Below are positions 1 to 64,000 of a DNA stretch of 64,000 nucleotides, in pieces. Source of the stretch: an uncultured Ramlibacter sp. GTDB taxonomy: Bacteria > Pseudomonadota > Gammaproteobacteria > Burkholderiales > Burkholderiaceae_C. Under the pieces are notes generated by a model, which saw only the letters and a program-made list of their open reading frames with translations, made no database searches and was not told where the DNA came from. The stretch is from positions 62,001 through 126,000 of the forward strand of contig NZ_CAKZHQ010000051.1 in the NCBI RefSeq assembly GCF_936925435.1. Reading direction: 5' to 3'. Position 1 is the first letter of the stretch; each line of letters opens with the position of its first letter. The translations under genes and the position numbers were made by a program.

Positions 1-2
1 TC

Positions 3-710
3 GCCTACAGCCAGGCCAAGTTCGGCTGCACGCCGGCCCAGTACGCGCAGGAGCTGGGCTGGCTGGGCCACGACGTCTGGCATGCCCACTGCGTCAAGCT
101 CGATGACGAGGGCATCTTCCTGTTCGCTGCCAGCCGCACCGGCGTCGCCCATTGCCCCTGCAGCAATATGCGCCTGGCCTCGGGCATCGCGCCTGTGCGC
201 CGCATGCTCGATGCCGGCGTGCCGGTGGGCCTGGGCGTGGACGGCAGCGCCAGCAACGACGGCGCCCAGCTGCTGGCCGAGGCGCGCCAGGCCCTGCTGC
301 TGGCCCGCGTGGCGCGCGCGCTGCAGCCGCCGGAGACGGACCCCACGGGCCGGACCTTCTTTGGCTGCGACCTGGGCCCGGCGCAGATGACGGCGCGCGA
401 CGCCCTGGCCCTGGCCACGCGCGGCGGCGCCCAGGTGCTGGGCCGCAGCGACATCGGCCACCTGGCGCCCGGCATGTGCGCCGACATGGCGCTGTACGAC
501 CTGCGCACTGCGGCGATGGCCGGCGCTGCGGTGCACGACCCGGTCGGTGCGCTGATGCTGTGCGCCAGCCCGCAGGCAGCCTGGACCATCGTCAATGGCC
601 GCGCCGTGGTGCGCGAAGGCCGGCTGGCCACTCTGGACCTGCCGCCCCTGCTGGAGCGCCACAACCGGCTGGCCATCGTGCTGGCCGAAGCGGCGCGCAG
701 CGCGCATTAG
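3..710 (+). CDS. 8-oxoguanine deaminase (amidohydrolase), 3' part only
   Basis: This is the C-terminal 235 residues of an amidohydrolase whose start lies before the window. Visible motifs are WHAHCVKLDDEGI (metal-ligand His and substrate region), HCPCSNMRLASG and GVDGSASNDG, whose Asp should be the catalytic metal ligand. This set matches 8-oxoguanine deaminases of the TRZ/ATZ group, which hydrolyse 8-oxoguanine to urate and ammonia in the cytosol. The composite C-terminal beta domain (GHLAPGMCADMALYD, then NGRAVVREG) is intact. Related chlorohydrolases act on triazines, so the substrate is inferred from motif similarity. It fits the purine-degradation genes found later in the window. Frame and stop codon are clear. 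Confidence 0.85.
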   Translation, partial: AYSQAKFGCTPAQYAQELGWLGHDVWHAHCVKLDDEGIFLFAASRTGVAHCPCSNMRLASGIAPVRRMLDAGVPVGLGVDGSASNDGAQLLAEARQALLLARVARALQPPETDPTGRTFFGCDLGPAQMTARDALALATRGGAQVLGRSDIGHLAPGMCADMALYDLRTAAMAGAAVHDPVGALMLCASPQAAWTIVNGRAVVREGRLATLDLPPLLERHNRLAIVLAEAARSAH

Positions 711-787
711 CCCGAACCATCCCCTGCGCGACACGCGGGGATTGGTGCCCAGCCTAAAATCACAGCGCCAGCCTGCAAAGGCTGGCA

Positions 788-945
788 GCGTTCTCAGGGC
801 GGGGTGCAATTCCCCACCGGCGGTATCCGTGCGCAAGCGCGGGAGCCCGCGAGCGCCCGGCCTGCGCCACAGCGCGTGCCGGGGTCAGCAGACCTGGTGC
901 GATGCCAGGGCCGACGGTCACAGTCCGGATGAAAGAGACGCGAAG
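788..945 (+). promoter_or_regulatory. FMN riboswitch (RFN element)
   Basis: The conserved RFN blocks occur in order: TTCTCAGGGCGGGGTG at 791, CAATTCCCCACCGGCGGTA at about 807, a variable GC-rich arm, GGTCAGCAGACCTGGTGCGA at about 883, then GACGGTCACAGTCCGGATGA and AAGAGACG at about 912-940. It lies about 90 nt upstream of ribH on the same strand. Such elements bind FMN and repress riboflavin synthesis or transport genes. No clear terminator with a U-tract is visible between element and start codon, so control may act on translation. Confidence 0.95.
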
Positions 946-1031
946 TCTGGCTGCCGCATGCGCCTCTGGTGCAGGCGGGGTCGGCCGTTCGCACGCGCCC
1001 TGATTCTGGCAACCAGCTCTTTGGCAACACC

Positions 1032-1532
1032 ATGAACCAGGCTTCTTCTGTCTCCGTCTCCGCTTCTTCCAACGGCAGCCGCATCCGCGTCGCCGTCATC
1101 TGTTCGTCCTGGCACCAGGACATCGTCCACCAGGCGCGCGACGCACTGCTGGCGGAGTTCGAGCGCGGCGGCCTGCCGTCCAGCCGGGTCGACCTGCTGG
1201 ACGTGCCCGGCGCGTTCGAGATCCCGCTGCTGGCCCGCAAGCTGGCGCGCAGCCGCCGCTACGACGCCATCATTGCCTGCGGCCTGGTGGTCAACGGCGG
1301 CATCTACCGCCATGAATTCGTCAGCAGCGCCGTCATCGACGGCCTGATGCGCGTGCAACTGGACACCGAGGTGCCGGTGCTGTCGGCGGTGCTGACGCCG
1401 CGCGACTTCCACGAGCACGAGGACCACCTGCGCTTTTTCAGGGAGCACTTCGTCAAGAAGGGCACGGAGGTGGCGCGCGCCTGCCTGGACACCATCGCCT
1501 GCCACCGGCAGTTCGACAACGTGCCGGCCTGA
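1032..1532 (+). CDS. ribH: 6,7-dimethyl-8-ribityllumazine synthase, RibH2 type
   Basis: This cytosolic enzyme condenses 5-amino-6-ribitylamino-uracil with dihydroxybutanone phosphate, the penultimate step of riboflavin synthesis. The 166-residue protein has VPGAFEIP (58-65) for substrate binding and GGIYRHEF (89-96), the form typical of the decameric type II enzymes (RibH2) rather than the common GxTxHY version. The ATG at 1032 was chosen because an upstream in-frame ATG at 969 adds a tail running into riboswitch-linked sequence. The gene appears monocistronic and directly controlled by the FMN riboswitch, which suggests a regulated second lumazine synthase. Confidence 0.92.
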   Translation: MNQASSVSVSASSNGSRIRVAVICSSWHQDIVHQARDALLAEFERGGLPSSRVDLLDVPGAFEIPLLARKLARSRRYDAIIACGLVVNGGIYRHEFVSSAVIDGLMRVQLDTEVPVLSAVLTPRDFHEHEDHLRFFREHFVKKGTEVARACLDTIACHRQFDNVPA

Positions 1533-1543
1533 GGACGCGCGCG

Positions 1544-1561
1544 GGCCCGCTGCTGCGGGCC
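1544..1561. terminator. Hairpin between convergent genes, possible bidirectional terminator
   Basis: GGCCCGC-TGCT-GCGGGCC forms a perfect 7-bp GC stem with a 4-nt loop between the convergent ribH and the downstream minus-strand gene. No T-tract follows on either strand, so this is only a candidate. Confidence 0.35.
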
Positions 1562-1568
1562 GGGAGGC

Positions 1569-2165
1569 TTACTTCTTGGCGGGAGCCTTGTCGACCGCGA
1601 TGGCCACGGCTTCGATGAAGACGGCCTCGACCTGGTCGCCGACCTTGATGTCGGCCAGCTGCTTGGGATCTTCCACCTTCAGGTCGACCGTGCGTTCCGG
1701 TCCGCGCAGGCGTACCGTCTTTTTTGCCTGGTCGATCGAGACCACATCGGCGATGACGCGGATCTCACGCGCTGCCGCGGCGGCGGGCGCCTCGCCCGGC
1801 TTGGCGCGGACCGCGCCTTCGGTTTCGGTCTTGGTGCGGGTGGCGCCGCCGTTCTTCTTGAGCTCCAGCGCCACGGCCACGGTGTGGCTGAGCGTCACCT
1901 GGTCGCCGGCCTTGACCTGGGCCAGGTTTTTCACATCGGGGCTGGCGGTAAAGCTGTAGACCGATCCGTCGGCCCCGCGCAGCTTGACCTTGCGCGTGGT
2001 CTGGTCGATCGATTCGACCACGGCGGTGGTCCGCGCATCGGCCACGATGGCACCGGCGCCTTGTGCCTTGGCACCGCCGACGGTGAGGGTCTGGGCCTGG
2101 GTGGCGGGCGCGACGGCCGCGAACAGGGCCGCGGCGATGAAGGGGGTCAGGTTTTTCAGGTGCAT
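1569..2165 (-). CDS. Exported protein of unknown function with two similar halves
   Basis: The 198-residue protein begins with a signal peptide (MHLKNLTPFIAAALFAAVAP, cleavage near ATQA-Q). The mature part holds two related units of about 60 residues. The first has VVESIDQTTRKVKLRG and VKAGDQVTL; the second has VVSIDQAKKTVRLRG and IKVGDQVEA. Each unit looks like a small beta-barrel, as in DUF5666-type periplasmic proteins, and an Ala/Lys/Glu-rich linker joins them. The ATG at 2165 follows a good ribosome site and gives the signal peptide directly. It is convergent with ribH. No enzyme motif is seen, and a periplasmic binding or structural role is a guess. Confidence 0.7.
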   Translation of the reverse strand: MHLKNLTPFIAAALFAAVAPATQAQTLTVGGAKAQGAGAIVADARTTAVVESIDQTTRKVKLRGADGSVYSFTASPDVKNLAQVKAGDQVTLSHTVAVALELKKNGGATRTKTETEGAVRAKPGEAPAAAAAREIRVIADVVSIDQAKKTVRLRGPERTVDLKVEDPKQLADIKVGDQVEAVFIEAVAIAVDKAPAKK

Positions 2166-2241
2166 GGTGATCTCCAGTGTTGCAGCGAGGATAGGAGTGC
2201 GCCGCCCGGCAGGCCATTGCCCTTTGGTCGCATGCCTGGGT

Positions 2242-2275
2242 AGCGCCACCGCCCTTTTGCCGGGCGGGTGGCGCT
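2242..2275 (-). terminator. Strong hairpin downstream of the DUF4214/RTX gene
   Basis: AGCGCCACCGCCC and GGGCGGGTGGCGCT pair almost perfectly (one bulge) around a 7-nt loop, 6 bp beyond the stop codon of the minus-strand gene at 2281. A clear T-tract is missing, which is common in very GC-rich genomes. Confidence 0.5.
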
Positions 2276-2280
2276 GCCGT

Positions 2281-4443
2281 TCAGCCGAAACTCGCCAGGT
2301 ATGGTGCGGTCGAGGTTCCGACCAGGCCAACGACGGTGTCGGCAGTTGGGTCGTACGTCGTATCCTCGGCGCGGTTCTGGATGACGTAGATGGCTCCCGT
2401 GCCGGCCAAGGAAGCGCCATTGAGCGTGACGGCGATGGTGTCGCCCACCTGGCCCCAGAAATTCGCATGGACTGCAATCTGTGCGGCAACGGCGGTTGCG
2501 ATGTCGGTTGCCAGCGTGCCGGCGGTCGTTCCGGTGGAAGCGAAGGCAGCGGCGACGGAGAAGTTGGCCGTCCCCGTGGTGGCGATGATGGAGGTCGGCC
2601 TCGTGGCCAGTTTCAGCACATCCCATGCCGGCTGGAGGTTGGTCTGGAAGTCGGTGATGGTCACCAGCGAGGTGTTGAGTGACTCGGTCGCGCCGATGAC
2701 GAAGGTGTCGTACTCCGCGCCGCCGGTCAGCACGTCCGCGCCCCCACCGCCTGAGATGGTGTCCCTGCCGGCGCCTGTGGTGATGGTGTTTGCACCGGCC
2801 GTGGCAGTGACCGTGAGGTTTCCCGAGGAGCTTGACGCGAGATTGCCGGCGGTCAGGGAGACCGTCGCCGCATGCGTGCCGGCCAGCGTCAGCGTCTGCC
2901 CCGCTAGCAGCGCGTCGGCATTGACCGTCTGGCCGCTGCCGCCGGTGGTCACGCTGTTGGCGCCTGCCGCCAACTGGAAGAATTCAACGCCGTCCGCCAA
3001 CGTGGCACCGCCGGTCAAGGCTGTTGTCAGGATGATCTTCTCGGCGTTCGCTCCGGTGCCGGCGGCGGTGACGCCGGTGAAAGCGAGGTACTGGGCCGCC
3101 GTCATGCTGACGTCGTTGGTGCCTGTCACTGACGTCGCGTCGAAGTTCAGCTGCGTGATGTTGCTGATTGCGGCCTGTGACAGGTTCGCCAGGTCCCTGA
3201 CGTTCAGGGTGTTGGCGGCGCCTGTACCGCCGTCCAGGACGCTGGTGGCGTTCAATGAGAGCTGTCCCACATTGAACGTGTCGGCCGCTATGGAACCGGA
3301 GACCTGCTGGACGGTGCTGCCCAGCGTGAAGGTCGAGGCCGCCTGCAGGATGTACTTTTCGATGTTGGACAAGCCTGAGCCGTTGAAGGCGGTGGTCAAG
3401 GTGATGCTTTCACCGCCCGCTCCGTTGGCGGCGACGTTCATGCTGATGAACAGCGCATGCTGGGCTGCCGTCATCGTCAGGTCATTGGTCCCGGCAACGC
3501 CGGTGCTGTCGAACGTCAGACGGACAAAGTTGCTGAGCGTGGCACCGGAAAGGTCCGCGCCGTCCCTGACTTCAATGGCGTTGCCGAAGGGGGCGCCGCC
3601 GTTGAGATTGCCCGTTGCCCGCAATGCCAGCACCTTGACGGTATCGTCGCCCGAGCCGCCGGTGACCGAGTCGCCGGCGGCGTTCAAGGTGACCGTGGTC
3701 GCGCCGGCATAGCCCGCTGCGCTGAAGCTCGTCACGCTGTTGGTCAGCGAGCCGGACGATGCAGTCACGGGGCTGGCGGCACGCGTGGCTGCGCCATTGA
3801 GGGTGTAGACGAAGGCGTCGGTGGATGTGCCCGACAGGCTCACCGCGTGCGTGGCTTCGACCAGCGTGAAGGGCGCCGGGGCCGGAGCCGGAGCCGACGG
3901 TGCGGGGGCTGGTGCTGGCGGGTTGGTGGCCAGGCCCACCTGATGAAGCAGGGCGCTGTTGGCGGCGAACAGGCTGGCAGCGGTCGCATCCACGGTTTTG
4001 AGAAAGGCTCTTGCGCTTGCGGCGGCAGCCGCGCCCGAGTAACCCGCGATTTCCGCGGGAGTGTCCAGCTGGACCACGAAGGCGGTTGCAACCGCGACTT
4101 TGTTCTGCACCGCCGTCCGGTCCGAGTTCTGCGCGCCTTGCAGGATGGCCAGCGCGGCGGATGCGGCGGTCAGCCGGCCCGAAGTGATTTCCGCGGACCA
4201 GTAGCTCAGGGCGTCGGGTTCGGCGTCGCGATTGAAAAGATTCTGGTAGATCGCGTTGATCGGCGCGCTGCCGGAAGCGCTGCCATACAGGGCGATCGAC
4301 TCCGCCGAAGTGCTGAAGTCGGCTGAGACCGTCTGAAGGCTGAAGGCAGGGTTGGACGTGTAGTACGCCAGGCCAGCGGCGTCGGGAGGACGGCCGAAGT
4401 AGGCCAGGTACAGCTCGATGAGCTCAGATTTGGAAACAGACAA
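2281..4443 (-). CDS. DUF4214 protein with RTX-like C-terminus, probably surface or secreted
   Basis: The 720-residue protein opens with a DUF4214 domain (LYLAYFGRPPDAAGLAYY, then IYQNLFNRDAEPDALSYW). A Pro/Ala linker follows near residue 190. After that come Thr/Ser/Ala/Gly-rich repeats containing recurrent NDLTMTAAQ- or NDVSMTAAQ-like units. The C-terminal region carries RTX-type glycine motifs (TGAGRDTISGGGGADVLTGG). There is no N-terminal signal peptide, which suits type I secretion, and the pattern resembles S-layer or adhesion-like proteins. The proposed start is TTG at 4443, 5-6 nt after AGGGG and giving MSVSKSELIELY. ATGs further upstream (4602) would overlap the divergent gene's promoter. 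No secretion genes are adjacent. Confidence 0.75.
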   Translation of the reverse strand: MSVSKSELIELYLAYFGRPPDAAGLAYYTSNPAFSLQTVSADFSTSAESIALYGSASGSAPINAIYQNLFNRDAEPDALSYWSAEITSGRLTAASAALAILQGAQNSDRTAVQNKVAVATAFVVQLDTPAEIAGYSGAAAAASARAFLKTVDATAASLFAANSALLHQVGLATNPPAPAPAPSAPAPAPAPFTLVEATHAVSLSGTSTDAFVYTLNGAATRAASPVTASSGSLTNSVTSFSAAGYAGATTVTLNAAGDSVTGGSGDDTVKVLALRATGNLNGGAPFGNAIEVRDGADLSGATLSNFVRLTFDSTGVAGTNDLTMTAAQHALFISMNVAANGAGGESITLTTAFNGSGLSNIEKYILQAASTFTLGSTVQQVSGSIAADTFNVGQLSLNATSVLDGGTGAANTLNVRDLANLSQAAISNITQLNFDATSVTGTNDVSMTAAQYLAFTGVTAAGTGANAEKIILTTALTGGATLADGVEFFQLAAGANSVTTGGSGQTVNADALLAGQTLTLAGTHAATVSLTAGNLASSSSGNLTVTATAGANTITTGAGRDTISGGGGADVLTGGAEYDTFVIGATESLNTSLVTITDFQTNLQPAWDVLKLATRPTSIIATTGTANFSVAAAFASTGTTAGTLATDIATAVAAQIAVHANFWGQVGDTIAVTLNGASLAGTGAIYVIQNRAEDTTYDPTADTVVGLVGTSTAPYLASFG

Positions 4444-4604
4444 ACTAACCCCTGAAAGACGGATGGGCTTGGCAGCCGCTTGAAGGTGAAGCGCACCAGC
4501 GACGCTGCAGAAAAGGGAGCCCATTGCCCCTGGGATCGACTGCTTTCGAACGGGCATGATTATGCTTACAGTTGGCAGCGTCACAATCGGCGCAGGAGAC
4601 AAGA

Positions 4605-5921
4605 ATGACCGCGCCCGACCCCGCCACCCAGCCCCGCGCCTTCCTCGAGCACCTGTACCAGGCGGCCGTGCTGCGGGCCCTGCCCCTGCACACCATGGCG
4701 GGCTTTCTGCCGCCGCCGCCCAAGGGCCGGACCATCGTGCTGGGCGCGGGCAAGGCCGGCGGCTCGATGGCCCAAGCGGTCGAGGCCCTGTGGCCGGCCG
4801 ATGCGCCGCTGCAAGGCCTGGTCGTCACCCGCTACCACCACATCCCGCCGCGCCCCGCCGGCCTGGCGCAGCGGCTGGAGTTGGTCGAGGCCTCCCATCC
4901 CGTGCCCGATGCCGCCGGCCAGGACGCGGCCCAGCGCATCCTGGCGATGACCCAGGGCCTGACGGCCGATGACCTGGTGCTGTGCCTGATCTCGGGCGGC
5001 GGATCGGCCCTGCTGACGCTGCCGGCCGAGGGCCTGACGCTGGAAGACAAGCAGCGCATCAACCGCGACCTTCTCAACAGCGGCGCCAACATCGGCGAGA
5101 TGAACTGCGTGCGCAAGCACCTGTCGCGCATCAAGGGTGGCCGCCTGGCCGCGGCCTGCGCGCCGGCCCGCGTGGTGACGCTCACCATCAGCGACGTGCC
5201 GGGCGACGACCCCTCGGTCATCGCCAGCGGCCCCACCGTGGCCGATGCGACGAGCTGTGCCGATGCGCTCGCCATCCTGCAGCGCTATGGCATCGCCGTG
5301 CCCGGCGGCATCATGCGCCTGCTGGAGCAGGGCGCCCTGGAGACCCCCAAGCCGGGTGATCGTGCCTTCGACGGCCACCAGGTGCATTTGATCGCCACGC
5401 CCCAGCAGTCGCTGGAGGCGGCCGCCGCTGCGGCCCGCGCCGCCGGCATCGATGCCCACATCCTGTCCGACGAAATGGAAGGCGAGTCGCGCGAGGTCGG
5501 CAAGGTCCATGCCGCGCTGGCACGCGCTGTGGCCCAGCGTGGCCAGCCCTTTGGCAAACCCTGCGTCATCCTGTCGGGCGGCGAGACCACGGTGACGGTG
5601 AAGAAGCGGGCCGAGGGCGCGCCCAAGGGCCGCGGTGGCCGTGCCGGCGAGTTTTGCCTGGGCCTGGCCCAGGCCCTGCAAGGTCAGCCCCATGTCTGGG
5701 CGCTGGCGGCCGACACCGACGGCATCGATGGCGTGGAAGACAACGCCGGCGCCTTCGTCGCGCCCGACACCCTGGCGCGGGCGCAAGTCCTGGGCATGAA
5801 GGCCTCGGCCTTCCTGGACCGCAACGACGCCTACGGCTGGTTCAGCGCCCTGGGCGACCTGGTGGTCACCGGGCCGACCCACACCAACGTCAACGACTTC
5901 CGGGCAATGCTGGTGCTGTGA
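4605..5921 (+). CDS. Glycerate 2-kinase (MOFRL family)
   Basis: This cytosolic enzyme phosphorylates D-glycerate to 2-phosphoglycerate in glyoxylate, tartrate or hydroxypyruvate use. The family is often mislabelled hydroxypyruvate reductase (TtuD). The 438-residue protein has the N-terminal nucleotide-binding half (IVLGAGKAGGSMAQA; LISGGGSALL; NIGEMNCVRKHLSRIKGG) and the C-terminal MOFRL domain (ILSGGETTVTV, RGGRAGEFCLGLA, DTDGIDGVEDNAGA). ATG 4605 follows AGGAGAC with correct spacing. It is divergent from the DUF4214/RTX gene. Possible links to purine-derived glyoxylate are inferred only. Confidence 0.92.
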   Translation: MTAPDPATQPRAFLEHLYQAAVLRALPLHTMAGFLPPPPKGRTIVLGAGKAGGSMAQAVEALWPADAPLQGLVVTRYHHIPPRPAGLAQRLELVEASHPVPDAAGQDAAQRILAMTQGLTADDLVLCLISGGGSALLTLPAEGLTLEDKQRINRDLLNSGANIGEMNCVRKHLSRIKGGRLAAACAPARVVTLTISDVPGDDPSVIASGPTVADATSCADALAILQRYGIAVPGGIMRLLEQGALETPKPGDRAFDGHQVHLIATPQQSLEAAAAAARAAGIDAHILSDEMEGESREVGKVHAALARAVAQRGQPFGKPCVILSGGETTVTVKKRAEGAPKGRGGRAGEFCLGLAQALQGQPHVWALAADTDGIDGVEDNAGAFVAPDTLARAQVLGMKASAFLDRNDAYGWFSALGDLVVTGPTHTNVNDFRAMLVL

Positions 5922-5946
5922 GCAGTGACCTGCCCTTGCTCGGAGC

Positions 5947-7617
5947 TCAGCGGCGCATCAGGCTGACGCGGGCGGCGTTGCACTGTTCGCCGGTTTCATA
6001 GGAAGCGCGGTAGTTGTAGCCTGCTGCGCCGCAGAAGGTGTCATTGACGTCGGAGGGGCCGGCGCATTCGGCCTCCACCAGCGTGCGCACCTGCCCCGCC
6101 ATGAGCGCGTCGAGCGATTGGTACGTCATGGTGCAGACGTGATAACGAAGGCCCTCGCCAAAGCCGTTGGCGCCCGGGCTGCTGGTGCCTGCGACGATGC
6201 CTGTGCTGCCCGCCGTGCCGCAGGACGTCGCCTCGAACGCGTTGCGGGTGGTCAGGATCATCTTGGCGTACACGTCGTTGTACTCGGCGTTTGCCTGGGA
6301 GACCAATCCGCGCTGGCACGCGGCGACGATCTGCTGGAGCCGCAGGTCTGCTTGCGCGACGAAAGAGGACACCTGGATGCCGCAGGCATTGGCCTGGGTC
6401 CTTTCTGCCGCGGAAATCCGGTCCGTGAAATTGCAGCCCGAACTTGAGCCGCTGGTACCGCTGCCGCCAACACTTGGCGGCGTGATCTGGCGTTCCGTGA
6501 ACGGGATGCCGTTGCGGATCGCAGGCGCCACGTTGGCCTTGTTCTCTGGAGATTCGGAAAACCCGATCAGTGTGTCTGCGCGGCTGCCCCCCTGCCCGTC
6601 GATCCGGTCAACGTGGTACTGCAAGCCGCCCGCATCGGGCGCGCGATTCAGGACGTTGGCATACAGCTGGGTGATGAACTGGCTGGTCGTGAGCGAGCCG
6701 TACTTGCTCTGGAACTCCGGGCTGTTGATGAAGTTGCGCGCGACGCTGCTCATGGGCAGGTTGAGTGTTTCCACTTCTGCGATCTGGTAGCCCAATCCCT
6801 GGGCGTCGGGTACGCGGCCAAAGGCGGCGCGGTACAGGCGGTACACCGCCCCCGGCGGGCCATCCACGTTCGTGCTGACCACCGAATCGGAAAACTTGAC
6901 CTGCTGCGCATTGGGATACCAGCGTCCCACGCCAGACCGGGAAGCGATCGCGATTCCCTGGTCAAGCTTGAGGGTGCCATAGGACTGCACGGACAGACCC
7001 AGGCTGGGGTTGGCGGTTTCCATGCGCTTGAAGCCGTAGCCAACATAAATGTTGTCCAAGTAGACATTGGAACCGGTGATGTGCACCCGGAAGTTGCCCG
7101 TGGCAAAAAACTGCCGTGGCGCGGGCCTGAGCTGGACGCGCAGAGTGCCGGAGCCGTTGGCGCCGCCGTCGAGCAGCGGCCATGGCCCGTCCTGAACGCT
7201 GCCTGGCGTGACGGAGACCTGGAGGTGAGGATCCGTGCCCGCGCTGCGGTAGCTGACCTCCAAAATGGGCTGGACCTGATTACCCTGCAGGCCTGGAATC
7301 GAGATGTCCTGATAGACAGCCGCGTTGGCCCCGTTCAGGTACAGCACCTTGTCGATCTTGTTGGTCACGTAGGGTGCGTTGACAACCGTGAAGCCTTGTC
7401 CGCTCCATGAGGCTGTGCCTTGTTCGAAGTGGCCATTGGTCACCAGGTTGCAGCACATTGCCTCCTCGCCCAGTGCCGTCGGAGCCTGTGGCGCCTGGGC
7501 AGCAGATTGTGGTGCACCCGCGACCAAGTCAGGTGTGGGCTCCTGGCTCCCTCCGCACGACGCCAGGAGAACCAGTGCACTTTGTGCGGCAACCAGACGA
7601 AGGCTCTGCATGAACAT
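5947..7617 (-). CDS. DUF4214-containing lipoprotein with a beta-sandwich-like N-terminal region
   Basis: The 556-residue precursor has a lipoprotein signal with Cys21 in LLASCGG, so it is probably anchored in the outer membrane. Residues about 50-190 look like a jelly-roll or carbohydrate-binding-type module (NLVTNGHFEQGTASWSG, VYQDISIPG). A DUF4214 unit follows at about 260-375 (LYRAAFGRVPDAQGLGYQ, LYANVLNRAPDAGGLQYH, GFSESPENKANV). The last 150 residues hold several Cys and no family I recognise. ATG 7617 lies 7 nt after an AGG. It is the second of three DUF4214 genes in 9 kb and is convergent with the glycerate kinase. Confidence 0.75.
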   Translation of the reverse strand: MFMQSLRLVAAQSALVLLASCGGSQEPTPDLVAGAPQSAAQAPQAPTALGEEAMCCNLVTNGHFEQGTASWSGQGFTVVNAPYVTNKIDKVLYLNGANAAVYQDISIPGLQGNQVQPILEVSYRSAGTDPHLQVSVTPGSVQDGPWPLLDGGANGSGTLRVQLRPAPRQFFATGNFRVHITGSNVYLDNIYVGYGFKRMETANPSLGLSVQSYGTLKLDQGIAIASRSGVGRWYPNAQQVKFSDSVVSTNVDGPPGAVYRLYRAAFGRVPDAQGLGYQIAEVETLNLPMSSVARNFINSPEFQSKYGSLTTSQFITQLYANVLNRAPDAGGLQYHVDRIDGQGGSRADTLIGFSESPENKANVAPAIRNGIPFTERQITPPSVGGSGTSGSSSGCNFTDRISAAERTQANACGIQVSSFVAQADLRLQQIVAACQRGLVSQANAEYNDVYAKMILTTRNAFEATSCGTAGSTGIVAGTSSPGANGFGEGLRYHVCTMTYQSLDALMAGQVRTLVEAECAGPSDVNDTFCGAAGYNYRASYETGEQCNAARVSLMRR

Positions 7618-7782
7618 GGTGGTACCTGCAAGGGAGGAAACGCGGGCGGAGCGCCGACAATGAGGGTGGCCCAGAAGGCCTCCTCTGGCTATCCCCCAGT
7701 TGTGGGGTATGCCGGCCTGGCCTGGGCGTGTAGCGCGCACGTGCCTGGAGGCAAAGATCGTCGCCCAACCCGGCCGGCGCGG

Positions 7783-8622
7783 CTAGCGCGGGCCTGCGGC
7801 GCGGCCGCGCTTGGGCTGGTCGGCCAGGTTGCCCCAGGTGCCGACGTTGGCGCCTTTGAGCAGGGGCGAGGCATGGCCCGACACCGCCAGCTCCTGCGCG
7901 GCCGACAGAAGGGCCGGCGCGAACTGCTTCATGCGTGCCAGCGTCAGCCGCGACGAGGGCCCGGCCACCACGATCACGCCCGTGGCGGGCTCGCCGGCCT
8001 TTTGCACCGGCGCCGCCATCGAACTCATGCCCGGCGCGTAGGCCTCCTGGATGATGCTGAAGCCGCGATGGCGGGCCTCGTCCAGCACCTTGAGCAAGGC
8101 CTTGACGCTGGTTGGCGCGTTCGGCCCGTAGTGCTTGGGGTCGCCCATCCCCTGGTGCGTGACGAACTCGATCGCCAGGTCCTCGGGCAGGGTCATCAGC
8201 CAGGCCTGGCCGGCGGCGCTGCACGACAGGCGCAGGTCGATGCCCATGTCGGGGTCGTACAGCAGGCCCGAGCGCGCGCCCTGGGCCTTGGCCACCAGGG
8301 TCAGGCGCTCGCCGTCGACGATGGCCAGGCGCACCATTTCCTCGGTGGCCTGGGCCAAGCGGTGGATCACCGGCTGCGCGATATCGACCACGCCCGACTT
8401 GCTCAGGAAGCTCAGGCCCATGGATGCCATCTTGGTGGTCAGCGCGTAGTCGCCGCGCGGCAGCTGGCGGACGTAGCCGTAGCGGATCAGTTCGTGCAGC
8501 GTGCGGTGGCAGCCGCTGCGCAGCTGGTTCAGCTCGGTGGCGATGGTGGCCAGGGCGGCGCCCTCGGGGCAGTCGGTCAGGTATTCCAGGATCGCCAGTG
8601 CCTTTTCCATTGCGCCGCTCAT
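7783..8622 (-). CDS. IclR-family transcriptional regulator
   Basis: The 279-residue protein has an N-terminal winged helix-turn-helix (about 5-65: ALAILEYLTDCPEGAALATIA, then HRTLHELIRYGYV) and a C-terminal IclR effector domain (about 80-260: VIHRLAQATEEMVRLAIVDG, LSCSAAGQAWL, GFSIIQEAYAPGMSSMAAPV). Such proteins bind small aromatic or acidic ligands and control adjacent catabolic genes. It is divergent from the gene at 8755. The 130-bp gap contains a perfect inverted repeat that is a likely operator for both directions. Confidence 0.9.
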   Translation of the reverse strand: MSGAMEKALAILEYLTDCPEGAALATIATELNQLRSGCHRTLHELIRYGYVRQLPRGDYALTTKMASMGLSFLSKSGVVDIAQPVIHRLAQATEEMVRLAIVDGERLTLVAKAQGARSGLLYDPDMGIDLRLSCSAAGQAWLMTLPEDLAIEFVTHQGMGDPKHYGPNAPTSVKALLKVLDEARHRGFSIIQEAYAPGMSSMAAPVQKAGEPATGVIVVAGPSSRLTLARMKQFAPALLSAAQELAVSGHASPLLKGANVGTWGNLADQPKRGRAAGPR

Positions 8623-8633
8623 GGGGATCCTGT

Positions 8634-8676
8634 CGTTCAAAATTTGAACGCTAGCAGAAATTTGAATGGCGTTCAA
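8634..8676. promoter_or_regulatory. Putative IclR operators
   Basis: CGTTCAAAATTTGAACG (8634-8650) is a perfect inverted repeat with 8-bp arms around one base. A second, related repeat TTGAATGGCGTTCAA (8662-8676) has 5-bp arms. Both lie between the divergent IclR gene and the gene at 8755, and both use the same GTTCAA/TTGAAC half-site. Binding by the neighbouring IclR protein is inferred from position and symmetry. Confidence 0.7.
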
Positions 8677-8754
8677 CTTTCTGGCATGATCGCCGCCGCC
8701 TGGCAACGACGAGATCAACCTGATGCAAAAGAATTCCAGCCCGGTGGTGTGCCC

Positions 8755-9480
8755 ATGAGCATGCTGGGACAAGCGGCCTTGGCCATGTGGTGGGACATGG
8801 CCGGCGCCATGCGCGCCGACTTCGAGCACTGGCACAGCCACGAGCACTTTCCCGAGCGCCTGGCCATTCCCGGCTTTCGCCGCGCCAGCCGCTGGAGCGA
8901 TGCCCGCGGCGGTGAGGGCGTGTTCCAGATGTACGAACTCGAGGACCACGGCGTGCTGTCTTCCGGCCCTTACCTGGCGCGGCTGAACGCGCCGTCTCCC
9001 TGGTCGACGCGCATGATGCCGCACCACCGCAACATGGTGCGCAGCCAGTGCGGGGTGCTCGAGTCGCATGGCGGCGTGACGGCACGCCACGCGCTGACGG
9101 TGCGCCTGTCGCCCGCGCCTGGCAGCGATGGCGACATCCTGCGCCAGCAACTGGCGCCGCTGCTGGCCCAATTGCCCGGCCGCGCCGGCCTGACCGGCGC
9201 CCACCTGCTGCAGCACCGTACGCCGGCGATTGCCCAGACCACCGAACAGAAGATCCGCGGCGGCGACAGCTTTGCCGACTGGGTGCTGGTGGCCACCGGC
9301 TACGACGCCCAGGCGCTGCAAGCCCTGGAGCGTGCCGAGTTCGGGCAGGCCGCGCTGGCAACCCTGGGCGCCTCGCCCGGCAGCGTCAGCGGCCTGTACC
9401 AGCTGTCGTACTCGGCCACGCCTGTGGACACCGCGTCCGTCCCCCCTTTCTCACCCCCGGCCAGCGAGGCCGACCGCTGA
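8755..9480 (+). CDS. Conserved protein of unknown function, ferredoxin-like dimer fold likely
   Basis: The 241-residue cytosolic protein begins with WWDMAGAMRADFEHWHSHEH and PERLAIPGFRRASRW, a pattern like EthD or DUF4286-type dimeric alpha/beta-barrel proteins. A second, weaker copy of the same fold may occupy residues about 110-225. No classical catalytic motif is clear, although the His-rich N-terminal helix (HWHSHEHF) could bind a ligand or metal. ATG 8755 follows GGTGG; an in-frame GTG lies two codons earlier. It is divergent from, and probably controlled by, the IclR regulator, so a role in breakdown of an aromatic or acidic compound is plausible but unproven. Confidence 0.65.
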   Translation: MSMLGQAALAMWWDMAGAMRADFEHWHSHEHFPERLAIPGFRRASRWSDARGGEGVFQMYELEDHGVLSSGPYLARLNAPSPWSTRMMPHHRNMVRSQCGVLESHGGVTARHALTVRLSPAPGSDGDILRQQLAPLLAQLPGRAGLTGAHLLQHRTPAIAQTTEQKIRGGDSFADWVLVATGYDAQALQALERAEFGQAALATLGASPGSVSGLYQLSYSATPVDTASVPPFSPPASEADR

Positions 9481-9489
9481 GACCGTGCC

Positions 9490-9786
9490 GTGCGCCCGGA
9501 CCTGAATCTGGCCCATGTGCTGGTGGCGCTCGAGGAGTGCCGCTCGCTCAAGGGTGCGGCTGGGTCCCTCGGGGTGAGCGAAAGCACGGTGCGCAATGCG
9601 CTTGCGATGCTGCGACTGCAGGTCGGCGATCCGCTGTTCACCGCGCGCGACGGCGTGCTGTACCCGACACGGCAAGGCGCCGATCTGGCGCGCCGCCTGC
9701 GTCCCGCCATCAAGGCCGTGGCCGCCGCACTGGTGCCCGTGGTCGCAGTGCCGCAGCTGTCCGGGCAATACGTCACAGCAATCTGA
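9490..9786 (+). CDS. HTH-only LysR-like protein (98 residues)
   Basis: The product matches only the N-terminal DNA-binding part of LysR-type regulators: LNLAHVLVALEECRSLKGAA, LGVSESTVRNALAMLR, GDPLFTARDGVLYPTRQG, then the start of the linker helix. It stops where the effector-binding domain should begin, and I see no continuation of that domain in any frame downstream. It starts with GTG 9 nt after the stop of the preceding gene and so is probably co-transcribed with it. It is either a true minimal HTH regulator or the remnant of a deleted LysR gene. The gap after it does not look like decayed LysR sequence. Confidence 0.6.
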   Translation: MRPDLNLAHVLVALEECRSLKGAAGSLGVSESTVRNALAMLRLQVGDPLFTARDGVLYPTRQGADLARRLRPAIKAVAAALVPVVAVPQLSGQYVTAI

Positions 9787-9833
9787 AGCAGTCCGTCATC
9801 GCGCGATGGCGGGGCTGCGGGCATGCTTGCGGC

Positions 9834-10034
9834 ATGAAAGTGCAACAAGCTTCCGACTTCCCGGCCCAGCGCGTTCTGCGTGACCTACTGGAACGCTTTC
9901 GGGCTTCTTCCAGCTCAGGCAAGCAGCGGGCGGCGGACGAGCGCCGCCTGGAAAAGGCCCTGGCCTGCGCCCACGCGTGCAAGGAACAGGACAGCGTCCT
10001 GCCCGGCATCGAGGTGACCTACCTGGACCTCTGA
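9834..10034 (+). CDS. Small hypothetical protein (66 residues)
   Basis: A short ORF from ATG 9834 encodes MKVQQASDFPAQRVLRDLLE followed by a charged helix-forming stretch and two Cys (ACAHACKEQD). Composition and third-position GC fit a real gene, but no family is recognised and no strong ribosome site is seen. It could be spurious. Confidence 0.4.
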   Translation: MKVQQASDFPAQRVLRDLLERFRASSSSGKQRAADERRLEKALACAHACKEQDSVLPGIEVTYLDL

Positions 10035-10186
10035 TGGGGCCCGGGGCGGCCCACGCCCGGGCCGCATGATGGCGGCGCCGTTGTGCGGGCGCGACAAGGG
10101 CGCCGGCAGCTGATGGGGGAAGATCGCGCAGCCAGAGGATATTTGGTCAAATCGCGCAAGCAAAAAACCATCGCCCCAGGACCTTG

Positions 10187-11065
10187 ATGCACACGCCATT
10201 GCACTTTCCTTCCCGTTTCATGTCCGGCGTGCTGCTCACCACGGTGCTGTTGTTGGGGGCATGTGGCGGCGGCGGCCCGGCTGAAGTCGCCGGCGGGCAG
10301 GCTCCACAGAGCGCCGAAACGCCCATGGCGGCGGATGTGCTCTCGGGTTACAGCGGCCAGGCCTACCGCATGTACCAGGCGGCGTTCGACAGGGCGCCGG
10401 ACGCGCAGGGCCTGGCGTACTACGTCGACAAGCTGTCGACAGGCCAGTTGACGCTGAAGAACATGGCTGTGGGCTTCTTCAACAGCCCGGAATTCAAGGC
10501 GCGCTACGGCGAGGTCAGCCCCAGGATCTTCGTGGAACTGCTGTACCAGAATGTCCTGGGCCGCGCCCCCGACACCGCCGGCCTGTTTTTCCATGAGTCC
10601 AATCTGGCGACGCGGCGCCTGGACTACGCCGACACCCTGGCCTCGTTCTCCGAATCGCCCGAGAACATCGAGCGGGTGGCGACGAAGTACAACGCTTCCA
10701 CGGGCAGCGGTGGCGCAGGGCAGTTGCGTTTCTATCTTTACCAGCCCATGCATGCAGGGCCGAGCGCGACCGTCAACCCGGGTTGCTATTCGCAGACCAT
10801 CAGCGTTGCCAAGCCGGCCGAATCCAGCGCGCAATCCTTTGCGAACGCGAAAATCATTTTCGACTCCTACTACGCGCAAATGAGGGCCAAGTGCATTGCG
10901 GCGGCGGACGGCCAGCGCATCCTTCCGAGGCCGGATGGAACCGTCATGGGCGGGGAGTGGAATGTGATCAATGACGAGAAATTGGCGGGTGCCGAAGCCG
11001 CGCGCGACAACATGATTCGCCAATACCCCGGCCAGCAAATCATGGTGACCCTGGCCGTGCAATGA
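10187..11065 (+). CDS. DUF4214-containing lipoprotein (short form)
   Basis: The 292-residue precursor has a lipoprotein signal ending in LLLGACGG with Cys26. A DUF4214 domain spans about 50-170: AYRMYQAAFDRAPDAQGLAY, LYQNVLGRAPDTAGLFFH, SFSESPENIERV. The remaining 120 residues hold Cys and aromatic residues without a known motif and resemble the tail of the other DUF4214 lipoprotein only loosely. ATG 10187 was chosen after AGGA; a TTG lies one codon earlier. It is the third DUF4214 gene in the region, with unknown function, possibly linked to cell-surface polysaccharide or appendage assembly. Confidence 0.75.
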   Translation: MHTPLHFPSRFMSGVLLTTVLLLGACGGGGPAEVAGGQAPQSAETPMAADVLSGYSGQAYRMYQAAFDRAPDAQGLAYYVDKLSTGQLTLKNMAVGFFNSPEFKARYGEVSPRIFVELLYQNVLGRAPDTAGLFFHESNLATRRLDYADTLASFSESPENIERVATKYNASTGSGGAGQLRFYLYQPMHAGPSATVNPGCYSQTISVAKPAESSAQSFANAKIIFDSYYAQMRAKCIAAADGQRILPRPDGTVMGGEWNVINDEKLAGAEAARDNMIRQYPGQQIMVTLAVQ

Positions 11066-11071
11066 GCAGGC

Positions 11072-11503
11072 TCACGCGCACAGAGCCTTGATCGACGGCG
11101 GAATCTCCAGGGCGCGGATGCCGCCGCCTTCGCGGTGGGCCGCGAAGATGCGCACCTCGTCGCACTCCATGATCAGGTCCTCGCCACGTACAACGCGGTA
11201 GCGCTGCACGAAGCTCTTGCCGCGCCACTCGGCGATGCTGGTGTGGATCTGCAGCGTGTCGCCATAGCTGGCGGTCTTGACGAACTTCGCATGGGTGTCG
11301 ACCAGGGGCGTGCCCATCACGCCCAGGGTCTTCTCGGTCTCGTGCCAGGGCGGCACGCCGCATTCCACGAAGAAATGCCGCGAGGCCGCGTCGATCCAGC
11401 GGAAGAAGTTGGGAAACCAGACGATGCGCGCGGGGTCGCAGTCGCCGAATTCCACCTTCACGGTGTAGGCGACGCTGCGGCCGCTGTCTTTCGCTTCGCT
11501 CAA
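11072..11503 (-). CDS. Acyl-CoA thioesterase, 4-hydroxybenzoyl-CoA thioesterase (hot-dog) family
   Basis: The 143-residue single hot-dog protein carries VEFGDCDPARIVWFPNFFRW, in which the Asp of GDCDPA is the expected catalytic residue of the 4HBT family. It should hydrolyse an aromatic or short acyl-CoA in the cytosol. The start is TTG at 11503, only 3 nt after the stop of the upstream Bug gene, and the ribosome site (AAGGG) lies inside that gene's end, so translation is probably coupled. As the last gene of iorA-iorB-bug-thioesterase, it may release the aryl-acetate from the aryl-acetyl-CoA made by IorAB. Confidence 0.85.
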   Translation of the reverse strand: MSEAKDSGRSVAYTVKVEFGDCDPARIVWFPNFFRWIDAASRHFFVECGVPPWHETEKTLGVMGTPLVDTHAKFVKTASYGDTLQIHTSIAEWRGKSFVQRYRVVRGEDLIMECDEVRIFAAHREGGGIRALEIPPSIKALCA

Positions 11504-11506
11504 GAT

Positions 11507-12490
11507 TCAATCACCCTTGATGTTGCGGGCGCGGATCAAAGCGCCGAAGCGCACGCTGTCGATCTGGGCGCGCATGCCGAAGTCCTGCGGGCTCATGGGC
11601 GCGGGGATGCCGCCGATGGCAGCCATGCGCTCGCCGAAGGCCTGGCTGCGCACGATCTTGTTGATCTCGGTGTTCAGGCGCGTCACCACGGCGGCCGGCG
11701 TGGCGCTGGCGGCGTAGAAGCCGAACCAGGTGTCGGCGTCGAAGCCCTTGAGGCCTGCTTCTTCCATGGTCGGCACGTCCGGGTACTGGGGCGAGCGCTT
11801 GGGGCTGCCCACGGCCAGCAGCTTGAGCTTGCCGGCCTTGACCTGCTGCAGGCCGATGCCGGGGTCGAACATGAAGTCGATCTGGCCGCCCAGCAGGTCC
11901 TGCATGGCAGGCGCCGCGCCGCGGTAGGGGATGTGGGTGGCGAACAGGTTGGTCTGTGCCTTCATCATCTCGGCCGCCAGGTGCGGTGAGCTGCCGTTGC
12001 CGGGCGAGCCGTAGCTCAGGCGGCCGGGGTTGGCCTTGAGGTAGGCCAGGAATTCCTTGGCGTTGTTGACTGGCAGCTTGGGGTTGACTTCCAGGTAGAC
12101 CAGCACGCGCGCCGCGGCGGCCACCGGCACCAGGTCCTTGGCCGGGTCGAACGGCATCTTGGGGTACAGGTGCGGATTGATCGACACCGTGCCGCCAGAG
12201 CTCATGAGCAGGGTGTGACCGTCGGCCGGCTGCTTGACCACGTAGTCGCCCGCGATGTTGCCGTTGGCGCCGGCGCGGTTCTCCACCACCACTGGCTGGC
12301 CCAGCGCGTCCGACAGGGGCTGCGAAATGGCGCGGGCGATCTGGTCGGCGGCGCCGCCGGGCGGAAAGCTGACGATGAAGCGCACCGGCTTGCTGGGCCA
12401 GGCCTGGGCAAAAGCGGCCGGCGCGGCCAGGGCCAGCATTGCGGCGGTTGCAAGCGCCGCGCGGCGGCCGAAGGAAATGCTTTTTGTCAT
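11507..12490 (-). CDS. Bug-family periplasmic solute-binding protein
   Basis: The 327-residue protein has a Sec signal (about 1-28, cleavage near AFA-QAWP) and the Bug/TctC fold: WPSKPVRFIVSFPPGGAADQ, VVVENRAGANGNIAG, HIPYRGAAPAMQDLLGGQID. Bug proteins bind carboxylates or aromatic acids in the periplasm and pass them to tripartite tricarboxylate transporters. They are greatly expanded in Burkholderiales and often lack adjacent membrane subunits, as here. Its place between iorB and a thioesterase gene suggests an aryl-carboxylate or aryl-pyruvate ligand, by inference. Confidence 0.92.
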   Translation of the reverse strand: MTKSISFGRRAALATAAMLALAAPAAFAQAWPSKPVRFIVSFPPGGAADQIARAISQPLSDALGQPVVVENRAGANGNIAGDYVVKQPADGHTLLMSSGGTVSINPHLYPKMPFDPAKDLVPVAAAARVLVYLEVNPKLPVNNAKEFLAYLKANPGRLSYGSPGNGSSPHLAAEMMKAQTNLFATHIPYRGAAPAMQDLLGGQIDFMFDPGIGLQQVKAGKLKLLAVGSPKRSPQYPDVPTMEEAGLKGFDADTWFGFYAASATPAAVVTRLNTEINKIVRSQAFGERMAAIGGIPAPMSPQDFGMRAQIDSVRFGALIRARNIKGD

Positions 12491-12520
12491 GGTTGTCTCC
12501 TTGAAAAAAATCGGGGTGGT

Positions 12521-14107
12521 CTAGCTTGCCAGGGTCTTGGGCTTGCGGACGAAGCGGATCGGCTGCTCCTTGACGGGGCGGGCCGGCGCGCCATGGGCCA
12601 GCAGTGTCGCATCCAGCGCGCGGCCGGCGTCGTCGGCCAAGGCAGCGGAACGCGCGGCTGCCACGGCCTGGGCCGCGGCTTGGGCGTCGGCGCCCAGGGC
12701 CAGGTGGTCCAGCACGTGCAGCAGGTTGTCCTTGCCGCGCTCGTTGGTCGCGCCATAGCCCTTGATCAGGCGGCCGCATAGGGCGATCTCGTGGCCCAGT
12801 TGCCAGTCGCGGCGGGTTCCCTGCACCACGCCGGCCAGCCATTTGCCGATCATGGCCTGCTCGTTGGCGTAGCGGCTGCCCCGCACGCGCAGCCACTTGA
12901 GCGAGGCCAGGCTGCGCAGGGCCAGCATGCCAAAGACCGAATGCGTGCCGATCTTCAGCGGCAGGGCCCAGGGCGTCTTGCCTGCCAACACGCGAGCGCG
13001 GTCCCAGGCCAGCACCTTGTTGGCCAGACCTACGGGCAGCAGGGCGGCGAACTCCGGCGCGCCCGGCTTGAAGTGGTCATAGACCTGCAGCAGGTCGTCC
13101 TCGCCGGCCTTGACCTCGCCGCTCACCCGCTGCCAGCGCGTGGCGCGGCTCTTGAGGTCGGCCACCCGCACGATGTCGTCGAAGGCCATCCACAGGGCCA
13201 GCCAGCGCGCTATCTCGGTGGTGGTGGCAAAGCCCTGGGCACCGGCCGGGTCGGCGGCGCGTTCGGCCGCCAGCACCTGTTGCAGGCGCTCGAGGTACAG
13301 GCGGGCATATGCCGGGCCCTGGTAGTCCAGCATGCGGGCATGGCCCAGCGCCAGCATGGCGTGCACCTGCGGCGGGAACATTGCAGCGATATCGGCCTCC
13401 AGCCCCCGTTGAATGGGCGCAACATGCTCCTCATTCGATAGCAGATCGCCGACGAAGGCGGCCTGGATGCGGGGCTGGCTGACGATGTCGTAGGCCCGCG
13501 CGAAGCCGCGCAGGCTGGCCTGCGCCATGCGCCCACCGTCGCCGCGCACCACCGCCTCGTAGTCGGTGCGGCTGAAGGGGAACAGGCCGCTGCCGGCCAC
13601 CGCACCCAGCATCACGGCGCTGACGATGGTGCCGGCCTCCTTGGCCACCGCACCCATGTCGAACACGTGGTGCTCGCGGCTGAAGCGCCGCACCACGGCC
13701 AGCAGCTCGGCGCTGTCGGCGCGGCCGTCGCCCAGCTGCATGCGCTCCTGGGTGGTGAGGGTGCGGCCCGACGAGGTGATGACGGCCGTGCGGTCCGGCG
13801 CGCTCATGCCGTTGCCGATCTGGCGCGTGGTCTCCAGCAGCTCGGACGAGACGATGGCGTCGAGCGCGCCGGGCACGGGGTTCAGGCTGAACACCGGCTT
13901 GCGCCCGCCCAGCTGCGCCACCGGCACCGGGAAGACCTCGATGTAGTAAGTGGTGGCGCCGGTGCGCTGGGCCACGCCTGGGATGGAGGTGCTCTGGGCC
14001 GCATAGCCGGCGTGGCGCGCGGTCTCGATCAGCCATTCGGTCAGCACGCCGCCGCCTTCGCCGCCGAGGGCGCAGATCAGGAGGCTGGTGGGTCTTGCGT
14101 CGGTCAT
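12521..14107 (-). CDS. iorB: Indolepyruvate oxidoreductase subunit beta, long form
   Basis: The 528-residue protein has the gamma-type 2-oxoacid:ferredoxin oxidoreductase domain at about 8-200 (LLICALGGEGGGVLTEWLIE, SIPGVAQRTGATTYYIEV) and a helical C-terminal extension (DUF6537-like, about 240-515) found in proteobacterial IorB. With IorA it decarboxylates indole-, phenyl- or hydroxyphenyl-pyruvate to aryl-acetyl-CoA. It lies 13 nt after iorA in the same operon. Residues about 221-243 (DLLSNEEHV to RGLEADIA) coincide with a copy of the dispersed 57-bp repeat described under findings. Confidence 0.9.
   Translation of the reverse strand: MTDARPTSLLICALGGEGGGVLTEWLIETARHAGYAAQSTSIPGVAQRTGATTYYIEVFPVPVAQLGGRKPVFSLNPVPGALDAIVSSELLETTRQIGNGMSAPDRTAVITSSGRTLTTQERMQLGDGRADSAELLAVVRRFSREHHVFDMGAVAKEAGTIVSAVMLGAVAGSGLFPFSRTDYEAVVRGDGGRMAQASLRGFARAYDIVSQPRIQAAFVGDLLSNEEHVAPIQRGLEADIAAMFPPQVHAMLALGHARMLDYQGPAYARLYLERLQQVLAAERAADPAGAQGFATTTEIARWLALWMAFDDIVRVADLKSRATRWQRVSGEVKAGEDDLLQVYDHFKPGAPEFAALLPVGLANKVLAWDRARVLAGKTPWALPLKIGTHSVFGMLALRSLASLKWLRVRGSRYANEQAMIGKWLAGVVQGTRRDWQLGHEIALCGRLIKGYGATNERGKDNLLHVLDHLALGADAQAAAQAVAAARSAALADDAGRALDATLLAHGAPARPVKEQPIRFVRKPKTLAS
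13386..13450 (-). repeat. Copy of the 57-bp dispersed repeat inside iorB
   Basis: On the minus strand GATCTGCTATCGAA is followed, exactly 44 nt after the C of CTATC, by GGCCGATATCGC. The same two ends with the same 44-nt spacing occur in xdhA, in the kinase-like gene and in the intergenic copy near 55.9 kb. It is read in frame as DLLS to GLEADIA. Confidence 0.6.
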
Positions 14108-14120
14108 TGTTGTTTTCTTT

Positions 14121-16271
14121 CTAGGCCGGTTGCAGCATCTTCACGAAGCTGCCGCGCAAGCCGGCGACAAGGCGTTCATGCCACTTCGGGTTCTGGATCA
14201 CCTCAGCCCGGTAGAACGACGGGCACAGCGTCGCCGCGTGCGCGTTCTCCCCGCACAGGCCGCAGCCCACGCAGCCGTCGATCACCACTGCCACCGGGTC
14301 GACCTTGAGCGGGTCCGGGTTGTCCTTGATGGTCAGCGTCGGGCAGCCAGACAGGCGGATGCAGGCGTGGTCGCCGTTGCACACGTCTTCGTCGACGCCG
14401 TACTTGACCCGCACCACGCGCTTGCCGGTCTTGAGCAGCTTGGCGATCCAGGGCTTGATGCGGCGCTGGCGCTCCAGCTGGCACTCGCCCTCGGCGACGA
14501 TCACCTTCAGGCCGTTGAAGTCGCTGGTGAAGGCCTCCTTGAGCGTGTCGCGCATCTTCGCCACCTTGTAGGTGTGGACTGTGCGCAGCCACTGCACGCC
14601 CAGGCCTTGCAGCGTGGCCTCGATGGTGGTGTTGGTGTGGGTCTGGCTCTTCATGCGCTCGGACGACATGGCTTCATGCGGACCTGGCGTGGAGATCAGC
14701 TCCTGCGTGCCGGTGGCCGACGAATAGCCGTTCTTGAAGATCAGCAGCACGGCGTCGTCGCCGTTGAACAGGGCCGACTGCACACCGGTGAGCAGGCCGT
14801 TGTGCCAGAAGCCGCCGTCGCCCATGATGGCCAGGGTGCGCCGCTGCATCATGGGCGAGACGCCGGCGCGGCTGGCCAGGCTCATGCCGTAGCCCAGGAT
14901 GGAGTGGCCCATGGAGAAGGGCTCGAAGGTGCCGAAGGCGTGGCAGCCGATGTCGCCGGCGATGTGGACAGCGCCGATCTCCGCCTGCGTCATCTTCAGC
15001 GCCGAGAACACCGGCCGCTCCGGGCAGCCGATGCAAAAGCTGGGCGGGCGCGCCGGCAGGGGCTTGTCCAGCACCGCCGCCACTTCGCTGCGGCGCGTGC
15101 GGTTGCCTTCCAGCCAGCGCTTGGCCGACTCCGTGGCCGCGCCCGGCAGGTAGGCAGAGGCAAACAGCGACAGGCCCTGCGACATCACTTCCACGCTGTA
15201 CTCGCCGGCCGGCGGCAGCAGGTCCTTGCCGTGCAGCGGGGTCTGGATGTCGCGGCGGCGCAGCAGGGTGGCGATCTCCTGCTCGATGTACTCGGGTTGG
15301 CCCTCTTCCACCACGATGACGGCGCGCTTGCCGGCGCAGAAATCCGCGATCTGTTCGGGCACCAGCGGGTAGGTGACGTTGAGCACCAGCAGTGGGATGT
15401 CGCTGTCGCCGAAGGCATTGGCCAGGCCCAGCTGCTGCAGGCTGCGGATGGCAGAGTTGTACAGGCCGCCCTGGATGATGATCCCCAAGTCCGCATGCTT
15501 GCCGGGCAGAAGCTCGTTCAAATTGTTGTCGGCGATGTACTTGCGCGCCGCCGGGATGCGCTCCTCGCCCTTGAGCTTTTCGTGGCGGAAGGTCACGGGC
15601 GGATGGGCCAGCTTCATGTAGTCGAAGCCGGCCGGGTTTTCCATCCAGGCGCGGGTGGAGACCGCCGGCTTGACGTTGTCGCTGGCCTCGAAGCTGCCGC
15701 GCACATGGCAGGCGCGGATGCGCAGCTCCAGGATGGCGGGCATGTTGGAGGCTTCCGACAGCCGGAAGCCGTGCTCCACCATCTTGACCATCACGCCCAG
15801 GTCGGGCCGCGGGTCGATCAGGCACATGCTGGATTTGAGGGCATAGGCCTGGGTGCGCTCCTGGATCACCGAGGCGCCCTCGCCGTAGTCCTCGCCCACC
15901 ACGATCAGGGCGCCGCCGGTGACGCCCGGCGACGAGAGGTTGGACAGCGCGTCCGAGGCCACGTTGGTGCCGACGATGGACTTCCAGGTGACGGCGCCGC
16001 GCAGCGGGTAGTGGATGGAGGCGCCCAGCATGGCGGCGGCCGAGGCCTCGTTGGAGCAGGCCTCCACGTGCACGCCAAGTTCGTCCATGTAGGGTTTGGC
16101 CTGGACCATCACGTCCAGCAGGTGCGAGACCGGCGCCCCCTGGTAGCCGCCGACGTAGGCCACGCCGGACTGCAGCAAGGCTTTGGTGATCGCCAGAATG
16201 CCTTCGCCGTGGAAGGTCTCGCCCGCGCCCAGGCGCAGCGACTCGATTTCTTTGCTGAATGAAACTTCCAT
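14121..16271 (-). CDS. iorA: Indolepyruvate:ferredoxin oxidoreductase alpha subunit
   Basis: The 716-residue protein joins a pyrimidine-binding domain (about 30-220), a TPP-binding domain (about 370-570) and a C-terminal 2x[4Fe-4S] ferredoxin-like region (about 630-700). Visible signatures are CIGCPERPVFSALK, the TPP motif GDGGFWHNGLLTG with a later NGYSSATGTQ, and the cluster ligands CNGDHACIRLSGCP and CVGCGLCGENAHAATLC. It oxidatively decarboxylates aryl-pyruvates from Trp, Phe or Tyr transamination to aryl-acetyl-CoA and passes electrons to ferredoxin. It is the first gene of the operon, and no dedicated regulator is adjacent. Confidence 0.94.
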   Translation of the reverse strand: MEVSFSKEIESLRLGAGETFHGEGILAITKALLQSGVAYVGGYQGAPVSHLLDVMVQAKPYMDELGVHVEACSNEASAAAMLGASIHYPLRGAVTWKSIVGTNVASDALSNLSSPGVTGGALIVVGEDYGEGASVIQERTQAYALKSSMCLIDPRPDLGVMVKMVEHGFRLSEASNMPAILELRIRACHVRGSFEASDNVKPAVSTRAWMENPAGFDYMKLAHPPVTFRHEKLKGEERIPAARKYIADNNLNELLPGKHADLGIIIQGGLYNSAIRSLQQLGLANAFGDSDIPLLVLNVTYPLVPEQIADFCAGKRAVIVVEEGQPEYIEQEIATLLRRRDIQTPLHGKDLLPPAGEYSVEVMSQGLSLFASAYLPGAATESAKRWLEGNRTRRSEVAAVLDKPLPARPPSFCIGCPERPVFSALKMTQAEIGAVHIAGDIGCHAFGTFEPFSMGHSILGYGMSLASRAGVSPMMQRRTLAIMGDGGFWHNGLLTGVQSALFNGDDAVLLIFKNGYSSATGTQELISTPGPHEAMSSERMKSQTHTNTTIEATLQGLGVQWLRTVHTYKVAKMRDTLKEAFTSDFNGLKVIVAEGECQLERQRRIKPWIAKLLKTGKRVVRVKYGVDEDVCNGDHACIRLSGCPTLTIKDNPDPLKVDPVAVVIDGCVGCGLCGENAHAATLCPSFYRAEVIQNPKWHERLVAGLRGSFVKMLQPA

Positions 16272-16382
16272 GTGGGGCGCCCGTGGGCCTTCTATTTGTA
16301 AGGAGCGGGCAGTGTCGGTGATTCCCGCACATTCCTCAATGCAATGAGCAAGCTATGCGGTATGCGGTTTGCGCATGATGGC

Positions 16383-16970
16383 TCAGGGCAGGTGCGCCAG
16401 GTAGTGCGCCAGCGTGTCCAGGTCGACCGCCGCCAGGCCGCCCAGCGCCTCACTCATGGCCGGCGTGTAGCCCACGCGCTTGCCGGCCTTGAACTCCTTG
16501 AGCGCCAGGGCCAGGTAGTCCTCGCGCTGGCCGGCCAGCCGCGCCACCTGCTCGCCGCCGCCCAGGTCCGCGCCGTGGCAGTTGACGCACAGGTGCTGGC
16601 TTACCAGCGCCTTGCCGCGCGCCATGCGGGCCGGATCTGGAACCGGCGCAAGCGCCGGGGCCGGCACCGGCGTCATCTTGCCGACCAGCTCGGAAAAGCC
16701 GCGCAGGTCGTCGTCGCTCAGGCTCTTGGCCACCGCCGTCATGGCTTCGTTATCGCGTCGGCCCTCGCGGAACAGGAACAGTTGGGTGACCACATAGAAG
16801 CCGGGCTGGCCGGCCAGGCTGGGCGTGCCCGCCATCTCGCTGCGGCCATTGCCGCCGTGGCAGGTGGCGCACAGCGCGGCATAGCGCTGTGCATAGGTCT
16901 GGGCCGGCTGGGCCCCTGCGGCCGCGGCCCAGAGCGCTCCGGCGGCCAGCAGCAGGGCGGCCCGCCTCAT
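16383..16970 (-). CDS. Dihaem cytochrome c, c4-like
   Basis: The 195-residue periplasmic protein has a signal peptide (1-20, WAAAAGA-QPA) and two c-type haem sites, CATCH at 34-38 and CVNCH at 128-132. Each is followed by a cytochrome-fold half with candidate Met ligands (KMTPVPA and YTPAMSE). It probably accepts electrons from the PQQ-type dehydrogenase encoded immediately upstream, with which it overlaps by 4 bp (ATGA), and passes them to the terminal oxidase. Length and spacing fit cytochrome c4 or c553-type diheme proteins. Confidence 0.92.
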   Translation of the reverse strand: MRRAALLLAAGALWAAAAGAQPAQTYAQRYAALCATCHGGNGRSEMAGTPSLAGQPGFYVVTQLFLFREGRRDNEAMTAVAKSLSDDDLRGFSELVGKMTPVPAPALAPVPDPARMARGKALVSQHLCVNCHGADLGGGEQVARLAGQREDYLALALKEFKAGKRVGYTPAMSEALGGLAAVDLDTLAHYLAHLP

Positions 16971-18199
16971 CGGCTGTAGCTGATGCGGTAGACCGCGCCG
17001 TGGAAGTCGTCGCTGACCAGCAGCGAGCCGTCCTTGAGCTGCAGGAAGTCGACCGGGCGTCCCAGGTACTGGTTGTTTTCCACCAGGCCGGTGAGGAAGG
17101 GCTCGCTCCTGGCGATGCCGCCCTTGCCATCGGGCCAGGCCACCAGGATGTCGGCGTACTTGGCCGTGCGGTTCCAGGGGCCGTGGCGGGCGATGAACAT
17201 CGCGCCCTGGTAGTTGCTGGGGAACATGGCGCCCGTATAGAACGTCATGCCCAAGGCCGCGGCGTGCGGGCCCAGCAGCAGGGCCGGCTTCTGGTAGGCC
17301 GAGCAGCTCTTGCCCCAGCCGAACTCCGGGTCGGTGAAGTCGCCCTGGTGGCAGTACGGAAAGCCGAAGTGCTGGCCGGGCGCGCCGACGCGGTTGAGTT
17401 CGTCATGGGGCAGGTCTTCGCTGAGCCAGTCGCGGCCGTTGTCGGTGAACCAGAGCTCGCCGTTCTTCGGGTCGAAGTCGAAGCCCACGGTGTTGCGCAC
17501 GCCCTTGGCGACGACCTCGACATTGCTGCCGTCCAGGTTCATGCGCAGGATCTGGGCGTGCGTGTCGCCGGGCTCGCAGATGTTGCAAGGCGCGCCCACA
17601 GGCACATAGAGCTTGTTGTCGCGGATGCGGATGTACTTCCAGCCATGCGGCACGTCGCCGGGCAGCTTGTCGTAGACCACGACGGGCTGGCCCACGTTGT
17701 CCAGCTTGCCCTCGATGTTGTCGTAGCGCAGCACCTGCTTGGGTGTGGCCACATAGAGCGCGCCGTTGTGCGTCTCGATGCCGGTGGGCAGCTGCATCTT
17801 GTCGATCAGGGTCTTGACCTCGCGGCTCCCGCCCTTGTCGCTGACGGCGTAGACCTTGCTGCCGACGAAGCGGGTGCTGACGAAGACCGTGCCCCTGTCG
17901 CCCTGGCGCAGGGCGCGGGCATCGAGCAGGCCGGTGGCCCAGGGTTCGATCTTGAAGCCCGGCGGCAGCTTGAACTTGGCCAGGGGCAGCTTGTCGGCCG
18001 CGGTCGGGATGGGATAGGAGGGCACAGGCGCCATGCGCATGGCTGTGGCGTCGCTGCGCGGCCGGCCGCGCGCCCAGAAGGGCTCTTCCTGCGCTGGCGC
18101 CCCAGCGGGCGCCGCGGGCGGTGTCTGTGCGACAGCGACTGCTGCTGCCAGCGCCAGGCTTGCGGCGCACCAGCGCGCGATGCGTTCTCGTGTGCTCAT
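16967..18199 (-). CDS. PQQ-dependent sugar dehydrogenase (sorbosone dehydrogenase family)
   Basis: The 410-residue precursor has a signal peptide (cleavage near AVAVA-QTPP) and a six-bladed propeller of the soluble glucose/sorbosone dehydrogenase family. Seen motifs include LPTGIETHNGALYVATP, GVRNTVGFDFDPKNGELWFT, the DNGRDWLSEDLPHDELNR calcium/PQQ region, and HGPWNRT. It would oxidise a sugar or aldehyde in the periplasm and hand electrons to the co-encoded cytochrome c. ATG 18199 was chosen because it yields the signal peptide. Divergent transcription from a LysR gene suggests inducible control. The exact substrate is unknown. Confidence 0.88.
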   Translation of the reverse strand: MSTRERIARWCAASLALAAAVAVAQTPPAAPAGAPAQEEPFWARGRPRSDATAMRMAPVPSYPIPTAADKLPLAKFKLPPGFKIEPWATGLLDARALRQGDRGTVFVSTRFVGSKVYAVSDKGGSREVKTLIDKMQLPTGIETHNGALYVATPKQVLRYDNIEGKLDNVGQPVVVYDKLPGDVPHGWKYIRIRDNKLYVPVGAPCNICEPGDTHAQILRMNLDGSNVEVVAKGVRNTVGFDFDPKNGELWFTDNGRDWLSEDLPHDELNRVGAPGQHFGFPYCHQGDFTDPEFGWGKSCSAYQKPALLLGPHAAALGMTFYTGAMFPSNYQGAMFIARHGPWNRTAKYADILVAWPDGKGGIARSEPFLTGLVENNQYLGRPVDFLQLKDGSLLVSDDFHGAVYRISYSR

Positions 18200-18278
18200 G
18201 CTTGTCTCCTTTTGTTGCTCTTGTGGCGCTCCCGTCAGCGCAGTGCGGGCGAGTGTGCGCGGCGCCTGGACGCAGTTC

Positions 18279-18312
18279 AATACAATAATCAATCTATTCA
18301 GTATGCAAGCCA
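18279..18312. promoter_or_regulatory. AT-rich divergent control region with imperfect inverted repeat
   Basis: Between the LysR and dehydrogenase genes lies a short AT-rich island (TACAATAATCAATCTATT) flanked by ATAC and GTAT. This makes an imperfect inverted repeat with a T-N11-A-like character. It is the only AT-rich stretch in the 104-bp gap, so it is the best candidate for the LysR box and overlapping promoters. It overlaps the proposed start of the LysR gene. Confidence 0.4.
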
Positions 18313-19211
18313 TGCATATCAACGACATCGACCTCAACCTGCTGCGTCTGTTCGACGCGGTGCACCGCTCACGCAACGTCAGCCGCGCGGCCGAGCAGCT
18401 GGGCATGACCCAGCCGGCCGCCAGCCACGGCCTGACCCGGCTGCGCCTGCTCATCAAGGATCCGCTGTTCGTACGTGCCGCCGGCGGCGTGCAGCCCACG
18501 CCCAAGGCGCAACGCCTCGCCGACGCGGTGCGCAGCGCGCTGGGCACGCTGGAAGAGGCGCTCAACGACTCGGCCGACTTCGATCCGCTGCAGTCGCACA
18601 AGAGCTTTCGCATCCACATGAGCGACATCGGCGAGGGACGTTTCCTGCCCGAGCTGATGGTGCTGCTGCGCGACCAGGCGCCGGGGGTGCGCATCGAGAC
18701 CATGCCGCTGCCGCGCGGCGAGGTGACCGAGGCGTTGGACAGCGGCCGCATCGACTTTGCTTTTGGCTTCCTGCCCATGGTCAAGGAGACGCAGCGGCTG
18801 CAACTGCTCAAGGACCGCTACTGCGTGCTGCTACGCAAAGGCCATCCCTTCACGCGCCGGCGCAGCACGGGCAAGGCCTTGCTCGACGCCCTGCACAAGC
18901 TGGAGTTCGTGGCGGTGCGCACCCATGCCGACACGCTGCGCATCCTGCAGCTGCTGCAACTGGAAGACCAGGTGCGGCTGACCACCGAGCATTTCATGGC
19001 CTTGCCCTCCATCGTCAAGGCCACGGACCTGGCTGTGGTGATGCCACTGAACATCGCGCAGGGCTTTGCCGCCGAGGGTGGCTACGCCATCGTCGAGCCG
19101 CCGCTGCCGCTGCGCGACTTCGCGGTGTCGCTGCACTGGAGCAAGCGCTTCGAATCCGACCCCGGCAACCGTTGGCTGCGCCAGGCCGTGGTGGGGCTGT
19201 TCAAGTCGTGA
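18303..19211 (+). CDS. LysR-family transcriptional regulator, divergent from PQQ dehydrogenase
   Basis: The 302-residue protein has the N-terminal winged HTH (about 6-66: LNLLRLFDAVHRSRNVSRAA, MTQPAASHGLTRLR, DPLFVRAAGGVQPTPKA) and a type 2 periplasmic-binding effector domain (about 95-300). The pattern is close to the NodD/LinR-like LysR subgroup. It probably senses a substrate or product of the divergently encoded dehydrogenase. Two start codons are possible, ATG 18303 and ATG 18312; the second gives MHINDIDLNLL, a common beginning for this subgroup, so the true start may be 18312. Confidence 0.92.
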   Translation: MQAMHINDIDLNLLRLFDAVHRSRNVSRAAEQLGMTQPAASHGLTRLRLLIKDPLFVRAAGGVQPTPKAQRLADAVRSALGTLEEALNDSADFDPLQSHKSFRIHMSDIGEGRFLPELMVLLRDQAPGVRIETMPLPRGEVTEALDSGRIDFAFGFLPMVKETQRLQLLKDRYCVLLRKGHPFTRRRSTGKALLDALHKLEFVAVRTHADTLRILQLLQLEDQVRLTTEHFMALPSIVKATDLAVVMPLNIAQGFAAEGGYAIVEPPLPLRDFAVSLHWSKRFESDPGNRWLRQAVVGLFKS

Positions 19212-19253
19212 GCGCGCCCGCGCTGCAACTGGCCGTCGTGTCGACGTCCAGCC

Positions 19254-19403
19254 TCAGGCGAAGATGCGCGTTGCCTTGTCCTTGAGCTCCAGCTGCCGCT
19301 GCATGATGCGCGGCACGTCGGGGTGCAAGGGATTGATCTCGGCCATCGCCCAGCGGTAGAACGCCTGGGCGAACGTGACATGGATGAAGTGCAGGATTTT
19401 CAT
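19254..19403 (-). CDS. Small hypothetical protein (49 residues)
   Basis: ATG 19403 opens a 49-residue frame rich in aromatic and hydrophobic residues (MKILHFIHVTFAQAFYRWAM) followed by a charged tail (PRIMQRQLELKDKATRIFA). It fills a gap that otherwise has no gene. Sequence character (amphipathic, no rare-residue runs) is that of a real small protein, but I recognise no family. It sits tail-to-tail with the LysR gene. Confidence 0.45.
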   Translation of the reverse strand: MKILHFIHVTFAQAFYRWAMAEINPLHPDVPRIMQRQLELKDKATRIFA

Positions 19404-19541
19404 GTCATGGATCCTGCGCAAGACCTGCCACTGGCCCTGTAGGCGGTTTCCGTCCCGGTTGGCGGACAAAGCGCGCTTCCCGCTGTCGGACGGCACCAAC
19501 GTGGCCCCACGCCTCAGCTGTTCCTGGCCCAGAATGAAGCC

Positions 19542-20207
19542 ATGACGACGCTTCCTCCCAATTACCTCAACCCTGGCCTGCCGGCCGGCCTGGCCACCGT
19601 CCGCATTCCCCTGGTCGAAGCCACCGAGGCTTCGCTGCAGGGCTATGGCGTGCTGGTCGACGACCCCAAGGCGCACAAGGTGGAGATCGTGCGCTGGCCG
19701 GCCCAGGGCTGGCGGCCGGTGGACAGCGACAGCGGCGACGAGGGCGGCACCACCACCGGCACCTTTATCGCTGAGTGGGAGGGCGACATCCTCTACGGCA
19801 AGAACGACGCTGTCGGTGGCCACTACATCCTGGGCTACAACAGCCTGCCCGAGCAGGCCGACACCACGCACCGCCGCCCGCCCGCCAGGCTGCTGCTGTG
19901 GCACTGCAACTACCACCCGGACGGCGGCCAGATGTTCTTCCCGCTGGAGCCCGGTCCTTTCCTGGTGCCCATGGCGCTGCCGGGCGACGACGTGAAGCCG
20001 CAGGACTTCGTCTGCTTCTGGTTCCGCGGCGGCCAGGGCCTGCGCATGCATCCCAACGTCTGGCACGAAGGTGTGTTCGCGCCCAGCGGCCGGCGCAGCT
20101 TCTACGACGAGCAGGGCGCGGTTCATGCCCGCGTCTCGGTCAACTTCGCCACCGAGTTCGGCTGCCTGCTGGAGATGCCGCTGGCGCCGGACCAGCCGCT
20201 GGCCTAG
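19542..20207 (+). CDS. Ureidoglycolate lyase-like cupin (AllA family)
   Basis: The 221-residue cytosolic protein has features of the ureidoglycolate lyase/hydrolase family: an N-terminal IPLVEATEASLQGYGVLVDD strand region and a core with HPNVWHEGVF, the position where AllA proteins keep a conserved Trp-His near the active site. AllA cleaves ureidoglycolate to glyoxylate and urea, the last step of purine and allantoin use. This fits the neighbouring purine genes. At 221 residues it is longer than the usual 160-170, with extra sequence around 65-130, so a different substrate is possible. Confidence 0.65.
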   Translation: MTTLPPNYLNPGLPAGLATVRIPLVEATEASLQGYGVLVDDPKAHKVEIVRWPAQGWRPVDSDSGDEGGTTTGTFIAEWEGDILYGKNDAVGGHYILGYNSLPEQADTTHRRPPARLLLWHCNYHPDGGQMFFPLEPGPFLVPMALPGDDVKPQDFVCFWFRGGQGLRMHPNVWHEGVFAPSGRRSFYDEQGAVHARVSVNFATEFGCLLEMPLAPDQPLA

Positions 20208-21115
20208 GACCGGCCGGCGCGCAGCGCGGGCACCAGCTCCAGCACCGCATCGGCAAAGACCTGCGGCACTTCCTGGGGCATGTTGTGGCCCACACCCGGC
20301 ACGACGCGGTGCGAGCGCGGTCCACTGAAGCGCGCGGCGTGGGCCGATGCATCGGCGGGTGGCCGCACGCCATCGTCTGCGCCGTCGAAAGTGATGGTGG
20401 GCACGGTGATGACTGGTTGCGCAGACAGGCGCTGTTCGACCGCCTCGTAGGCCGGGTCACCCAGCACCAGGTCGAAGCGGTGCCGGTAGGACTGGACCAC
20501 CACCTCGACGAAGTCCGGGTTGTCGAAGGCCGGCGCGCTGCGCTCGAATGTGGCGTCGTCGAAAACCCAGGTCGGCGACTACAGGCGCCACAGCAGGCGG
20601 ACCAGGCCGCGCCTGTCCTTGGCCAGGCCGGCGCGGCCGCGCTCGCTGTGGAAGTAGTACTGGTACCAGTAGCTGTGCTCATTGGCCGGCGTGTCCGGTT
20701 CCATGGCGCGGGCAATGTTCTGGATGTTGTAGCTGTTGAAGGACAACAGCCCGGCGCAGCGCTGCGGCCACAGCGCCGCCACCACACAGGCGGCGCGGCC
20801 GCCCCAGTCGTAGCCGGCGAGTACGGCGCGCGGCACGGCCAGCGCGTCCATCAGCGCCAGCAGGTCGGCGCCCAGCGCCGCCTGCTCGCCCGAGCGCGGC
20901 GTGGCCGCATCGAGAAAGCGCGTGGGCCCGAAGCCGCGCAGGTAGGGCACGATGACCCTGCACCCGGCCGCGGCTAGCAGCGGTGCGACTTCAGCGTAGG
21001 CATGGATGTCGTAGGGGAAGCCGTGCATCAGGAACACCGGCGGGCCGTCGGCCGGGCCCGACTCGGCATAGGCAATGGACAGAACGCCGGCGTTGATGTG
21101 TTTGAGCGCTTGCAT
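20204..21115 (-). pseudogene. Alpha/beta hydrolase (haloalkane dehalogenase/epoxide hydrolase type) interrupted by TAG
   Basis: The reading frame from ATG 21115 to the stop at 20204 would encode 303 residues but has an in-frame TAG at 20581-20579 (codon 179). Before it come the oxyanion region HGFP and nucleophile motif AGYDWGGRAA. After it, in the same frame, come the acid (TFDGADDGV) and the base (VPGVGHNMPQE). The local sequence reads RLLWRL-stop-SPTW, and this family normally has a Trp there, so a single TGG to TAG change explains it. The 178-residue product would lack the charge-relay residues. Either the gene is inactive in this strain, the stop is suppressed, or it is a base-call error. 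It ends 4 bp inside the AllA-like gene. Confidence 0.85.
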
Positions 21116-21151
21116 GGCTGCATTGTCGCGATCTTGGGATGGCCCTGTACG

Positions 21152-21697
21152 ATGCCTTTCATGGCCGCCACCTTCCTGGGCAGCAAGCCCTGCGAGCTCC
21201 CTGCAAGCGCGTTGCTGCGCCGCTACAGCGAGAGCGGCGCCTATGCGGACTGCTATGCCGCCGAACTGCCGGGCGCCATCAGCCGGCCGATGTATGTCGA
21301 AGCCTTCTACACGACCTGGCTGTTCAAGCTCGAACGCGCCATCCTGCGCTGGGCTGTGCGCCGCCCTTCGACCGATATACAGGCCCGGCAACTGGCGCAG
21401 GGCACGCTGCAGTCCTTCGCCGCCTGGCGGGTCGAAGGCCAGGACGCAACGCAGATCCTGCTGGGCGACTTCAGCGGCCGCACCAAGTCCTGGCTGATGG
21501 TGGCGACTATAGGGGGCGAGGGCACGCGCCTGTACTTCGGCTCGGCCGTTGTGCCGGTGGCGCGCACTTCGGACGGAAAACGCAGCATGGGCTGGGTCTT
21601 CCATGCCCTGCTGGGTTTCCACCGGCTGTATGCGCGGCTGCTGCTCCATGCGGCCTGCGCGCGTGTGCGCAAGGCGCAGGCCGCACAGAGCGCCTAG
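21152..21697 (+). CDS. Conserved hypothetical protein (about 180 residues)
   Basis: The frame gives MPFMAATFLGSKPCELPASA, a middle section with YVEAFYTTWLFKLERAILRW, FAAWRVEGQDATQILLGDFS and GRTKSWLMVA, and a C-terminal basic helix. The order resembles small proteobacterial proteins with a lipocalin-like or DUF2867-like beta core, but I cannot assign a family. Either ATG 21152 or ATG 21161 could be the start, and both have weak ribosome sites. It overlaps the xdhB stop tail-to-tail by 3 bp. Confidence 0.65.
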   Translation: MPFMAATFLGSKPCELPASALLRRYSESGAYADCYAAELPGAISRPMYVEAFYTTWLFKLERAILRWAVRRPSTDIQARQLAQGTLQSFAAWRVEGQDATQILLGDFSGRTKSWLMVATIGGEGTRLYFGSAVVPVARTSDGKRSMGWVFHALLGFHRLYARLLLHAACARVRKAQAAQSA

Positions 21698-24090
21698 CGC
21701 CCGTTCAAGGCCCGCAGCAGGTTCTCCGCCGTTGCCGGCGCTTGCAGCTTCACCTGTTCCTTCGAAGCCTTCACAGAGCCCACGGCTTCACGCAGCGCTT
21801 CCCACACCGCGATGCCCAGCATGAAGGGCGGCTCGCCCACGGCCTTGCTGCCGCCCACGTTGTCCTCGCGGTTGGCCTCGGGCCAGAGATCGACCTTGAA
21901 GTGGGCCGGGATGTCGCCCGTGGCCGGGATCTTGTAGGTGCTGGGCGCGTGGGTGCTCAGATAGCCCTTGTCGTTCCACACCAGCTGCTCGGTGGTCAGC
22001 CAGCCCATGCCTTGCACGAAGCCGCCCTCGATCTGGCCGATGTCCAGCGCCGGGTTGATGCTGGTGCCCACGTCATGCAGGATGTCGACCTTGAGCACGC
22101 GGCTCTCGCCTGTCAGGGTGTCGATCACCACCTCGCAGCAGGCTGCGCCGTAGGCAAAGTAGTAGAAGGGCCGGCCCGTGAGCGTCACCTTGTCGTAATG
22201 GATCTTGGGCGTGCGGTAGAAGCCGTCGCTCCACAGCTGGATGCGGTTGGCGTAAGCCGCTTTCACCACCTCGTCGAAAGAGCGCGTGGACTTGGGGCTG
22301 AGCACACTCCCGCCACGGAACTCGATGGCACCCGCGCCGCAGCCGTCCAGGCCGGCGACGAAGGCCGCCAGGTTGTCGCGCACATTGCGCGCCGCGTACT
22401 GGGCGGCGCGGCCGTTCAGGTCGGTGCCGCTCGACGCCGCCGTGGCCGAGGCGTTGGGCACCTTGCTGGTGTCGGCCGCTGTGGAGCGCACCCGCTCGAA
22501 GGGCACGCCCAGTTCGTCGGCGACGATCTGCGCCACCTTGGTGTTCAGGCCCTGGCCCATCTCGGTGCCGCCGTGGTTGACCTGCACGCTGCCGTCGGTG
22601 TAGACATGGACCAGGGCGCCGGCCTGGTTGAAGAAGGTGGCGGTGAAGCTGATGCCGAACTTGACCGGCGTGATGGCGATGCCGCGCTTGAGCACCGGGC
22701 TGCTCTTGTTCCATGCCGAAATGGCCGCACGCCGGGACCGGTAGGACGCAGTCTGCTCCAGTTTCGATAGCAGGGGCGCGAGGATGTTGTCCTCCACCTT
22801 CATCTGGTAGTGGGTGACATTGCGCTCCTCGATGCCATAGAGGTTGCGCATGCGCACATCGAAGGGATCGAGTCCGAGCTGGCGCGCGATGTCGCCCAGG
22901 ATGGCCTCGATCACGATCACGCCCTGCGGCCCGCCGAAGCCGCGGAAAGCCGTGTGGCTCTGGGTGTTGGTCTTGCAGCGGTGCGAGACGATCTCCACGT
23001 CGCTCAGGTAGTAGGCGTTGTCGACATGGAAGATGGCGCGGTCGGCCACCGGACCCGAGAGGTCGGCCGAGAAGCCGCAGTTGGCCAGCATGGTCAGCTT
23101 CAGGGCTGTCAGCAGGCCCGTGCCGTCGAAGCCGGCTTGGTAGTCGTAGGCAAAGGGATGGCGCTTGCCAGTGACCATGAAGTCGTCGTCGCGGTCCAGC
23201 CGCAGCTTGACCGGGCGCTTGAACTTGCGTGCCGCCAGCGCGGCCCACACGGCCAGGTGGCCGGCTTGCGTTTCCTTGCCGCCGAAGCCACCGCCCATGC
23301 GCCGGCATTCCACCGTCACCGCGTTGTTCTCCAGGCCCAGGGCATGGGCCACCCAGTGCTGGATCTCGCCCGGGTGCTGGGTGCTGGAATAGATCCACCA
23401 CTGGTCCTGCTCCAGCGGCAGGGCATAGGCCACCTGGCCTTCCAGGTAGAAGTGCTCCTGGCCGCCGACCTCGAGCTGGCCGCTGAGGGTGTGCTGCGAC
23501 GTTGCCATTGCCGCCTCGGGCTCGCCGCGCCGCACGGTCACGGCCGGCAGCACATAGCTTTTCTGGGCGTGGGCCTCGCGCGGCGACAGCACCGGCGGCA
23601 GCGGCTCGATCTTGAGCTGCACCTTGCGCGCCGCGCGGCGCGCTTGCATCACAGTGTCGGCCAGCACCAGGCCGACGACCTGGCCGATGTGTTCGACCTT
23701 GTCGATGGCGAAGATGGCTTCGTCGTGGACGAAGGTGGCCAGCAGCTTGTCGCCCGGGATGTCGGCGCTGAGCACCACGCCGCGCACGCCGGCCAGGGCC
23801 AGGGCGGCGCTGGCGTCCACGCCCAGCAGGCGGCCATGGGCGACGGTGGACAGGATGGGCGCCGCATGCAGCGTGCCCTTGACCTCGGGGATGTCGTCGA
23901 CATAGGTGGCGCTGCCCGCCACCTGGGCGCGCGCGCTCTCGTGCGGGCGCGACACGCCCGAGGCCGGGCCGGGCGCGGCCGGCGCATGGGGCGAAAGGGT
24001 GGCCGGCGCGATGTTGCGCTCGCCGGCGGCGGCCGGTCCACCGGGCCCGCCACCGTCTTGCGCGCTGAACTCCTTGTTGCGCGTGTTCAT
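21694..24090 (-). CDS. xdhB: Xanthine dehydrogenase, molybdopterin-binding subunit
   Basis: The 798-residue large subunit oxidises hypoxanthine and xanthine to urate in the cytosol. It has the aldehyde oxidase/xanthine dehydrogenase a/b hammerhead near residues 45-150 and the Moco domain after it. Motifs include GGFGGKETQAGHLAVWAALA, AFRGFGGPQGV, GGTEMGQGLNTKVAQ and the active-site GSKAVGEPPFMLG, whose Glu is catalytic. It overlaps xdhA by 4 bp (ATGA). No xdhC (Moco insertion) gene follows, although that is usual in this operon. Residues about 440-460 (LLSKLEQTASYRSRRAAISA) may contain a decayed copy of the dispersed repeat. Confidence 0.95.
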   Translation of the reverse strand: MNTRNKEFSAQDGGGPGGPAAAGERNIAPATLSPHAPAAPGPASGVSRPHESARAQVAGSATYVDDIPEVKGTLHAAPILSTVAHGRLLGVDASAALALAGVRGVVLSADIPGDKLLATFVHDEAIFAIDKVEHIGQVVGLVLADTVMQARRAARKVQLKIEPLPPVLSPREAHAQKSYVLPAVTVRRGEPEAAMATSQHTLSGQLEVGGQEHFYLEGQVAYALPLEQDQWWIYSSTQHPGEIQHWVAHALGLENNAVTVECRRMGGGFGGKETQAGHLAVWAALAARKFKRPVKLRLDRDDDFMVTGKRHPFAYDYQAGFDGTGLLTALKLTMLANCGFSADLSGPVADRAIFHVDNAYYLSDVEIVSHRCKTNTQSHTAFRGFGGPQGVIVIEAILGDIARQLGLDPFDVRMRNLYGIEERNVTHYQMKVEDNILAPLLSKLEQTASYRSRRAAISAWNKSSPVLKRGIAITPVKFGISFTATFFNQAGALVHVYTDGSVQVNHGGTEMGQGLNTKVAQIVADELGVPFERVRSTAADTSKVPNASATAASSGTDLNGRAAQYAARNVRDNLAAFVAGLDGCGAGAIEFRGGSVLSPKSTRSFDEVVKAAYANRIQLWSDGFYRTPKIHYDKVTLTGRPFYYFAYGAACCEVVIDTLTGESRVLKVDILHDVGTSINPALDIGQIEGGFVQGMGWLTTEQLVWNDKGYLSTHAPSTYKIPATGDIPAHFKVDLWPEANREDNVGGSKAVGEPPFMLGIAVWEALREAVGSVKASKEQVKLQAPATAENLLRALNGR
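22715..22775 (-). repeat. Possible decayed copy of the 57-bp repeat inside xdhB
   Basis: The minus strand reads CTGCTATCGAAA and, 44 nt after CTATC, GGCCATTTCGGC. Spacing and frame match the other copies, but the 3' end is only partly conserved and native XdhB sequence is similar here, so it may be a coincidence. Confidence 0.3.
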
Positions 24091-25649
24091 GCCGCTTCCT
24101 CCACCAGGGCAAAGGATTCGAGGTTGATGTTGGCCATGCCCTGGCTCTCCAGCCAGAAGCGCTGCAGCAGGCCGCCCAGTACCTCGCTGCGGTAGGCGGC
24201 CGAGGCGCGCATGTCGCTGATCGGCTGGAACTCGGCGCGCAGCACCTGGGTGGCTTCGCGCACCGTGGCGTCCGTCCAGGCCTTGCCGGCCAGGAAAGCT
24301 TCAGTCTGCAAGGCGCGCACCGGCGTGGCCGCGACGCCGCCTGCGCCGATGCTCACTTGCGTCACACGCTCCCCATCCCGCCGCAAATTCAGCACCAGGC
24401 AGACGGCCGAGATGTCGTCGTCGTAGCGCTTGCTGATCTTGTAGGCCCGCAGGAACTCACCCGTTGCGGGCCGCGGCACCACGGTCCAGGCCAGCACCTC
24501 GTCGGGGGCCAGCCGGTTCTTGCGGTAGCCGGTGTAGAAATCTTCCAGCGCCATGCGGCGGTGGCCGCGTTCGCTCATGAGGATGACTTGGGCGCCCAGG
24601 GCGATCAGCAAGGGCATGGAGTCGCCGATCGGCGAACCGTTGGCGATGTTGCCGCCCAGGGTGCCGGAGTTGCGTACCGGCAGGCCGGCAAAGCGATTGG
24701 CAAAGCTCTTGAGCTGGGGCCGGTCCGCCACCAGGGCGGCAAAGGCCTCGGTCAGCGTCACGGCGGCGCCGATGGCGATGTGGTTCTCATAGCGTTCGAT
24801 GCGGCGCAGCTCCTTGGCCCGGGTGACGTCCAGCAGCTGCGGAAACTGCATGTGCAGCTTGGTCACCCACAGGCCCACGTCGGTGCAGCCGGCCACGATC
24901 TGGGCCTGCGGATGCTGGGCGCGGGCCGCCAGCAGGCCGGCCAGGCTGGTGGGCGCCAGATAGGCTGTTTTTGTTGCCAAATCGGCCTGTAGCCCCCGGC
25001 TTTGCAGCTTGAGTCGCTTCAATTTTGATAGCAAATCGGCTTCGTCCACCGCCACCCTTGGCAGCCGCGCCATCTGCTGGGCGGCGTCCAGGATGGGCCG
25101 GTAGCCGGTGCAGCGGCACAGATTGCCCGAGAGTTCTTCCTGCGCCAGTTCGCGCGTGATCGGATTGCGCCCGCAGACGTCGAGCGCCGACGGGCCGCCC
25201 CTAGGCGCGAGGGCCCCCTCGGGGGGCAGCGAGGTACACGCAGTGCCGAGCGTGGGGGCAATGTAGTTTTGGTACATGCCGAACAGGCTCATGACGAAGC
25301 CCGGCGTGCAAAAGCCGCATTGCGAGCCATGGCACTGGACCATGGCCTCTTGTGCCGGGTGCAGGCTGCCGTCCCCGGCCGCCAGGTCTTCCACCGTCCA
25401 CAAGGCCATTCCGTCGATGGAATGGGCCAGGCGGATGCAGCTGTTGATGGCACGGTACTTGATGCTGTTGCCTTCGGCCTCCCCCAGAACAACAGTGCAG
25501 GCCCCGCAGTCCCCCTCGCCGCAGCCTTCCTTGGTGCCGCACTCGCCCAGGTCCTCCCGCAGCAGCTCCAGCAGCGTGCGCTCGGGTGGTACATTGCCCA
25601 GCGAGACAAGCTCGCCACGGCGGAAAAATCGGATCGTTTGCTTGTCCAT
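24087..25649 (-). CDS. xdhA: Xanthine dehydrogenase small subunit (FeS and FAD)
   Basis: The 520-residue subunit has a plant-type [2Fe-2S] domain (CGTKEGCGEGDCGACTVVLG), a second [2Fe-2S] helical domain (CHGSQCGFCTPGF and CRCTGYRPI), the FAD-binding domain (about 230-400, with IVAGCTDVGLW and RNSGTLGGNIANGSPIGDS) and a CO-dehydrogenase flavoprotein C-terminal domain. It carries electrons from the Moco subunit to NAD. ATG 25649 gives the normal MDKQTIRFF start. Two additions are unusual: about 27 residues at 131-157 (LPPEGALAPRGGPSALD) inside the helical FeS domain, and a linker at 205-224 (DLLSKLKRL to RGLQADL). Both are encoded by dispersed repeats. It is divergent from a LysR gene. Confidence 0.95.
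   Translation of the reverse strand: MDKQTIRFFRRGELVSLGNVPPERTLLELLREDLGECGTKEGCGEGDCGACTVVLGEAEGNSIKYRAINSCIRLAHSIDGMALWTVEDLAAGDGSLHPAQEAMVQCHGSQCGFCTPGFVMSLFGMYQNYIAPTLGTACTSLPPEGALAPRGGPSALDVCGRNPITRELAQEELSGNLCRCTGYRPILDAAQQMARLPRVAVDEADLLSKLKRLKLQSRGLQADLATKTAYLAPTSLAGLLAARAQHPQAQIVAGCTDVGLWVTKLHMQFPQLLDVTRAKELRRIERYENHIAIGAAVTLTEAFAALVADRPQLKSFANRFAGLPVRNSGTLGGNIANGSPIGDSMPLLIALGAQVILMSERGHRRMALEDFYTGYRKNRLAPDEVLAWTVVPRPATGEFLRAYKISKRYDDDISAVCLVLNLRRDGERVTQVSIGAGGVAATPVRALQTEAFLAGKAWTDATVREATQVLRAEFQPISDMRASAAYRSEVLGGLLQRFWLESQGMANINLESFALVEEAA
24975..25040 (-). repeat. 57-bp dispersed repeat forming the FeS-FAD linker of XdhA
   Basis: The minus strand reads GATTTGCTATCAAAATTGAA, then GGGGGCTACAGGCCGATTTG, with 44 nt between the C of CTATC and GGCCGAT. 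This is the best-preserved copy in a gene and resembles an intergenic repeat I recall as common in Comamonadaceae. It is translated in frame as DLLSKLKRL to GLQADLA. Confidence 0.75.
25181..25261 (-). repeat. GC-rich ~80-bp dispersed repeat inserted in the XdhA FeS domain
   Basis: The minus strand carries CCCCACGCTCGGCACTGCGT, then CTGCCCCCCGAGGGGGCCCT and AGGGGCGGCCCGTCGGCGCT, with the internal palindrome CCCCCGAGGGGG. I recall very similar sequences as abundant intergenic repeats in Comamonadaceae. Here its length keeps the frame open and adds about 27 residues to XdhA between CGFC and CRC. Confidence 0.7.
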
Positions 25650-25705
25650 GCTTGATAAAAATCTTTGGCCTGTAGTGTGAGCGTAGAAGACCAGCGTGGC
25701 CACGG

Positions 25706-25723
25706 CATAAGGGCCGGCTTATG
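25706..25723. promoter_or_regulatory. Putative LysR box between xdhA and its divergent regulator
   Basis: CATAAG-GGCCGG-CTTATG is an inverted repeat with perfect 6-bp arms and contains the ATAAG-N6-CTTAT form of the T-N11-A LysR-box pattern. It lies in the 94-bp gap between divergent xdhA and the LysR gene, 21 bp before the latter's start codon, which is the usual place for autoregulation. Confidence 0.65.
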
Positions 25724-25743
25724 ACAAAAATCCAGGCTCAGGT

Positions 25744-26676
25744 ATGAGAGACCAGGCGCTTTTCGACAAGATAGACCTCCACTTGATCAGGGTCTTGCAC
25801 ACCGTGTTGACTGAACGCAGCGTCTCGCGTGCCGCCCTCCGGCTGGGCATGCACCAGCCGGCGGTTTCCGCAGCGCTCAAGCGCCTGCGCGAGCTGGCGG
25901 GCGACCCGATTCTGGTGCGTTCGGGCGCCGGCATGGTGCCCACGGATGCTGGTTTGCGCATGGTCGAGCCCAGTGCAAGCATTCTGCGTGCCGCCCAGGT
26001 CTTGTTCAGCGATGCCCGCGGCTTCGACCCGCGCACTGCCGACACCACCTTCCGCGTCGGCGCCAGCGACTACCTGGACCCGCTCTTCCTGCCGCAGCTG
26101 GTGGCCCAGATCAAGGCCCAGGCGCCGTTGTGCCAGATCGAGATCCTGGCCCTGTCGGGCCACTGGGACTACCACTTCCAGCTGGGGCAGGGCGATGTCG
26201 ACGTGGTGGTCGGCAACTGGCTGCAGCCGCCGCAGGACCTGCACCGCGGCGAGCTGTTCTCCGACGACGTGGTCTGCCTGGTGGGCAAGGAGCACCCGGC
26301 CGTGCGGCGCGGCTGGAGCACCGAGGATTGGCTGGCCGCCGAGCACATCGCCCCCACGCCCACCCATCCCGGCGCCCGCGGCGTGATCGACGAGCACCTG
26401 GCCGGCCTGGGCCTGGCACGCAAGATCACGGCGCGCTGCCCGCATTTCGGCCTGATCCCGGCCATGGTGGCATCGAGTTTGCTGGTGCTGACCACCGGCC
26501 GCCAGTACTGCGAGCGTTTCACCGGCCAATTGCCGGTGACAATCCTGCCCTGCCCGGTGGACTTCCCGCGCCTGACCTACTACCAGCTCTGGCACGAGCG
26601 CACCCATGCCTCGGCCTCGGCCCGCTGGCTGCGCGAACGGGTCAAGGGCGTGGCGGCGGCGCTGCGCAAAGACTGA
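25744..26676 (+). CDS. LysR-family regulator, probable controller of xdhAB and purine uptake
   Basis: The 310-residue protein has a winged HTH at about 8-68 (IDLHLIRVLHTVLTERSVSR, MHQPAVSAALKRLR, DPILVRSGAGMVPTDAG) and an effector domain after residue 95 (FRVGASDYLDPLFLPQLVAQ). It is divergent from xdhAB and followed after 33 bp by the purine/nucleoside ABC transporter genes, so it may control both sides. A purine or urate ligand is inferred from context only. Confidence 0.92.
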   Translation: MRDQALFDKIDLHLIRVLHTVLTERSVSRAALRLGMHQPAVSAALKRLRELAGDPILVRSGAGMVPTDAGLRMVEPSASILRAAQVLFSDARGFDPRTADTTFRVGASDYLDPLFLPQLVAQIKAQAPLCQIEILALSGHWDYHFQLGQGDVDVVVGNWLQPPQDLHRGELFSDDVVCLVGKEHPAVRRGWSTEDWLAAEHIAPTPTHPGARGVIDEHLAGLGLARKITARCPHFGLIPAMVASSLLVLTTGRQYCERFTGQLPVTILPCPVDFPRLTYYQLWHERTHASASARWLRERVKGVAAALRKD

Positions 26677-26709
26677 CGACAACCAGACCAGAACACAGAA
26701 AGAAACGGC

Positions 26710-28236
26710 TTGAGCACGCCCCGGCTTCAACTCGAACACATCACCAAGCGCTATCCGGCGGTGGTGGCCAACAACGCGGTGTCGCTCAACGTGGAGGCCG
26801 GCCAGGCCCATGCGGTGCTGGGCGAGAACGGCGCCGGCAAGTCCACGCTGATGAAGATCATCTACGGCGCCGTCAAGCCCGACGAGGGCCGGGTGCTGTG
26901 GGAGGGCCGGCCGGTGAGCATCCGCAACCCGCAGGAGGCACGGGCCCTGGGCATCAGCATGGTGTTCCAGCACTTCAGCCTGTTCGACACCCTGACGGTG
27001 GCGCAGAACGTCTGGCTGGGCCTGGACAAGAGCCTGTCGCTGGCCCAGGTCGCGGCCAGCATCAGCGCCAAGGCCCAGGAGTACGGGCTGGACATTGACC
27101 CGGGCCGGCCGGTCCACACCCTGTCGGTGGGCGAGATGCAGCGGGTGGAGATCATCCGGGCCCTGCTGACCAATCCCAAGCTGCTGATCCTGGACGAGCC
27201 GACCTCGGTGCTGACGCCGCAGGCGGTGGAGCGCCTGTTCGTGGTGCTCAAGCAGCTGGTGGCCCAGGGCTGCAGCCTGCTGTACATCAGCCACAAGCTG
27301 CACGAGATCCGCGAGCTGTGCAGCGCGTGCACCGTGCTGCGCGGCGGCGTCGTCACCGGCGTGTGCAACCCGCAGGAAGAGACCAATTCGTCCCTCAGCC
27401 GCATGATGATCGGCGCCGAGCCGCCGGCCCTGGAGCACCACGACCGCGTGCCCGGCGAGGCCGTGCTGCGAGTGCAAGACCTGTCGCTGCAGCGCGAGTC
27501 GCCTTTCGGCGTTGACCTCGAAGGCATCGCCATGGAGGTGCGCGCCGGCGAGGTGGTGGGCATCGCCGGCGTCTCGGGCAACGGCCAGCGCGAGCTGCTC
27601 TATGCCCTGTCGGGCGAGGACACCCGGGCCGATGCAGCCGCGGTCCAGGTGGCCGGCCAGGACGCCGGCCAGCTGGGCCCGGCGGCGCGCCGCGCTCTGG
27701 GCCTGCATTTCGTGCCGGAGGAGCGGCTGGGCCGCGGCGCCGTGCCCAGCCTGGGCCTGGCCCACAACCTGATGCTCACGCGCACCGACGCCATCGGCCG
27801 CAGCGGCTGGATCAATGTGGCCGCCCTGCAAAAGCAGGCCGCGGCAATCATCAGCCGCTTCAACGTCAAGGCCGGCGGCCCCAATGCGGCGGCCCGGTCG
27901 CTGTCGGGCGGCAACCTGCAGAAATTCATCGTCGGCCGCGAGATCGACGCCAACCCCAGGCTGCTGATCGTGTCGCAGCCGACCTGGGGCGTGGACGTGG
28001 GCGCGGCGGCGCAGATCCGCGGCGCCATCCTGGCCCTGCGCGACGCCGGCTGCGCCGTGCTGGTGGTCAGCGAGGAGCTCGACGAGCTGTTCGAGATCAG
28101 CGACCGCCTGCACGTGATCGCCAAGGGCCGGCTCTCGCCCTCGCTGCGCCGCGCCGACGCCACGGTCAGCCAGGTGGGCGAGTGGATGAGTGGCCTGTGG
28201 TCCGGCCAGCAGGAGGACGCCCATGCTGCGGCTTGA
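26710..28236 (+). CDS. Nucleoside/purine ABC transporter ATP-binding protein (BMP-type, YufO-like)
   Basis: The 508-residue protein has two tandem ABC domains. The first is complete: Walker A GENGAGKST, signature LSVGEMQRVE, Walker B LLILDEPTS. The second is degenerate as usual for this class: GVSGNGQREL for Walker A, signature LSGGNLQKF, and SQPTWGVD for Walker B. It energises import by the two permeases encoded next. The start is TTG at 26710 after AGAAAG, and no better start lies nearby. The next gene overlaps its end by 14 bp. Adjacent purine genes favour purine nucleosides or bases as substrate. Confidence 0.92.
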   Translation: MSTPRLQLEHITKRYPAVVANNAVSLNVEAGQAHAVLGENGAGKSTLMKIIYGAVKPDEGRVLWEGRPVSIRNPQEARALGISMVFQHFSLFDTLTVAQNVWLGLDKSLSLAQVAASISAKAQEYGLDIDPGRPVHTLSVGEMQRVEIIRALLTNPKLLILDEPTSVLTPQAVERLFVVLKQLVAQGCSLLYISHKLHEIRELCSACTVLRGGVVTGVCNPQEETNSSLSRMMIGAEPPALEHHDRVPGEAVLRVQDLSLQRESPFGVDLEGIAMEVRAGEVVGIAGVSGNGQRELLYALSGEDTRADAAAVQVAGQDAGQLGPAARRALGLHFVPEERLGRGAVPSLGLAHNLMLTRTDAIGRSGWINVAALQKQAAAIISRFNVKAGGPNAAARSLSGGNLQKFIVGREIDANPRLLIVSQPTWGVDVGAAAQIRGAILALRDAGCAVLVVSEELDELFEISDRLHVIAKGRLSPSLRRADATVSQVGEWMSGLWSGQQEDAHAAA

Positions 28237-29296
28237 ACCCCGTCCCCAGGCCTCGAAGTTCTGGAGCCTGGCCTCGCCGCTGCTGGCCCTGGCCATCACC
28301 GTGGTGCTGGGCGTGCTGCTGTTCCTGGCGCTGGGCAAGGACCCGGTGCGCGGCCTGCAGGTGTTCTTCTGGGAGCCCATCAAGTCGCCCTATGCCCTGG
28401 GCGAGCTGATGGTCAAGACCACGCCGCTTCTCATCATCGCCCTGGGCCTGGCCGTGTGCTTTCGCTCCAACGTCTGGAACATCGGCGCCGAAGGCCAGTT
28501 CGTCATCGGCGCCATCGCCGCCGGCGGCGTGGCCCTGCTGGCGGGCAAGGAGACCGGGCGCTGGATCGTGCTGGCCATCGTGCTGGCCGGTATTGCCGGT
28601 GGCATGGCCTGGGCGGCGCTGACGGCCCTGCTGCGGGATCGCTTCAACGCCAACGAAATCCTGGTCAGCCTGATGCTGGTCTATGTGGCCGACCAGGTGC
28701 TCAGCTACCTGGTGTTCGGGCCCTGGAAGGACCCGGCCGGCTACAACTTCCCGCAGACCCGGACCTTCGATGCCATGACCCAGATCCCGCGCCTGATGGC
28801 CGGCTCGCGCGTGAGCATCGGCCTGCTGATCGCCCTGGCCGGCGTGGCCGCGCTGTGGATCTTCCTGTTCCGTACCCGGGCCGGTTTCGCCCAGCAGGTT
28901 GGCGGCCTGGCGCCGGCGGCGGCGCGCTATGCGGGCTTCTCCTCGCGCAAGGCGCTGTGGACGGCGCTGCTGGTGTCGGGCGGCGCGGCCGGTCTGGCCG
29001 GCGCGCTGGAGGTGGCCGGTCCCATCGGCCAGCTCACGGTTTATGTGCCGGCAGGTTATGGATTCGCAGCCATCATCGTGGCCTTCGTCGGCCGTCTGCA
29101 TCCGGTGGGCATGGTCTTCTCGGCGGTGTTGATGAGCATGTTCTACATCGGCGGCGAGCTGGCGCAGTCGCGCCTGGGTCTGCCCAAGTCGCTGACCGGC
29201 GTCTTCCAGGGCCTGCTGCTGTTCACCCTGCTGGCCTGCGACACCTTGATGGCCTACAAAATCCGCTGGAGCAGCGCGAAGAAAGCGGTGGCCTGA
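28223..29296 (+). CDS. BMP-type ABC transporter permease (YufP-like)
   Basis: The 357-residue inner-membrane protein has about nine to ten hydrophobic segments and the branched-chain-permease fold shared with Rbs/YufP transporters, including NVWNIGAEGQFVIGAIAAGG and VPAGYGFAAIIVAFVGRLHP. ATG 28223 follows AGGAGGA inside the end of the ATPase gene. Its stop overlaps the next start by one base (TGATG), so the ATPase and both permeases are translationally linked. Confidence 0.92.
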   Translation: MLRLEPRPQASKFWSLASPLLALAITVVLGVLLFLALGKDPVRGLQVFFWEPIKSPYALGELMVKTTPLLIIALGLAVCFRSNVWNIGAEGQFVIGAIAAGGVALLAGKETGRWIVLAIVLAGIAGGMAWAALTALLRDRFNANEILVSLMLVYVADQVLSYLVFGPWKDPAGYNFPQTRTFDAMTQIPRLMAGSRVSIGLLIALAGVAALWIFLFRTRAGFAQQVGGLAPAAARYAGFSSRKALWTALLVSGGAAGLAGALEVAGPIGQLTVYVPAGYGFAAIIVAFVGRLHPVGMVFSAVLMSMFYIGGELAQSRLGLPKSLTGVFQGLLLFTLLACDTLMAYKIRWSSAKKAVA

Positions 29297-30216
29297 TGGA
29301 ATCCTATGCGCTCCTGATGGCCGCGACCCTCAACGCCGGCACCGTGCTGGCGCTGGCGGCCCTGGGCCTGCTGGTCAACGAGAAGGCCGGCGTCGTCAAC
29401 CTGGGCGCCGAGGGCATGCTGCTGTGCTCTGCCCTCGCCGGCTTTGCCGCCGTGGTCCACACCGGCAGCGACCTGGCGGGTTTTGCCGCCGGCATTGGTG
29501 CCGGCGCCCTGCTGGCCGCCATCTTCGGCGTGCTGGTGGTCTGGCTCAACACCAACCAGTACGCCACCGGCCTGGCCCTGAGCCTGTTCGGCGCCGGCTT
29601 CTCGGCCTTTGCCGGCATCAAGTACGTGCAGGAGAAACTGCCGCCGCGGCCGCAGTTCCATATTCCTGTGCTGGGCGACATTCCGCTCGTGGGCCCGGCG
29701 TTGTTCCGCCAGCACCCCATGGTCTACCTGGGCCTGTTCCTGGTGCTGTTCCTGGTGTGGTTCCTGTACCGCTCGCGCGCCGGCCTGGTGCTGCGCTCGG
29801 TGGGCGAGTCGCCCGAGTCGGCCCATGCCCTGGGTTACCCGGTGCGGCGCATCCGCTTCATGGCGGTGGTGGCCGGCGGCGCCCTGTGCGGCCTGGCCGG
29901 CGCCTACCTGGCCATCATCTACACGCCGCTGTGGGTGGAGGGCATGGTGGCCGGCAAGGGCTGGATCGCCCTGGCCCTGACGACCTTCGCCACCTGGCGC
30001 CCGGCACGCGTGTTGCTTGGTGCCTACCTGTTCGGCGGCGTGACCATGCTGCAGTTCCATCTCCAGGCGATCGGCGTGGATGTGCCCAGCCAGTTCCTGA
30101 CCATGCTGCCCTACCTGGCCACTATCGTCGTGCTGGCGCTGATCTCGCGCAACCCCGCATGGATCCGCATCAACATGCCTGCATCCCTTGGAAAACCTTT
30201 TTATCCCGGCACATAA
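29296..30216 (+). CDS. BMP-type ABC transporter permease (YufQ-like)
   Basis: The 306-residue inner-membrane protein has about eight to nine hydrophobic segments and the paired-permease signature NEKAGVVNLGAEGMLL. It also has a conserved cytoplasmic loop, GESPESAHALGYPVRRIRF, likely to be the ATPase contact. It forms a heterodimer with the preceding permease. The lipoprotein binding protein follows after 39 bp. Confidence 0.92.
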   Translation: MESYALLMAATLNAGTVLALAALGLLVNEKAGVVNLGAEGMLLCSALAGFAAVVHTGSDLAGFAAGIGAGALLAAIFGVLVVWLNTNQYATGLALSLFGAGFSAFAGIKYVQEKLPPRPQFHIPVLGDIPLVGPALFRQHPMVYLGLFLVLFLVWFLYRSRAGLVLRSVGESPESAHALGYPVRRIRFMAVVAGGALCGLAGAYLAIIYTPLWVEGMVAGKGWIALALTTFATWRPARVLLGAYLFGGVTMLQFHLQAIGVDVPSQFLTMLPYLATIVVLALISRNPAWIRINMPASLGKPFYPGT

Positions 30217-30255
30217 TCGCCATTTTCACAAGCCAACCCCTCAGAGGACTTAGAC

Positions 30256-31416
30256 ATGACTGACCTGAAGAAACGCTCCCTGTTGCAAGCTGCGGCACTG
30301 TCCGCGGTGGCTGCGGCGGCCCTGGTGGGTTGCGGCAAGAAGGAAGAGCCGGCGCCTGCGCCCGCGCCCGTCGCCGCCCCGGCCCCGGCCCCAGCCAAGC
30401 CCGAGCCGCTGAAGATCGCCTTTGCCTACGTCGGCCCGGTGGGCGACGGCGGCTGGACCTTTGCCCATGACAACGCCCGCAAGGCGGTCGAGAAGGAATT
30501 CGGCGACAAGGTCGTCACCAGCTTCGTCGAGAAGGTGCCCGAGTCGGCCGACGCCGAGCGCGTCATCCGCGACATGGCATCGCAGGGCAACAAGCTGATT
30601 TTCGGCACCACTTTCGGCTACATGGAGCCCATGCTCAAGGTCGCCGGCGACATCAAGGACGTGAAGTTCGAGCATGCCACCGGCTTCAAGACCGCCGAGA
30701 ACATGCGCACCTACGACAGCCGCACCTACGAAGGCGCCTACATGGCCGGCGTGATCGCCGGCAAGATGACCAAGACCAACACGCTGGGTGTGGTCGGCTC
30801 GGTGCCCATCCCCGAGGTGATCCGCAACATCAACAGCTTCACGCTGGGTGCGCAGTCGGTCAACCCCAAGGTCAAGACCAAGGTGGTCTGGGTCGGCGAG
30901 TGGTTCGCTCCCCCGAAGGAAACCGAAGCCGCCACCGCCCTGATCAACGGCGGCGCCGACATCCTGATGCAGAACACCGACTCCTCGGCCGTGCTGCAGA
31001 CCGCCGAGAAAATGAACAAGCGCGCCTTCGGCTGGGACAGCGACATGACCGCCTACGGCCCCAAGGCTCACCTGGGTTCGGCCATCATCAACTGGGCTCC
31101 GTACTACATCAAGGCCACGCGTGACGCGCTCGACGGCAAGTGGGCCACGGGCTCGACCTGGTGGGGCGTGAAGGAAGGCGCCATCGACATGGTGTCCCTC
31201 GCCGCCGACGTGCCGGACGAGACCAAGAAGAAGATCGACGAGGTCAAGGCTGGCCTGAAGGACGGCACGTTCTCGATCTGGAAGGGCCCGATCGTTGACA
31301 ACACCGGCAAGGAAGTGGTTGCCAAGGACGCCGTCGCTGATGACAAATTCCTGTCCGGCGTGAACTTCTACGTCAAGGGCGTGGAAGGCAAGGTCCCGGG
31401 CGGCGACAAGAAGTAA
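30256..31416 (+). CDS. BMP-family substrate-binding lipoprotein of the purine/nucleoside ABC transporter
   Basis: The 386-residue precursor has a lipoprotein signal (LVGCGKKEE, Cys26) with a KKR region like a Tat or Sec signal. A Pro/Ala linker (about 31-50) is followed by a BMP/PnrA fold: IAFAYVGPVGDGGWTFAHDN, GTTFGYMEPMLKVA, ETEAATALINGGADILMQ. PnrA-type proteins bind purine nucleosides. It is the last gene of the operon and is followed by a strong terminator. A second, non-lipidated BMP paralogue occurs at 36764. Confidence 0.94.
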   Translation: MTDLKKRSLLQAAALSAVAAAALVGCGKKEEPAPAPAPVAAPAPAPAKPEPLKIAFAYVGPVGDGGWTFAHDNARKAVEKEFGDKVVTSFVEKVPESADAERVIRDMASQGNKLIFGTTFGYMEPMLKVAGDIKDVKFEHATGFKTAENMRTYDSRTYEGAYMAGVIAGKMTKTNTLGVVGSVPIPEVIRNINSFTLGAQSVNPKVKTKVVWVGEWFAPPKETEAATALINGGADILMQNTDSSAVLQTAEKMNKRAFGWDSDMTAYGPKAHLGSAIINWAPYYIKATRDALDGKWATGSTWWGVKEGAIDMVSLAADVPDETKKKIDEVKAGLKDGTFSIWKGPIVDNTGKEVVAKDAVADDKFLSGVNFYVKGVEGKVPGGDKK

Positions 31417-31435
31417 GCGCGCTTCGCGCCAATGC

Positions 31436-31462
31436 AAAGGGCCGCAGCATGCGGCCCTTTTT
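31436..31462 (+). terminator. Rho-independent terminator of the ABC transporter operon
   Basis: AAAGGGCCGCAGCATGCGGC followed by CCTTTTT forms a GC stem (GGGCCGC/GCGGCCC) with a short loop and a T-run, 19 bp after the stop of the binding-protein gene. Confidence 0.9.
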
Positions 31463-31655
31463 CATGGGCCCGCTCCCGTTGTGCGGGCTCAGCACGGCCC
31501 TCAAACGGATACAAATGCGTGGACACTGTCACGTGCAATGGTTCTTACACTGGTCGGTATCGCGGACGAGCTAGCACTTGAGATGACCGTGCTCATGCTG
31601 TCTGATGGCAAATTTCTCAAACGGAATCACCCATTTCTTCACAGGGAGCCACAGC

Positions 31656-32009
31656 ATGAAACTCAGACTTGCATCCACCGCGTTCATCATTGCCGTCAGC
31701 GGCTGCGCCAGCCAGTCGCCACCGCCACCGCCGTCTGCGGCTCCCGTGGGCCCCAGTGCTCTGTCCCCCACCGCCGCCGCCGACTGCATCGCCTTGAAAT
31801 GGGCGACCAACGCACGCACACCTGTCTGGGTGGAAACCGTGCTTGCCAATGGCACGGCGTACAACGTCTACGTTCCCACCCAGCAGCCACCCGCCGGCTC
31901 CGCGGCCCTCGTCCGCCCAGGCGCGGGCGGCGTGGGTTCCGCCGTGTCCTTCCGTGGGACCGATACCAGCGGCCTGGTGCCGGGTATTGCGGGCCAGTGC
32001 CAGAGCTGA
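31656..32009 (+). CDS. Small lipoprotein of unknown function
   Basis: The 117-residue precursor starts at ATG 31656 after CAGGGA and has a lipobox (FIIAVSGCAS) followed by a Pro-rich stretch. The mature part contains two further Cys (ADCIALKWA and the C-terminal AGQCQS), perhaps a disulfide. No family is recognised. The upstream 240 bp hold the terminator and otherwise nothing obvious. Confidence 0.65.
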   Translation: MKLRLASTAFIIAVSGCASQSPPPPPSAAPVGPSALSPTAAADCIALKWATNARTPVWVETVLANGTAYNVYVPTQQPPAGSAALVRPGAGGVGSAVSFRGTDTSGLVPGIAGQCQS

Positions 32010-32031
32010 ACGCCAGCGACGCAGCGTCCGC

Positions 32032-32412
32032 TCATTGCGGGTTGGCCAGCGCGGCGCGGAACACCGCCGGGTAGCGTAGCGCCAGGCCGCCCCACATCAC
32101 CAGGGCGACGTAGACGCCGAACAGCACGTGGCTGACCAGCGGCGCGCCGATGCGGTATTGCGAGGCAATGGCGCCGCCCAGGTAGGCGGTCAGCCAGACC
32201 GCGCCGATGAAGCTGGTCCGGGGCAGGGCGTAGAGCAGGGCGCCGGCCATCAGCAGCATGCCCAAGGGCACAGCGCTGGCGGCCGGCCAGCCCAATTCCA
32301 CGCTTGCCTTGAGCACGGGCTCGATCCGCAGCAGCTTGCCCACCGCATCCATCAGGAAGAACAGGGTCGCCAGGGCCGACAGGCCGACGCCGATGCGCTG
32401 GGCCCAGCTCAT
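32032..32412 (-). CDS. DoxX-like small membrane protein
   Basis: The 126-residue inner-membrane protein has four hydrophobic helices (about 8-25, 45-64, 70-88, 95-115) and the DoxX-like layout with a conserved early FFLMDAVGKLL helix and the TAYLGGAIASQYRIG loop. It overlaps the upstream DUF4287 gene by 4 bp (ATGA), so the two are one unit under the divergent TetR gene. Function is unknown; related proteins have been linked to redox or thiol stress. Confidence 0.8.
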   Translation of the reverse strand: MSWAQRIGVGLSALATLFFLMDAVGKLLRIEPVLKASVELGWPAASAVPLGMLLMAGALLYALPRTSFIGAVWLTAYLGGAIASQYRIGAPLVSHVLFGVYVALVMWGGLALRYPAVFRAALANPQ

Positions 32413-32669
32413 CGCCGTGCCCCCGTGCGGGCTTTGACTGGCGCCGGCGCGGCGCCGGCCAGCGGCACCCAGCCCTCACGCCGGCAGGCTTCCCAGACGG
32501 CCATGGCGTGGCCGTGGCCCAGGCCCGAACTGTCCTTGAGCCAGCGCACGAACTCCATGGTCTTGGTGTCCGGCCGCAGGATGCCCTCGCGCACGGCCTG
32601 CTCGAAGAAGTCGCGCGGACTCTTGCCAGTCTTGGCGTGGATGTTCTTGATGTAGGCTTCAAAACTCAT
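32409..32669 (-). CDS. DUF4287 family protein
   Basis: The 86-residue cytosolic protein begins MSFEAYIKNIHAKTGKSPRD and continues with LGHGHAMAVWEACRREGW, the pattern of small DUF4287 proteins that occur alone or fused to DUF5655. Its role is unknown. It is the first gene of a two-gene unit with the DoxX-like gene and is divergent from a TetR regulator. Confidence 0.8.
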   Translation of the reverse strand: MSFEAYIKNIHAKTGKSPRDFFEQAVREGILRPDTKTMEFVRWLKDSSGLGHGHAMAVWEACRREGWVPLAGAAPAPVKARTGARR

Positions 32670-32691
32670 GCAGGTGAACTCCTTAATTGAG

Positions 32692-32712
32692 TATTGATAA
32701 CTATATCCAATA
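32692..32712. promoter_or_regulatory. Putative TetR operator
   Basis: TATTG-N11-CAATA, with an inner GATA-N4-TATC, makes a two-level inverted repeat in the 42-bp gap between the divergent DUF4287 and TetR genes. It touches the TetR start codon, so a bound repressor could block both directions. It is also the only AT-rich patch there. Confidence 0.5.
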
Positions 32713-33353
32713 TGGAAAACCTTGGCAAAAGGGCCTACCGTTCGCAGGCCCGGACCGAATCCGCCGCCCGCACCCTGGCCAGCGTGCTGGACGCCGGGCG
32801 CTACCTGTTTTCGCGCAAGGGGATCGACGCCACCACCATTGCCCAGATCGCCGAGCGGGCCAAGGTGTCGGAGGCCACGGTCTACGCCACGGTCAGGTCC
32901 AAGGCCGGCCTGCTGCAGGGCCTGATGCAGCGCGCCCTGTTCGGCCCGCAGTTCCAGCAGGCCCAGGAGCGGCTCAAGGGCGTGAGCGACCCGCAGCGCA
33001 GCATCGCCCTGAGCGCCCATGTGGCGCGGGCGATCTACGAGGGCGAAAGCTCGGAGCTGAGCCTGCTGATGAAGGCCTCGGCCTTCTCGCCGGAGCTGCG
33101 CAAGTCGCAGCAGGGCTTCGAAAACCTGCGCCGCCAGATGCAGAAAGAGCGCATCGATGCCCTGTTCGACGCCGGGCGCGAGCGCCCCGGGCTGACGCGC
33201 GAAGCGGCGGCCACCCTGTTGTGGATGTACACCGGCCGGGAGATTTACCACAAGCTGGTGCTGGAATCGGGCTGGCAGCCCCAGGCTTACCAGGACTGGC
33301 TGGAACAGACCCTGGCGCAGGCGCTCACCGCGGGCGGCGCCGCGGCAAAATGA
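32712..33353 (+). CDS. TetR-family transcriptional regulator
   Basis: The 213-residue protein has the TetR N-terminal HTH (about 22-68: ASVLDAGRYLFSRKGIDATT, IAERAKVSEATVYATVRSKA) and a variable helical ligand domain. It probably represses the divergent DUF4287-DoxX pair. The adenine deaminase-type gene follows after 27 bp and might share its transcript. ATG 32712 lies inside the putative operator. Confidence 0.9.
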   Translation: MENLGKRAYRSQARTESAARTLASVLDAGRYLFSRKGIDATTIAQIAERAKVSEATVYATVRSKAGLLQGLMQRALFGPQFQQAQERLKGVSDPQRSIALSAHVARAIYEGESSELSLLMKASAFSPELRKSQQGFENLRRQMQKERIDALFDAGRERPGLTREAAATLLWMYTGREIYHKLVLESGWQPQAYQDWLEQTLAQALTAGGAAAK

Positions 33354-34421
<1,068 letters not shown>

Positions 34422-34435
34422 GTTCCGGAGAGGCA

Positions 34436-34834
34436 ATGTCCCAAGCCATCGAGGTGCCGGTCTCCGCCGGCGAGCTGTTCGACAAGCAGACCATCCTGCG
34501 CATCAAGCAGGAGCGCATCAGCGACGCCGCCAAGCTGGCCCATGTGGGGCGCGAGCTGGGCCTGCTGGACGGCATCGCCGCCGGCTTGCTGCAGGGCGCG
34601 CCGCAGGCCGCCGATGTGAACGTGCTGGTGGCCGAACTGCACGCTGTCAACAGCACCCTGTGGGATCTGGAGAACAGCGTGCGCGCGGCCGAGGCGGCCC
34701 AACGCTTCGACGCGGCCTTCATCGGCTCGGCGCGCAGCATCTACGCCGGCAACGACAGGCGCGCCGCGCTCAAGCTGCGCATCAACCAGCTGCTGGGCTC
34801 GGACATCGTCGAAGTCAAGAGCCACACCAGCTGA
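34436..34834 (+). CDS. DUF6165-like protein
   Basis: The 132-residue protein has IEVPVSAGELFDKQTILRIK and ISDAAKLAHVGRELGLLDGI, matching a small conserved family (DUF6165) often found near glycan-assembly or TPR genes. It is helical and charged, with no signal peptide. It is translated after GGAGAGGC and its stop overlaps the start of the TPR gene by one base (TGATG), so the two products are likely to act together. Confidence 0.7.
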   Translation: MSQAIEVPVSAGELFDKQTILRIKQERISDAAKLAHVGRELGLLDGIAAGLLQGAPQAADVNVLVAELHAVNSTLWDLENSVRAAEAAQRFDAAFIGSARSIYAGNDRRAALKLRINQLLGSDIVEVKSHTS

Positions 34835-36684
34835 TGGCGGACCTGCAGACACTGCGCGAGGCCCTGGCCTGCCAGCGCCAGGGCAACTGGGCGCTGGCCG
34901 AGGTGCTGTGCCGCAGCTACCTGCAGGGCGCGCCCTGCAGCGCCGACGCCCTGGGCCTTCTGGGCCTGATCGAGGCCCACAAGGGCAAGCTGAGCGAGGG
35001 TGCGGCCCTCCTGCAGCGCGCGGCCCAGGCCGCGCCCGCCAATCCCGGCCTGCATTTCAACCTGGGCCTGGTGCAGCAGGAGGCCGGCCGCCATGCGCAG
35101 GCGCTGGCGGCCTTCGACGCGGCATTGCGGCTGCGCGGTGATGTCGACGTTTTCCACCAGGCGCGCGGCATTGCTTTGAAAAACCTGGACCGGCCGCAAG
35201 AGGCCCTGGCCGCCTACGACGCGGCCCTGCAGCTGAATCCGCGCCTGTTCAGCGCCCACCACAACCGGGCCGTGGCCCTGAAGCAGCTGGGCCGGCTGGA
35301 CGAGGCCATCGACGCCTGGCGCGCGGCGCTGGCGCTGCAGCCGCGCTCGGCCGATCTGTACAACAGCCTGGGCATCGCCTTGCACCAGCAAGGCCAGCAC
35401 GCGCAGGCGCTGGCAGCCTTTGAGCAGGCGGTCGCCTTGCAGCCCGATGCCATGGCGATGATGAATGCCGGCGTCAGCCTGCTGGAACTCAAGCGCCATG
35501 ACGACGCCCTGGCCATGCTGGACCGCGCCCTGGCCTTGCAGCCGCAGCTGGCCGATGCCCGCCTGAACCGCGGCAATGTGCTGGCCGCGCTGGAGCGCCA
35601 CGGCGAAGCCATCGCCGACTACCAGGCGGTGCTGGCCGCGCGGCCCGGCGACGTCGATGCGCTGATGAACCTGGCCAACACCTTGCGCGATAGCGGCGAC
35701 CACAGCCAGGCCCAGCCCTGGTACGACCAGGCCCTGGCGCTGGACCCGGGCAATGCCGGCGTGCGCTGGAACCGCGCCCTGTCGCTGCTGGCCACTGGCG
35801 ACTACGCCCAGGGCTGGCGCGACTACCAGGCACGCGCCCAGGCCGACAAGCTGGGCCACCGTGCGCGCGATTTCGGCGTGCCGCTGTGGCTGGGCGATGC
35901 CTCCGTGGCCGGCCGCACCGTGCTGCTGCATGCAGAGCAGGGCCTGGGCGACACGCTGCAGTTCTGCCGCTATGCCGCGGCGGTGGCGGCGCTGGGCGCG
36001 CGCGTGGTGCTGGAAGTGCAGGCGCCGCTGGTGGGCCTGCTGCAAGGCCTGGAGGGCGTGGCGCAGCTGGTGGCGCGCGGCGACGCCCTGTCACCCATCG
36101 ACTTGCACTGCCCGCTGCTGAGCGTGCCGCTGGCCCTGGGCACGACGCTGGACACCATTCCCGCATCTGTGCCCTACCTGCGCGCCGAGCCTGCCCTGGT
36201 GGCGCACTGGCAGCAGTTCCTGGCGCAGCGCAAGGCCGCCACGGGCAGGCCGCAGATCGGTGTCTCCTGGTCGGGCAATGCCGGCTACTGGAACGACCAC
36301 CGCCGCTCCATGGCCAAGGCCGTGATGCAGCGTGGCCTGCCGCCCTGCGCCGACTACTGGAGCCTGCAAAAGCCCGGGGATGCCAGCGACGGCGTGCCAG
36401 ATGGCCAGCCCATCCTGGAGTTTGCGCAGAGCGACTTCGCCAACACGGCGGCGCAGATCTGCGCGTTGGACGCCGTCATCAGCGTCGACACTTCCATCGG
36501 CCACCTCACGGGCGCGCTGGGCCGGCCGCTGTGGCTGCTGTTGTCGCGCCCGGCCGACTGGCGTTGGCTGGAAGAGCGGACTGACAGCCCCTGGTACCCG
36601 ACGGCGCGCTTGCTGCGCCAGACCACGCCTGGCGACTGGGCGCCGCTGTTTGCCCAGCTCCCAGCACTGGTGCGCGCTCTATAG
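34834..36684 (+). CDS. TPR protein with C-terminal glycosyltransferase-like domain
   Basis: The 616-residue protein starts with about nine TPR units (10-325; for example FNLGLVQQEAGRHAQALAAF and YNSLGIALHQQGQHAQALAA) followed by a domain (about 340-610) like the C-terminal region of heptosyltransferase/GT9 or DUF-type TPR glycosyltransferases: LLHAEQGLGDTLQFCRYAAA, IGVSWSGNAGYWNDHRRSM, AVISVDTSIGHLTGALG. Such proteins may modify proteins or surface glycans. Coupling to DUF6165 supports an envelope role. No signal peptide is visible, so it is probably cytosolic. Confidence 0.85.
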   Translation: MADLQTLREALACQRQGNWALAEVLCRSYLQGAPCSADALGLLGLIEAHKGKLSEGAALLQRAAQAAPANPGLHFNLGLVQQEAGRHAQALAAFDAALRLRGDVDVFHQARGIALKNLDRPQEALAAYDAALQLNPRLFSAHHNRAVALKQLGRLDEAIDAWRAALALQPRSADLYNSLGIALHQQGQHAQALAAFEQAVALQPDAMAMMNAGVSLLELKRHDDALAMLDRALALQPQLADARLNRGNVLAALERHGEAIADYQAVLAARPGDVDALMNLANTLRDSGDHSQAQPWYDQALALDPGNAGVRWNRALSLLATGDYAQGWRDYQARAQADKLGHRARDFGVPLWLGDASVAGRTVLLHAEQGLGDTLQFCRYAAAVAALGARVVLEVQAPLVGLLQGLEGVAQLVARGDALSPIDLHCPLLSVPLALGTTLDTIPASVPYLRAEPALVAHWQQFLAQRKAATGRPQIGVSWSGNAGYWNDHRRSMAKAVMQRGLPPCADYWSLQKPGDASDGVPDGQPILEFAQSDFANTAAQICALDAVISVDTSIGHLTGALGRPLWLLLSRPADWRWLEERTDSPWYPTARLLRQTTPGDWAPLFAQLPALVRAL

Positions 36685-36707
36685 GGCTAGCGTTTAAAAT
36701 GCATCCA

Positions 36708-36734
36708 GCCGCTGTGCCCCGCAGCGGCTTTTTT
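36708..36734 (+). terminator. Rho-independent terminator after the TPR gene
   Basis: GCCGCTGTGCCCCGCAGCGG followed by CTTTTTTC forms a 6-bp GC stem with T-run, 23 bp after the stop of the TPR gene and 30 bp before the next start codon, so it separates the two units. Confidence 0.85.
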
Positions 36735-36763
36735 CATTGTTCGGGGCCATGTAGAGGACCACC

Positions 36764-37837
36764 ATGTACAAAAACCTCGCCGCCACGTTTGTGGCTGCCT
36801 GCTGTTTTGCTTCCCCTGTTTTCTCCCAGACCAGGGAGCCGCTCAAGGTCGGCTTCGTCTACGTCACGCCCGTCACCGATGCCGGGTGGGTCCGCCAGCA
36901 CGAGGAAGGCCGCAAGGCCGTCGAGGCCGCGTTCGCGGGCAAGGTCAAGACCAGCTTCGTCGAGAACGTGGCCGAGGGCCCGGACGCCGAGCGCGTCATC
37001 CGCGACCTGGCGCGCCAGGGCCACAAGCTGATCTTCACGCCCAGCTTCGGCTACATGGAGCCCACGCTCAAGGTGGCCAGGGACTTCCCCGACGTGAAGT
37101 TCGAGTCCATCACCGGCTACAAGACCGCGGCCAACGTGGCCGTGGCCAACGCGCGCCACTACGAGGGCCGCTACCTGGCCGGCATCGCCGCCGGCCGCAT
37201 GAGCAAGACCGGCGTGGCCGGCTACGTGGCGGGCTTTCCCATCCCCGAGGTGCTGCAAGGCATCAACGCCTTCACCCTGGGCATGCGCTCGGTCAACCCC
37301 AAGGCGACGGTCAAGGTGGTCTGGCTCAACGCCTGGTTCGACCCGCCGCGCGAGCGCGACGCCGCCATGAGCCTGTTCGACCAGCAGGCCGACGTGGTGT
37401 CCTTCCACACCGGCTCCACCGCCGTGATGGCAGCGGCCCAGGAGCGCGGCAAGATGGCCGTGGCCTACCACTCCGACATGCGCAAGACCGCGCCCGACGC
37501 CCAGATCATTGCCGTCACCCACCAGTGGGGCGAGTACTACAAGCGCCGCACCCAGGCGGTGCTCGATGGCAGCTGGACCAGCGCCAATCTCTGGGGCGGC
37601 GTCAAGGAAGGCATGACCCGCGTCGAGGGTTTCGGCCCCAAGGTGCCCAAGGCGGTGCAAGAGGAAGTGCTGGCGCGCCAGAAGGACATCGCCGCCGGCA
37701 AGCTGCGGCCTTTTGCCGGCCCCCTGAGCGACAACGAGGGCAAGTCCGTACTCGCTGCTGGTGCATCGCTGAGCGACGAACAGATCCTGGGTATGAATTT
37801 TCTTGTATCGGGAGTGCAGGGGAAGCTTGCAAAATAA
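36764..37837 (+). CDS. BMP-family periplasmic binding protein, second paralogue
   Basis: The 357-residue protein has a Sec signal (MYKNLAATFVAACCFASPVF, cleavage near S-Q) without a lipobox, then the BMP/PnrA fold: VGFVYVTPVTDAGWVRQHEE, FTPSFGYMEPTLKVARDFP, VAGYVAGFPIPEVLQGINAF. It is close in layout to the lipoprotein at 30256 but soluble, and has no transporter genes beside it. It may share the YufOPQ-like permease with a different ligand range, or act in sensing. guaD follows by 4 bp, tying it to guanine or guanosine use. Confidence 0.93.
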   Translation: MYKNLAATFVAACCFASPVFSQTREPLKVGFVYVTPVTDAGWVRQHEEGRKAVEAAFAGKVKTSFVENVAEGPDAERVIRDLARQGHKLIFTPSFGYMEPTLKVARDFPDVKFESITGYKTAANVAVANARHYEGRYLAGIAAGRMSKTGVAGYVAGFPIPEVLQGINAFTLGMRSVNPKATVKVVWLNAWFDPPRERDAAMSLFDQQADVVSFHTGSTAVMAAAQERGKMAVAYHSDMRKTAPDAQIIAVTHQWGEYYKRRTQAVLDGSWTSANLWGGVKEGMTRVEGFGPKVPKAVQEEVLARQKDIAAGKLRPFAGPLSDNEGKSVLAAGASLSDEQILGMNFLVSGVQGKLAK

Positions 37838-37841
37838 GGGC

Positions 37842-39116
37842 ATGAAAGCCTACCGCGCCGCCCTCCTGCGTTTTGCCGATGATGGGTCGGCCCTCTACGA
37901 CGAAGACGGCCTGCTGGTCATCGGCCCCGATGCCAGCGGCCGCAAGGTGGTGCGCGCCGCTGGCGCGTACAGCGCGCTGGCCGGCAATTTCCCCGGCGTG
38001 GCGGTGGAGCACCTGCCGGGCCGCATCCTGGCGCCGGGTTTCATTGACCTGCATGTGCACTTCCCGCAGACCGACGTGATCGGCTCGCCGGCCGAGGGCC
38101 TGCTGCCCTGGTTGGAGAACTACACCTTCCCGCACGAATCGCGCTTTGCCGACCCGGCCTATGCCCAGGGCGTGGCCACCGTCTTCTTCGATGAACTGCT
38201 GCGCCACGGCGTGACCACGGCCCTGACCTTTGCCACCTCGCATCCGGCCTCCGTCAATGCCTTGATGGAAGACGCCCAGCGCCGCGGCCTGCGCCTGATC
38301 GCCGGCAAGGTGCTGCAGGACCGCCACTCGCCCGACGGCGTGCGCGACGAGACCGAGCAATCGCTGGCCGACAGCGAAGCGCTGATCCAGAAGTGGCACG
38401 GCACGGACCGCCTGGGCTATGCCATCACGCCGCGCTTTGCGCCCAGCTGCAGCGAGGCCCAGCTGCGCGGCGCCGGCGAGCTTGCGGCCAAGTACCCCGA
38501 CGTGTGGATCCAGTCGCATGTGGCGGAGAACAAGGACGAGATCGCCTGGGCGCGCCAGCTGTTCCCGGCTTCGCGCAGCTACCTGGCTGTGTACGACGAC
38601 TTCGGCCTGATGCGCGAGCGCGCCATCTACGCCCACTGCATCCACTTCGACGACGAAGACCGGTCCCTGATGCGCAGCACCGGCGCGGCGGCAGCCGTCA
38701 GCCCCACCAGCAATCTCTTTCTGGGCAGCGGTTTCTTCGACTTTGCCGGGGCCGACCGCATCGGCTTCCAGTACGGCCTGGCCAGCGACGTCGGCGGCGG
38801 CACCAGCTTCAGCCCCTTCCACACCATGCTGGCGGCCTACTACGTGGGCCGCGAGGGCCAAACCAAGCAGGGCGTGTCGCTGTCGCCGCAGCAGCTGTGG
38901 TGGCGCCACACGGCCGGCGCGGCCCAGGCCCTGGGCCTGGACGGCGTGGTGGGCAACCTGCAGCCCGGCTGCGAGGCCGACTTCATCGTGCTCAACCCGC
39001 AGGCCATGCCCTTGCTGGCGCGCAAAGTGGCGCATGCGCGCAACCTCGACGAGCTGCTGTTCTCGCTGATCGTGCTGGGCGACGACCGGATCGTCGAACG
39101 GACCGTGATCTCCTAA
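37842..39116 (+). CDS. guaD: Guanine deaminase
   Basis: The 424-residue zinc amidohydrolase converts guanine to xanthine in the cytosol, feeding XdhAB. Metal ligands are PGFIDLHVHFPQTD (His71 and His73), the His in QSHVAENKDE, the His in AHCIHFDDED and the Asp in LASDVGGGTSFS. ATG 37842 starts 4 nt after the stop of the BMP gene, in one operon with it. Length (E. coli GuaD about 440) and motifs are normal. It ends tail-to-tail with the dioxygenase gene, overlapping by 3 bp. Confidence 0.95.
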   Translation: MKAYRAALLRFADDGSALYDEDGLLVIGPDASGRKVVRAAGAYSALAGNFPGVAVEHLPGRILAPGFIDLHVHFPQTDVIGSPAEGLLPWLENYTFPHESRFADPAYAQGVATVFFDELLRHGVTTALTFATSHPASVNALMEDAQRRGLRLIAGKVLQDRHSPDGVRDETEQSLADSEALIQKWHGTDRLGYAITPRFAPSCSEAQLRGAGELAAKYPDVWIQSHVAENKDEIAWARQLFPASRSYLAVYDDFGLMRERAIYAHCIHFDDEDRSLMRSTGAAAAVSPTSNLFLGSGFFDFAGADRIGFQYGLASDVGGGTSFSPFHTMLAAYYVGREGQTKQGVSLSPQQLWWRHTAGAAQALGLDGVVGNLQPGCEADFIVLNPQAMPLLARKVAHARNLDELLFSLIVLGDDRIVERTVIS

Positions 39117-39931
39117 GCCGCCACGCCAAGCTGCAGCGTGGCGACATAGCCGGCGTTGTTGCTGCCCGTCACGCTGGCCAGCTGCAGGCTGGAGCCGTCG
39201 CCGAAGACGTTGTCGCCCGACAGGCTGGTGCCCGCCAGGTTGGCGGCGCTGCCGGTGTAGCGCGAATCGGCATAGACGGCGCTGCAGGCCGCCTTGGGCA
39301 AAGCCAGCTGCGAGGTGCGGATGTCATTGTTGCCGCCGGTGGCCGCGGACAGGCTGGAGAACACCTCGAAGTGGATGTGCGGCCAGCGGCCGTCGTAGCA
39401 GCCCGGGAAGATGGTGGTGAAGGTGACGTCGCCGGCGGTGTCGCTGACCTGCACGCCGCGCAGGTAGTTCTCGCCGGCGATGGCCGGGGAGTACATCGAG
39501 TAGCGGCCCAGGGCGTCGCAGTGCCAGAGATAGACCGCGAAGCCGGCCAGCGAGGCGCAGCTGTTGGCGGTGTTGACCAGCTGCAGGCGCAGGGTCAGGG
39601 CAATGCCGGCTGCGGTGGCGCTGGCGCCGTTGAAGCTGGAGGTGATGACGCTGCGCACGATGCCGCTTTGCGTGAGCGCATTGGCCGTGCTGCCACCGGC
39701 GCCGGCGTTCGTGCCGTCGCCAGGGTAGGGGCCGGCGGTCTCCTGCGGGATGGCGCTGCAGCTGGTGCCGCTGCTGGAAGACGAGGAGCTTTCCTCGTCT
39801 TCCGTGCCGCCACAGGCGCCCAGCAGGACGGTGGCGCCGGCGCCCAGCCAGGCCAGGGCCTGGCGGCGCTGCAGCAGGGTGGACAGGTCGTGGGCCAGGC
39901 CCTCGGGGTGGGAGTGTTTGTGTGCTTGCAT
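39113..39931 (-). CDS. Exported lipoprotein intradiol ring-cleavage dioxygenase-like protein
   Basis: The 272-residue precursor carries a twin-arginine-like signal with lipobox (LLQRRQALAWLGAGATVLLG then ACGG) and a poly-Ser linker. The fold is that of protocatechuate 3,4-dioxygenase-type enzymes. Fe ligands are visible as Tyr in GRYS, Tyr in GCYDGR and His in PHIHFEVF. Cytosolic intradiol enzymes lack a signal, so this one would act outside the cytoplasm. The usual CxxxP-rich N-terminal helix is shortened. ATG 39931 is preceded by GGAG. Substrate unknown; a catechol derivative is expected. Confidence 0.82.
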   Translation of the reverse strand: MQAHKHSHPEGLAHDLSTLLQRRQALAWLGAGATVLLGACGGTEDEESSSSSSSGTSCSAIPQETAGPYPGDGTNAGAGGSTANALTQSGIVRSVITSSFNGASATAAGIALTLRLQLVNTANSCASLAGFAVYLWHCDALGRYSMYSPAIAGENYLRGVQVSDTAGDVTFTTIFPGCYDGRWPHIHFEVFSSLSAATGGNNDIRTSQLALPKAACSAVYADSRYTGSAANLAGTSLSGDNVFGDGSSLQLASVTGSNNAGYVATLQLGVAA

Positions 39932-39996
39932 GGCCTCCAGCATCGCGGCCAATTGCGCAGAAATCTGGCAGAAGCGCAGCGGCCCGCGCGCGCTGT

Positions 39997-40665
39997 TCAG
40001 CGCTCTTCGAAGCTGAAGCCCACGCCGTAGACCGAGCGGATCCAGTCATGGCCGGGATCGACCGCCCCCAGCTTGCGGCGCAGGTTCTTCACGTGGCTGT
40101 CCAGCGCCCGCTGGTTGGCGTCCAGCGCCTCGGGATAAACCAGGTCCAGCAACTGGGCGCGCGAGAAGATGCGGCCGGGCCGCGCCGCCAGCACCGCCAG
40201 CAGGCCGAACTCCTTGCGCGTGAGATCCAGCCGCGCGCCCTGCAGCATGGCCCTGCCCTGGCCCGCATCGAGTTGCAGGCCGCTGCGCGGCGCCTGGCCG
40301 CCGCTGCGCCGCAGGACGGCCTGGACCCGCGCCACCACCTCGCGCGGCGAGAAGGGCTTGCAGATGTAGTCATCCGCGCCCAGCTCCAGGCCCAGCAGGC
40401 GGTCGACCTCCTCGACCCGGGCCGTGAGCATCACCACCGGCAGGCTGCCGCGCTCGCGCAGGGCGCGCAGCACGGACAGGCCATCGCGTCCCGGCAGCAT
40501 CAGGTCCAGCAGCACCAGGGCCGGCGGCTGTGCCAGCGCGGCCTGCAGGGCCAGCTCGCCATCGGCGAAGTGCTGGGGCGTGTAGCCGGCGGCGCGCAGG
40601 TAGTCGACCAGCACGGAGGCGATGTCGGCCTCGTCCTCGACGACGAAGATGGCCGGTCCGCTCAT
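39997..40665 (-). CDS. OmpR-family response regulator (BaeR-like)
   Basis: The 222-residue protein has a receiver domain (phospho-acceptor Asp54 in VLLDLMLPGRDGLS, switch region MLTARVEEVDRLLGLELGAD, CKPFSPREV) and a C-terminal winged helix (about 125-220: LTRKEFGLLAVLAARPGRIF, DSHVKNLRRKL, IRSVYGVGFSF). Its start overlaps the end of the sensor kinase gene by 4 bp (ATGA), so it is the second gene of the pair. Related BaeSR systems answer to envelope stress and control efflux pumps. Confidence 0.94.
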   Translation of the reverse strand: MSGPAIFVVEDEADIASVLVDYLRAAGYTPQHFADGELALQAALAQPPALVLLDLMLPGRDGLSVLRALRERGSLPVVMLTARVEEVDRLLGLELGADDYICKPFSPREVVARVQAVLRRSGGQAPRSGLQLDAGQGRAMLQGARLDLTRKEFGLLAVLAARPGRIFSRAQLLDLVYPEALDANQRALDSHVKNLRRKLGAVDPGHDWIRSVYGVGFSFEER

Positions 40666-42215
40666 GCCGGGGCCACCGGCAGGGTGATGGTGATGCGCAG
40701 CCCGCCCAGCGGCGACAGCGCCGCCGCGATGCTGCCACCGTGTGCTTGCACGATGGCCTTGCAAATGGCCAGGCCCAGGCCGGCGCCGCCGCTGGCCCGG
40801 GCGCGTGAGGCCTCGCCGCGGAAGAAGCGCTCGAACAGGCGCGGCAGGTCCTCCCGCCGCGGCGCGGGCGCCGAGTCCTCGACCACCAGGGTGAGCAGGC
40901 TGCCCGGTCCGGCGCCCAGGGCCGCGAACAGGCGCAGCGTTCCGCCCGTGTCGGTGTAGCGCAGGCTGTTTTCCAGCAGGTTGCTGGTCACCTGGGCCAG
41001 GCGGCCGTCGTCGCCGCGCACGCGCGGGCGCGCGCCGGCCTGCAGGGCGCGCAGGCTGTCCAGGCCTTCGATGCGGATGCCGCGCTGCGCCAGGCGCGGG
41101 GCCATGGCCTCGGCCGCATCGAGCAGCACCTGCAGCGGTTCGGCCGTCGTCGCCTGCAAGGCCTGCGGGTCGTAGGCCTCTTCCATGCCCAGGCGCAGGT
41201 CGTCCACCAGCTGGCCCAGGCGCATCACCTGGCCATGCAGGCGGCGGGCCGTGCCGGCATCGAAGCTGCGCACGCCGTCCTGCACCGCCTCGATCTCGGC
41301 GCGCACCGCTGCCACCGGTGTGCGCAACTCGTGCGCCACGTCGGACAGCCATTGCTGGCGCGACTGCTCCACTGCCGCCAGCTTGGCGGCCATGGCGTTG
41401 AAGGTCTGGCTCAGGTCGGCCAGCTCGTCGTTGCCCTGCACCGGGACAGCCACATTCAGCCGGCCGTCGGCCACGGCGCTGGCCGCGCCCACCAGCTGCT
41501 CCACCGGCCGCAGCCAGCGGCGCGCCAGAGCGGCCGACAGCAGCAGGGCCAGCAGCAGGCCGGCCAGGCCGGTATAGATGATGAAGCGCGACTGCTGGGC
41601 GATGAAGGCCTGGTCGGCGGCCGAGCCTATGCCGGCCAGCGGCGCCAGCGCCAGCCAGCCCACGGTGCGGCCGTCCACTTGCACCGGTGTGCGCAGCGCA
41701 TCGGCATCGATGGACGCATTGCCGGCGATGAGCTCGCTGCCGTCGGCGGCCAGCAGGGCCAGTCGGCTGTAAATCGAGCCGGGCATGGCGCGCGGGTCGC
41801 CAGGGCGGCCGGGTGGCGGGGGCGGCGTATAGCGGTCGGGCAGCACGTCCAGCTGCGGCCCGCCGAGCGGCCTACCCGGGCCCCCAGGCCCGAAGCCGGG
41901 ACCGCGGTCCGGCCCTGCACCGCGCGGCGGCCCGGGTGGCCCGCCGTCGCGCACCGGCAGCATGCCGCCGGGCATCTGGGCCGCATGCCAGGCCTGGCTG
42001 TCGCCGCGCAAGCGGTTCCAGTTGCCGTCGCGGGTGTAGATGCGCTGCAGGTTGGCCACCATCCAGTCCAGGCGTGACAGCTCGATCTCGGCCACATAGG
42101 CGCCGATGCCGCGCTGCAGGCCCAGGCGCGACAGGCCGGTGAACAGGGCCAGCAGCAGGGCCAGCAGCAGCGCCAGGGCGATGAAGAACTTGCGCTGCAG
42201 CGTCAGGCGGGGCAT
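40662..42215 (-). CDS. Sensor histidine kinase (BaeS-like) with Pro/Gly-rich periplasmic insert
   Basis: The 517-residue kinase has TM1 at about 9-27, a periplasmic region to about 210, TM2 at about 212-231, HAMP at about 232-284, a phospho-acceptor His295 in SDVAHELRTP, and an ATPase domain (NLLENSLRYTDTGG; GGAGLGLAICKAIVQAHGG). The periplasmic part carries an unusual stretch at about 82-142 made mostly of Pro, Gly, Arg and Asp (GPPGPPRGAGPDRGPGFGPG), which looks disordered. It is the first gene of the two-component operon; what it senses is unknown. Confidence 0.93.
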   Translation of the reverse strand: MPRLTLQRKFFIALALLLALLLALFTGLSRLGLQRGIGAYVAEIELSRLDWMVANLQRIYTRDGNWNRLRGDSQAWHAAQMPGGMLPVRDGGPPGPPRGAGPDRGPGFGPGGPGRPLGGPQLDVLPDRYTPPPPPGRPGDPRAMPGSIYSRLALLAADGSELIAGNASIDADALRTPVQVDGRTVGWLALAPLAGIGSAADQAFIAQQSRFIIYTGLAGLLLALLLSAALARRWLRPVEQLVGAASAVADGRLNVAVPVQGNDELADLSQTFNAMAAKLAAVEQSRQQWLSDVAHELRTPVAAVRAEIEAVQDGVRSFDAGTARRLHGQVMRLGQLVDDLRLGMEEAYDPQALQATTAEPLQVLLDAAEAMAPRLAQRGIRIEGLDSLRALQAGARPRVRGDDGRLAQVTSNLLENSLRYTDTGGTLRLFAALGAGPGSLLTLVVEDSAPAPRREDLPRLFERFFRGEASRARASGGAGLGLAICKAIVQAHGGSIAAALSPLGGLRITITLPVAPA

Positions 42216-42364
42216 CGGCTCATTTTGCAGGAGGCTGGTTGCCGCCGGCGAGGGTGTTGGGTGGCGTCATGCGCCCACTTTAGGCGCCGATCGGGGAGGA
42301 AATGAGGAGGGCGGCGGCTGCGCCGGGAGGGTGGCCCGTAAAATGACCCACAGGAGAGAACGCA

Positions 42365-42931
42365 ATGACGATCAAGAGCGACAAGTGGATCCGCAAGATG
42401 GCCGAGCAGCACGGCCTGATCGAGCCTTTCGAGCCCGGCCAGATCCGCGAGGCCAACGGCAAGCGAGTCATCAGCTACGGCACCTCCAGCTACGGCTACG
42501 ACATCCGCTGCGCGCCCGAATTCAAGGTCTTCACCAACATCCACAGCACCGTGGTCGACCCGAAGAACTTCGACGAGAAGAGCTTTGTCGACTTCCACGA
42601 CGACGTCTGCATCATCCCGCCCAACAGCTTCGCCCTGGCGCGCACGCTGGAGTACTTCCGCATCCCGCGCAACGTGCTGACCATCTGCCTGGGCAAGAGC
42701 ACCTACGCGCGCTGCGGCATCATCGTCAACGTGACGCCCTTCGAGCCCGAGTGGGAAGGCTATGTGACGCTGGAGTTCAGCAACACCACGCCCCTGCCCG
42801 CCAAGATTTATGCCGGCGAAGGCTGCGCCCAGGTGCTGTTCTTCGAGAGCGACGAGGTCTGCGAGACCAGCTACAAGGACCGCGGCGGCAAGTACCAGGG
42901 CCAGCGCGGTGTGACGCTCCCAAAGGCCTGA
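42365..42931 (+). CDS. dcd: dCTP deaminase
   Basis: The 188-residue homotrimeric enzyme deaminates dCTP to dUTP for thymidylate synthesis. Family signatures are [36 protein letters not shown] (whose Glu is catalytic) and [14 protein letters not shown]. Length is standard. AGGAG precedes ATG 42365. It is divergent from the two-component operon, followed closely by a GFA-family gene. Confidence 0.97.
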
Positions 42932-42953
42932 GTCCTTGGAAAGGGAGGCTGCT

Positions 42954-43358
42954 GTGTCCATCAAGTTTGTGGGCGGCGCCCCCGTCCTGCCCAAGCACCG
43001 CCTGTCCTGCCACTGCGGCGCCCTGGTCTTTGAGGTGGACCTGCCGGACGGCATCGTCAATCCGCGCCACTGCGATTGCTCGATCTGCAGGCGCAAGGGC
43101 GCGGTCGTTGCTTCGGTTCCGTTGAGTGGCATCCGCCTGCTGCAAGGACAAGAGCATCTGCGCCAGTACCAGTTCAACACCGGCGTGGCCAGGCACTACT
43201 TCTGCGGCGTCTGCGGCATCTACACCCACCACCAGCGCCGCTCATTTCCCGACCAGTACGGCTACAACGTGGGCTGCCTGGAGGGCATCAACCCCTTTCT
43301 GCTGGGCGACGTGCCGGTGTCGGATGGGGTGAATCACCCGGCCGACAGGCGGAGTTAA
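42954..43358 (+). CDS. GFA-family zinc protein
   Basis: The 134-residue protein has the two zinc sites of the glutathione-dependent formaldehyde-activating family: CHCG near 19-22 with CDCSICRRKG at 40-49, and CGVCGIYTHH near 84-93. Most members are not proven formaldehyde enzymes. GTG 42954 was chosen because AAGGGAGG lies 5-6 nt before it; a TTG at 42936 is in frame but has no ribosome site. A VOC-family gene follows after 3 bp. Confidence 0.85.
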   Translation: MSIKFVGGAPVLPKHRLSCHCGALVFEVDLPDGIVNPRHCDCSICRRKGAVVASVPLSGIRLLQGQEHLRQYQFNTGVARHYFCGVCGIYTHHQRRSFPDQYGYNVGCLEGINPFLLGDVPVSDGVNHPADRRS

Positions 43359-43361
43359 GAC

Positions 43362-43745
43362 GTGTTCTCACACATCTTTGTTGGTGTCCGCGACTTCGAC
43401 CGGGCGCTGGCGTTCTACACGCCGGTGATGGCTGCGCTGGGCATCCAGGCGCGCTTTTGTGAGCACAGCCGGCCATGGGCGGGCTGGCAGTCCCAACCGG
43501 AGCCGCGGCCATTGTTTGTCATCGGCAAGCCCTTCGATGGGCTGCACACGCCGGGCAACGGCCAGATGGTGGCGTTTTCGGCGCAGAGCCGGCCAGTGGT
43601 GGACCAGGTCTATGCGGTCGCGCTTGCCAACGGCGGGACCTCGGAGGGCCCCCCGGGTTTGCGGCCCGAGTACCACGCGAACTATTACGGCGCCTACTTC
43701 CGCGACCCCGAGGGCAACAAGCTCTGCGTTGCCTGCCACTCCTGA
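43362..43745 (+). CDS. VOC/glyoxalase-family protein
   Basis: The 127-residue protein starts with GTG and has the vicinal-oxygen-chelate fold: IFVGVRDFDRALAFYTPVMA, a His in DGLHTPGNG, and YYGAYFRDPEGNKLCVACH with the C-terminal metal-ligand Asp/Glu region. Such proteins handle glutathione or aromatic substrates, or bind antibiotics. Its closeness to the GFA gene suggests linked thiol-dependent detoxification, by inference. Confidence 0.87.
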   Translation: MFSHIFVGVRDFDRALAFYTPVMAALGIQARFCEHSRPWAGWQSQPEPRPLFVIGKPFDGLHTPGNGQMVAFSAQSRPVVDQVYAVALANGGTSEGPPGLRPEYHANYYGAYFRDPEGNKLCVACHS

Positions 43746-43749
43746 CGGG

Positions 43750-44082
43750 TCAGTGTTCCACCGCGGTCTTGTCCTCATGCTGCAGCGATCCCGCCGCAAC
43801 CGCGCCACCTGCTCCGGCGATCGCGCCCACAGGGCCGCCCACCAGCACGCCGATGGGCCCAGCCACTGCCGCGCCGATGGCAGCGCCGGCGGCTGCACCG
43901 GCCACCACGCCGGCACCGACAAAGACCGACTTGGCTTCGTGCGCCGCATGTTCAGGGTCCATCGGAATCTGCGCCGAAGGTTCGGGATCCTGTGATGGCA
44001 CGCCATGGCCCGGCTTGGCTTGCTCGGTCAGGTCGGGGTCGGCTTCTTCCGGGACGTTTGGGGAAGCAATTGGCAGGTCCAT
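43750..44082 (-). CDS. Glycine-zipper protein of unknown function
   Basis: The 110-residue protein has an acidic, Pro-rich N-terminal half (ASPNVPEEADPDLTEQAKPG) and a C-terminal glycine-zipper helix hairpin (GAGVVAGAAAGAAIGAAVAG, PIGVLVGGPVGAIAGAGGAV) likely to insert in a membrane. ATG 44082 follows AGGAG. It lacks a signal peptide. Convergent with the VOC gene. Function unknown. Confidence 0.7.
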   Translation of the reverse strand: MDLPIASPNVPEEADPDLTEQAKPGHGVPSQDPEPSAQIPMDPEHAAHEAKSVFVGAGVVAGAAAGAAIGAAVAGPIGVLVGGPVGAIAGAGGAVAAGSLQHEDKTAVEH

Positions 44083-44258
44083 GGCGGTCTCCTGTAGGGA
44101 TACACAACCAGGGTAGCCCTGCGGGCCGGCGCGTATGTCGGTCGCGGTGCTGTTGCAGGGTAGGACGTGTCTGGGGTGGCTATTCCTCTTCACGCGCGCC
44201 GGTATGCGGATTGCAAATCCTTGTTTCGTGACTCGACAAGAACGTTCAGATCAGCAAA

Positions 44259-46163
44259 TCAAACAGCGCCCCCCTCCTTTGGGCTTTTCAGCCACTGCCG
44301 AATCTCGCGCGCTACAAGCTCATTTCCCGCGTCTGACAAATGGTCACCATAGCTGTACAGGAGCTTTCCACCATTGGCGACCGGACAAATATTGAGTTCG
44401 GCATCGCACAAAAGTGGTGTCATATCAAAAAACCTTACTTTGGGGGAAGAGTTCGCAATTTCTCGCAGCCATGCGCGATAGCTGGATGTGTCGGACAGGT
44501 GTTGGGCAAGCGGAAGAATGCAAGTGCGTTGCCTCGCTATCTCAGCAAGAAAAGGAACGATCAGTTCGCGCGAGCAAGCTGCGGGTGACTCATGTTCACC
44601 GGTAACCGTAGGGTTATCAGCTACAAGCACGACGTTCTTGCCTCGTTGAACAAGCCCGGAAACGGCATCTTCAAAATTGCGCCGCTGACCTTCTTCATGG
44701 GATACGCGGAAAGCAGCCACCAACAACACGGTTTTTATCTTCGGGTCGGCAAGGGCTTCCCACACCAGCGCTCTACCCTGAGAACAGGTCGGTGCGCCAA
44801 GTTCTGCATTCCCGCGAGGACAGCCAGACGACCCGATGAGCATCCACCTGTCGTCGCCTCTTTGGCTCTCACGTACCAATCCCCAGTAAAGCGCCTCAGC
44901 CTTTGAATCGCCCCATACCACGGAGTCAGGCAAACCGCCAGCGTTGCGCGCGCAGTGCATGTCTCGCGGTCCACTGCGGGTGGAGATGCAATCGGGAATT
45001 GTCAATTCAATTCCTCTGCGCAAGCCGCCTGTTCCAGCCTTTGCATTGATGCGAGCAACAGTTCGATCTGAGAATCCATTGCCCGACAGCACTGCCGCAG
45101 CACCAGCAATAGGAACGGCAAGCGCAATGGCACACAACGCCGCCATTTGCCGGGTAGGTCGTGCGGCGATTGGCCTCTCAATCCAACGGTGGGTGCCGTA
45201 GGCCAGGATTGCGGCAGCAAGCAACCATGCGCCAGTAAAGCTGGCTGCTTCGGCCTCACCACGACCCAATAAATTTCGAAGTGCTATGACCGGCCAATGC
45301 CATAGATAAAGGGGATAACTTATGCGGCCCAGCAATTGCAGCGGTGCGCTGGCAAGCCAGCGCACGGTTTTATCGCTATAGCCTCCAGCAATGATCGCGG
45401 CCGCGCCGCCGACACTCGCCATCATCAACTCAAGGTGCAGCGATTGGGTGCCATCTGATAGCAAGGCCGCAGCAATGAGCGCGAACCCTGACCATGCTAG
45501 CCAGCGGGGGCTGCGCCAAGTTGAAGGAAGCCAAGCCAGTGCCACACCTGCAAGCAATTCCCAGGCACGCGCTAGTGGGTGGTAAAAGGCGCTTGCAGCG
45601 TCTTCGGGCATCCACAGCGCTTCAAGCGCCAAGGAAGCGATTGCGCAAATAATCACCAGAGACAACGCCATACGTCGCGGTGCTATCCATGCGAATATGA
45701 GCGGCCATAGCATGTAGAACTGTTCTTCTACTCCCAGGGACCACAGGTGCATGAGCGGTTTGGTAGACGTGGCAGCGTCAAAGTAGCCTGATTCGCGAAG
45801 CAACTGCAGATTGCCCAACGACAATCCAGCTGCAATTGTCAGTTTTGCTGTAGCTAAGAATTCCTCGGGAAGCAACACAAACCAGCAAAGTGCGATCGTT
45901 GCGCACAAAACAACTGTCAGCGCGGGAAACAGTCTTCGCACCCGGCGTGCATAGAAGTCCCATAGCGAAGCCCGACCGGTCAAGCGCGCGCGTAGCAGGC
46001 TGCGCGTAATCACGTAGCCGCTGATGACGAAGAAAATATCAACGCCCAGGAAACCTGCCGGGAGCAGTACAGGGAAGCCGTGGTAAATGACCACAGCCAG
46101 CACGGCAATAGCCCGTAGTCCCTCAATATCAGTGCGACGTGTGGAGTATGGATCTAAAGACAT
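44259..46163 (-). CDS. Acyltransferase-3/SGNH protein (OafA-like) in a low-GC segment
   Basis: The 634-residue membrane protein has an acyltransferase-3 domain (about 5-340, ten or so TM helices; RRTDIEGLRAIAVLAVVIYH, FFVISGYVITRSLL, HLWSLGVEEQFYMLWPL) fused to a C-terminal SGNH hydrolase-like domain (about 420-630; VVWGDSKAEALYWG and SYGDHLSDAGNELV carry the Ser and Asp/His). OafA-type proteins O-acetylate lipopolysaccharide or other surface glycans. The gene's GC content (about 50-55% in many lines) is far below its neighbours', indicating recent transfer. The ATG at 46163 gives the usual N-terminus but has a weak ribosome site. Confidence 0.9.
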   Translation of the reverse strand: MSLDPYSTRRTDIEGLRAIAVLAVVIYHGFPVLLPAGFLGVDIFFVISGYVITRSLLRARLTGRASLWDFYARRVRRLFPALTVVLCATIALCWFVLLPEEFLATAKLTIAAGLSLGNLQLLRESGYFDAATSTKPLMHLWSLGVEEQFYMLWPLIFAWIAPRRMALSLVIICAIASLALEALWMPEDAASAFYHPLARAWELLAGVALAWLPSTWRSPRWLAWSGFALIAAALLSDGTQSLHLELMMASVGGAAAIIAGGYSDKTVRWLASAPLQLLGRISYPLYLWHWPVIALRNLLGRGEAEAASFTGAWLLAAAILAYGTHRWIERPIAARPTRQMAALCAIALAVPIAGAAAVLSGNGFSDRTVARINAKAGTGGLRRGIELTIPDCISTRSGPRDMHCARNAGGLPDSVVWGDSKAEALYWGLVRESQRGDDRWMLIGSSGCPRGNAELGAPTCSQGRALVWEALADPKIKTVLLVAAFRVSHEEGQRRNFEDAVSGLVQRGKNVVLVADNPTVTGEHESPAACSRELIVPFLAEIARQRTCILPLAQHLSDTSSYRAWLREIANSSPKVRFFDMTPLLCDAELNICPVANGGKLLYSYGDHLSDAGNELVAREIRQWLKSPKEGGAV

Positions 46164-46213
46164 TGTGGGACTGAGGCAGGAGTCTACTAGGGGGGAAACC
46201 GGGGTGATAAGTC

Positions 46214-47131
46214 TCAGAGATTCATCGCGCAGCGCGCCGCAGCCAGATCCCAGCCCGCCCAGCCGCAACTCTTGAACAACACCGGGCCGCGTGCCGCCGA
46301 TGCGGTGCCGGCAATCACATCCCGCAAGGCCGCGAACGGAGCCACATCCAGCCCAGCCTGCAGCAGATCACCTGCTTCATGTTCTGCATCTGAGGTATCG
46401 ACGAAGATGCTGCCTCGCTCCGCACAGTGGCGGCAGAACGCCGTTGACAACTCCACCATCCTGGGCGTGAAGGCACCTACCGCTGCGATGAAGGCGTCGG
46501 CGCGCGGCATCGCGGACAGCACCACGCCATTGGCCGGCGTGCAAGTCACCACCAGCGGGCATTCGGCCAAAGCCGCATTCGCATCGCCCACCACGCTAGC
46601 CTGCAGGCCCAGTTCCCGCGCACGTGAAGCCAGGGCCTGTGCGCTGGCATCGCTGCGTGAGGCGATGCGCACTTCCTTGACCGGCAGGCCCTCGGCAAAG
46701 GCTTCCAGATGCGCCAAGCCTTGCGCCCCTGCACCCACGATCAGCAATGGACCTTCAGGATGGGGGGCCAGGCGCTGCGCCGCCAGCAGCGAGACGGCGG
46801 CCGTGCGGCGTGCCGTCACGGTGGGACCGTCCAGCACCAGGGCGCGGCTGCCGGTGGCGATGTCGAAGACCACCACGTCGCCCTGGATCGCCGGCCTTTG
46901 GGTTCCGGCGTTGGCAGGCGTGAAGGTGATCAGCTTGGTGATGGCAATGCGGCCGTCCAGCGCCGGCATGACGAAGAGGCTGGCGCCGCCCGGCAGGGCC
47001 TGCACCAGGCGCGGCGGCACCTGCACGGCGGGATCGGCCAGCAGGGCGGCAATCTCTCGCGCCAGCGCGCCATAGGGCAGGCGAGCGGCGGTCTGGGCGG
47101 CTGTCTGAAGAGGATGGGGCAGGGAAGTCAT
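46214..47131 (-). CDS. Ornithine cyclodeaminase-family reductase (delta1-pyrroline-2-carboxylate reductase type)
   Basis: The 305-residue protein has the OCD/mu-crystallin fold: an N-terminal substrate domain with VQALPGGASLFVMPALDGRI and AITKLITFTPAN (the Lys binds substrate), and a Rossmann domain with LLIVGAGAQGLAHLEAFAEG. The order and length fit bacterial delta1-pyrroline-2-carboxylate/piperideine-2-carboxylate reductases used in hydroxyproline or D-lysine breakdown; true ornithine cyclodeaminases are longer. GC is normal again here, so the low-GC segment ends near 46.2 kb. Confidence 0.85.
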   Translation of the reverse strand: MTSLPHPLQTAAQTAARLPYGALAREIAALLADPAVQVPPRLVQALPGGASLFVMPALDGRIAITKLITFTPANAGTQRPAIQGDVVVFDIATGSRALVLDGPTVTARRTAAVSLLAAQRLAPHPEGPLLIVGAGAQGLAHLEAFAEGLPVKEVRIASRSDASAQALASRARELGLQASVVGDANAALAECPLVVTCTPANGVVLSAMPRADAFIAAVGAFTPRMVELSTAFCRHCAERGSIFVDTSDAEHEAGDLLQAGLDVAPFAALRDVIAGTASAARGPVLFKSCGWAGWDLAAARCAMNL

Positions 47132-47249
47132 CGGCTGGAGAGTGAGGACGCGTGTCGCGATTCTGTCCTACGCCGCGACGCGTTGTCCGCGTGCGTGCAG
47201 ACGGCGGGCAGCTTCTTAGCATGTCCCCAACGCCACCAGGAGTTTCACC

Positions 47250-47612
47250 ATGCTGTCCCGGTTCATCGACCCCAACGCCCGCTCGCCTTATTCCAAGCTG
47301 TTCTGGGCCGCAGTCGGCGTGGTGGCTCTGGTGCAACTGGCGGCGCTGTACATGCTGTGCAGCCAGCAGATGCGCAATGCTGACGCCCGGGCCAGCCAGA
47401 TCCAGATGCAGCGCACGGCCGTCAACGACTGCCTGCAGTACCAGGCCCAATCCACCATCGGCAGCTGCTTCCGCCAGATGGCCGCTGACACCAGGGAGCG
47501 TGACTTGTACCGCGCCGACGACGTGACCACGGCCACCCGCGAGGCCGGCGCCATCGTCGCGGTCCGTGCGCCCATGGGCGCCGCCATTCCGGTCAGCTTC
47601 AGCTACCGCTGA
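47250..47612 (+). CDS. Single-span membrane protein of unknown function
   Basis: The 120-residue protein has one transmembrane helix (about 17-37, LFWAAVGVVALVQLAALYML), then a periplasmic or cytosolic helical domain with two Cys (VNDCLQYQAQ and GSCFRQMA) that could form a disulfide. ATG 47250 follows AGGAG. No family recognised. Confidence 0.7.
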   Translation: MLSRFIDPNARSPYSKLFWAAVGVVALVQLAALYMLCSQQMRNADARASQIQMQRTAVNDCLQYQAQSTIGSCFRQMAADTRERDLYRADDVTTATREAGAIVAVRAPMGAAIPVSFSYR

Positions 47613-47644
47613 GTGCCGTCGCGGACGGCGGCAATAATCGGCGC

Positions 47645-48211
47645 ATGACGCCGCGCCCGTTTCTTCTTTCCCTCTCCTTCTTCCGTATCGCCTTCGCCAG
47701 CCTGTTGCTGGCCGCCCTGGGCGGCTGCGCCAGCATGACGCCGGCCGAGTGCAAGAACGCCAACTGGCAGGACGTCGGCCTGCGCGACGGCCTGGCCGGC
47801 GAACCGCTGACCGCGCTGGATGCGCGCACCAAGTCCTGCGCCGAGGCGGGTGTACAGGCCAACGCCCAGGCCTACCTGCACGGGCGTAACCAGGGACTGC
47901 AAAGCTATTGCCGCCTGGACCACGCGGCACGCCTGGGCCTGGACGGCAAGAGCTACCACGGCGTCTGCGCTGCCGGCATCGACGCCGAGTTCCGCCACCG
48001 CTATGGCGTGGGGCGCGAGGTCTACCGCGCCCGCTCCGAGCTGCGCAGCCTGGACAGCCGGCGCAACTCCCTGGAAGACAAGCTGGAAGATGCCAAGGGC
48101 AACGACGAGCGCAAGCGCCTGCGTGACGACCTGAGCGACCTGGACCGCAGCCTGCGCCGGGCCCGCGACCGCCTGCGCGATGCGGAGTGGGCTTACGACC
48201 GCTTGCGCTGA
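47645..48211 (+). CDS. DUF2799-family lipoprotein
   Basis: The 188-residue precursor has a lipoprotein signal (LLLAALGGCASM) and the DUF2799 core: ECKNANWQDVGLRDGLAGEP, CAEAGVQANAQAYLHGRNQG, YCRLDHAARLGLDGKSYHGV. A long charged coiled-coil-like C-terminus follows (RSELRSLDSRRNSLEDKLED and later). It is expected in the outer-membrane inner leaflet; function unknown. Confidence 0.85.
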   Translation: MTPRPFLLSLSFFRIAFASLLLAALGGCASMTPAECKNANWQDVGLRDGLAGEPLTALDARTKSCAEAGVQANAQAYLHGRNQGLQSYCRLDHAARLGLDGKSYHGVCAAGIDAEFRHRYGVGREVYRARSELRSLDSRRNSLEDKLEDAKGNDERKRLRDDLSDLDRSLRRARDRLRDAEWAYDRLR

Positions 48212-48332
48212 GGGGGGAACTTTCCTCCCGGGTTGAGCTTGCGTCTGACACCGGCTGGGCATTGCCGCCGACTGCACAGCCTGCGGGTGCCGCCTATCTT
48301 TGCAGCACGCAATCAACGCATTGGAGAGCGCC

Positions 48333-48659
48333 ATGCAACAGTCCGCTTCCACCTTCGCCTCGGCCCTGACTGCCACCCGGTCGCGGCCAGCCTCGCTCGA
48401 CTGGTCCGATGACTGGGGCGATGCGAGAGATGTGGCGGGCTACTGCCCCATGCAGTTGCTGGCCAGCTTCACCCTGCTGATGGCCGGCCATGGCCGCAGT
48501 GTCAGCAGCTCCATGATGCTGGGCGACCGCGAGTACGCCATGTGGCAGCTGGCCCGCGCCCATGCGATGGCCGACGAAGCACTGCGCGCCGTGGCCGTGC
48601 GCCTGTTCACTTATTTCGACGATCCGCGCGGCTGGGGCGCGGCCCTGCAGCAGGCCTGA
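48333..48659 (+). CDS. Hypothetical protein (108 residues)
   Basis: The protein starts at ATG 48333 after GGAGAG and contains YCPMQLLASFTLLMAGHGRS, then MMLGDREYAMWQLARAHAMA and a C-terminal helix. It is soluble, helical and without Cys pairs or known motif. It is convergent with recJ, whose stop lies 4 bp beyond. Confidence 0.6.
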   Translation: MQQSASTFASALTATRSRPASLDWSDDWGDARDVAGYCPMQLLASFTLLMAGHGRSVSSSMMLGDREYAMWQLARAHAMADEALRAVAVRLFTYFDDPRGWGAALQQA

Positions 48660-48663
48660 ACGC

Positions 48664-50373
48664 CTAGTACTCCGCGCCTTCCACCAGGAAGCGCACGCGC
48701 CGCACACCCTGCCATTCGTCGGCGTCCAGCCGGAAGGCCAGCAGCACCTTGGGCGGCAGCGGGTCGGTGTGGCTGAACCAGATGCCGTCCACCGCCTGGC
48801 CCTGGTGCTTGAGCTTCAAGGCCAGGTGCTTCTCACCCACCAGACGCTGCGACACCACTTCCACTTCCTCGCTGAACACCGGTGGTGCAAAGCCCTGGCC
48901 CCAGACCTCGTGGTGCAGCGTGTCCACCAGGTCGACCCGGCGGTACTCCGGCGCCAGCGGGCCGTCGGTGTGCAGGCGGCGCAGCAGCGTCTCGTGGTCC
49001 AGCCATTCCTGCGCCACCTGGTCCAGCGCCTGCTCGAAGGTGTCGAGCTGGTCCTCGGCGATGGTGCAGCCGGCCGCCATGGCATGGCCGCCAAAGCGCA
49101 GCAGCACGCCGGGATGGCGTTTCGCCACCAGGTCCAGCGCATCGCGCAGGTGAAAGCCGGGGATGGAGCGGCCCGAGCCTTTCAGCTCGTGTTCCTTGCC
49201 GTCGGCCTGGCTGGCGGCAAAGACAAAGGTTGGGCGGTGCAGCTTGTCCTTGATGCGCGAGGCCACGATGCCGACCACGCCCTCATGGAAGTCGGGATCG
49301 AACACGCAGATCGCCGCCGGCGGTACCTCGCCCTCGTCGAACATGGCCTCGGCCACCAGCATGGCCTGCTCGCGCATGCCGCCCTCGATGTCGCGCCGCT
49401 CGCGGTTGATGGCGTCCAGCGAGCGCGCCAGTTCGTCGCCGCGCGCGGCGTCATCGGTCAGCAGGCATTCGATGCCCAGTGTCATGTCGGCCAGCCGGCC
49501 GGCGGCATTGATGCGCGGGCCCAGGGCAAAGCCGAAGTCGAAGGTGGTGGCCGCCTGCGGCTTGCGCATGGCGGCGCCAAACAGGCTGGCCAGACCGCAG
49601 GGCAGCTGGCCGGCGCGGATGCGCTTGAGGCCTTGCGCCACCAGGCGGCGGTTGTTGGCGTCGAGCTTGACCACGTCGGCCACCGTGCCCAGGGCCACCA
49701 GCGGCAGCAGGGCATCGAGCTTGGGCTGATTCTGGGCGTCGAACACACCACGCGCGCGCAACTCGGCGCGCAGCGCCAGCAGCACATAGAACATCACGCC
49801 CACGCCGGCGATGGACTTGCTCTCGAAATCGCAGCCTGGCTGGTTGGGATTGACGATCACCGCAGCGTCCGGCAGCTGCGCTCCGGGCAGGTGGTGGTCG
49901 GTCACCAGCACCTGCAGGCCCAGGGCATTGGCCATGGCCACGCCCTCGACGCTGGCGATGCCGTTGTCCACGGTGATCAGCAGGTCCGCGCCGCTGTCCT
50001 TGACGCGTTTGGCGATCGGCGCGGTCAGACCGTAGCCGTCCACCACCCGGTCGGGGACGATGTAGCTGACATGCTGCGCGCCCAGCAGGCGCAGGCCGCG
50101 CATGCCCACGGCGCAGGCGGTGGCGCCGTCGCAGTCGTAGTCGGCCACGATGCACATGCGCCGGTTTTGCGCGATGGCATCGGCCAGCAGCACGGCCGCT
50201 TGCTGCACGCCCTTGAGGCCCGAGGGCGGCAGCAGGCGCGCCAGGCCGTCATCGAGTTCGTCCTTGCCCAGCACGCCGCGGGCGGCGTACAGGCGGGCCA
50301 GCAGCGGGTGCACGCCGGCCTGTTCCAGTGCCCAGGCGGCCCGGGGTGGGATGTCTCTTGCTACGATTTTCAT
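48664..50373 (-). CDS. recJ: Single-stranded-DNA-specific exonuclease RecJ
   Basis: The 569-residue 5'-3' ssDNA exonuclease acts in RecF-pathway recombination and mismatch repair. DHH-family motifs are VADYDCDGATA (about 77-87), LITVDNGIAS and VTDHHLPG, then the DHHA1 domain with LRFGGHAMAAGCTI (about 430-443) and a C-terminal OB fold. The start at 50373 gives MKIVARDIPPRAAWALEQAG. It overlaps the upstream gene by 4 bp (ATGA). The first codons (CTATGAAAATCGTAGC) look like the 5' end of the dispersed repeat. Confidence 0.96.
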   Translation of the reverse strand: MKIVARDIPPRAAWALEQAGVHPLLARLYAARGVLGKDELDDGLARLLPPSGLKGVQQAAVLLADAIAQNRRMCIVADYDCDGATACAVGMRGLRLLGAQHVSYIVPDRVVDGYGLTAPIAKRVKDSGADLLITVDNGIASVEGVAMANALGLQVLVTDHHLPGAQLPDAAVIVNPNQPGCDFESKSIAGVGVMFYVLLALRAELRARGVFDAQNQPKLDALLPLVALGTVADVVKLDANNRRLVAQGLKRIRAGQLPCGLASLFGAAMRKPQAATTFDFGFALGPRINAAGRLADMTLGIECLLTDDAARGDELARSLDAINRERRDIEGGMREQAMLVAEAMFDEGEVPPAAICVFDPDFHEGVVGIVASRIKDKLHRPTFVFAASQADGKEHELKGSGRSIPGFHLRDALDLVAKRHPGVLLRFGGHAMAAGCTIAEDQLDTFEQALDQVAQEWLDHETLLRRLHTDGPLAPEYRRVDLVDTLHHEVWGQGFAPPVFSEEVEVVSQRLVGEKHLALKLKHQGQAVDGIWFSHTDPLPPKVLLAFRLDADEWQGVRRVRFLVEGAEY

Positions 50374-51317
50374 AGCTGTTCCAGTCCATTCCACGGGGGA
50401 TTGAGGCCGATTCCCCTCTGAATTCGGGGCCAGAGACCGGTCGGGGCTGGTGCCAGCGTCTGGGCGGCACGCGGGCCGCAGAGTGTGAGTTTGGCGTCGC
50501 CGCCGGCGCGCAGCACGGCCAGCAGGGCGGCGCAGGCATCCGCGTCCACCTGGGCCCAGGCAGCGGCGTGGGCGGCGGCATCGCCGCGCAGCGCGGGCGA
50601 TGCCAGGCGCGATTCAACGCGCACATGGGGCGCGGGTGTGAAGGGCTGCTCCAGCATGCCGGCGCCACCGACCCAGAAGGAGTTGACCGGCAGCAGGCCA
50701 CGGCGTTGCCGTTCTTCGGTCAGCGGGTGGGTGTAGAGCAGCATTTGCATCTCGTTTTGCAGTCGGCGCAGCGTGGCGGCTGCCGCGCCGCCGGTGTCGA
50801 TCAAGGTGGGGGTCAGGCGCCGGGTGCTGGCGCGTTCCATCGCCAGGGTGGGCAGGCCGCGAAACAGCTCGCCCGTGGCCAGCCAGGTGCCGGCCATGCC
50901 GGGCCGGGGGCGCAGCGCGATGCCGTCTTCCAGGAAGTAGGGCGCCATCGCCGCCAGCAGGGTCTGCTCGTCGGCCTCGTCCAGTGCCAGCTCCTGGGCC
51001 GGCACCAGGGCCACGTGGTCGGCGCCCACGCGCCAGTGGCACAGCCTGACCCAGGCGCAGGGCGTGCCCACCGTACCCGTTTCCACCGCCGCCCAGGGGA
51101 TGCGGCCGTCTTCCGATGGCAGGCCCAGGGCCTGGGCTGTGGCGATCTCGCTGGGCTCGGACAGGCTGTCCTCATCGGCCTCGGTGCGGCCGGCCGTCGC
51201 CATGCCGGCCAGCAGGGCGCGCAGATTGGGGGGCAGCGGGGAGGGCGCGGCAGCGCTGTCGCCGCCATCGGGGGCCAGCACGGCACCCGGAACGATCAAA
51301 TGGAGCTTGTCCGACAT
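50370..51317 (-). CDS. Conserved protein encoded upstream of recJ, function unknown
   Basis: The 315-residue cytosolic protein begins MSDKLHLIVPGAVLAPDGGD and contains PWAAVETGTVGTPCAWVRLC, RRLQNEMQMLLYTHPLTEER and GLLPVNSFWVGGAGMLEQPF. It resembles a Burkholderiales family that I recall as sometimes labelled phosphoglycerate mutase (COG4255-like), but I see no phosphoserine-type active site. Overlap with recJ by 4 bp indicates co-translation, so a link to DNA repair or cofactor handling is possible, not shown. Confidence 0.7.
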   Translation of the reverse strand: MSDKLHLIVPGAVLAPDGGDSAAAPSPLPPNLRALLAGMATAGRTEADEDSLSEPSEIATAQALGLPSEDGRIPWAAVETGTVGTPCAWVRLCHWRVGADHVALVPAQELALDEADEQTLLAAMAPYFLEDGIALRPRPGMAGTWLATGELFRGLPTLAMERASTRRLTPTLIDTGGAAAATLRRLQNEMQMLLYTHPLTEERQRRGLLPVNSFWVGGAGMLEQPFTPAPHVRVESRLASPALRGDAAAHAAAWAQVDADACAALLAVLRAGGDAKLTLCGPRAAQTLAPAPTGLWPRIQRGIGLNPPWNGLEQL

Positions 51318-51352
51318 GGGCCTATTGTCCGGGATGCCACAATCGCCGCTCC

Positions 51353-52598
51353 ATGCGAATCCCCTACGAACTGGTGCTGGGCTGGCGCTACACCCGCGCC
51401 GGCCGCGCCACCCGCCGCAACGGCTTCATCTCTTTCATCTCTGGCGTGTCCATGCTGGGCATCGCGCTGGGCGTGGCGGCGCTGATCATCGTGCTGTCGG
51501 TGATGAACGGCTTCCAGAAAGAGGTGCGCGACCGCATGCTGGGCGTGGTCTCGCATGTGGAGATCTACGGCCCCGGCGGCGGCGTGCTGGCCGACCCGGC
51601 CCTGACCTTGAACGAGGTGCGGCGCCACCCGCAGGTGATCGGCGCCGCGCCCTTCGTCTCGGCCCAGGCCCTGATCGCCCGCGGCGAGGACATGCGCGGG
51701 GTGATGGTGCGCGGCATCGACCCGGCGCTGGAGCCGCAGGTGACCGACCTGGCCGTCAGCCAGGGCCAGGTGCTCAGGAAGCTGGTGCCCGGCGAGTTCG
51801 GCATCGTGCTGGGCGGGGAACTGGCGCGCCTGCTGGGTGTGCGTGCCGGCGACCCGGTGACCCTGATCGCGCCCAGCGGCCAGGTCACGCCGGCCGGCAT
51901 CGTGCCGCGCCTGAAACAGATGACGGTGGTGGGCACCTTCGACTCCGGCCACTTCGAGTACGACAGTGGCCTGGTGATGCTGCACCAGGACGACGCCCAG
52001 CGCATCTTCCGCCTGGAAGGGCCGACCGGCCTGCGCCTGAAATTGAAGGACCTGCACCAGGCGCGCGAGGTGGCGGCCGACCTGGGCGCCACGCTGACCG
52101 GCCAGTTCATGATCCGTGACTGGACCCGCCAGAACCGCACCTGGTTTGCCGCGGTGCAGCTGGAAAAACGCATGATGTTCATCATCCTGACCCTGATCGT
52201 CGCGGTGGCGGCCTTCAACCTGGTGAGCACGCTGGTGATGACGGTGACCGACAAGCGTGCCGACATCGCCATCCTGCGCACCCTGGGCGCCAGCCCGTCC
52301 AGCATCATGGGCATCTTCGTCGTGCAGGGCGCCCTGGTGGGCGTGATCGGCACCTTCGCCGGCCTGTTGCTGGGACTGGGCATCGCGCTGAACATCGACG
52401 TCCTCGTGCCGGCGCTGGAGCAGGCCCTTGGCGCCAGCTTCCTGCCCAAGGACATCTACCTGATCAGCCGCATGCCCAGCGACCCGCAAGGCGCGGACAT
52501 CATGCCCATCGCTTTCATTTCACTGGCGCTGGCCTTCGTCGCCACCATCTATCCGAGCTGGCGCGCCAGCCGCGTCAATCCGGCGGAGGCACTGCGCT

Positions 52599-52606
<8 letters not shown>
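51353..52606 (+). CDS. lolC: Lipoprotein-releasing ABC transporter permease LolC/LolE
   Basis: The 417-residue inner-membrane protein frees outer-membrane lipoproteins and hands them to LolA. It has four TM helices (about 25-50 and three after 270) and a large periplasmic domain. Signatures are [37 protein letters not shown], and [20 protein letters not shown] with the LRTLGASP ATPase-contact loop. Only one permease gene precedes lolD, so it probably works as a LolF-like homodimer; the LolC versus LolE name is by convention. It overlaps lolD by 8 bp. Confidence 0.94.
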
Positions 52607-53273
<667 letters not shown>

Positions 53274-53366
53274 TTGGCGCCGCACCGGGAAAGCAGCTCT
53301 TGCCGGTCGGGGCGGGACACCCTATAAACGCCTGACCCGATTCAACTTTCGCAAGGCCTGAGCAAC

Positions 53367-53801
53367 ATGACTTTTCCCATGGTTGCTGCCCTGTTCTTCA
53401 CGGTGGCCCTGCTGGCCACGACGGCCTACTTCATCCTGGGCTCGATCCCGCTGCTGGTCCTCAAGCACGACACGCCGCTGGACGCGCGCTTTGTGCGGGC
53501 CTTCTTCAACATCTACTACCGTGGTGCGGTCTTCACCGCCGGCGCCACGGCCATCAGCTATGCCTTCGCCGGCCACCCGGCCTTCGCCGCCGGCGCCGCT
53601 GCGCTGGCCTTGATGGCCGTGGTCCTGCGCAAGCAGGTGATTCCCAAGATGGATGCGCTGGGCGAACAGATCCAGGTCAACCCCATAGATGCGATCCCGG
53701 GTTTCCGCAAAACCCACGCCATCGCCATCCTGATCAACATCGTCCAGCTGGCGATCGTCGTCTGGAGCCTGGTCCGGCTGGGGCGTCTGGCGGAAGCCTA
53801 G
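53367..53801 (+). CDS. Small membrane protein of unknown function
   Basis: The 144-residue protein has about four hydrophobic helices (5-28, 52-70, 72-90, 117-137), with FILGSIPLLVLKHDTPLDAR and FVRAFFNIYYRGAVFTAGAT in between. It has no recognised catalytic residues. It stands alone 94 bp after lolD and before a repeat-bearing gap. Confidence 0.7.
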   Translation: MTFPMVAALFFTVALLATTAYFILGSIPLLVLKHDTPLDARFVRAFFNIYYRGAVFTAGATAISYAFAGHPAFAAGAAALALMAVVLRKQVIPKMDALGEQIQVNPIDAIPGFRKTHAIAILINIVQLAIVVWSLVRLGRLAEA

Positions 53802-53815
53802 TTTCTGCTTGCCCC

Positions 53816-53835
53816 AAGCCGCATGCGGGCGGGCT
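53816..53835 (+). repeat. Short GC-rich palindromic repeat, copy 1
   Basis: AAGCCGCATGCGGGCGGGCT lies just after the stop of the membrane protein gene. The same 20-mer occurs at 55582-55601 and inverted at 55808-55826. Confidence 0.7.
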
Positions 53836-53857
53836 TCTTCTGGGCGCCGGCTCGGGC

Positions 53858-54838
53858 TCATGGTTTTGTTGACGACGGCGGTTTTGTAGTGAGGACATCA
53901 AACGCAAACTGCGAGAACTCTCCTGTTCGCGCTTCTGGTTCTCTGCATGAAGCTGCAACTTCCCACATGGTTTTTCCTTCTCCACGCGGATTGCGACTGG
54001 CCTTGAGAAACTGGCGACGCACTGCAAGCACTTCCTTTGTCTGCAGGTCGTAGATGAGAAGTTCTCCACCCGCAATTCCGTTCTCACGGTCTTGAAGTCG
54101 TTTAAGCCCTCTCCACGTATAGCCGTAACGCGCTGAGAGCGAGGGGATACCGACGACTTGCATGGGACTCTTTTGCTTTAAGTGCACTGTGGGTTTTCCG
54201 TCGGGCCCTGGGGCTTGCTCATGCGTAAGTCCGAAGATACGAACATACGGATCGCGAATCGCGCTTTGCCATTCAAGATCACGTCTAGGCTGCTCGATGA
54301 ACTTGTAGTTGTAGATCGGTGGGTAGACAAACCACCCTCCCTGACTGGACAACGGATTGCCCTGCAATACAAACCATCGCTGGATCCAGGGCATCTCCGG
54401 CGCGTAGGGTTCGGTCAATACTCCGCTCGCCGGCGCCTTCTGCGGCCGGGCGAAGTACAGCCCCTCGACGTTGGCTTCTTTCCGAAAGATCCATTCGCCG
54501 GCTTCGGTGTTACACAGGTGAAAGAAATACTGGACGTCCGCAGAAGGCCGGCCAGGAAGCCAGCCCGTTCGCGCAGCGGCCGCGAAGTCAAATGGCACGG
54601 GCTTTGGAACCGAGTCCGGCAGCTTGAGGCTGTAGGCGATGCGCGCTTCCTCGTCTTTCAGCCACTCCTCAGGCACAGGCTCGCTCTGGCCTTCGACCTT
54701 CACAAACTTGGTCCACGGGCCGGTTGGACCGGGGTCTGCCGCCAACGCGTTCATGCTTGCGGCCATCAGGAAAAAGGCCAGCGTCGATTTGCGAGTTGCG
54801 GAAATTTTTGTTTTCAATGTATGCACTCCGTCTTTCAT
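53858..54838 (-). CDS. Exported protein of unknown function, reduced GC
   Basis: The 326-residue protein has a signal peptide (about 1-34: STLAFFLMAASMNALA-ADPG). The mature part is beta-rich with many Trp, Tyr and Pro: WIFRKEANVEGLYFARPQKA, PEMPWIQRWFVLQGNPLSSQ, GYTWRGLKRLQDRENGIAGG. No family is recognised. GC is visibly lower than in the flanking genes, so it may be acquired. ATG 54838 follows an AGGGAGG about 10 nt upstream. It is convergent with the membrane protein gene. Confidence 0.7.
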   Translation of the reverse strand: MKDGVHTLKTKISATRKSTLAFFLMAASMNALAADPGPTGPWTKFVKVEGQSEPVPEEWLKDEEARIAYSLKLPDSVPKPVPFDFAAAARTGWLPGRPSADVQYFFHLCNTEAGEWIFRKEANVEGLYFARPQKAPASGVLTEPYAPEMPWIQRWFVLQGNPLSSQGGWFVYPPIYNYKFIEQPRRDLEWQSAIRDPYVRIFGLTHEQAPGPDGKPTVHLKQKSPMQVVGIPSLSARYGYTWRGLKRLQDRENGIAGGELLIYDLQTKEVLAVRRQFLKASRNPRGEGKTMWEVAASCREPEARTGEFSQFAFDVLTTKPPSSTKP

Positions 54839-54932
54839 CGGAAAGAGCCTCCCTTTCCAACAACAAGCGTAACAGCGGGAGGGCGGCAACTTTTGCTTGC
54901 CGGCCCCGGGCGAAGAATTTATAACGGGCGCC

Positions 54933-55481
54933 ATGCCCGACGCCCGTATCGCCCCTCTCGAAGCGCCCTTCCCGCCGGAGATCCAGGCGGAGTTCGACAC
55001 CATCATGCGGGGCGCGCCGCCGCTGCTGCTGTTCAGGACGGTGGCCCGCAATCCCCGCGTCCTGCAGCGCTGGTTCGCCGGTGGGCTTCTGGACAAGGGA
55101 AGCATTGCGCTGCGCCTGCGAGAGCTGATGATTCTGCGCACCACCGCTCTGTGCGGCGCGGAATACGAATGGGGTGTCCACGTCGCGAGCTTCGGCGCCA
55201 AGGCGCAGTGGACCCAGGAGCAGCTGCGCGCCACGGTCCACGGCGGCCCGGACGACGCCTGCTGGTCGGAGCAGGAACAGGCGGTCCTCCTGCTGGCCGA
55301 CCAGCTGCACGCCAGCAGCGGCGTCAGCGACGAGGCCTGGCGCCGCGCCGCTGCATCCTTCTCCGCGGAGCAACTCATCGAGCTGGTCATGCTGGCGGGC
55401 AGTTACCACGGTGTGTCTTTCATGGTCAATGCCTTCGGCGTGCAGCATGAAGAGTCCGCGCCCAGGTTCCCGCCGCGCTGA
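54933..55481 (+). CDS. Carboxymuconolactone decarboxylase/AhpD-like protein
   Basis: The 182-residue helical protein has LRLRELMILRTTALCGAEYE followed by WGVHVASFGAKAQW, the CMD/AhpD-type helix pair, but with Cys-Gly-Ala-Glu-Tyr-Glu-Trp-x-x-His instead of the redox CxxC of AhpD. It may be a hydroperoxide-related or decarboxylase-like protein. ATG 54933 gives MPDARIAPLEAP. It ends just before the repeat-rich gap. Confidence 0.85.
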   Translation: MPDARIAPLEAPFPPEIQAEFDTIMRGAPPLLLFRTVARNPRVLQRWFAGGLLDKGSIALRLRELMILRTTALCGAEYEWGVHVASFGAKAQWTQEQLRATVHGGPDDACWSEQEQAVLLLADQLHASSGVSDEAWRRAAASFSAEQLIELVMLAGSYHGVSFMVNAFGVQHEESAPRFPPR

Positions 55482-55581
55482 GGCAAGAAGCCATTTCATG
55501 CACCACGCCATCGTCCGCCGCAAGATACGCGCTGCGTTTGTGGGCATTCCCCTCTGTATGCAGCCGAGCCAACCATTCGCC

Positions 55582-55826
55582 AAGCCGCATGCGGGCGGGC
55601 TGCGGGGCGCTTGTGGGGCGCCTGGGTTGGCCGGTTGTCCGGCCGGCGCGCTCTAGCGCGCTTCGTGCTCTGACTCACGGGACTTGCTCGAACAGAGCGG
55701 CCTTAGGCGCTCTGTGAGTTGTACCGTGCGGCCGGACAACCGTGCCAGCCCAGGGAAGCCGGGAGCACAGCGCAGCGAGCGACGCGGCCGCCACACCTGC
55801 GCCCCGCAGCCCGCCCGCATGCGGCT
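55582..55826. repeat. Nested inverted repeat, possible non-autonomous mobile element
   Basis: The left arm AGCCGCATGCGGGCGGGCTG continuing into CGGGGCGC is repeated inverted at about 55800-55826. An inner pair, GGTTGTCCGGCCG near 55634 and CGGCCGGACAACC near 55730, is also inverted. Between them are GC palindromes and no ORF. The arrangement is that of a MITE-like or REP-type element; no target duplication is obvious. Confidence 0.6.
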
Positions 55827-55888
55827 GGGAGCACGCCACGATGGATCCCGGGTCAAGCCCGGGATGACGGGAAACAGGCAATTCCAGA

Positions 55889-55945
55889 GCGAAATCAGCC
55901 GCTACCTCCCGTCAAATGGCCCTGAGGCGCTCTTTTTTTGATAGC
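55889..55945 (-). repeat. 57-bp dispersed repeat, intergenic copy
   Basis: The minus strand reads GCTATCAAAAAAAGAGCGCC and ends in GGCTGATTTCGC, with 44 nt from CTATC to GGCTGAT, exactly as in the copies inside iorB, xdhA and the kinase-like gene. It lies 3 bp beyond the stop codon of the cupin gene. Confidence 0.75.
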
Positions 55946-55947
55946 GC

Positions 55948-56298
55948 CTAGACGACCCGGCGAGCCGCAGCCGTTGCCGGATCGCCGGTATTCGGCGTGT
56001 TGGATGGCTCGATCAGGAGGATGTGGGCTTCCTCCTCGGCGACGGGGCGGTGTTCCACGCCCTTGGGGACGACGAAGACCTCGCCCGGGCCCAGGGTCAC
56101 GTTGCCGTCGCGCATCTGGATGGTGATGCGGCCTTGCAGCACCAGGAAGAAGTCGTCGGTGTCGTCATGCTTGTGCCAGACAAACTCGCCCTTGACCTTG
56201 GCCACCATCAGGTCGTTGCCGTTGAATTGGCCCACGGTCCTGGGCTGCCAGTGCTCGCTGAAGGTGGACAGCTTGTTGGCGAGGTTGATGGCTTCCAT
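55948..56298 (-). CDS. Cupin-domain protein
   Basis: The 116-residue single-domain cupin has both motifs: GEFVWHKHDDTDDFFLVLQG (two His and a Glu-equivalent Asp as metal ligands) and PGEVFVVPKGVEHRPVA (third His). It might be an isomerase, dioxygenase or ligand sensor. It lies 20 bp downstream of the GntR gene on the same strand and so is probably co-transcribed with it. Confidence 0.88.
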   Translation of the reverse strand: MEAINLANKLSTFSEHWQPRTVGQFNGNDLMVAKVKGEFVWHKHDDTDDFFLVLQGRITIQMRDGNVTLGPGEVFVVPKGVEHRPVAEEEAHILLIEPSNTPNTGDPATAAARRVV

Positions 56299-56318
56299 GT
56301 GCGCTGCTCCCTGTGTGT

Positions 56319-56954
56319 TCAGGCCGCCGCTTCCAGCCCGTTGGCAAAGTGCTCCTGCATGCGCCGCGTGGCGCCAGCGGCGTCGCGGGCGACCAGGGCC
56401 TTCACGATGGCACCGTGCTCGGCCAGAGATTCGGCGGCGCGGCCGGACTTGAGCAGGGAGTTCTGGCGATTGAGCTTCATCACCTTGCGCAGGTCGGCCA
56501 CCATCTGGTCGCGCCAGCGGTTGCCGGCGATCTCCAGCAGGCGCATGTGGAAGCGCTCGTTCAGGGTGAAGAACCTGTCCGTGTCGGCCACGGCTTTTTC
56601 CAGCTGGGCGTGCAGGGCCTGCAGTTCCTTGATCTCCGCGTCGGTCGCGCTCTGGGCCACCACGCCGGCGGCGTCGCTTTCCAGCAGCGAGAGCAGGTGG
56701 TAGACGTCGGACAGGTCCTTGTCCGAGACCTCGGTCACATAGGCGCCGCGCCGCACCTTCATGGTCACCAGGCCTTCCGTGGCCAGCACCTTCAAGGCCT
56801 CTCGCAAGGGCGTGCGGCTGATGCCGTACTCCTCGGCCAGCTTCATCTCGTCGATCCAGCTGCCGGGCGCCAGCTCGCGCCGGTAGATGCGCTGGCGCAG
56901 CAGCTCAGCCACTTCTTCGTAAAGGGCGCGGGGGGCAAGGGAGACAGCGGACAT
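56319..56954 (-). CDS. GntR-family regulator (FadR/VanR subfamily)
   Basis: The 211-residue protein has the GntR winged HTH (about 10-75: LYEEVAELLRQRIYRRELAP, YGISRTPLREALKVLATEGL, RRGAYVTEVS) and an all-helical FCD effector domain (about 85-205) with the metal-ligand type Asp/His residues (FTLNERFHMRLLEIAGN). It is divergent from the methylmalonyl-CoA mutase operon and is the obvious candidate to control it. ATG 56954 avoids an N-terminal extension into promoter sequence. Confidence 0.92.
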   Translation of the reverse strand: MSAVSLAPRALYEEVAELLRQRIYRRELAPGSWIDEMKLAEEYGISRTPLREALKVLATEGLVTMKVRRGAYVTEVSDKDLSDVYHLLSLLESDAAGVVAQSATDAEIKELQALHAQLEKAVADTDRFFTLNERFHMRLLEIAGNRWRDQMVADLRKVMKLNRQNSLLKSGRAAESLAEHGAIVKALVARDAAGATRRMQEHFANGLEAAA

Positions 56955-56974
56955 GGGCCGGATTCTAGGGGAAA

Positions 56975-57010
56975 CGCAATTCTTTATCAATAATTATGAA
57001 TACGGTATGA
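56975..57010. promoter_or_regulatory. Divergent promoter region with GntR-like site
   Basis: The 90-bp gap between the GntR gene and scpA contains an AT-rich stretch (TTTATCAATAATTATGAA) followed by ATACGGTAT (57000-57008), a palindrome with 4-bp arms around one base. FadR/VanR-type proteins bind similar short ATAC/GTAT symmetric sites. The AT-rich part could hold the promoters. Confidence 0.5.
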
Positions 57011-57044
57011 TGCGGGAATTCCACGGACACCACCCGGACCATCC

Positions 57045-59195
57045 ATGAGCACGCCTGAGATTCCCGCCACCAACCTCGAAGCCTGGGCCAAGGCGGCCGC
57101 CAAATCCGCGCCCGGCGGCGACATCCACGCGCTCAACTGGGTCACGCCCGACGGCATCACGGTCAAGCCGCTGTACACCGCAGCCGACCTGCAGGGCCTT
57201 GCGGCCACCGACACCTTGCCTGGCTTCGCGCCCTATCTGCGCGGCCCGCAAGCCACCATGTATGCGGCCCGGCCCTGGACCATCCGCCAGTACGCTGGCT
57301 TCTCCACGGCAGAAGAGTCCAACGCCTTCTACCGCAAGGGCCTGGCGGCCGGCGGCCAGGGCGTGTCGGTGGCCTTCGACCTGGCCACCCACCGCGGCTA
57401 CGACAGCGACCACCCGCGCGTGACCGGTGACGTCGGCAAGGCCGGCGTGGCCATCGATTCGGTGGAAGACATGAAGATCCTGTTCGACGGCATTCCGCTG
57501 GACAAGGTGTCCGTCTCGATGACCATGAACGGCGCCGTGCTGCCGGTGCTGGCTGGCTATGTCGTGGCGGCAGAAGAGCAGGGCGTTGCGCAGGACCAGT
57601 TGAGCGGGACCATCCAGAACGACATCCTCAAGGAGTTCATGGTCCGCAACACCTACATCTACCCGCCCCAGCCCTCGATGCGCATCATCGGCGACATCAT
57701 CGAGTACACGGCCAGGAAGATGCCGAAGTTCAACTCGATCTCGATCTCGGGTTACCACATGCAGGAAGCCGGCGCCAACCAGGCGCTGGAACTGGCCTTC
57801 ACCCTGGCCGACGGCAAGGAGTACGTGAAGACCGCCCTGGCCAAGGGCCTGGACGTGGATGAATTCGCCGGGCGCCTCTCGTTCTTCTGGGCCATCGGCA
57901 TGAACTTCTACCTGGAGGTGGCCAAGATGCGGGCGGCGCGCCTGCTGTGGTGGAAGATCATGAAGGGCTTCGATGCGAAGAATCCCAAGAGCCTGATGCT
58001 GCGCACCCACTGCCAGACCTCGGGCTGGTCGCTGACCGAGCAGGACCCCTACAACAACGTGGTGCGCACCACCATCGAGGCCATGGCCGCGGTCTTCGGC
58101 GGCACCCAGTCGCTGCACACCAATTCCTTCGACGAAGCGATTGCCCTGCCCACCGAGTTCTCGGCCCGCATCGCCCGCAACACCCAGCTGATCATCCAGG
58201 AAGAGACCCACATCACCAATGTGATCGACCCCTGGGCCGGCAGCTACATGATGGAAAAACTCACCCAGGACATGGCCGACGCCGCCTGGGCCATCATCGA
58301 AGAGGTTGAGGCCATGGGCGGCATGACCCGCGCCGTGGATTCCGGCTGGGCCAAGCTCAAGATCGAGGCGGCCGCCGCCGAGAAGCAGGCCCGCATCGAC
58401 AGCGGCAAGGATGTGATCGTCGGCGTCAACAAGTACAAGCTGGCCAAGGAAGACCCGCTGGAAATCCGCGACGTCGATAACATGATGGTGCGCGCCGGCC
58501 AGATCGCCAGGCTGGAGACAATCCGCGCCACGCGGGATGCCAGCAAGGTGAAAGCGGCGCTGGAGGCCTTGACGGCCGCGGCGCACAGCGGCGAGGGCAA
58601 TTTGCTGGCGCTGGCCATCGAGGCCGTGCGCCTGCGCGCCACGGTGGGCGAGGTGTCCGATGCGCTGGAAACTGTTTATGGGCGCCACCGCGCCGACACG
58701 CAAAAGGTGACTGGTGTGTACGCAGCAGCTTATGACTCGGCCGAGGGCTGGGAGAAACTCCAGAAAGAGATCGCTGAATTTGCCGAAGCCCAGGGCCGCC
58801 GGCCGCGCGTGATGATCTCCAAGCTGGGCCAGGACGGCCACGACCGCGGTGCCAAGGTGGTGGCCACGGCCTTCGCCGACCTGGGCTTCGACGTCGACAT
58901 GGGGCCGCTGTTCCAGACCCCCGAGGAATGCGCCCGCCAGGCCATCGAGAACGACGTGCATGCGGTCGGTGTCTCCACCCTGGCCGCCGGCCACAAGACC
59001 CTGGTGCCGGCCATCATCGAGGAGCTCAAGAAGCAGGGCGCCCACGACATCATCGTCTTCGTCGGCGGTGTCATTCCGCAGCAGGACTACGGCTTCCTCT
59101 ACGACGCCGGCGTCAAGGGCATCTACGGCCCCGGCACCCCCATCCCCGCCTCGGCCAAGGACGTGCTCGAGCAGATCCGCAAGGCCATCGCCTGA
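57045..59195 (+). CDS. scpA: Methylmalonyl-CoA mutase, single-chain form
   Basis: This B12 enzyme interconverts (R)-methylmalonyl-CoA and succinyl-CoA. The 716-residue protein has the N-terminal TIM barrel ([36 protein letters not shown] segment at about 105) and the C-terminal cobalamin domain with DGHDRG at about 596-601 and [12 protein letters not shown]. Single-chain length agrees with the homodimeric Sbm/ScpA type. It is the first gene of a propionyl-CoA operon with meaB, pccB and pccA; no epimerase gene is in the window. Confidence 0.97.
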
Positions 59196-59200
59196 AGGAC

Positions 59201-60199
59201 ATGGTTTCCGCCGCCGCCATCACGCAACAGGGCCCGCAGCAGCGCCGTGCCATCGCCAAGGCGATCACGCTGCTCGAATCCACCCGCGCCGACCACAGGG
59301 CGCAGGCGGACGCATTGCTGGCCGAGCTGCTGCCGCACACCGGCAAGGCCTTGCGCCTGGGCATCTCGGGTGTTCCCGGTGTTGGCAAGTCGACCTTCAT
59401 TGAAGCCTTCGGCCTGTTCCTCATCGCCCAGGGCCAGCGCGTGGCGGTGCTGACCATCGACCCCTCGTCCACCGTCTCCGGCGGCTCCATCCTGGGCGAC
59501 AAGACCCGCATGGAGCTGCTCTCAGTGCACGACCAGGCCTATATCCGGCCCAGCCCCTCCAGCGGAACGCTGGGCGGCGTGGCCGAGAAGACGCGGGAAG
59601 CGATGCTGGTCTGCGAGGCCGCGGGCTACGACACCGTCATCGTCGAAACCGTGGGTGTCGGCCAGTCGGAAACCGCCGTGGCCGGCATGACCGACATGTT
59701 CGTGCTGATGCAGCTGCCCAATGCCGGCGACGACCTGCAGGCCATCAAGAAGGGCGTGATGGAGCTGGCCGACCTGGTCGCCATCAACAAGGCCGACCTG
59801 GATGTGGACGCCGCCACCCGGGCCCAGGCCCAGATCACCAGCGCGCTGCGCCTGTTCAGCCAGCATGGCCATGGTGCGGCTGTGGCAGGCGAGGTCTGGC
59901 ATGCGCAGGTGCTGCAATTGAGCGCGCTCAAGGCCGAGGGCATTGCCGCCTTCTGGGCCGCCGTCACGCGCTACCGGCAGCTGCAGGGCGCCAACGGCCT
60001 GCTGGCCCACAGGCGCCGCCAGCAGGCCCTGGCCTGGATGTGGGAACGCATCGACGCGGGCCTGAAGCAGGCCTTCCGCGGCGACCCGCAGGTGCGCGAG
60101 CTCTTGCCGGCCCTGCAGCAGCGCGTGGCCGCCGGCGATGCTGTGCCCTCGGCGGCGGCGCGCCAGCTGCTGGACCTGGTGCTGCGGAGCCGTCCATGA
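59201..60199 (+). CDS. meaB: Methylmalonyl-CoA mutase-associated GTPase MeaB
   Basis: The 332-residue G3E-type GTPase protects and reloads the mutase with adenosylcobalamin. Motifs are P-loop GVPGVGKST (57-65), TIDPSSTVSGGSILGDKTRM, VETVGVGQSE (Walker B region) and NKAD (base recognition). It starts 5 bp after the scpA stop. The next gene overlaps its stop by 4 bp (ATGA). Confidence 0.96.
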   Translation: MVSAAAITQQGPQQRRAIAKAITLLESTRADHRAQADALLAELLPHTGKALRLGISGVPGVGKSTFIEAFGLFLIAQGQRVAVLTIDPSSTVSGGSILGDKTRMELLSVHDQAYIRPSPSSGTLGGVAEKTREAMLVCEAAGYDTVIVETVGVGQSETAVAGMTDMFVLMQLPNAGDDLQAIKKGVMELADLVAINKADLDVDAATRAQAQITSALRLFSQHGHGAAVAGEVWHAQVLQLSALKAEGIAAFWAAVTRYRQLQGANGLLAHRRRQQALAWMWERIDAGLKQAFRGDPQVRELLPALQQRVAAGDAVPSAAARQLLDLVLRSRP

Positions 60200-60975
60200 A
60201 GGCGCAGGACATTGAGCGCATCCGCGCCTCGCAGGGCTGGCGGTGCGACCGCGTCGAAATCTTCGAGACCGGCGAGGGCCCGGTCATCGCCAAGGGCCAG
60301 CGGGCGCCGCACAGCAACCTGGGCTACGCCGCGCTCAATGCCATGGCCAGGCTGAGCGGCTCGCGCCTGTTGCAGGCCGTGCCCATGCACGGCGGCGCCG
60401 CCTCGCAGCAAGTGGAGCTGCGCCGCCTGGCCGCGTTGCACGCTGCCGGCGTGTCGGTGCCCGAGGTGCTGCACGCCGAGACTGAGTTCTTCGTCATGGA
60501 GCTGGTGCCGGGCCGCAACCTGGCCCAGTGGCTGGCCGGCCGCCCCGCCAACGGCCTGGCGCTGTGGCAGCAGGGGCTGGAGGCCATCGCCCGGACCCAC
60601 GCGTGCGGCCAGTACCTGAGCCAGGCCCATGCCCGCAACTTCATCGTCACGCCCCAAGGCCCGGTGGCCATCGACTTCGAGGACGACCCGCTGGAAGTGA
60701 TGACGCTGGCCGAGGCCCAGGCCCACGACTGGCTGGTCTACCTCTTGTCCACCCTCTGGCTGCTGCCTGAGGCCCATCCCCGCCTGCTATCGATCTGGGA
60801 GCAATTCGTGCCCGTCACATGCGGCTTGCAGGCCGATCTGCTTCTCAAAACCGCGCGCAGACTGGGCTGGATGCGGCACCTGCCGCGCGAGCGCAAGCCC
60901 TGGGGCCGCGATGTCATCAGCGCCCAGGCAGCCGCTTCCTTCCTCTACGACTGGGCGCAGCCGCGCCCGCACTGA
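60196..60975 (+). CDS. Kinase-fold protein of unknown substrate, coupled to meaB
   Basis: The 259-residue protein has a compact protein-kinase-like layout: Lys33 in VIAKGQRAP, Glu74 in a helix, hinge-like FFVMELVPGRNL (98-109), catalytic-loop-like HARN (145-148) and IDFE (159-162) in place of the DFG motif. It resembles lipopolysaccharide-kinase or RIO-type small-molecule kinases. It overlaps meaB by 4 bp and precedes pccB by 18 bp. Residues 197-215 (LLSIWEQF to GLQADL) match the dispersed repeat. No function is known; a role in the propionyl-CoA operon is only suggested by position. Confidence 0.7.
   Translation: MKAQDIERIRASQGWRCDRVEIFETGEGPVIAKGQRAPHSNLGYAALNAMARLSGSRLLQAVPMHGGAASQQVELRRLAALHAAGVSVPEVLHAETEFFVMELVPGRNLAQWLAGRPANGLALWQQGLEAIARTHACGQYLSQAHARNFIVTPQGPVAIDFEDDPLEVMTLAEAQAHDWLVYLLSTLWLLPEAHPRLLSIWEQFVPVTCGLQADLLLKTARRLGWMRHLPRERKPWGRDVISAQAAASFLYDWAQPRPH
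60783..60845 (+). repeat. 57-bp dispersed repeat inside the kinase-like gene
   Basis: CCTGCTATCGATCTGGGAGC is followed, 44 nt after the C of CTATC, by GGCCGATCTGCT. Spacing and frame (LLS to GLQADL) equal those of the xdhA and iorB copies. Confidence 0.55.
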
Positions 60976-60993
60976 TTTCCCTGGAGAGACCGA

Positions 60994-62526
<1,533 letters not shown>

Positions 62527-62546
62527 GCCTTGAAAGGAGCATCCCC

Positions 62547-63167
62547 ATGTCCTTGAGCCTGTCCTACCACCCGTATTCCCGCGCCGCCGGCACTCTCTGG
62601 GCGCTGGAGGAAGCCGGTGTTGCCTGCACGCTGGAGCTCGTCGACATCATGAAGGGCGAGCAAAAGCAGCCGCCGCTGACCGGCAAGAACGCCATGGGCA
62701 AGATCCCCACCCTGGTCGATGGCGATGTGGTCGTCACCGAGGCAGCGGCCATCGCGCTGTACCTGGCCGACCGCTACGCGCCTGGCCGGCTGGCGCCGGC
62801 GCTGGAGGATCCTCGGCGCGGCACCTACCTGCGCTGGTCGTTCTTCGCGCCCAGCGTGATCGAGCCGGCCGTGATGGCCAAGAACTCGGGCTGGGAGGTC
62901 AAGGAGATGGCAGCCGGCTGGGGCAACTTCGAGTCCATGATCGCCTCGGCGGAAAGTGCCATCGCGGCCGGGCCCTACCTGCTGGGCGAGCAGTTTTCGA
63001 TGGCGGACGTGGTGTTCGGCGGCACGCTGCGTTTCATGATGGGCTTCAAGCAGATCGAGCCCCGGCCCGCCTTCACGGACTATGTGGCCCGGCTCGATGC
63101 CCGGCCGGCCTTCCAGCGCGCCGACGCGCGCAACCTGCAGATGCGCAAGCAACTGGGCCTTCAGTAG
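62547..63167 (+). CDS. Glutathione S-transferase-like protein
   Basis: The 206-residue protein has a thioredoxin-like GST N-terminus ([40 protein letters not shown], with the cis-Pro and the ESxAI-type glutathione site as TEAAAI) and an all-helical C-terminus with [21 protein letters not shown] precedes ATG 62547. It is inserted between pccB and pccA and presumably shares their transcript. A metabolic role there is not established. Confidence 0.88.
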
Positions 63168-63184
63168 CCCCGACGGAGAGAAAA

Positions 63185-64000
<816 letters not shown>

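Follow-up and report, generated by a model that had tools for sequence, protein, structure and literature searches.

The window analysed here, 64 kb of contig NZ_CAKZHQ010000051.1 from an uncultured Ramlibacter sp., carries an xdhA gene in which part of the coding sequence is also a copy of a dispersed DNA repeat, found in the same window both between and inside other genes. How does such a repeat come to form part of an enzyme? It may have been inserted in frame and then tolerated, or it may have been written into coding sequence that was already there. We follow this question through the copies in the window, the genomes that carry the repeat, and the orthologous genes of relatives that lack it.

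Copies in the window

The initial annotation had noticed two ends at a fixed spacing in xdhA, and the same ends at four further places in the window. Both observations are borne out. In xdhA, on the minus strand, CTATC through the end of GGCCGATTTG is 54 nt, and this and all the other places were scored by a position matrix that we retrained on 48 copies, all from outside the window. The xdhA copy (24978-25031, minus strand; 63.9 bits) encodes the linker between the [2Fe-2S] and FAD domains; Pfam domains flank the 54-nt core on both sides, and likeness to the repeat extends beyond the core to approximately 24966. The others are a copy in a POR/DUF6537 gene first labelled iorB (13388-13441, minus; 57.1 bits), one in a kinase-like gene at 60196-60975 for which no Pfam family was found at E<=1e-5 (60787-60840, plus; 51.1 bits), an intergenic copy (55891-55944, minus; 61.8 bits) and a weak copy in xdhB (22717-22770, minus; 20.2 bits). 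The highest-scoring copy in the window (50361-50414, plus; 65.5 bits), absent from the initial annotation, falls where two minus-strand genes meet, which our ORF caller, a custom hexamer model, places at 48664-50373 and 50370-51317.

This makes six copies, five of them strong (51-66 bits) and the sixth weak (20 bits), where the maximum in 20 triplet-shuffled windows was -3.1 bits and that in the reversed window -13.2. Our first sequence model, R1, built on 21 copies, had found the five places of the initial annotation (with 48.7 bits for xdhA) and one 5.6-bit match, and its output also lacks the copy at 50361-50414. At the weak xdhB site a second genome that carries the repeat (G151) reaches 15.2 bits over these codons, and 27 orthologues from non-carriers score -79 to -6.5. 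The dispersed repeat is real, and forms one family of sites of approximately 54-66 nt.

Abundance and range

The bare pattern CTATC N36-54 GGCCGATTTG has three matches in the whole genome of the window (G000, 4.49 Mb), each of 54 nt, and none in the reversed control. Across 120 genomes of the same family, it has 76 matches in 30 genomes (the window's own included), of which 60 have exactly the 54-nt length though 19 lengths were allowed; the reversed control gave none in any genome. Two further carriers were sampled as evenly spaced 400 kb of each chromosome. G072 has 81 places (202 per Mb), found in 19 of 20 stretches and merged from 169 raw sites since its palindromes score on both strands, and G099 has 48 places (120 per Mb) in 18 of 20 stretches, with none in the reversed control for either. 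If the samples are typical, these extrapolate to ~680 copies in the G072 chromosome and ~540 in that of G099; six per 64-kb window extrapolates to ~400 copies in the window's own genome.

Within the window's genus, matches at E<=0.001 under strict filters occur in 9 of 59 genomes: 58 in G000, 59 in G151, one to three in each of seven others, and none in the remaining 50. G000 and G151 are treated as the carriers of this genus and the remaining genomes as non-carriers. A sample of the class comprised 369 genomes, for each of which 13 candidates were scored under strict filters; two genomes have a match at E<=1e-5, and both are of family f1. An exact, longer pattern finds 113 stretches in named genomes; the genera titled among the 80 of these 113 matches listed are Polaromonas, Ottowia, Acidovorax, Rhodoferax, Ramlibacter, Xenophilus, Giesbergeria, Curvibacter and Oryzisolibacter, all of which we take to belong to Comamonadaceae. 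The repeat family is patchily distributed within one bacterial family. We found no description of the motif in the portions of the open-licence literature consulted.

Mobile replicons were searched with queries from three dialects of the motif, using BLAST settings that in a positive control recovered only 28%, 19% and 0% of known copies (23 of 81 in G072 and 9 of 48 in G099 with the matching dialect, none across dialects). Four of 72,556 plasmid records were matched by the G072-like query and none by the two other dialects; with the same insensitive settings, none of 50,697 phage records was matched by any of the three. Given so low a recovery, we have withdrawn scarcity in plasmids and phages as support for any reading, and have slightly lowered our confidence in the uptake reading proposed below. 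One copy-like stretch on the enterobacterial plasmid NZ_KY913898.1 (L331:1501-1560) is 78% identical to the query and overlaps a small 'DUF1010' reading frame within an array of class 1 integron cassettes; it may point to a cassette of carrier-chromosome origin.

Anatomy of the motif

The consensus of columns 1-64 in G000 is yGCTAtcrattt.atAGC..ctca.GcccatT..aCGgGGGCTagAGGCCGATTt..ct...aa. By eye, it comprises three palindromic blocks: GCTAT..ATAGC, a central inverted repeat, and a GGCC-AT-rich-GGCT end. Each of the three genomes G000, G072 and G099 has a separate consensus, or dialect, and the central inverted repeat varies accordingly, being GCGCTTG/CAAGCGC in G072, GCCCA/TGGGC in G099 and CCC/GGG in G000. 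The AT tract of G000 takes either polarity (column 9, A 63 and T 33 percent; column 10, A 43 and T 52 percent). Information content is 58-59 bits in G099 and G000, spread over most of columns 2-65; the G072 matrix, at 44.9 bits, mixes both strands of its palindromes and is not comparable with these. The mean GC content of sites is 0.45-0.53, against 0.64-0.69 for the genomes.

Within one genome, the palindrome arms do not covary, no Watson-Crick covariation was found among the top column pairs, and no consensus RNA fold was obtained for the repeat; for these reasons we do not take it for an RNA. The window yields no Rfam match apart from an FMN riboswitch. That riboswitch (RF00050, 93 bits) lies at 786-943 on the plus strand.

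Placement, strand and frame

Copies are concentrated between genes. In G072, 64 are intergenic, 2 partial and 15 coding, in sampled DNA of which our ORF caller makes 89% coding; in G099 the numbers are 34, 1 and 13, in DNA called 87% coding. The intergenic share of 71-79% in these two samples means that copies are under-represented in coding sequence and, with the counts in family genomes, agrees with an early surmise that this was an abundant intergenic Comamonadaceae repeat. The coding share among G000 copies, which were picked by high score, is a biased estimate.

Gaps of at least 60 nt between genes were classed by the orientation of their neighbours, counting occupied gaps in place of copies per gap. 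In G072 a copy is held by 13 of 24 convergent, 34 of 118 tandem and 4 of 46 divergent gaps (convergent versus divergent, p=6e-5). This way of counting leaves G099 weaker, with 10 of 30, 16 of 120 and 6 of 44, respectively (p=0.08). Copies in tandem gaps have no preferred orientation (20/22 in G072, 9/7 in G099), and those in genes lie on both strands (6 same and 9 opposite in G072, 3 and 10 in G099).

The taste for convergent gaps, and the hairpin-like palindromes present in each dialect, would suit an RNA element of transcript 3' ends, a terminator or stabiliser, that spills into genes. We nevertheless hold this very unlikely, given the indifference of tandem-gap copies to the transcribed strand, the gene copies on both strands, and the lack of covariation within a genome, of a consensus fold and of any Rfam match save the FMN riboswitch.

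Placed by frame, 49 coding copies from the three genomes (excluding three that duplicate copies of the window and three secondary hits) fall as 13, 7 and 0 in forward frames 0, 1 and 2 and as 2, 21 and 6 in the corresponding reverse frames, with 29 of 49 on the opposite strand. The initial annotation had remarked on one frame shared by all gene copies. This is true of its four gene copies and fails genome-wide, where 13 of 49 use that frame; a single coding frame is ruled out, five of the six frames being used on both strands. Read in forward frame 0, ATAGC would contribute a TAG stop codon, and all nine frame-0 coding copies of G000 have GAG or AAG in its place. At some gene ends the stop codon of the called gene (TAG, TGA or TAA) lies inside the motif (L037, L042, L057, L041, L045 and L105).

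Genes bearing copies were named from Pfam and PDB matches. They include cinA-like, P450, selO, glutamate racemase, HI0933-like, metallo-beta-lactamase-fold and dapE-like M20 peptidase genes, together with mutS, purL, a class-IV aminotransferase, xdhA, xdhB, cobU, a GMC oxidoreductase and an NDH2-like gene. Such copies uphold the early view of a repeat that occurs within metabolic enzymes too, and is translated there. Copy-free 20-kb stretches are about as frequent as chance would give (one in G072 with 0.35 expected, two in G099 with 1.8 expected). These 3 of 40 stretches, represented by 20 proteins, hold metal-resistance, surface-polysaccharide and molybdopterin-oxidoreductase/FdhD genes, with zero counts near chance; 10 proteins chosen from four copy-rich stretches are mostly housekeeping.

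Origin of the coding copies

If a copy had been inserted into a gene, orthologues from non-carriers should be shorter by approximately 18 amino acids. Segments of 18 proteins that bear the element were joined into a query, which located their orthologues in the carrier G151 and in six non-carriers. Seven gene-overlapping hits were kept out of this query (two linkers rich in proline, a signal peptide, three hits that were terminal or partial, and a secondary one), and xdhA was handled apart. Length differences were measured across the element and 10 aa on each side. Fourteen of the 19 submitted sites were counted, dropping duplicate rows and alignments that did not span the element plus 6 aa; the cinA-like, kinase-like, cobU, L053 and L062 sites fell out at this step.

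For these 14 coding sites of G000, 87 comparisons with non-carriers, 55 of them involving xdhA or xdhB, give net differences from -9 to +2 aa; in 48 the difference is at most 2 aa, and none reaches -15. Five of six metallo-beta-lactamase pairs have no net gap, nor do MutS, xdhB, GMC and the aminotransferase, and the P450, SelO and MurI pairs have either none or one of -1 to -7 aa. Non-carriers are 1-9 aa shorter in PurL, DapE, HI0933-like, NDH2-like and 27 of 28 XdhA relatives, and the single comparison for iorB gives +2 aa. At the DNA level the element codons of G000 score 28-71 bits, with a matrix trained on these same copies among others, and their non-carrier orthologues -85 to +16.

Relatives without the repeat can even have the same residues, such as SelO LLQYSERL and P450 ALEADL (both in non-carrier G160) and XdhA LLxQLKRL, and their DNA at these residues does not resemble the repeat. 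The XdhA segment corresponds, in homologues of the genus, to a native variable linker of ~17-28 residues by our own count, with 26 in the window's protein. Elsewhere in this protein, an extra stretch (window 25176-25259, minus strand; residues ~149-176 of the 538-aa reading) is unaligned in most of the listed genus homologues; G138 and G160 do align through it.

Alignment, by eye, with solved proteins from outside the family gives differences across the element of approximately +2 aa for SelO/YdiU, +1 for MutS, -3 for MurI, -5 for XDH, -8 for DapE (with another -4 aa just upstream of the element), -3 for D-aminotransferase and -7 for PurL. None of these seven alignments has an element-sized insertion, which leaves an old insertion common to the whole family unsupported. 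Since no element-sized insertion appears among orthologues or solved proteins, the comparisons indicate that the element was written into existing coding sequence by base substitution.

Rickettsia palindromic elements are repeats of similar size that are translated in metabolic genes, where they add residues that homologues lack. The initial annotation had seen the present repeat in that light, as a mobile element inserted in frame to become a protein linker and tolerated there, and the high copy number, the patchy distribution, the translated copies and one intergenic locus with an element-sized presence/absence (below) would accord with it. It had also named the finding that would speak for native sequence, and this is the one that the alignments give: homologues without the repeat have similar lengths at the same positions, and sometimes the same residues. 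Unlike Rickettsia palindromic elements as commonly described, the repeat brings no extra in-frame segment, and protein length barely changes. Insertion of that kind is ruled out at the coding sites compared by the absence of any insertion of at least 15 aa in the 87 comparisons, with which the seven proteins from outside the family concur, and as an account of the repeat as a whole we rate the mobile element as extremely improbable.

Maintenance among related carriers

Five of the six coding sites aligned with the carrier G151 are shared with it. At these, G000 and G151 agree in 127 of 161 motif columns and 53 of 85 low-information columns (p=0.007); against non-carriers (xdhB left out of this comparison only) G000 agrees in 740 of 1663 motif columns and 488 of 914 low-information ones. 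The excess shows that something maintains the motif at sites common to related carriers.

Genus g73 (G072 and G177-G180) provides 119 flank-anchored comparisons, made two ways and so not independent. The relative holds an element of at least 17 bits at the same place in 90 of them (44 sites), with differing spellings; two score between 12 and 17 bits, and 27 (21 sites) score below 12. By length, 18 of these 27 differ by no more than 8 nt; four others lie between -15 and -42 nt, another four between -80 and -97, and the last is at +34. A single intergenic locus accounts for three of the -80 to -97 group: a unit of 80-87 nt is missing there in G178 and present in three relatives. The fourth is a difference of 97 nt. 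Between genes, the motif may be born or lost as a whole unit.

Across genera, copies occur at the same protein position in SelO (L004, L005 and L038), metallo-beta-lactamase-fold proteins (G000 and G072) and transporter-like proteins (L011 and L029), and near the gene start in two cinA-like genes (L003 and L010); the gene names of L004, L005, L010, L011 and L029 were assigned by eye.

Sites conserved in g73 while dialects prevail genome-wide are what one would see in an old repeat family whose copies gene conversion has homogenised, with dialects arising through concerted evolution. This seems quite unlikely to us: it leaves the native-length copies in genes unexplained, and copies within a genome still differ from each other at many positions.

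A candidate uptake signal

Origin in place within genes, dialects, strand indifference, scarcity in genes and the avoidance of divergent gaps in G072 match the properties of DNA uptake sequences, and on these grounds we propose that the sites may be a long recognition sequence in double-stranded DNA, accumulated by substitution, with biased uptake in natural transformation as the likeliest driver. We favour this proposal tentatively, at a confidence just short of even. DNA fragments with a better match would be taken up and recombined more often, and matches would accumulate where gene function tolerates them, at intergenic 3' ends first and later in flexible loops and helices of enzymes, in any fitting frame and strand. 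The site would be kept in register with a recognising factor that differs among lineages, presumably an uptake receptor, and drive rather than fitness would be what keeps the sites.

The uptake sequences of Pasteurellaceae (USS) arise by point mutation and are not inserted, may accumulate by molecular drive, and are under-represented both in coding sequence and in DNA newly acquired, according to the parts of PMC7811141 drawn on here; those of Neisseriaceae (DUS) come in dialects, with dyad-symmetric DUS pairs in Simonsiella, according to the corresponding parts of PMC3630211. To the extent that these sources cover them, both resemble the present motif in having hundreds to thousands of chromosomal copies, a substitution origin, dialects and coding under-representation, and USS also in their AT tracts (PMC3630211, PMC7811141). 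Unlike the DUS and USS core of ~9-12 bp, the motif extends over ~54-66 bp with several palindromic blocks, and belongs to another bacterial family. Its information content of 58-59 bits in two genomes is the main oddity beside known uptake sequences; drive can overshoot in this way. The intergenic locus of g73 at which G178 lacks a whole unit, and the comparison that differs by 97 nt, also count against the proposal.

The same observations bear on the main rival, namely that a chromosome-organising or regulatory protein binds the sites, each site being beneficial, kept by selection and co-evolving with the protein. Such sites would be expected to have palindromic blocks a conserved distance apart, to be indifferent to strand, to differ by dialect and to be maintained from G000 to G151. 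However, the information content far exceeds the ~14 bits that we estimate to be needed for a few hundred sites, and the sites lie in unrelated enzymes and are rare in the divergent gaps where promoters lie, so that tolerance fits better than function; we regard this rival as unlikely.

The uptake proposal would lead one to look at the competence gene ComEC, for which all 10 carriers and 13 of the 14 non-carriers have a match; as support this is weak, and in the window's genus ComEC does not split carriers from non-carriers. The sole case without a match among the 24 genomes is G177 of genus g73 (3.0 Mb in 840 contigs), which also has no sites in 46.2 kb, and its four congeners have both ComEC and the motif. 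We treat this joint absence as a hint only, because it is a single occurrence in a fragmented assembly and ComEC is present in 13 of 13 tested non-carriers of the window's genus.

Among tested bacteria, strong uptake sequence preference has been described for just two families, in the account given by the consulted portion of PMC7811141. A shade more doubtfully than the uptake proposal itself, Comamonadaceae might be a third family with a self-recognition sequence for uptake, in this case a palindromic one of ~60 bp with lineage dialects, gained or lost within genera and rewriting enzyme loops in place. If true, a third family with an unrelated, much longer motif would permit a comparative test of drive alone versus kin preference, for which gain or loss within a genus supplies natural before-and-after pairs. 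What the genomes offer at present is a candidate uptake-type signal, putatively spread by drive and several times longer than known ones. A signal acting at the DNA level can alter many proteins without insertions, which bears on how protein evolution is read in these bacteria.

Other dispersed repeats

REP/BIME and ERIC, located in intergenic DNA and at 3' ends, are palindromic repeats that are thought to spread as inserted copies. Their palindromes and placement are similar to those of the motif, but its origin in place within genes is the reverse of such spread. The BRE of Bordetella is, in the part of its description available to us, 75-91 bp long, 69% GC on average, often tandem and present in 1-29 copies per genome (PMC3110155). 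It shares with the motif, by that same partial description, being a dispersed chromosomal repeat in Comamonadaceae, mostly intergenic with some copies in genes (PMC3110155). The motif is set apart by its core of 54 nt, its 45-53% GC, its far higher copy number and the lack of a match beyond family f1 in the sample of the class; we reject an identity with BRE on the grounds of length, GC content and range, BRE being known here by description, in part, and not by alignment. A second dispersed repeat occurs in G072 (L118:2650-2775); it is GC-rich, ~95-125 bp long, has dozens of matches in G072 and its relatives, and fits the published BRE description, as far as that portion goes, better than the motif does.
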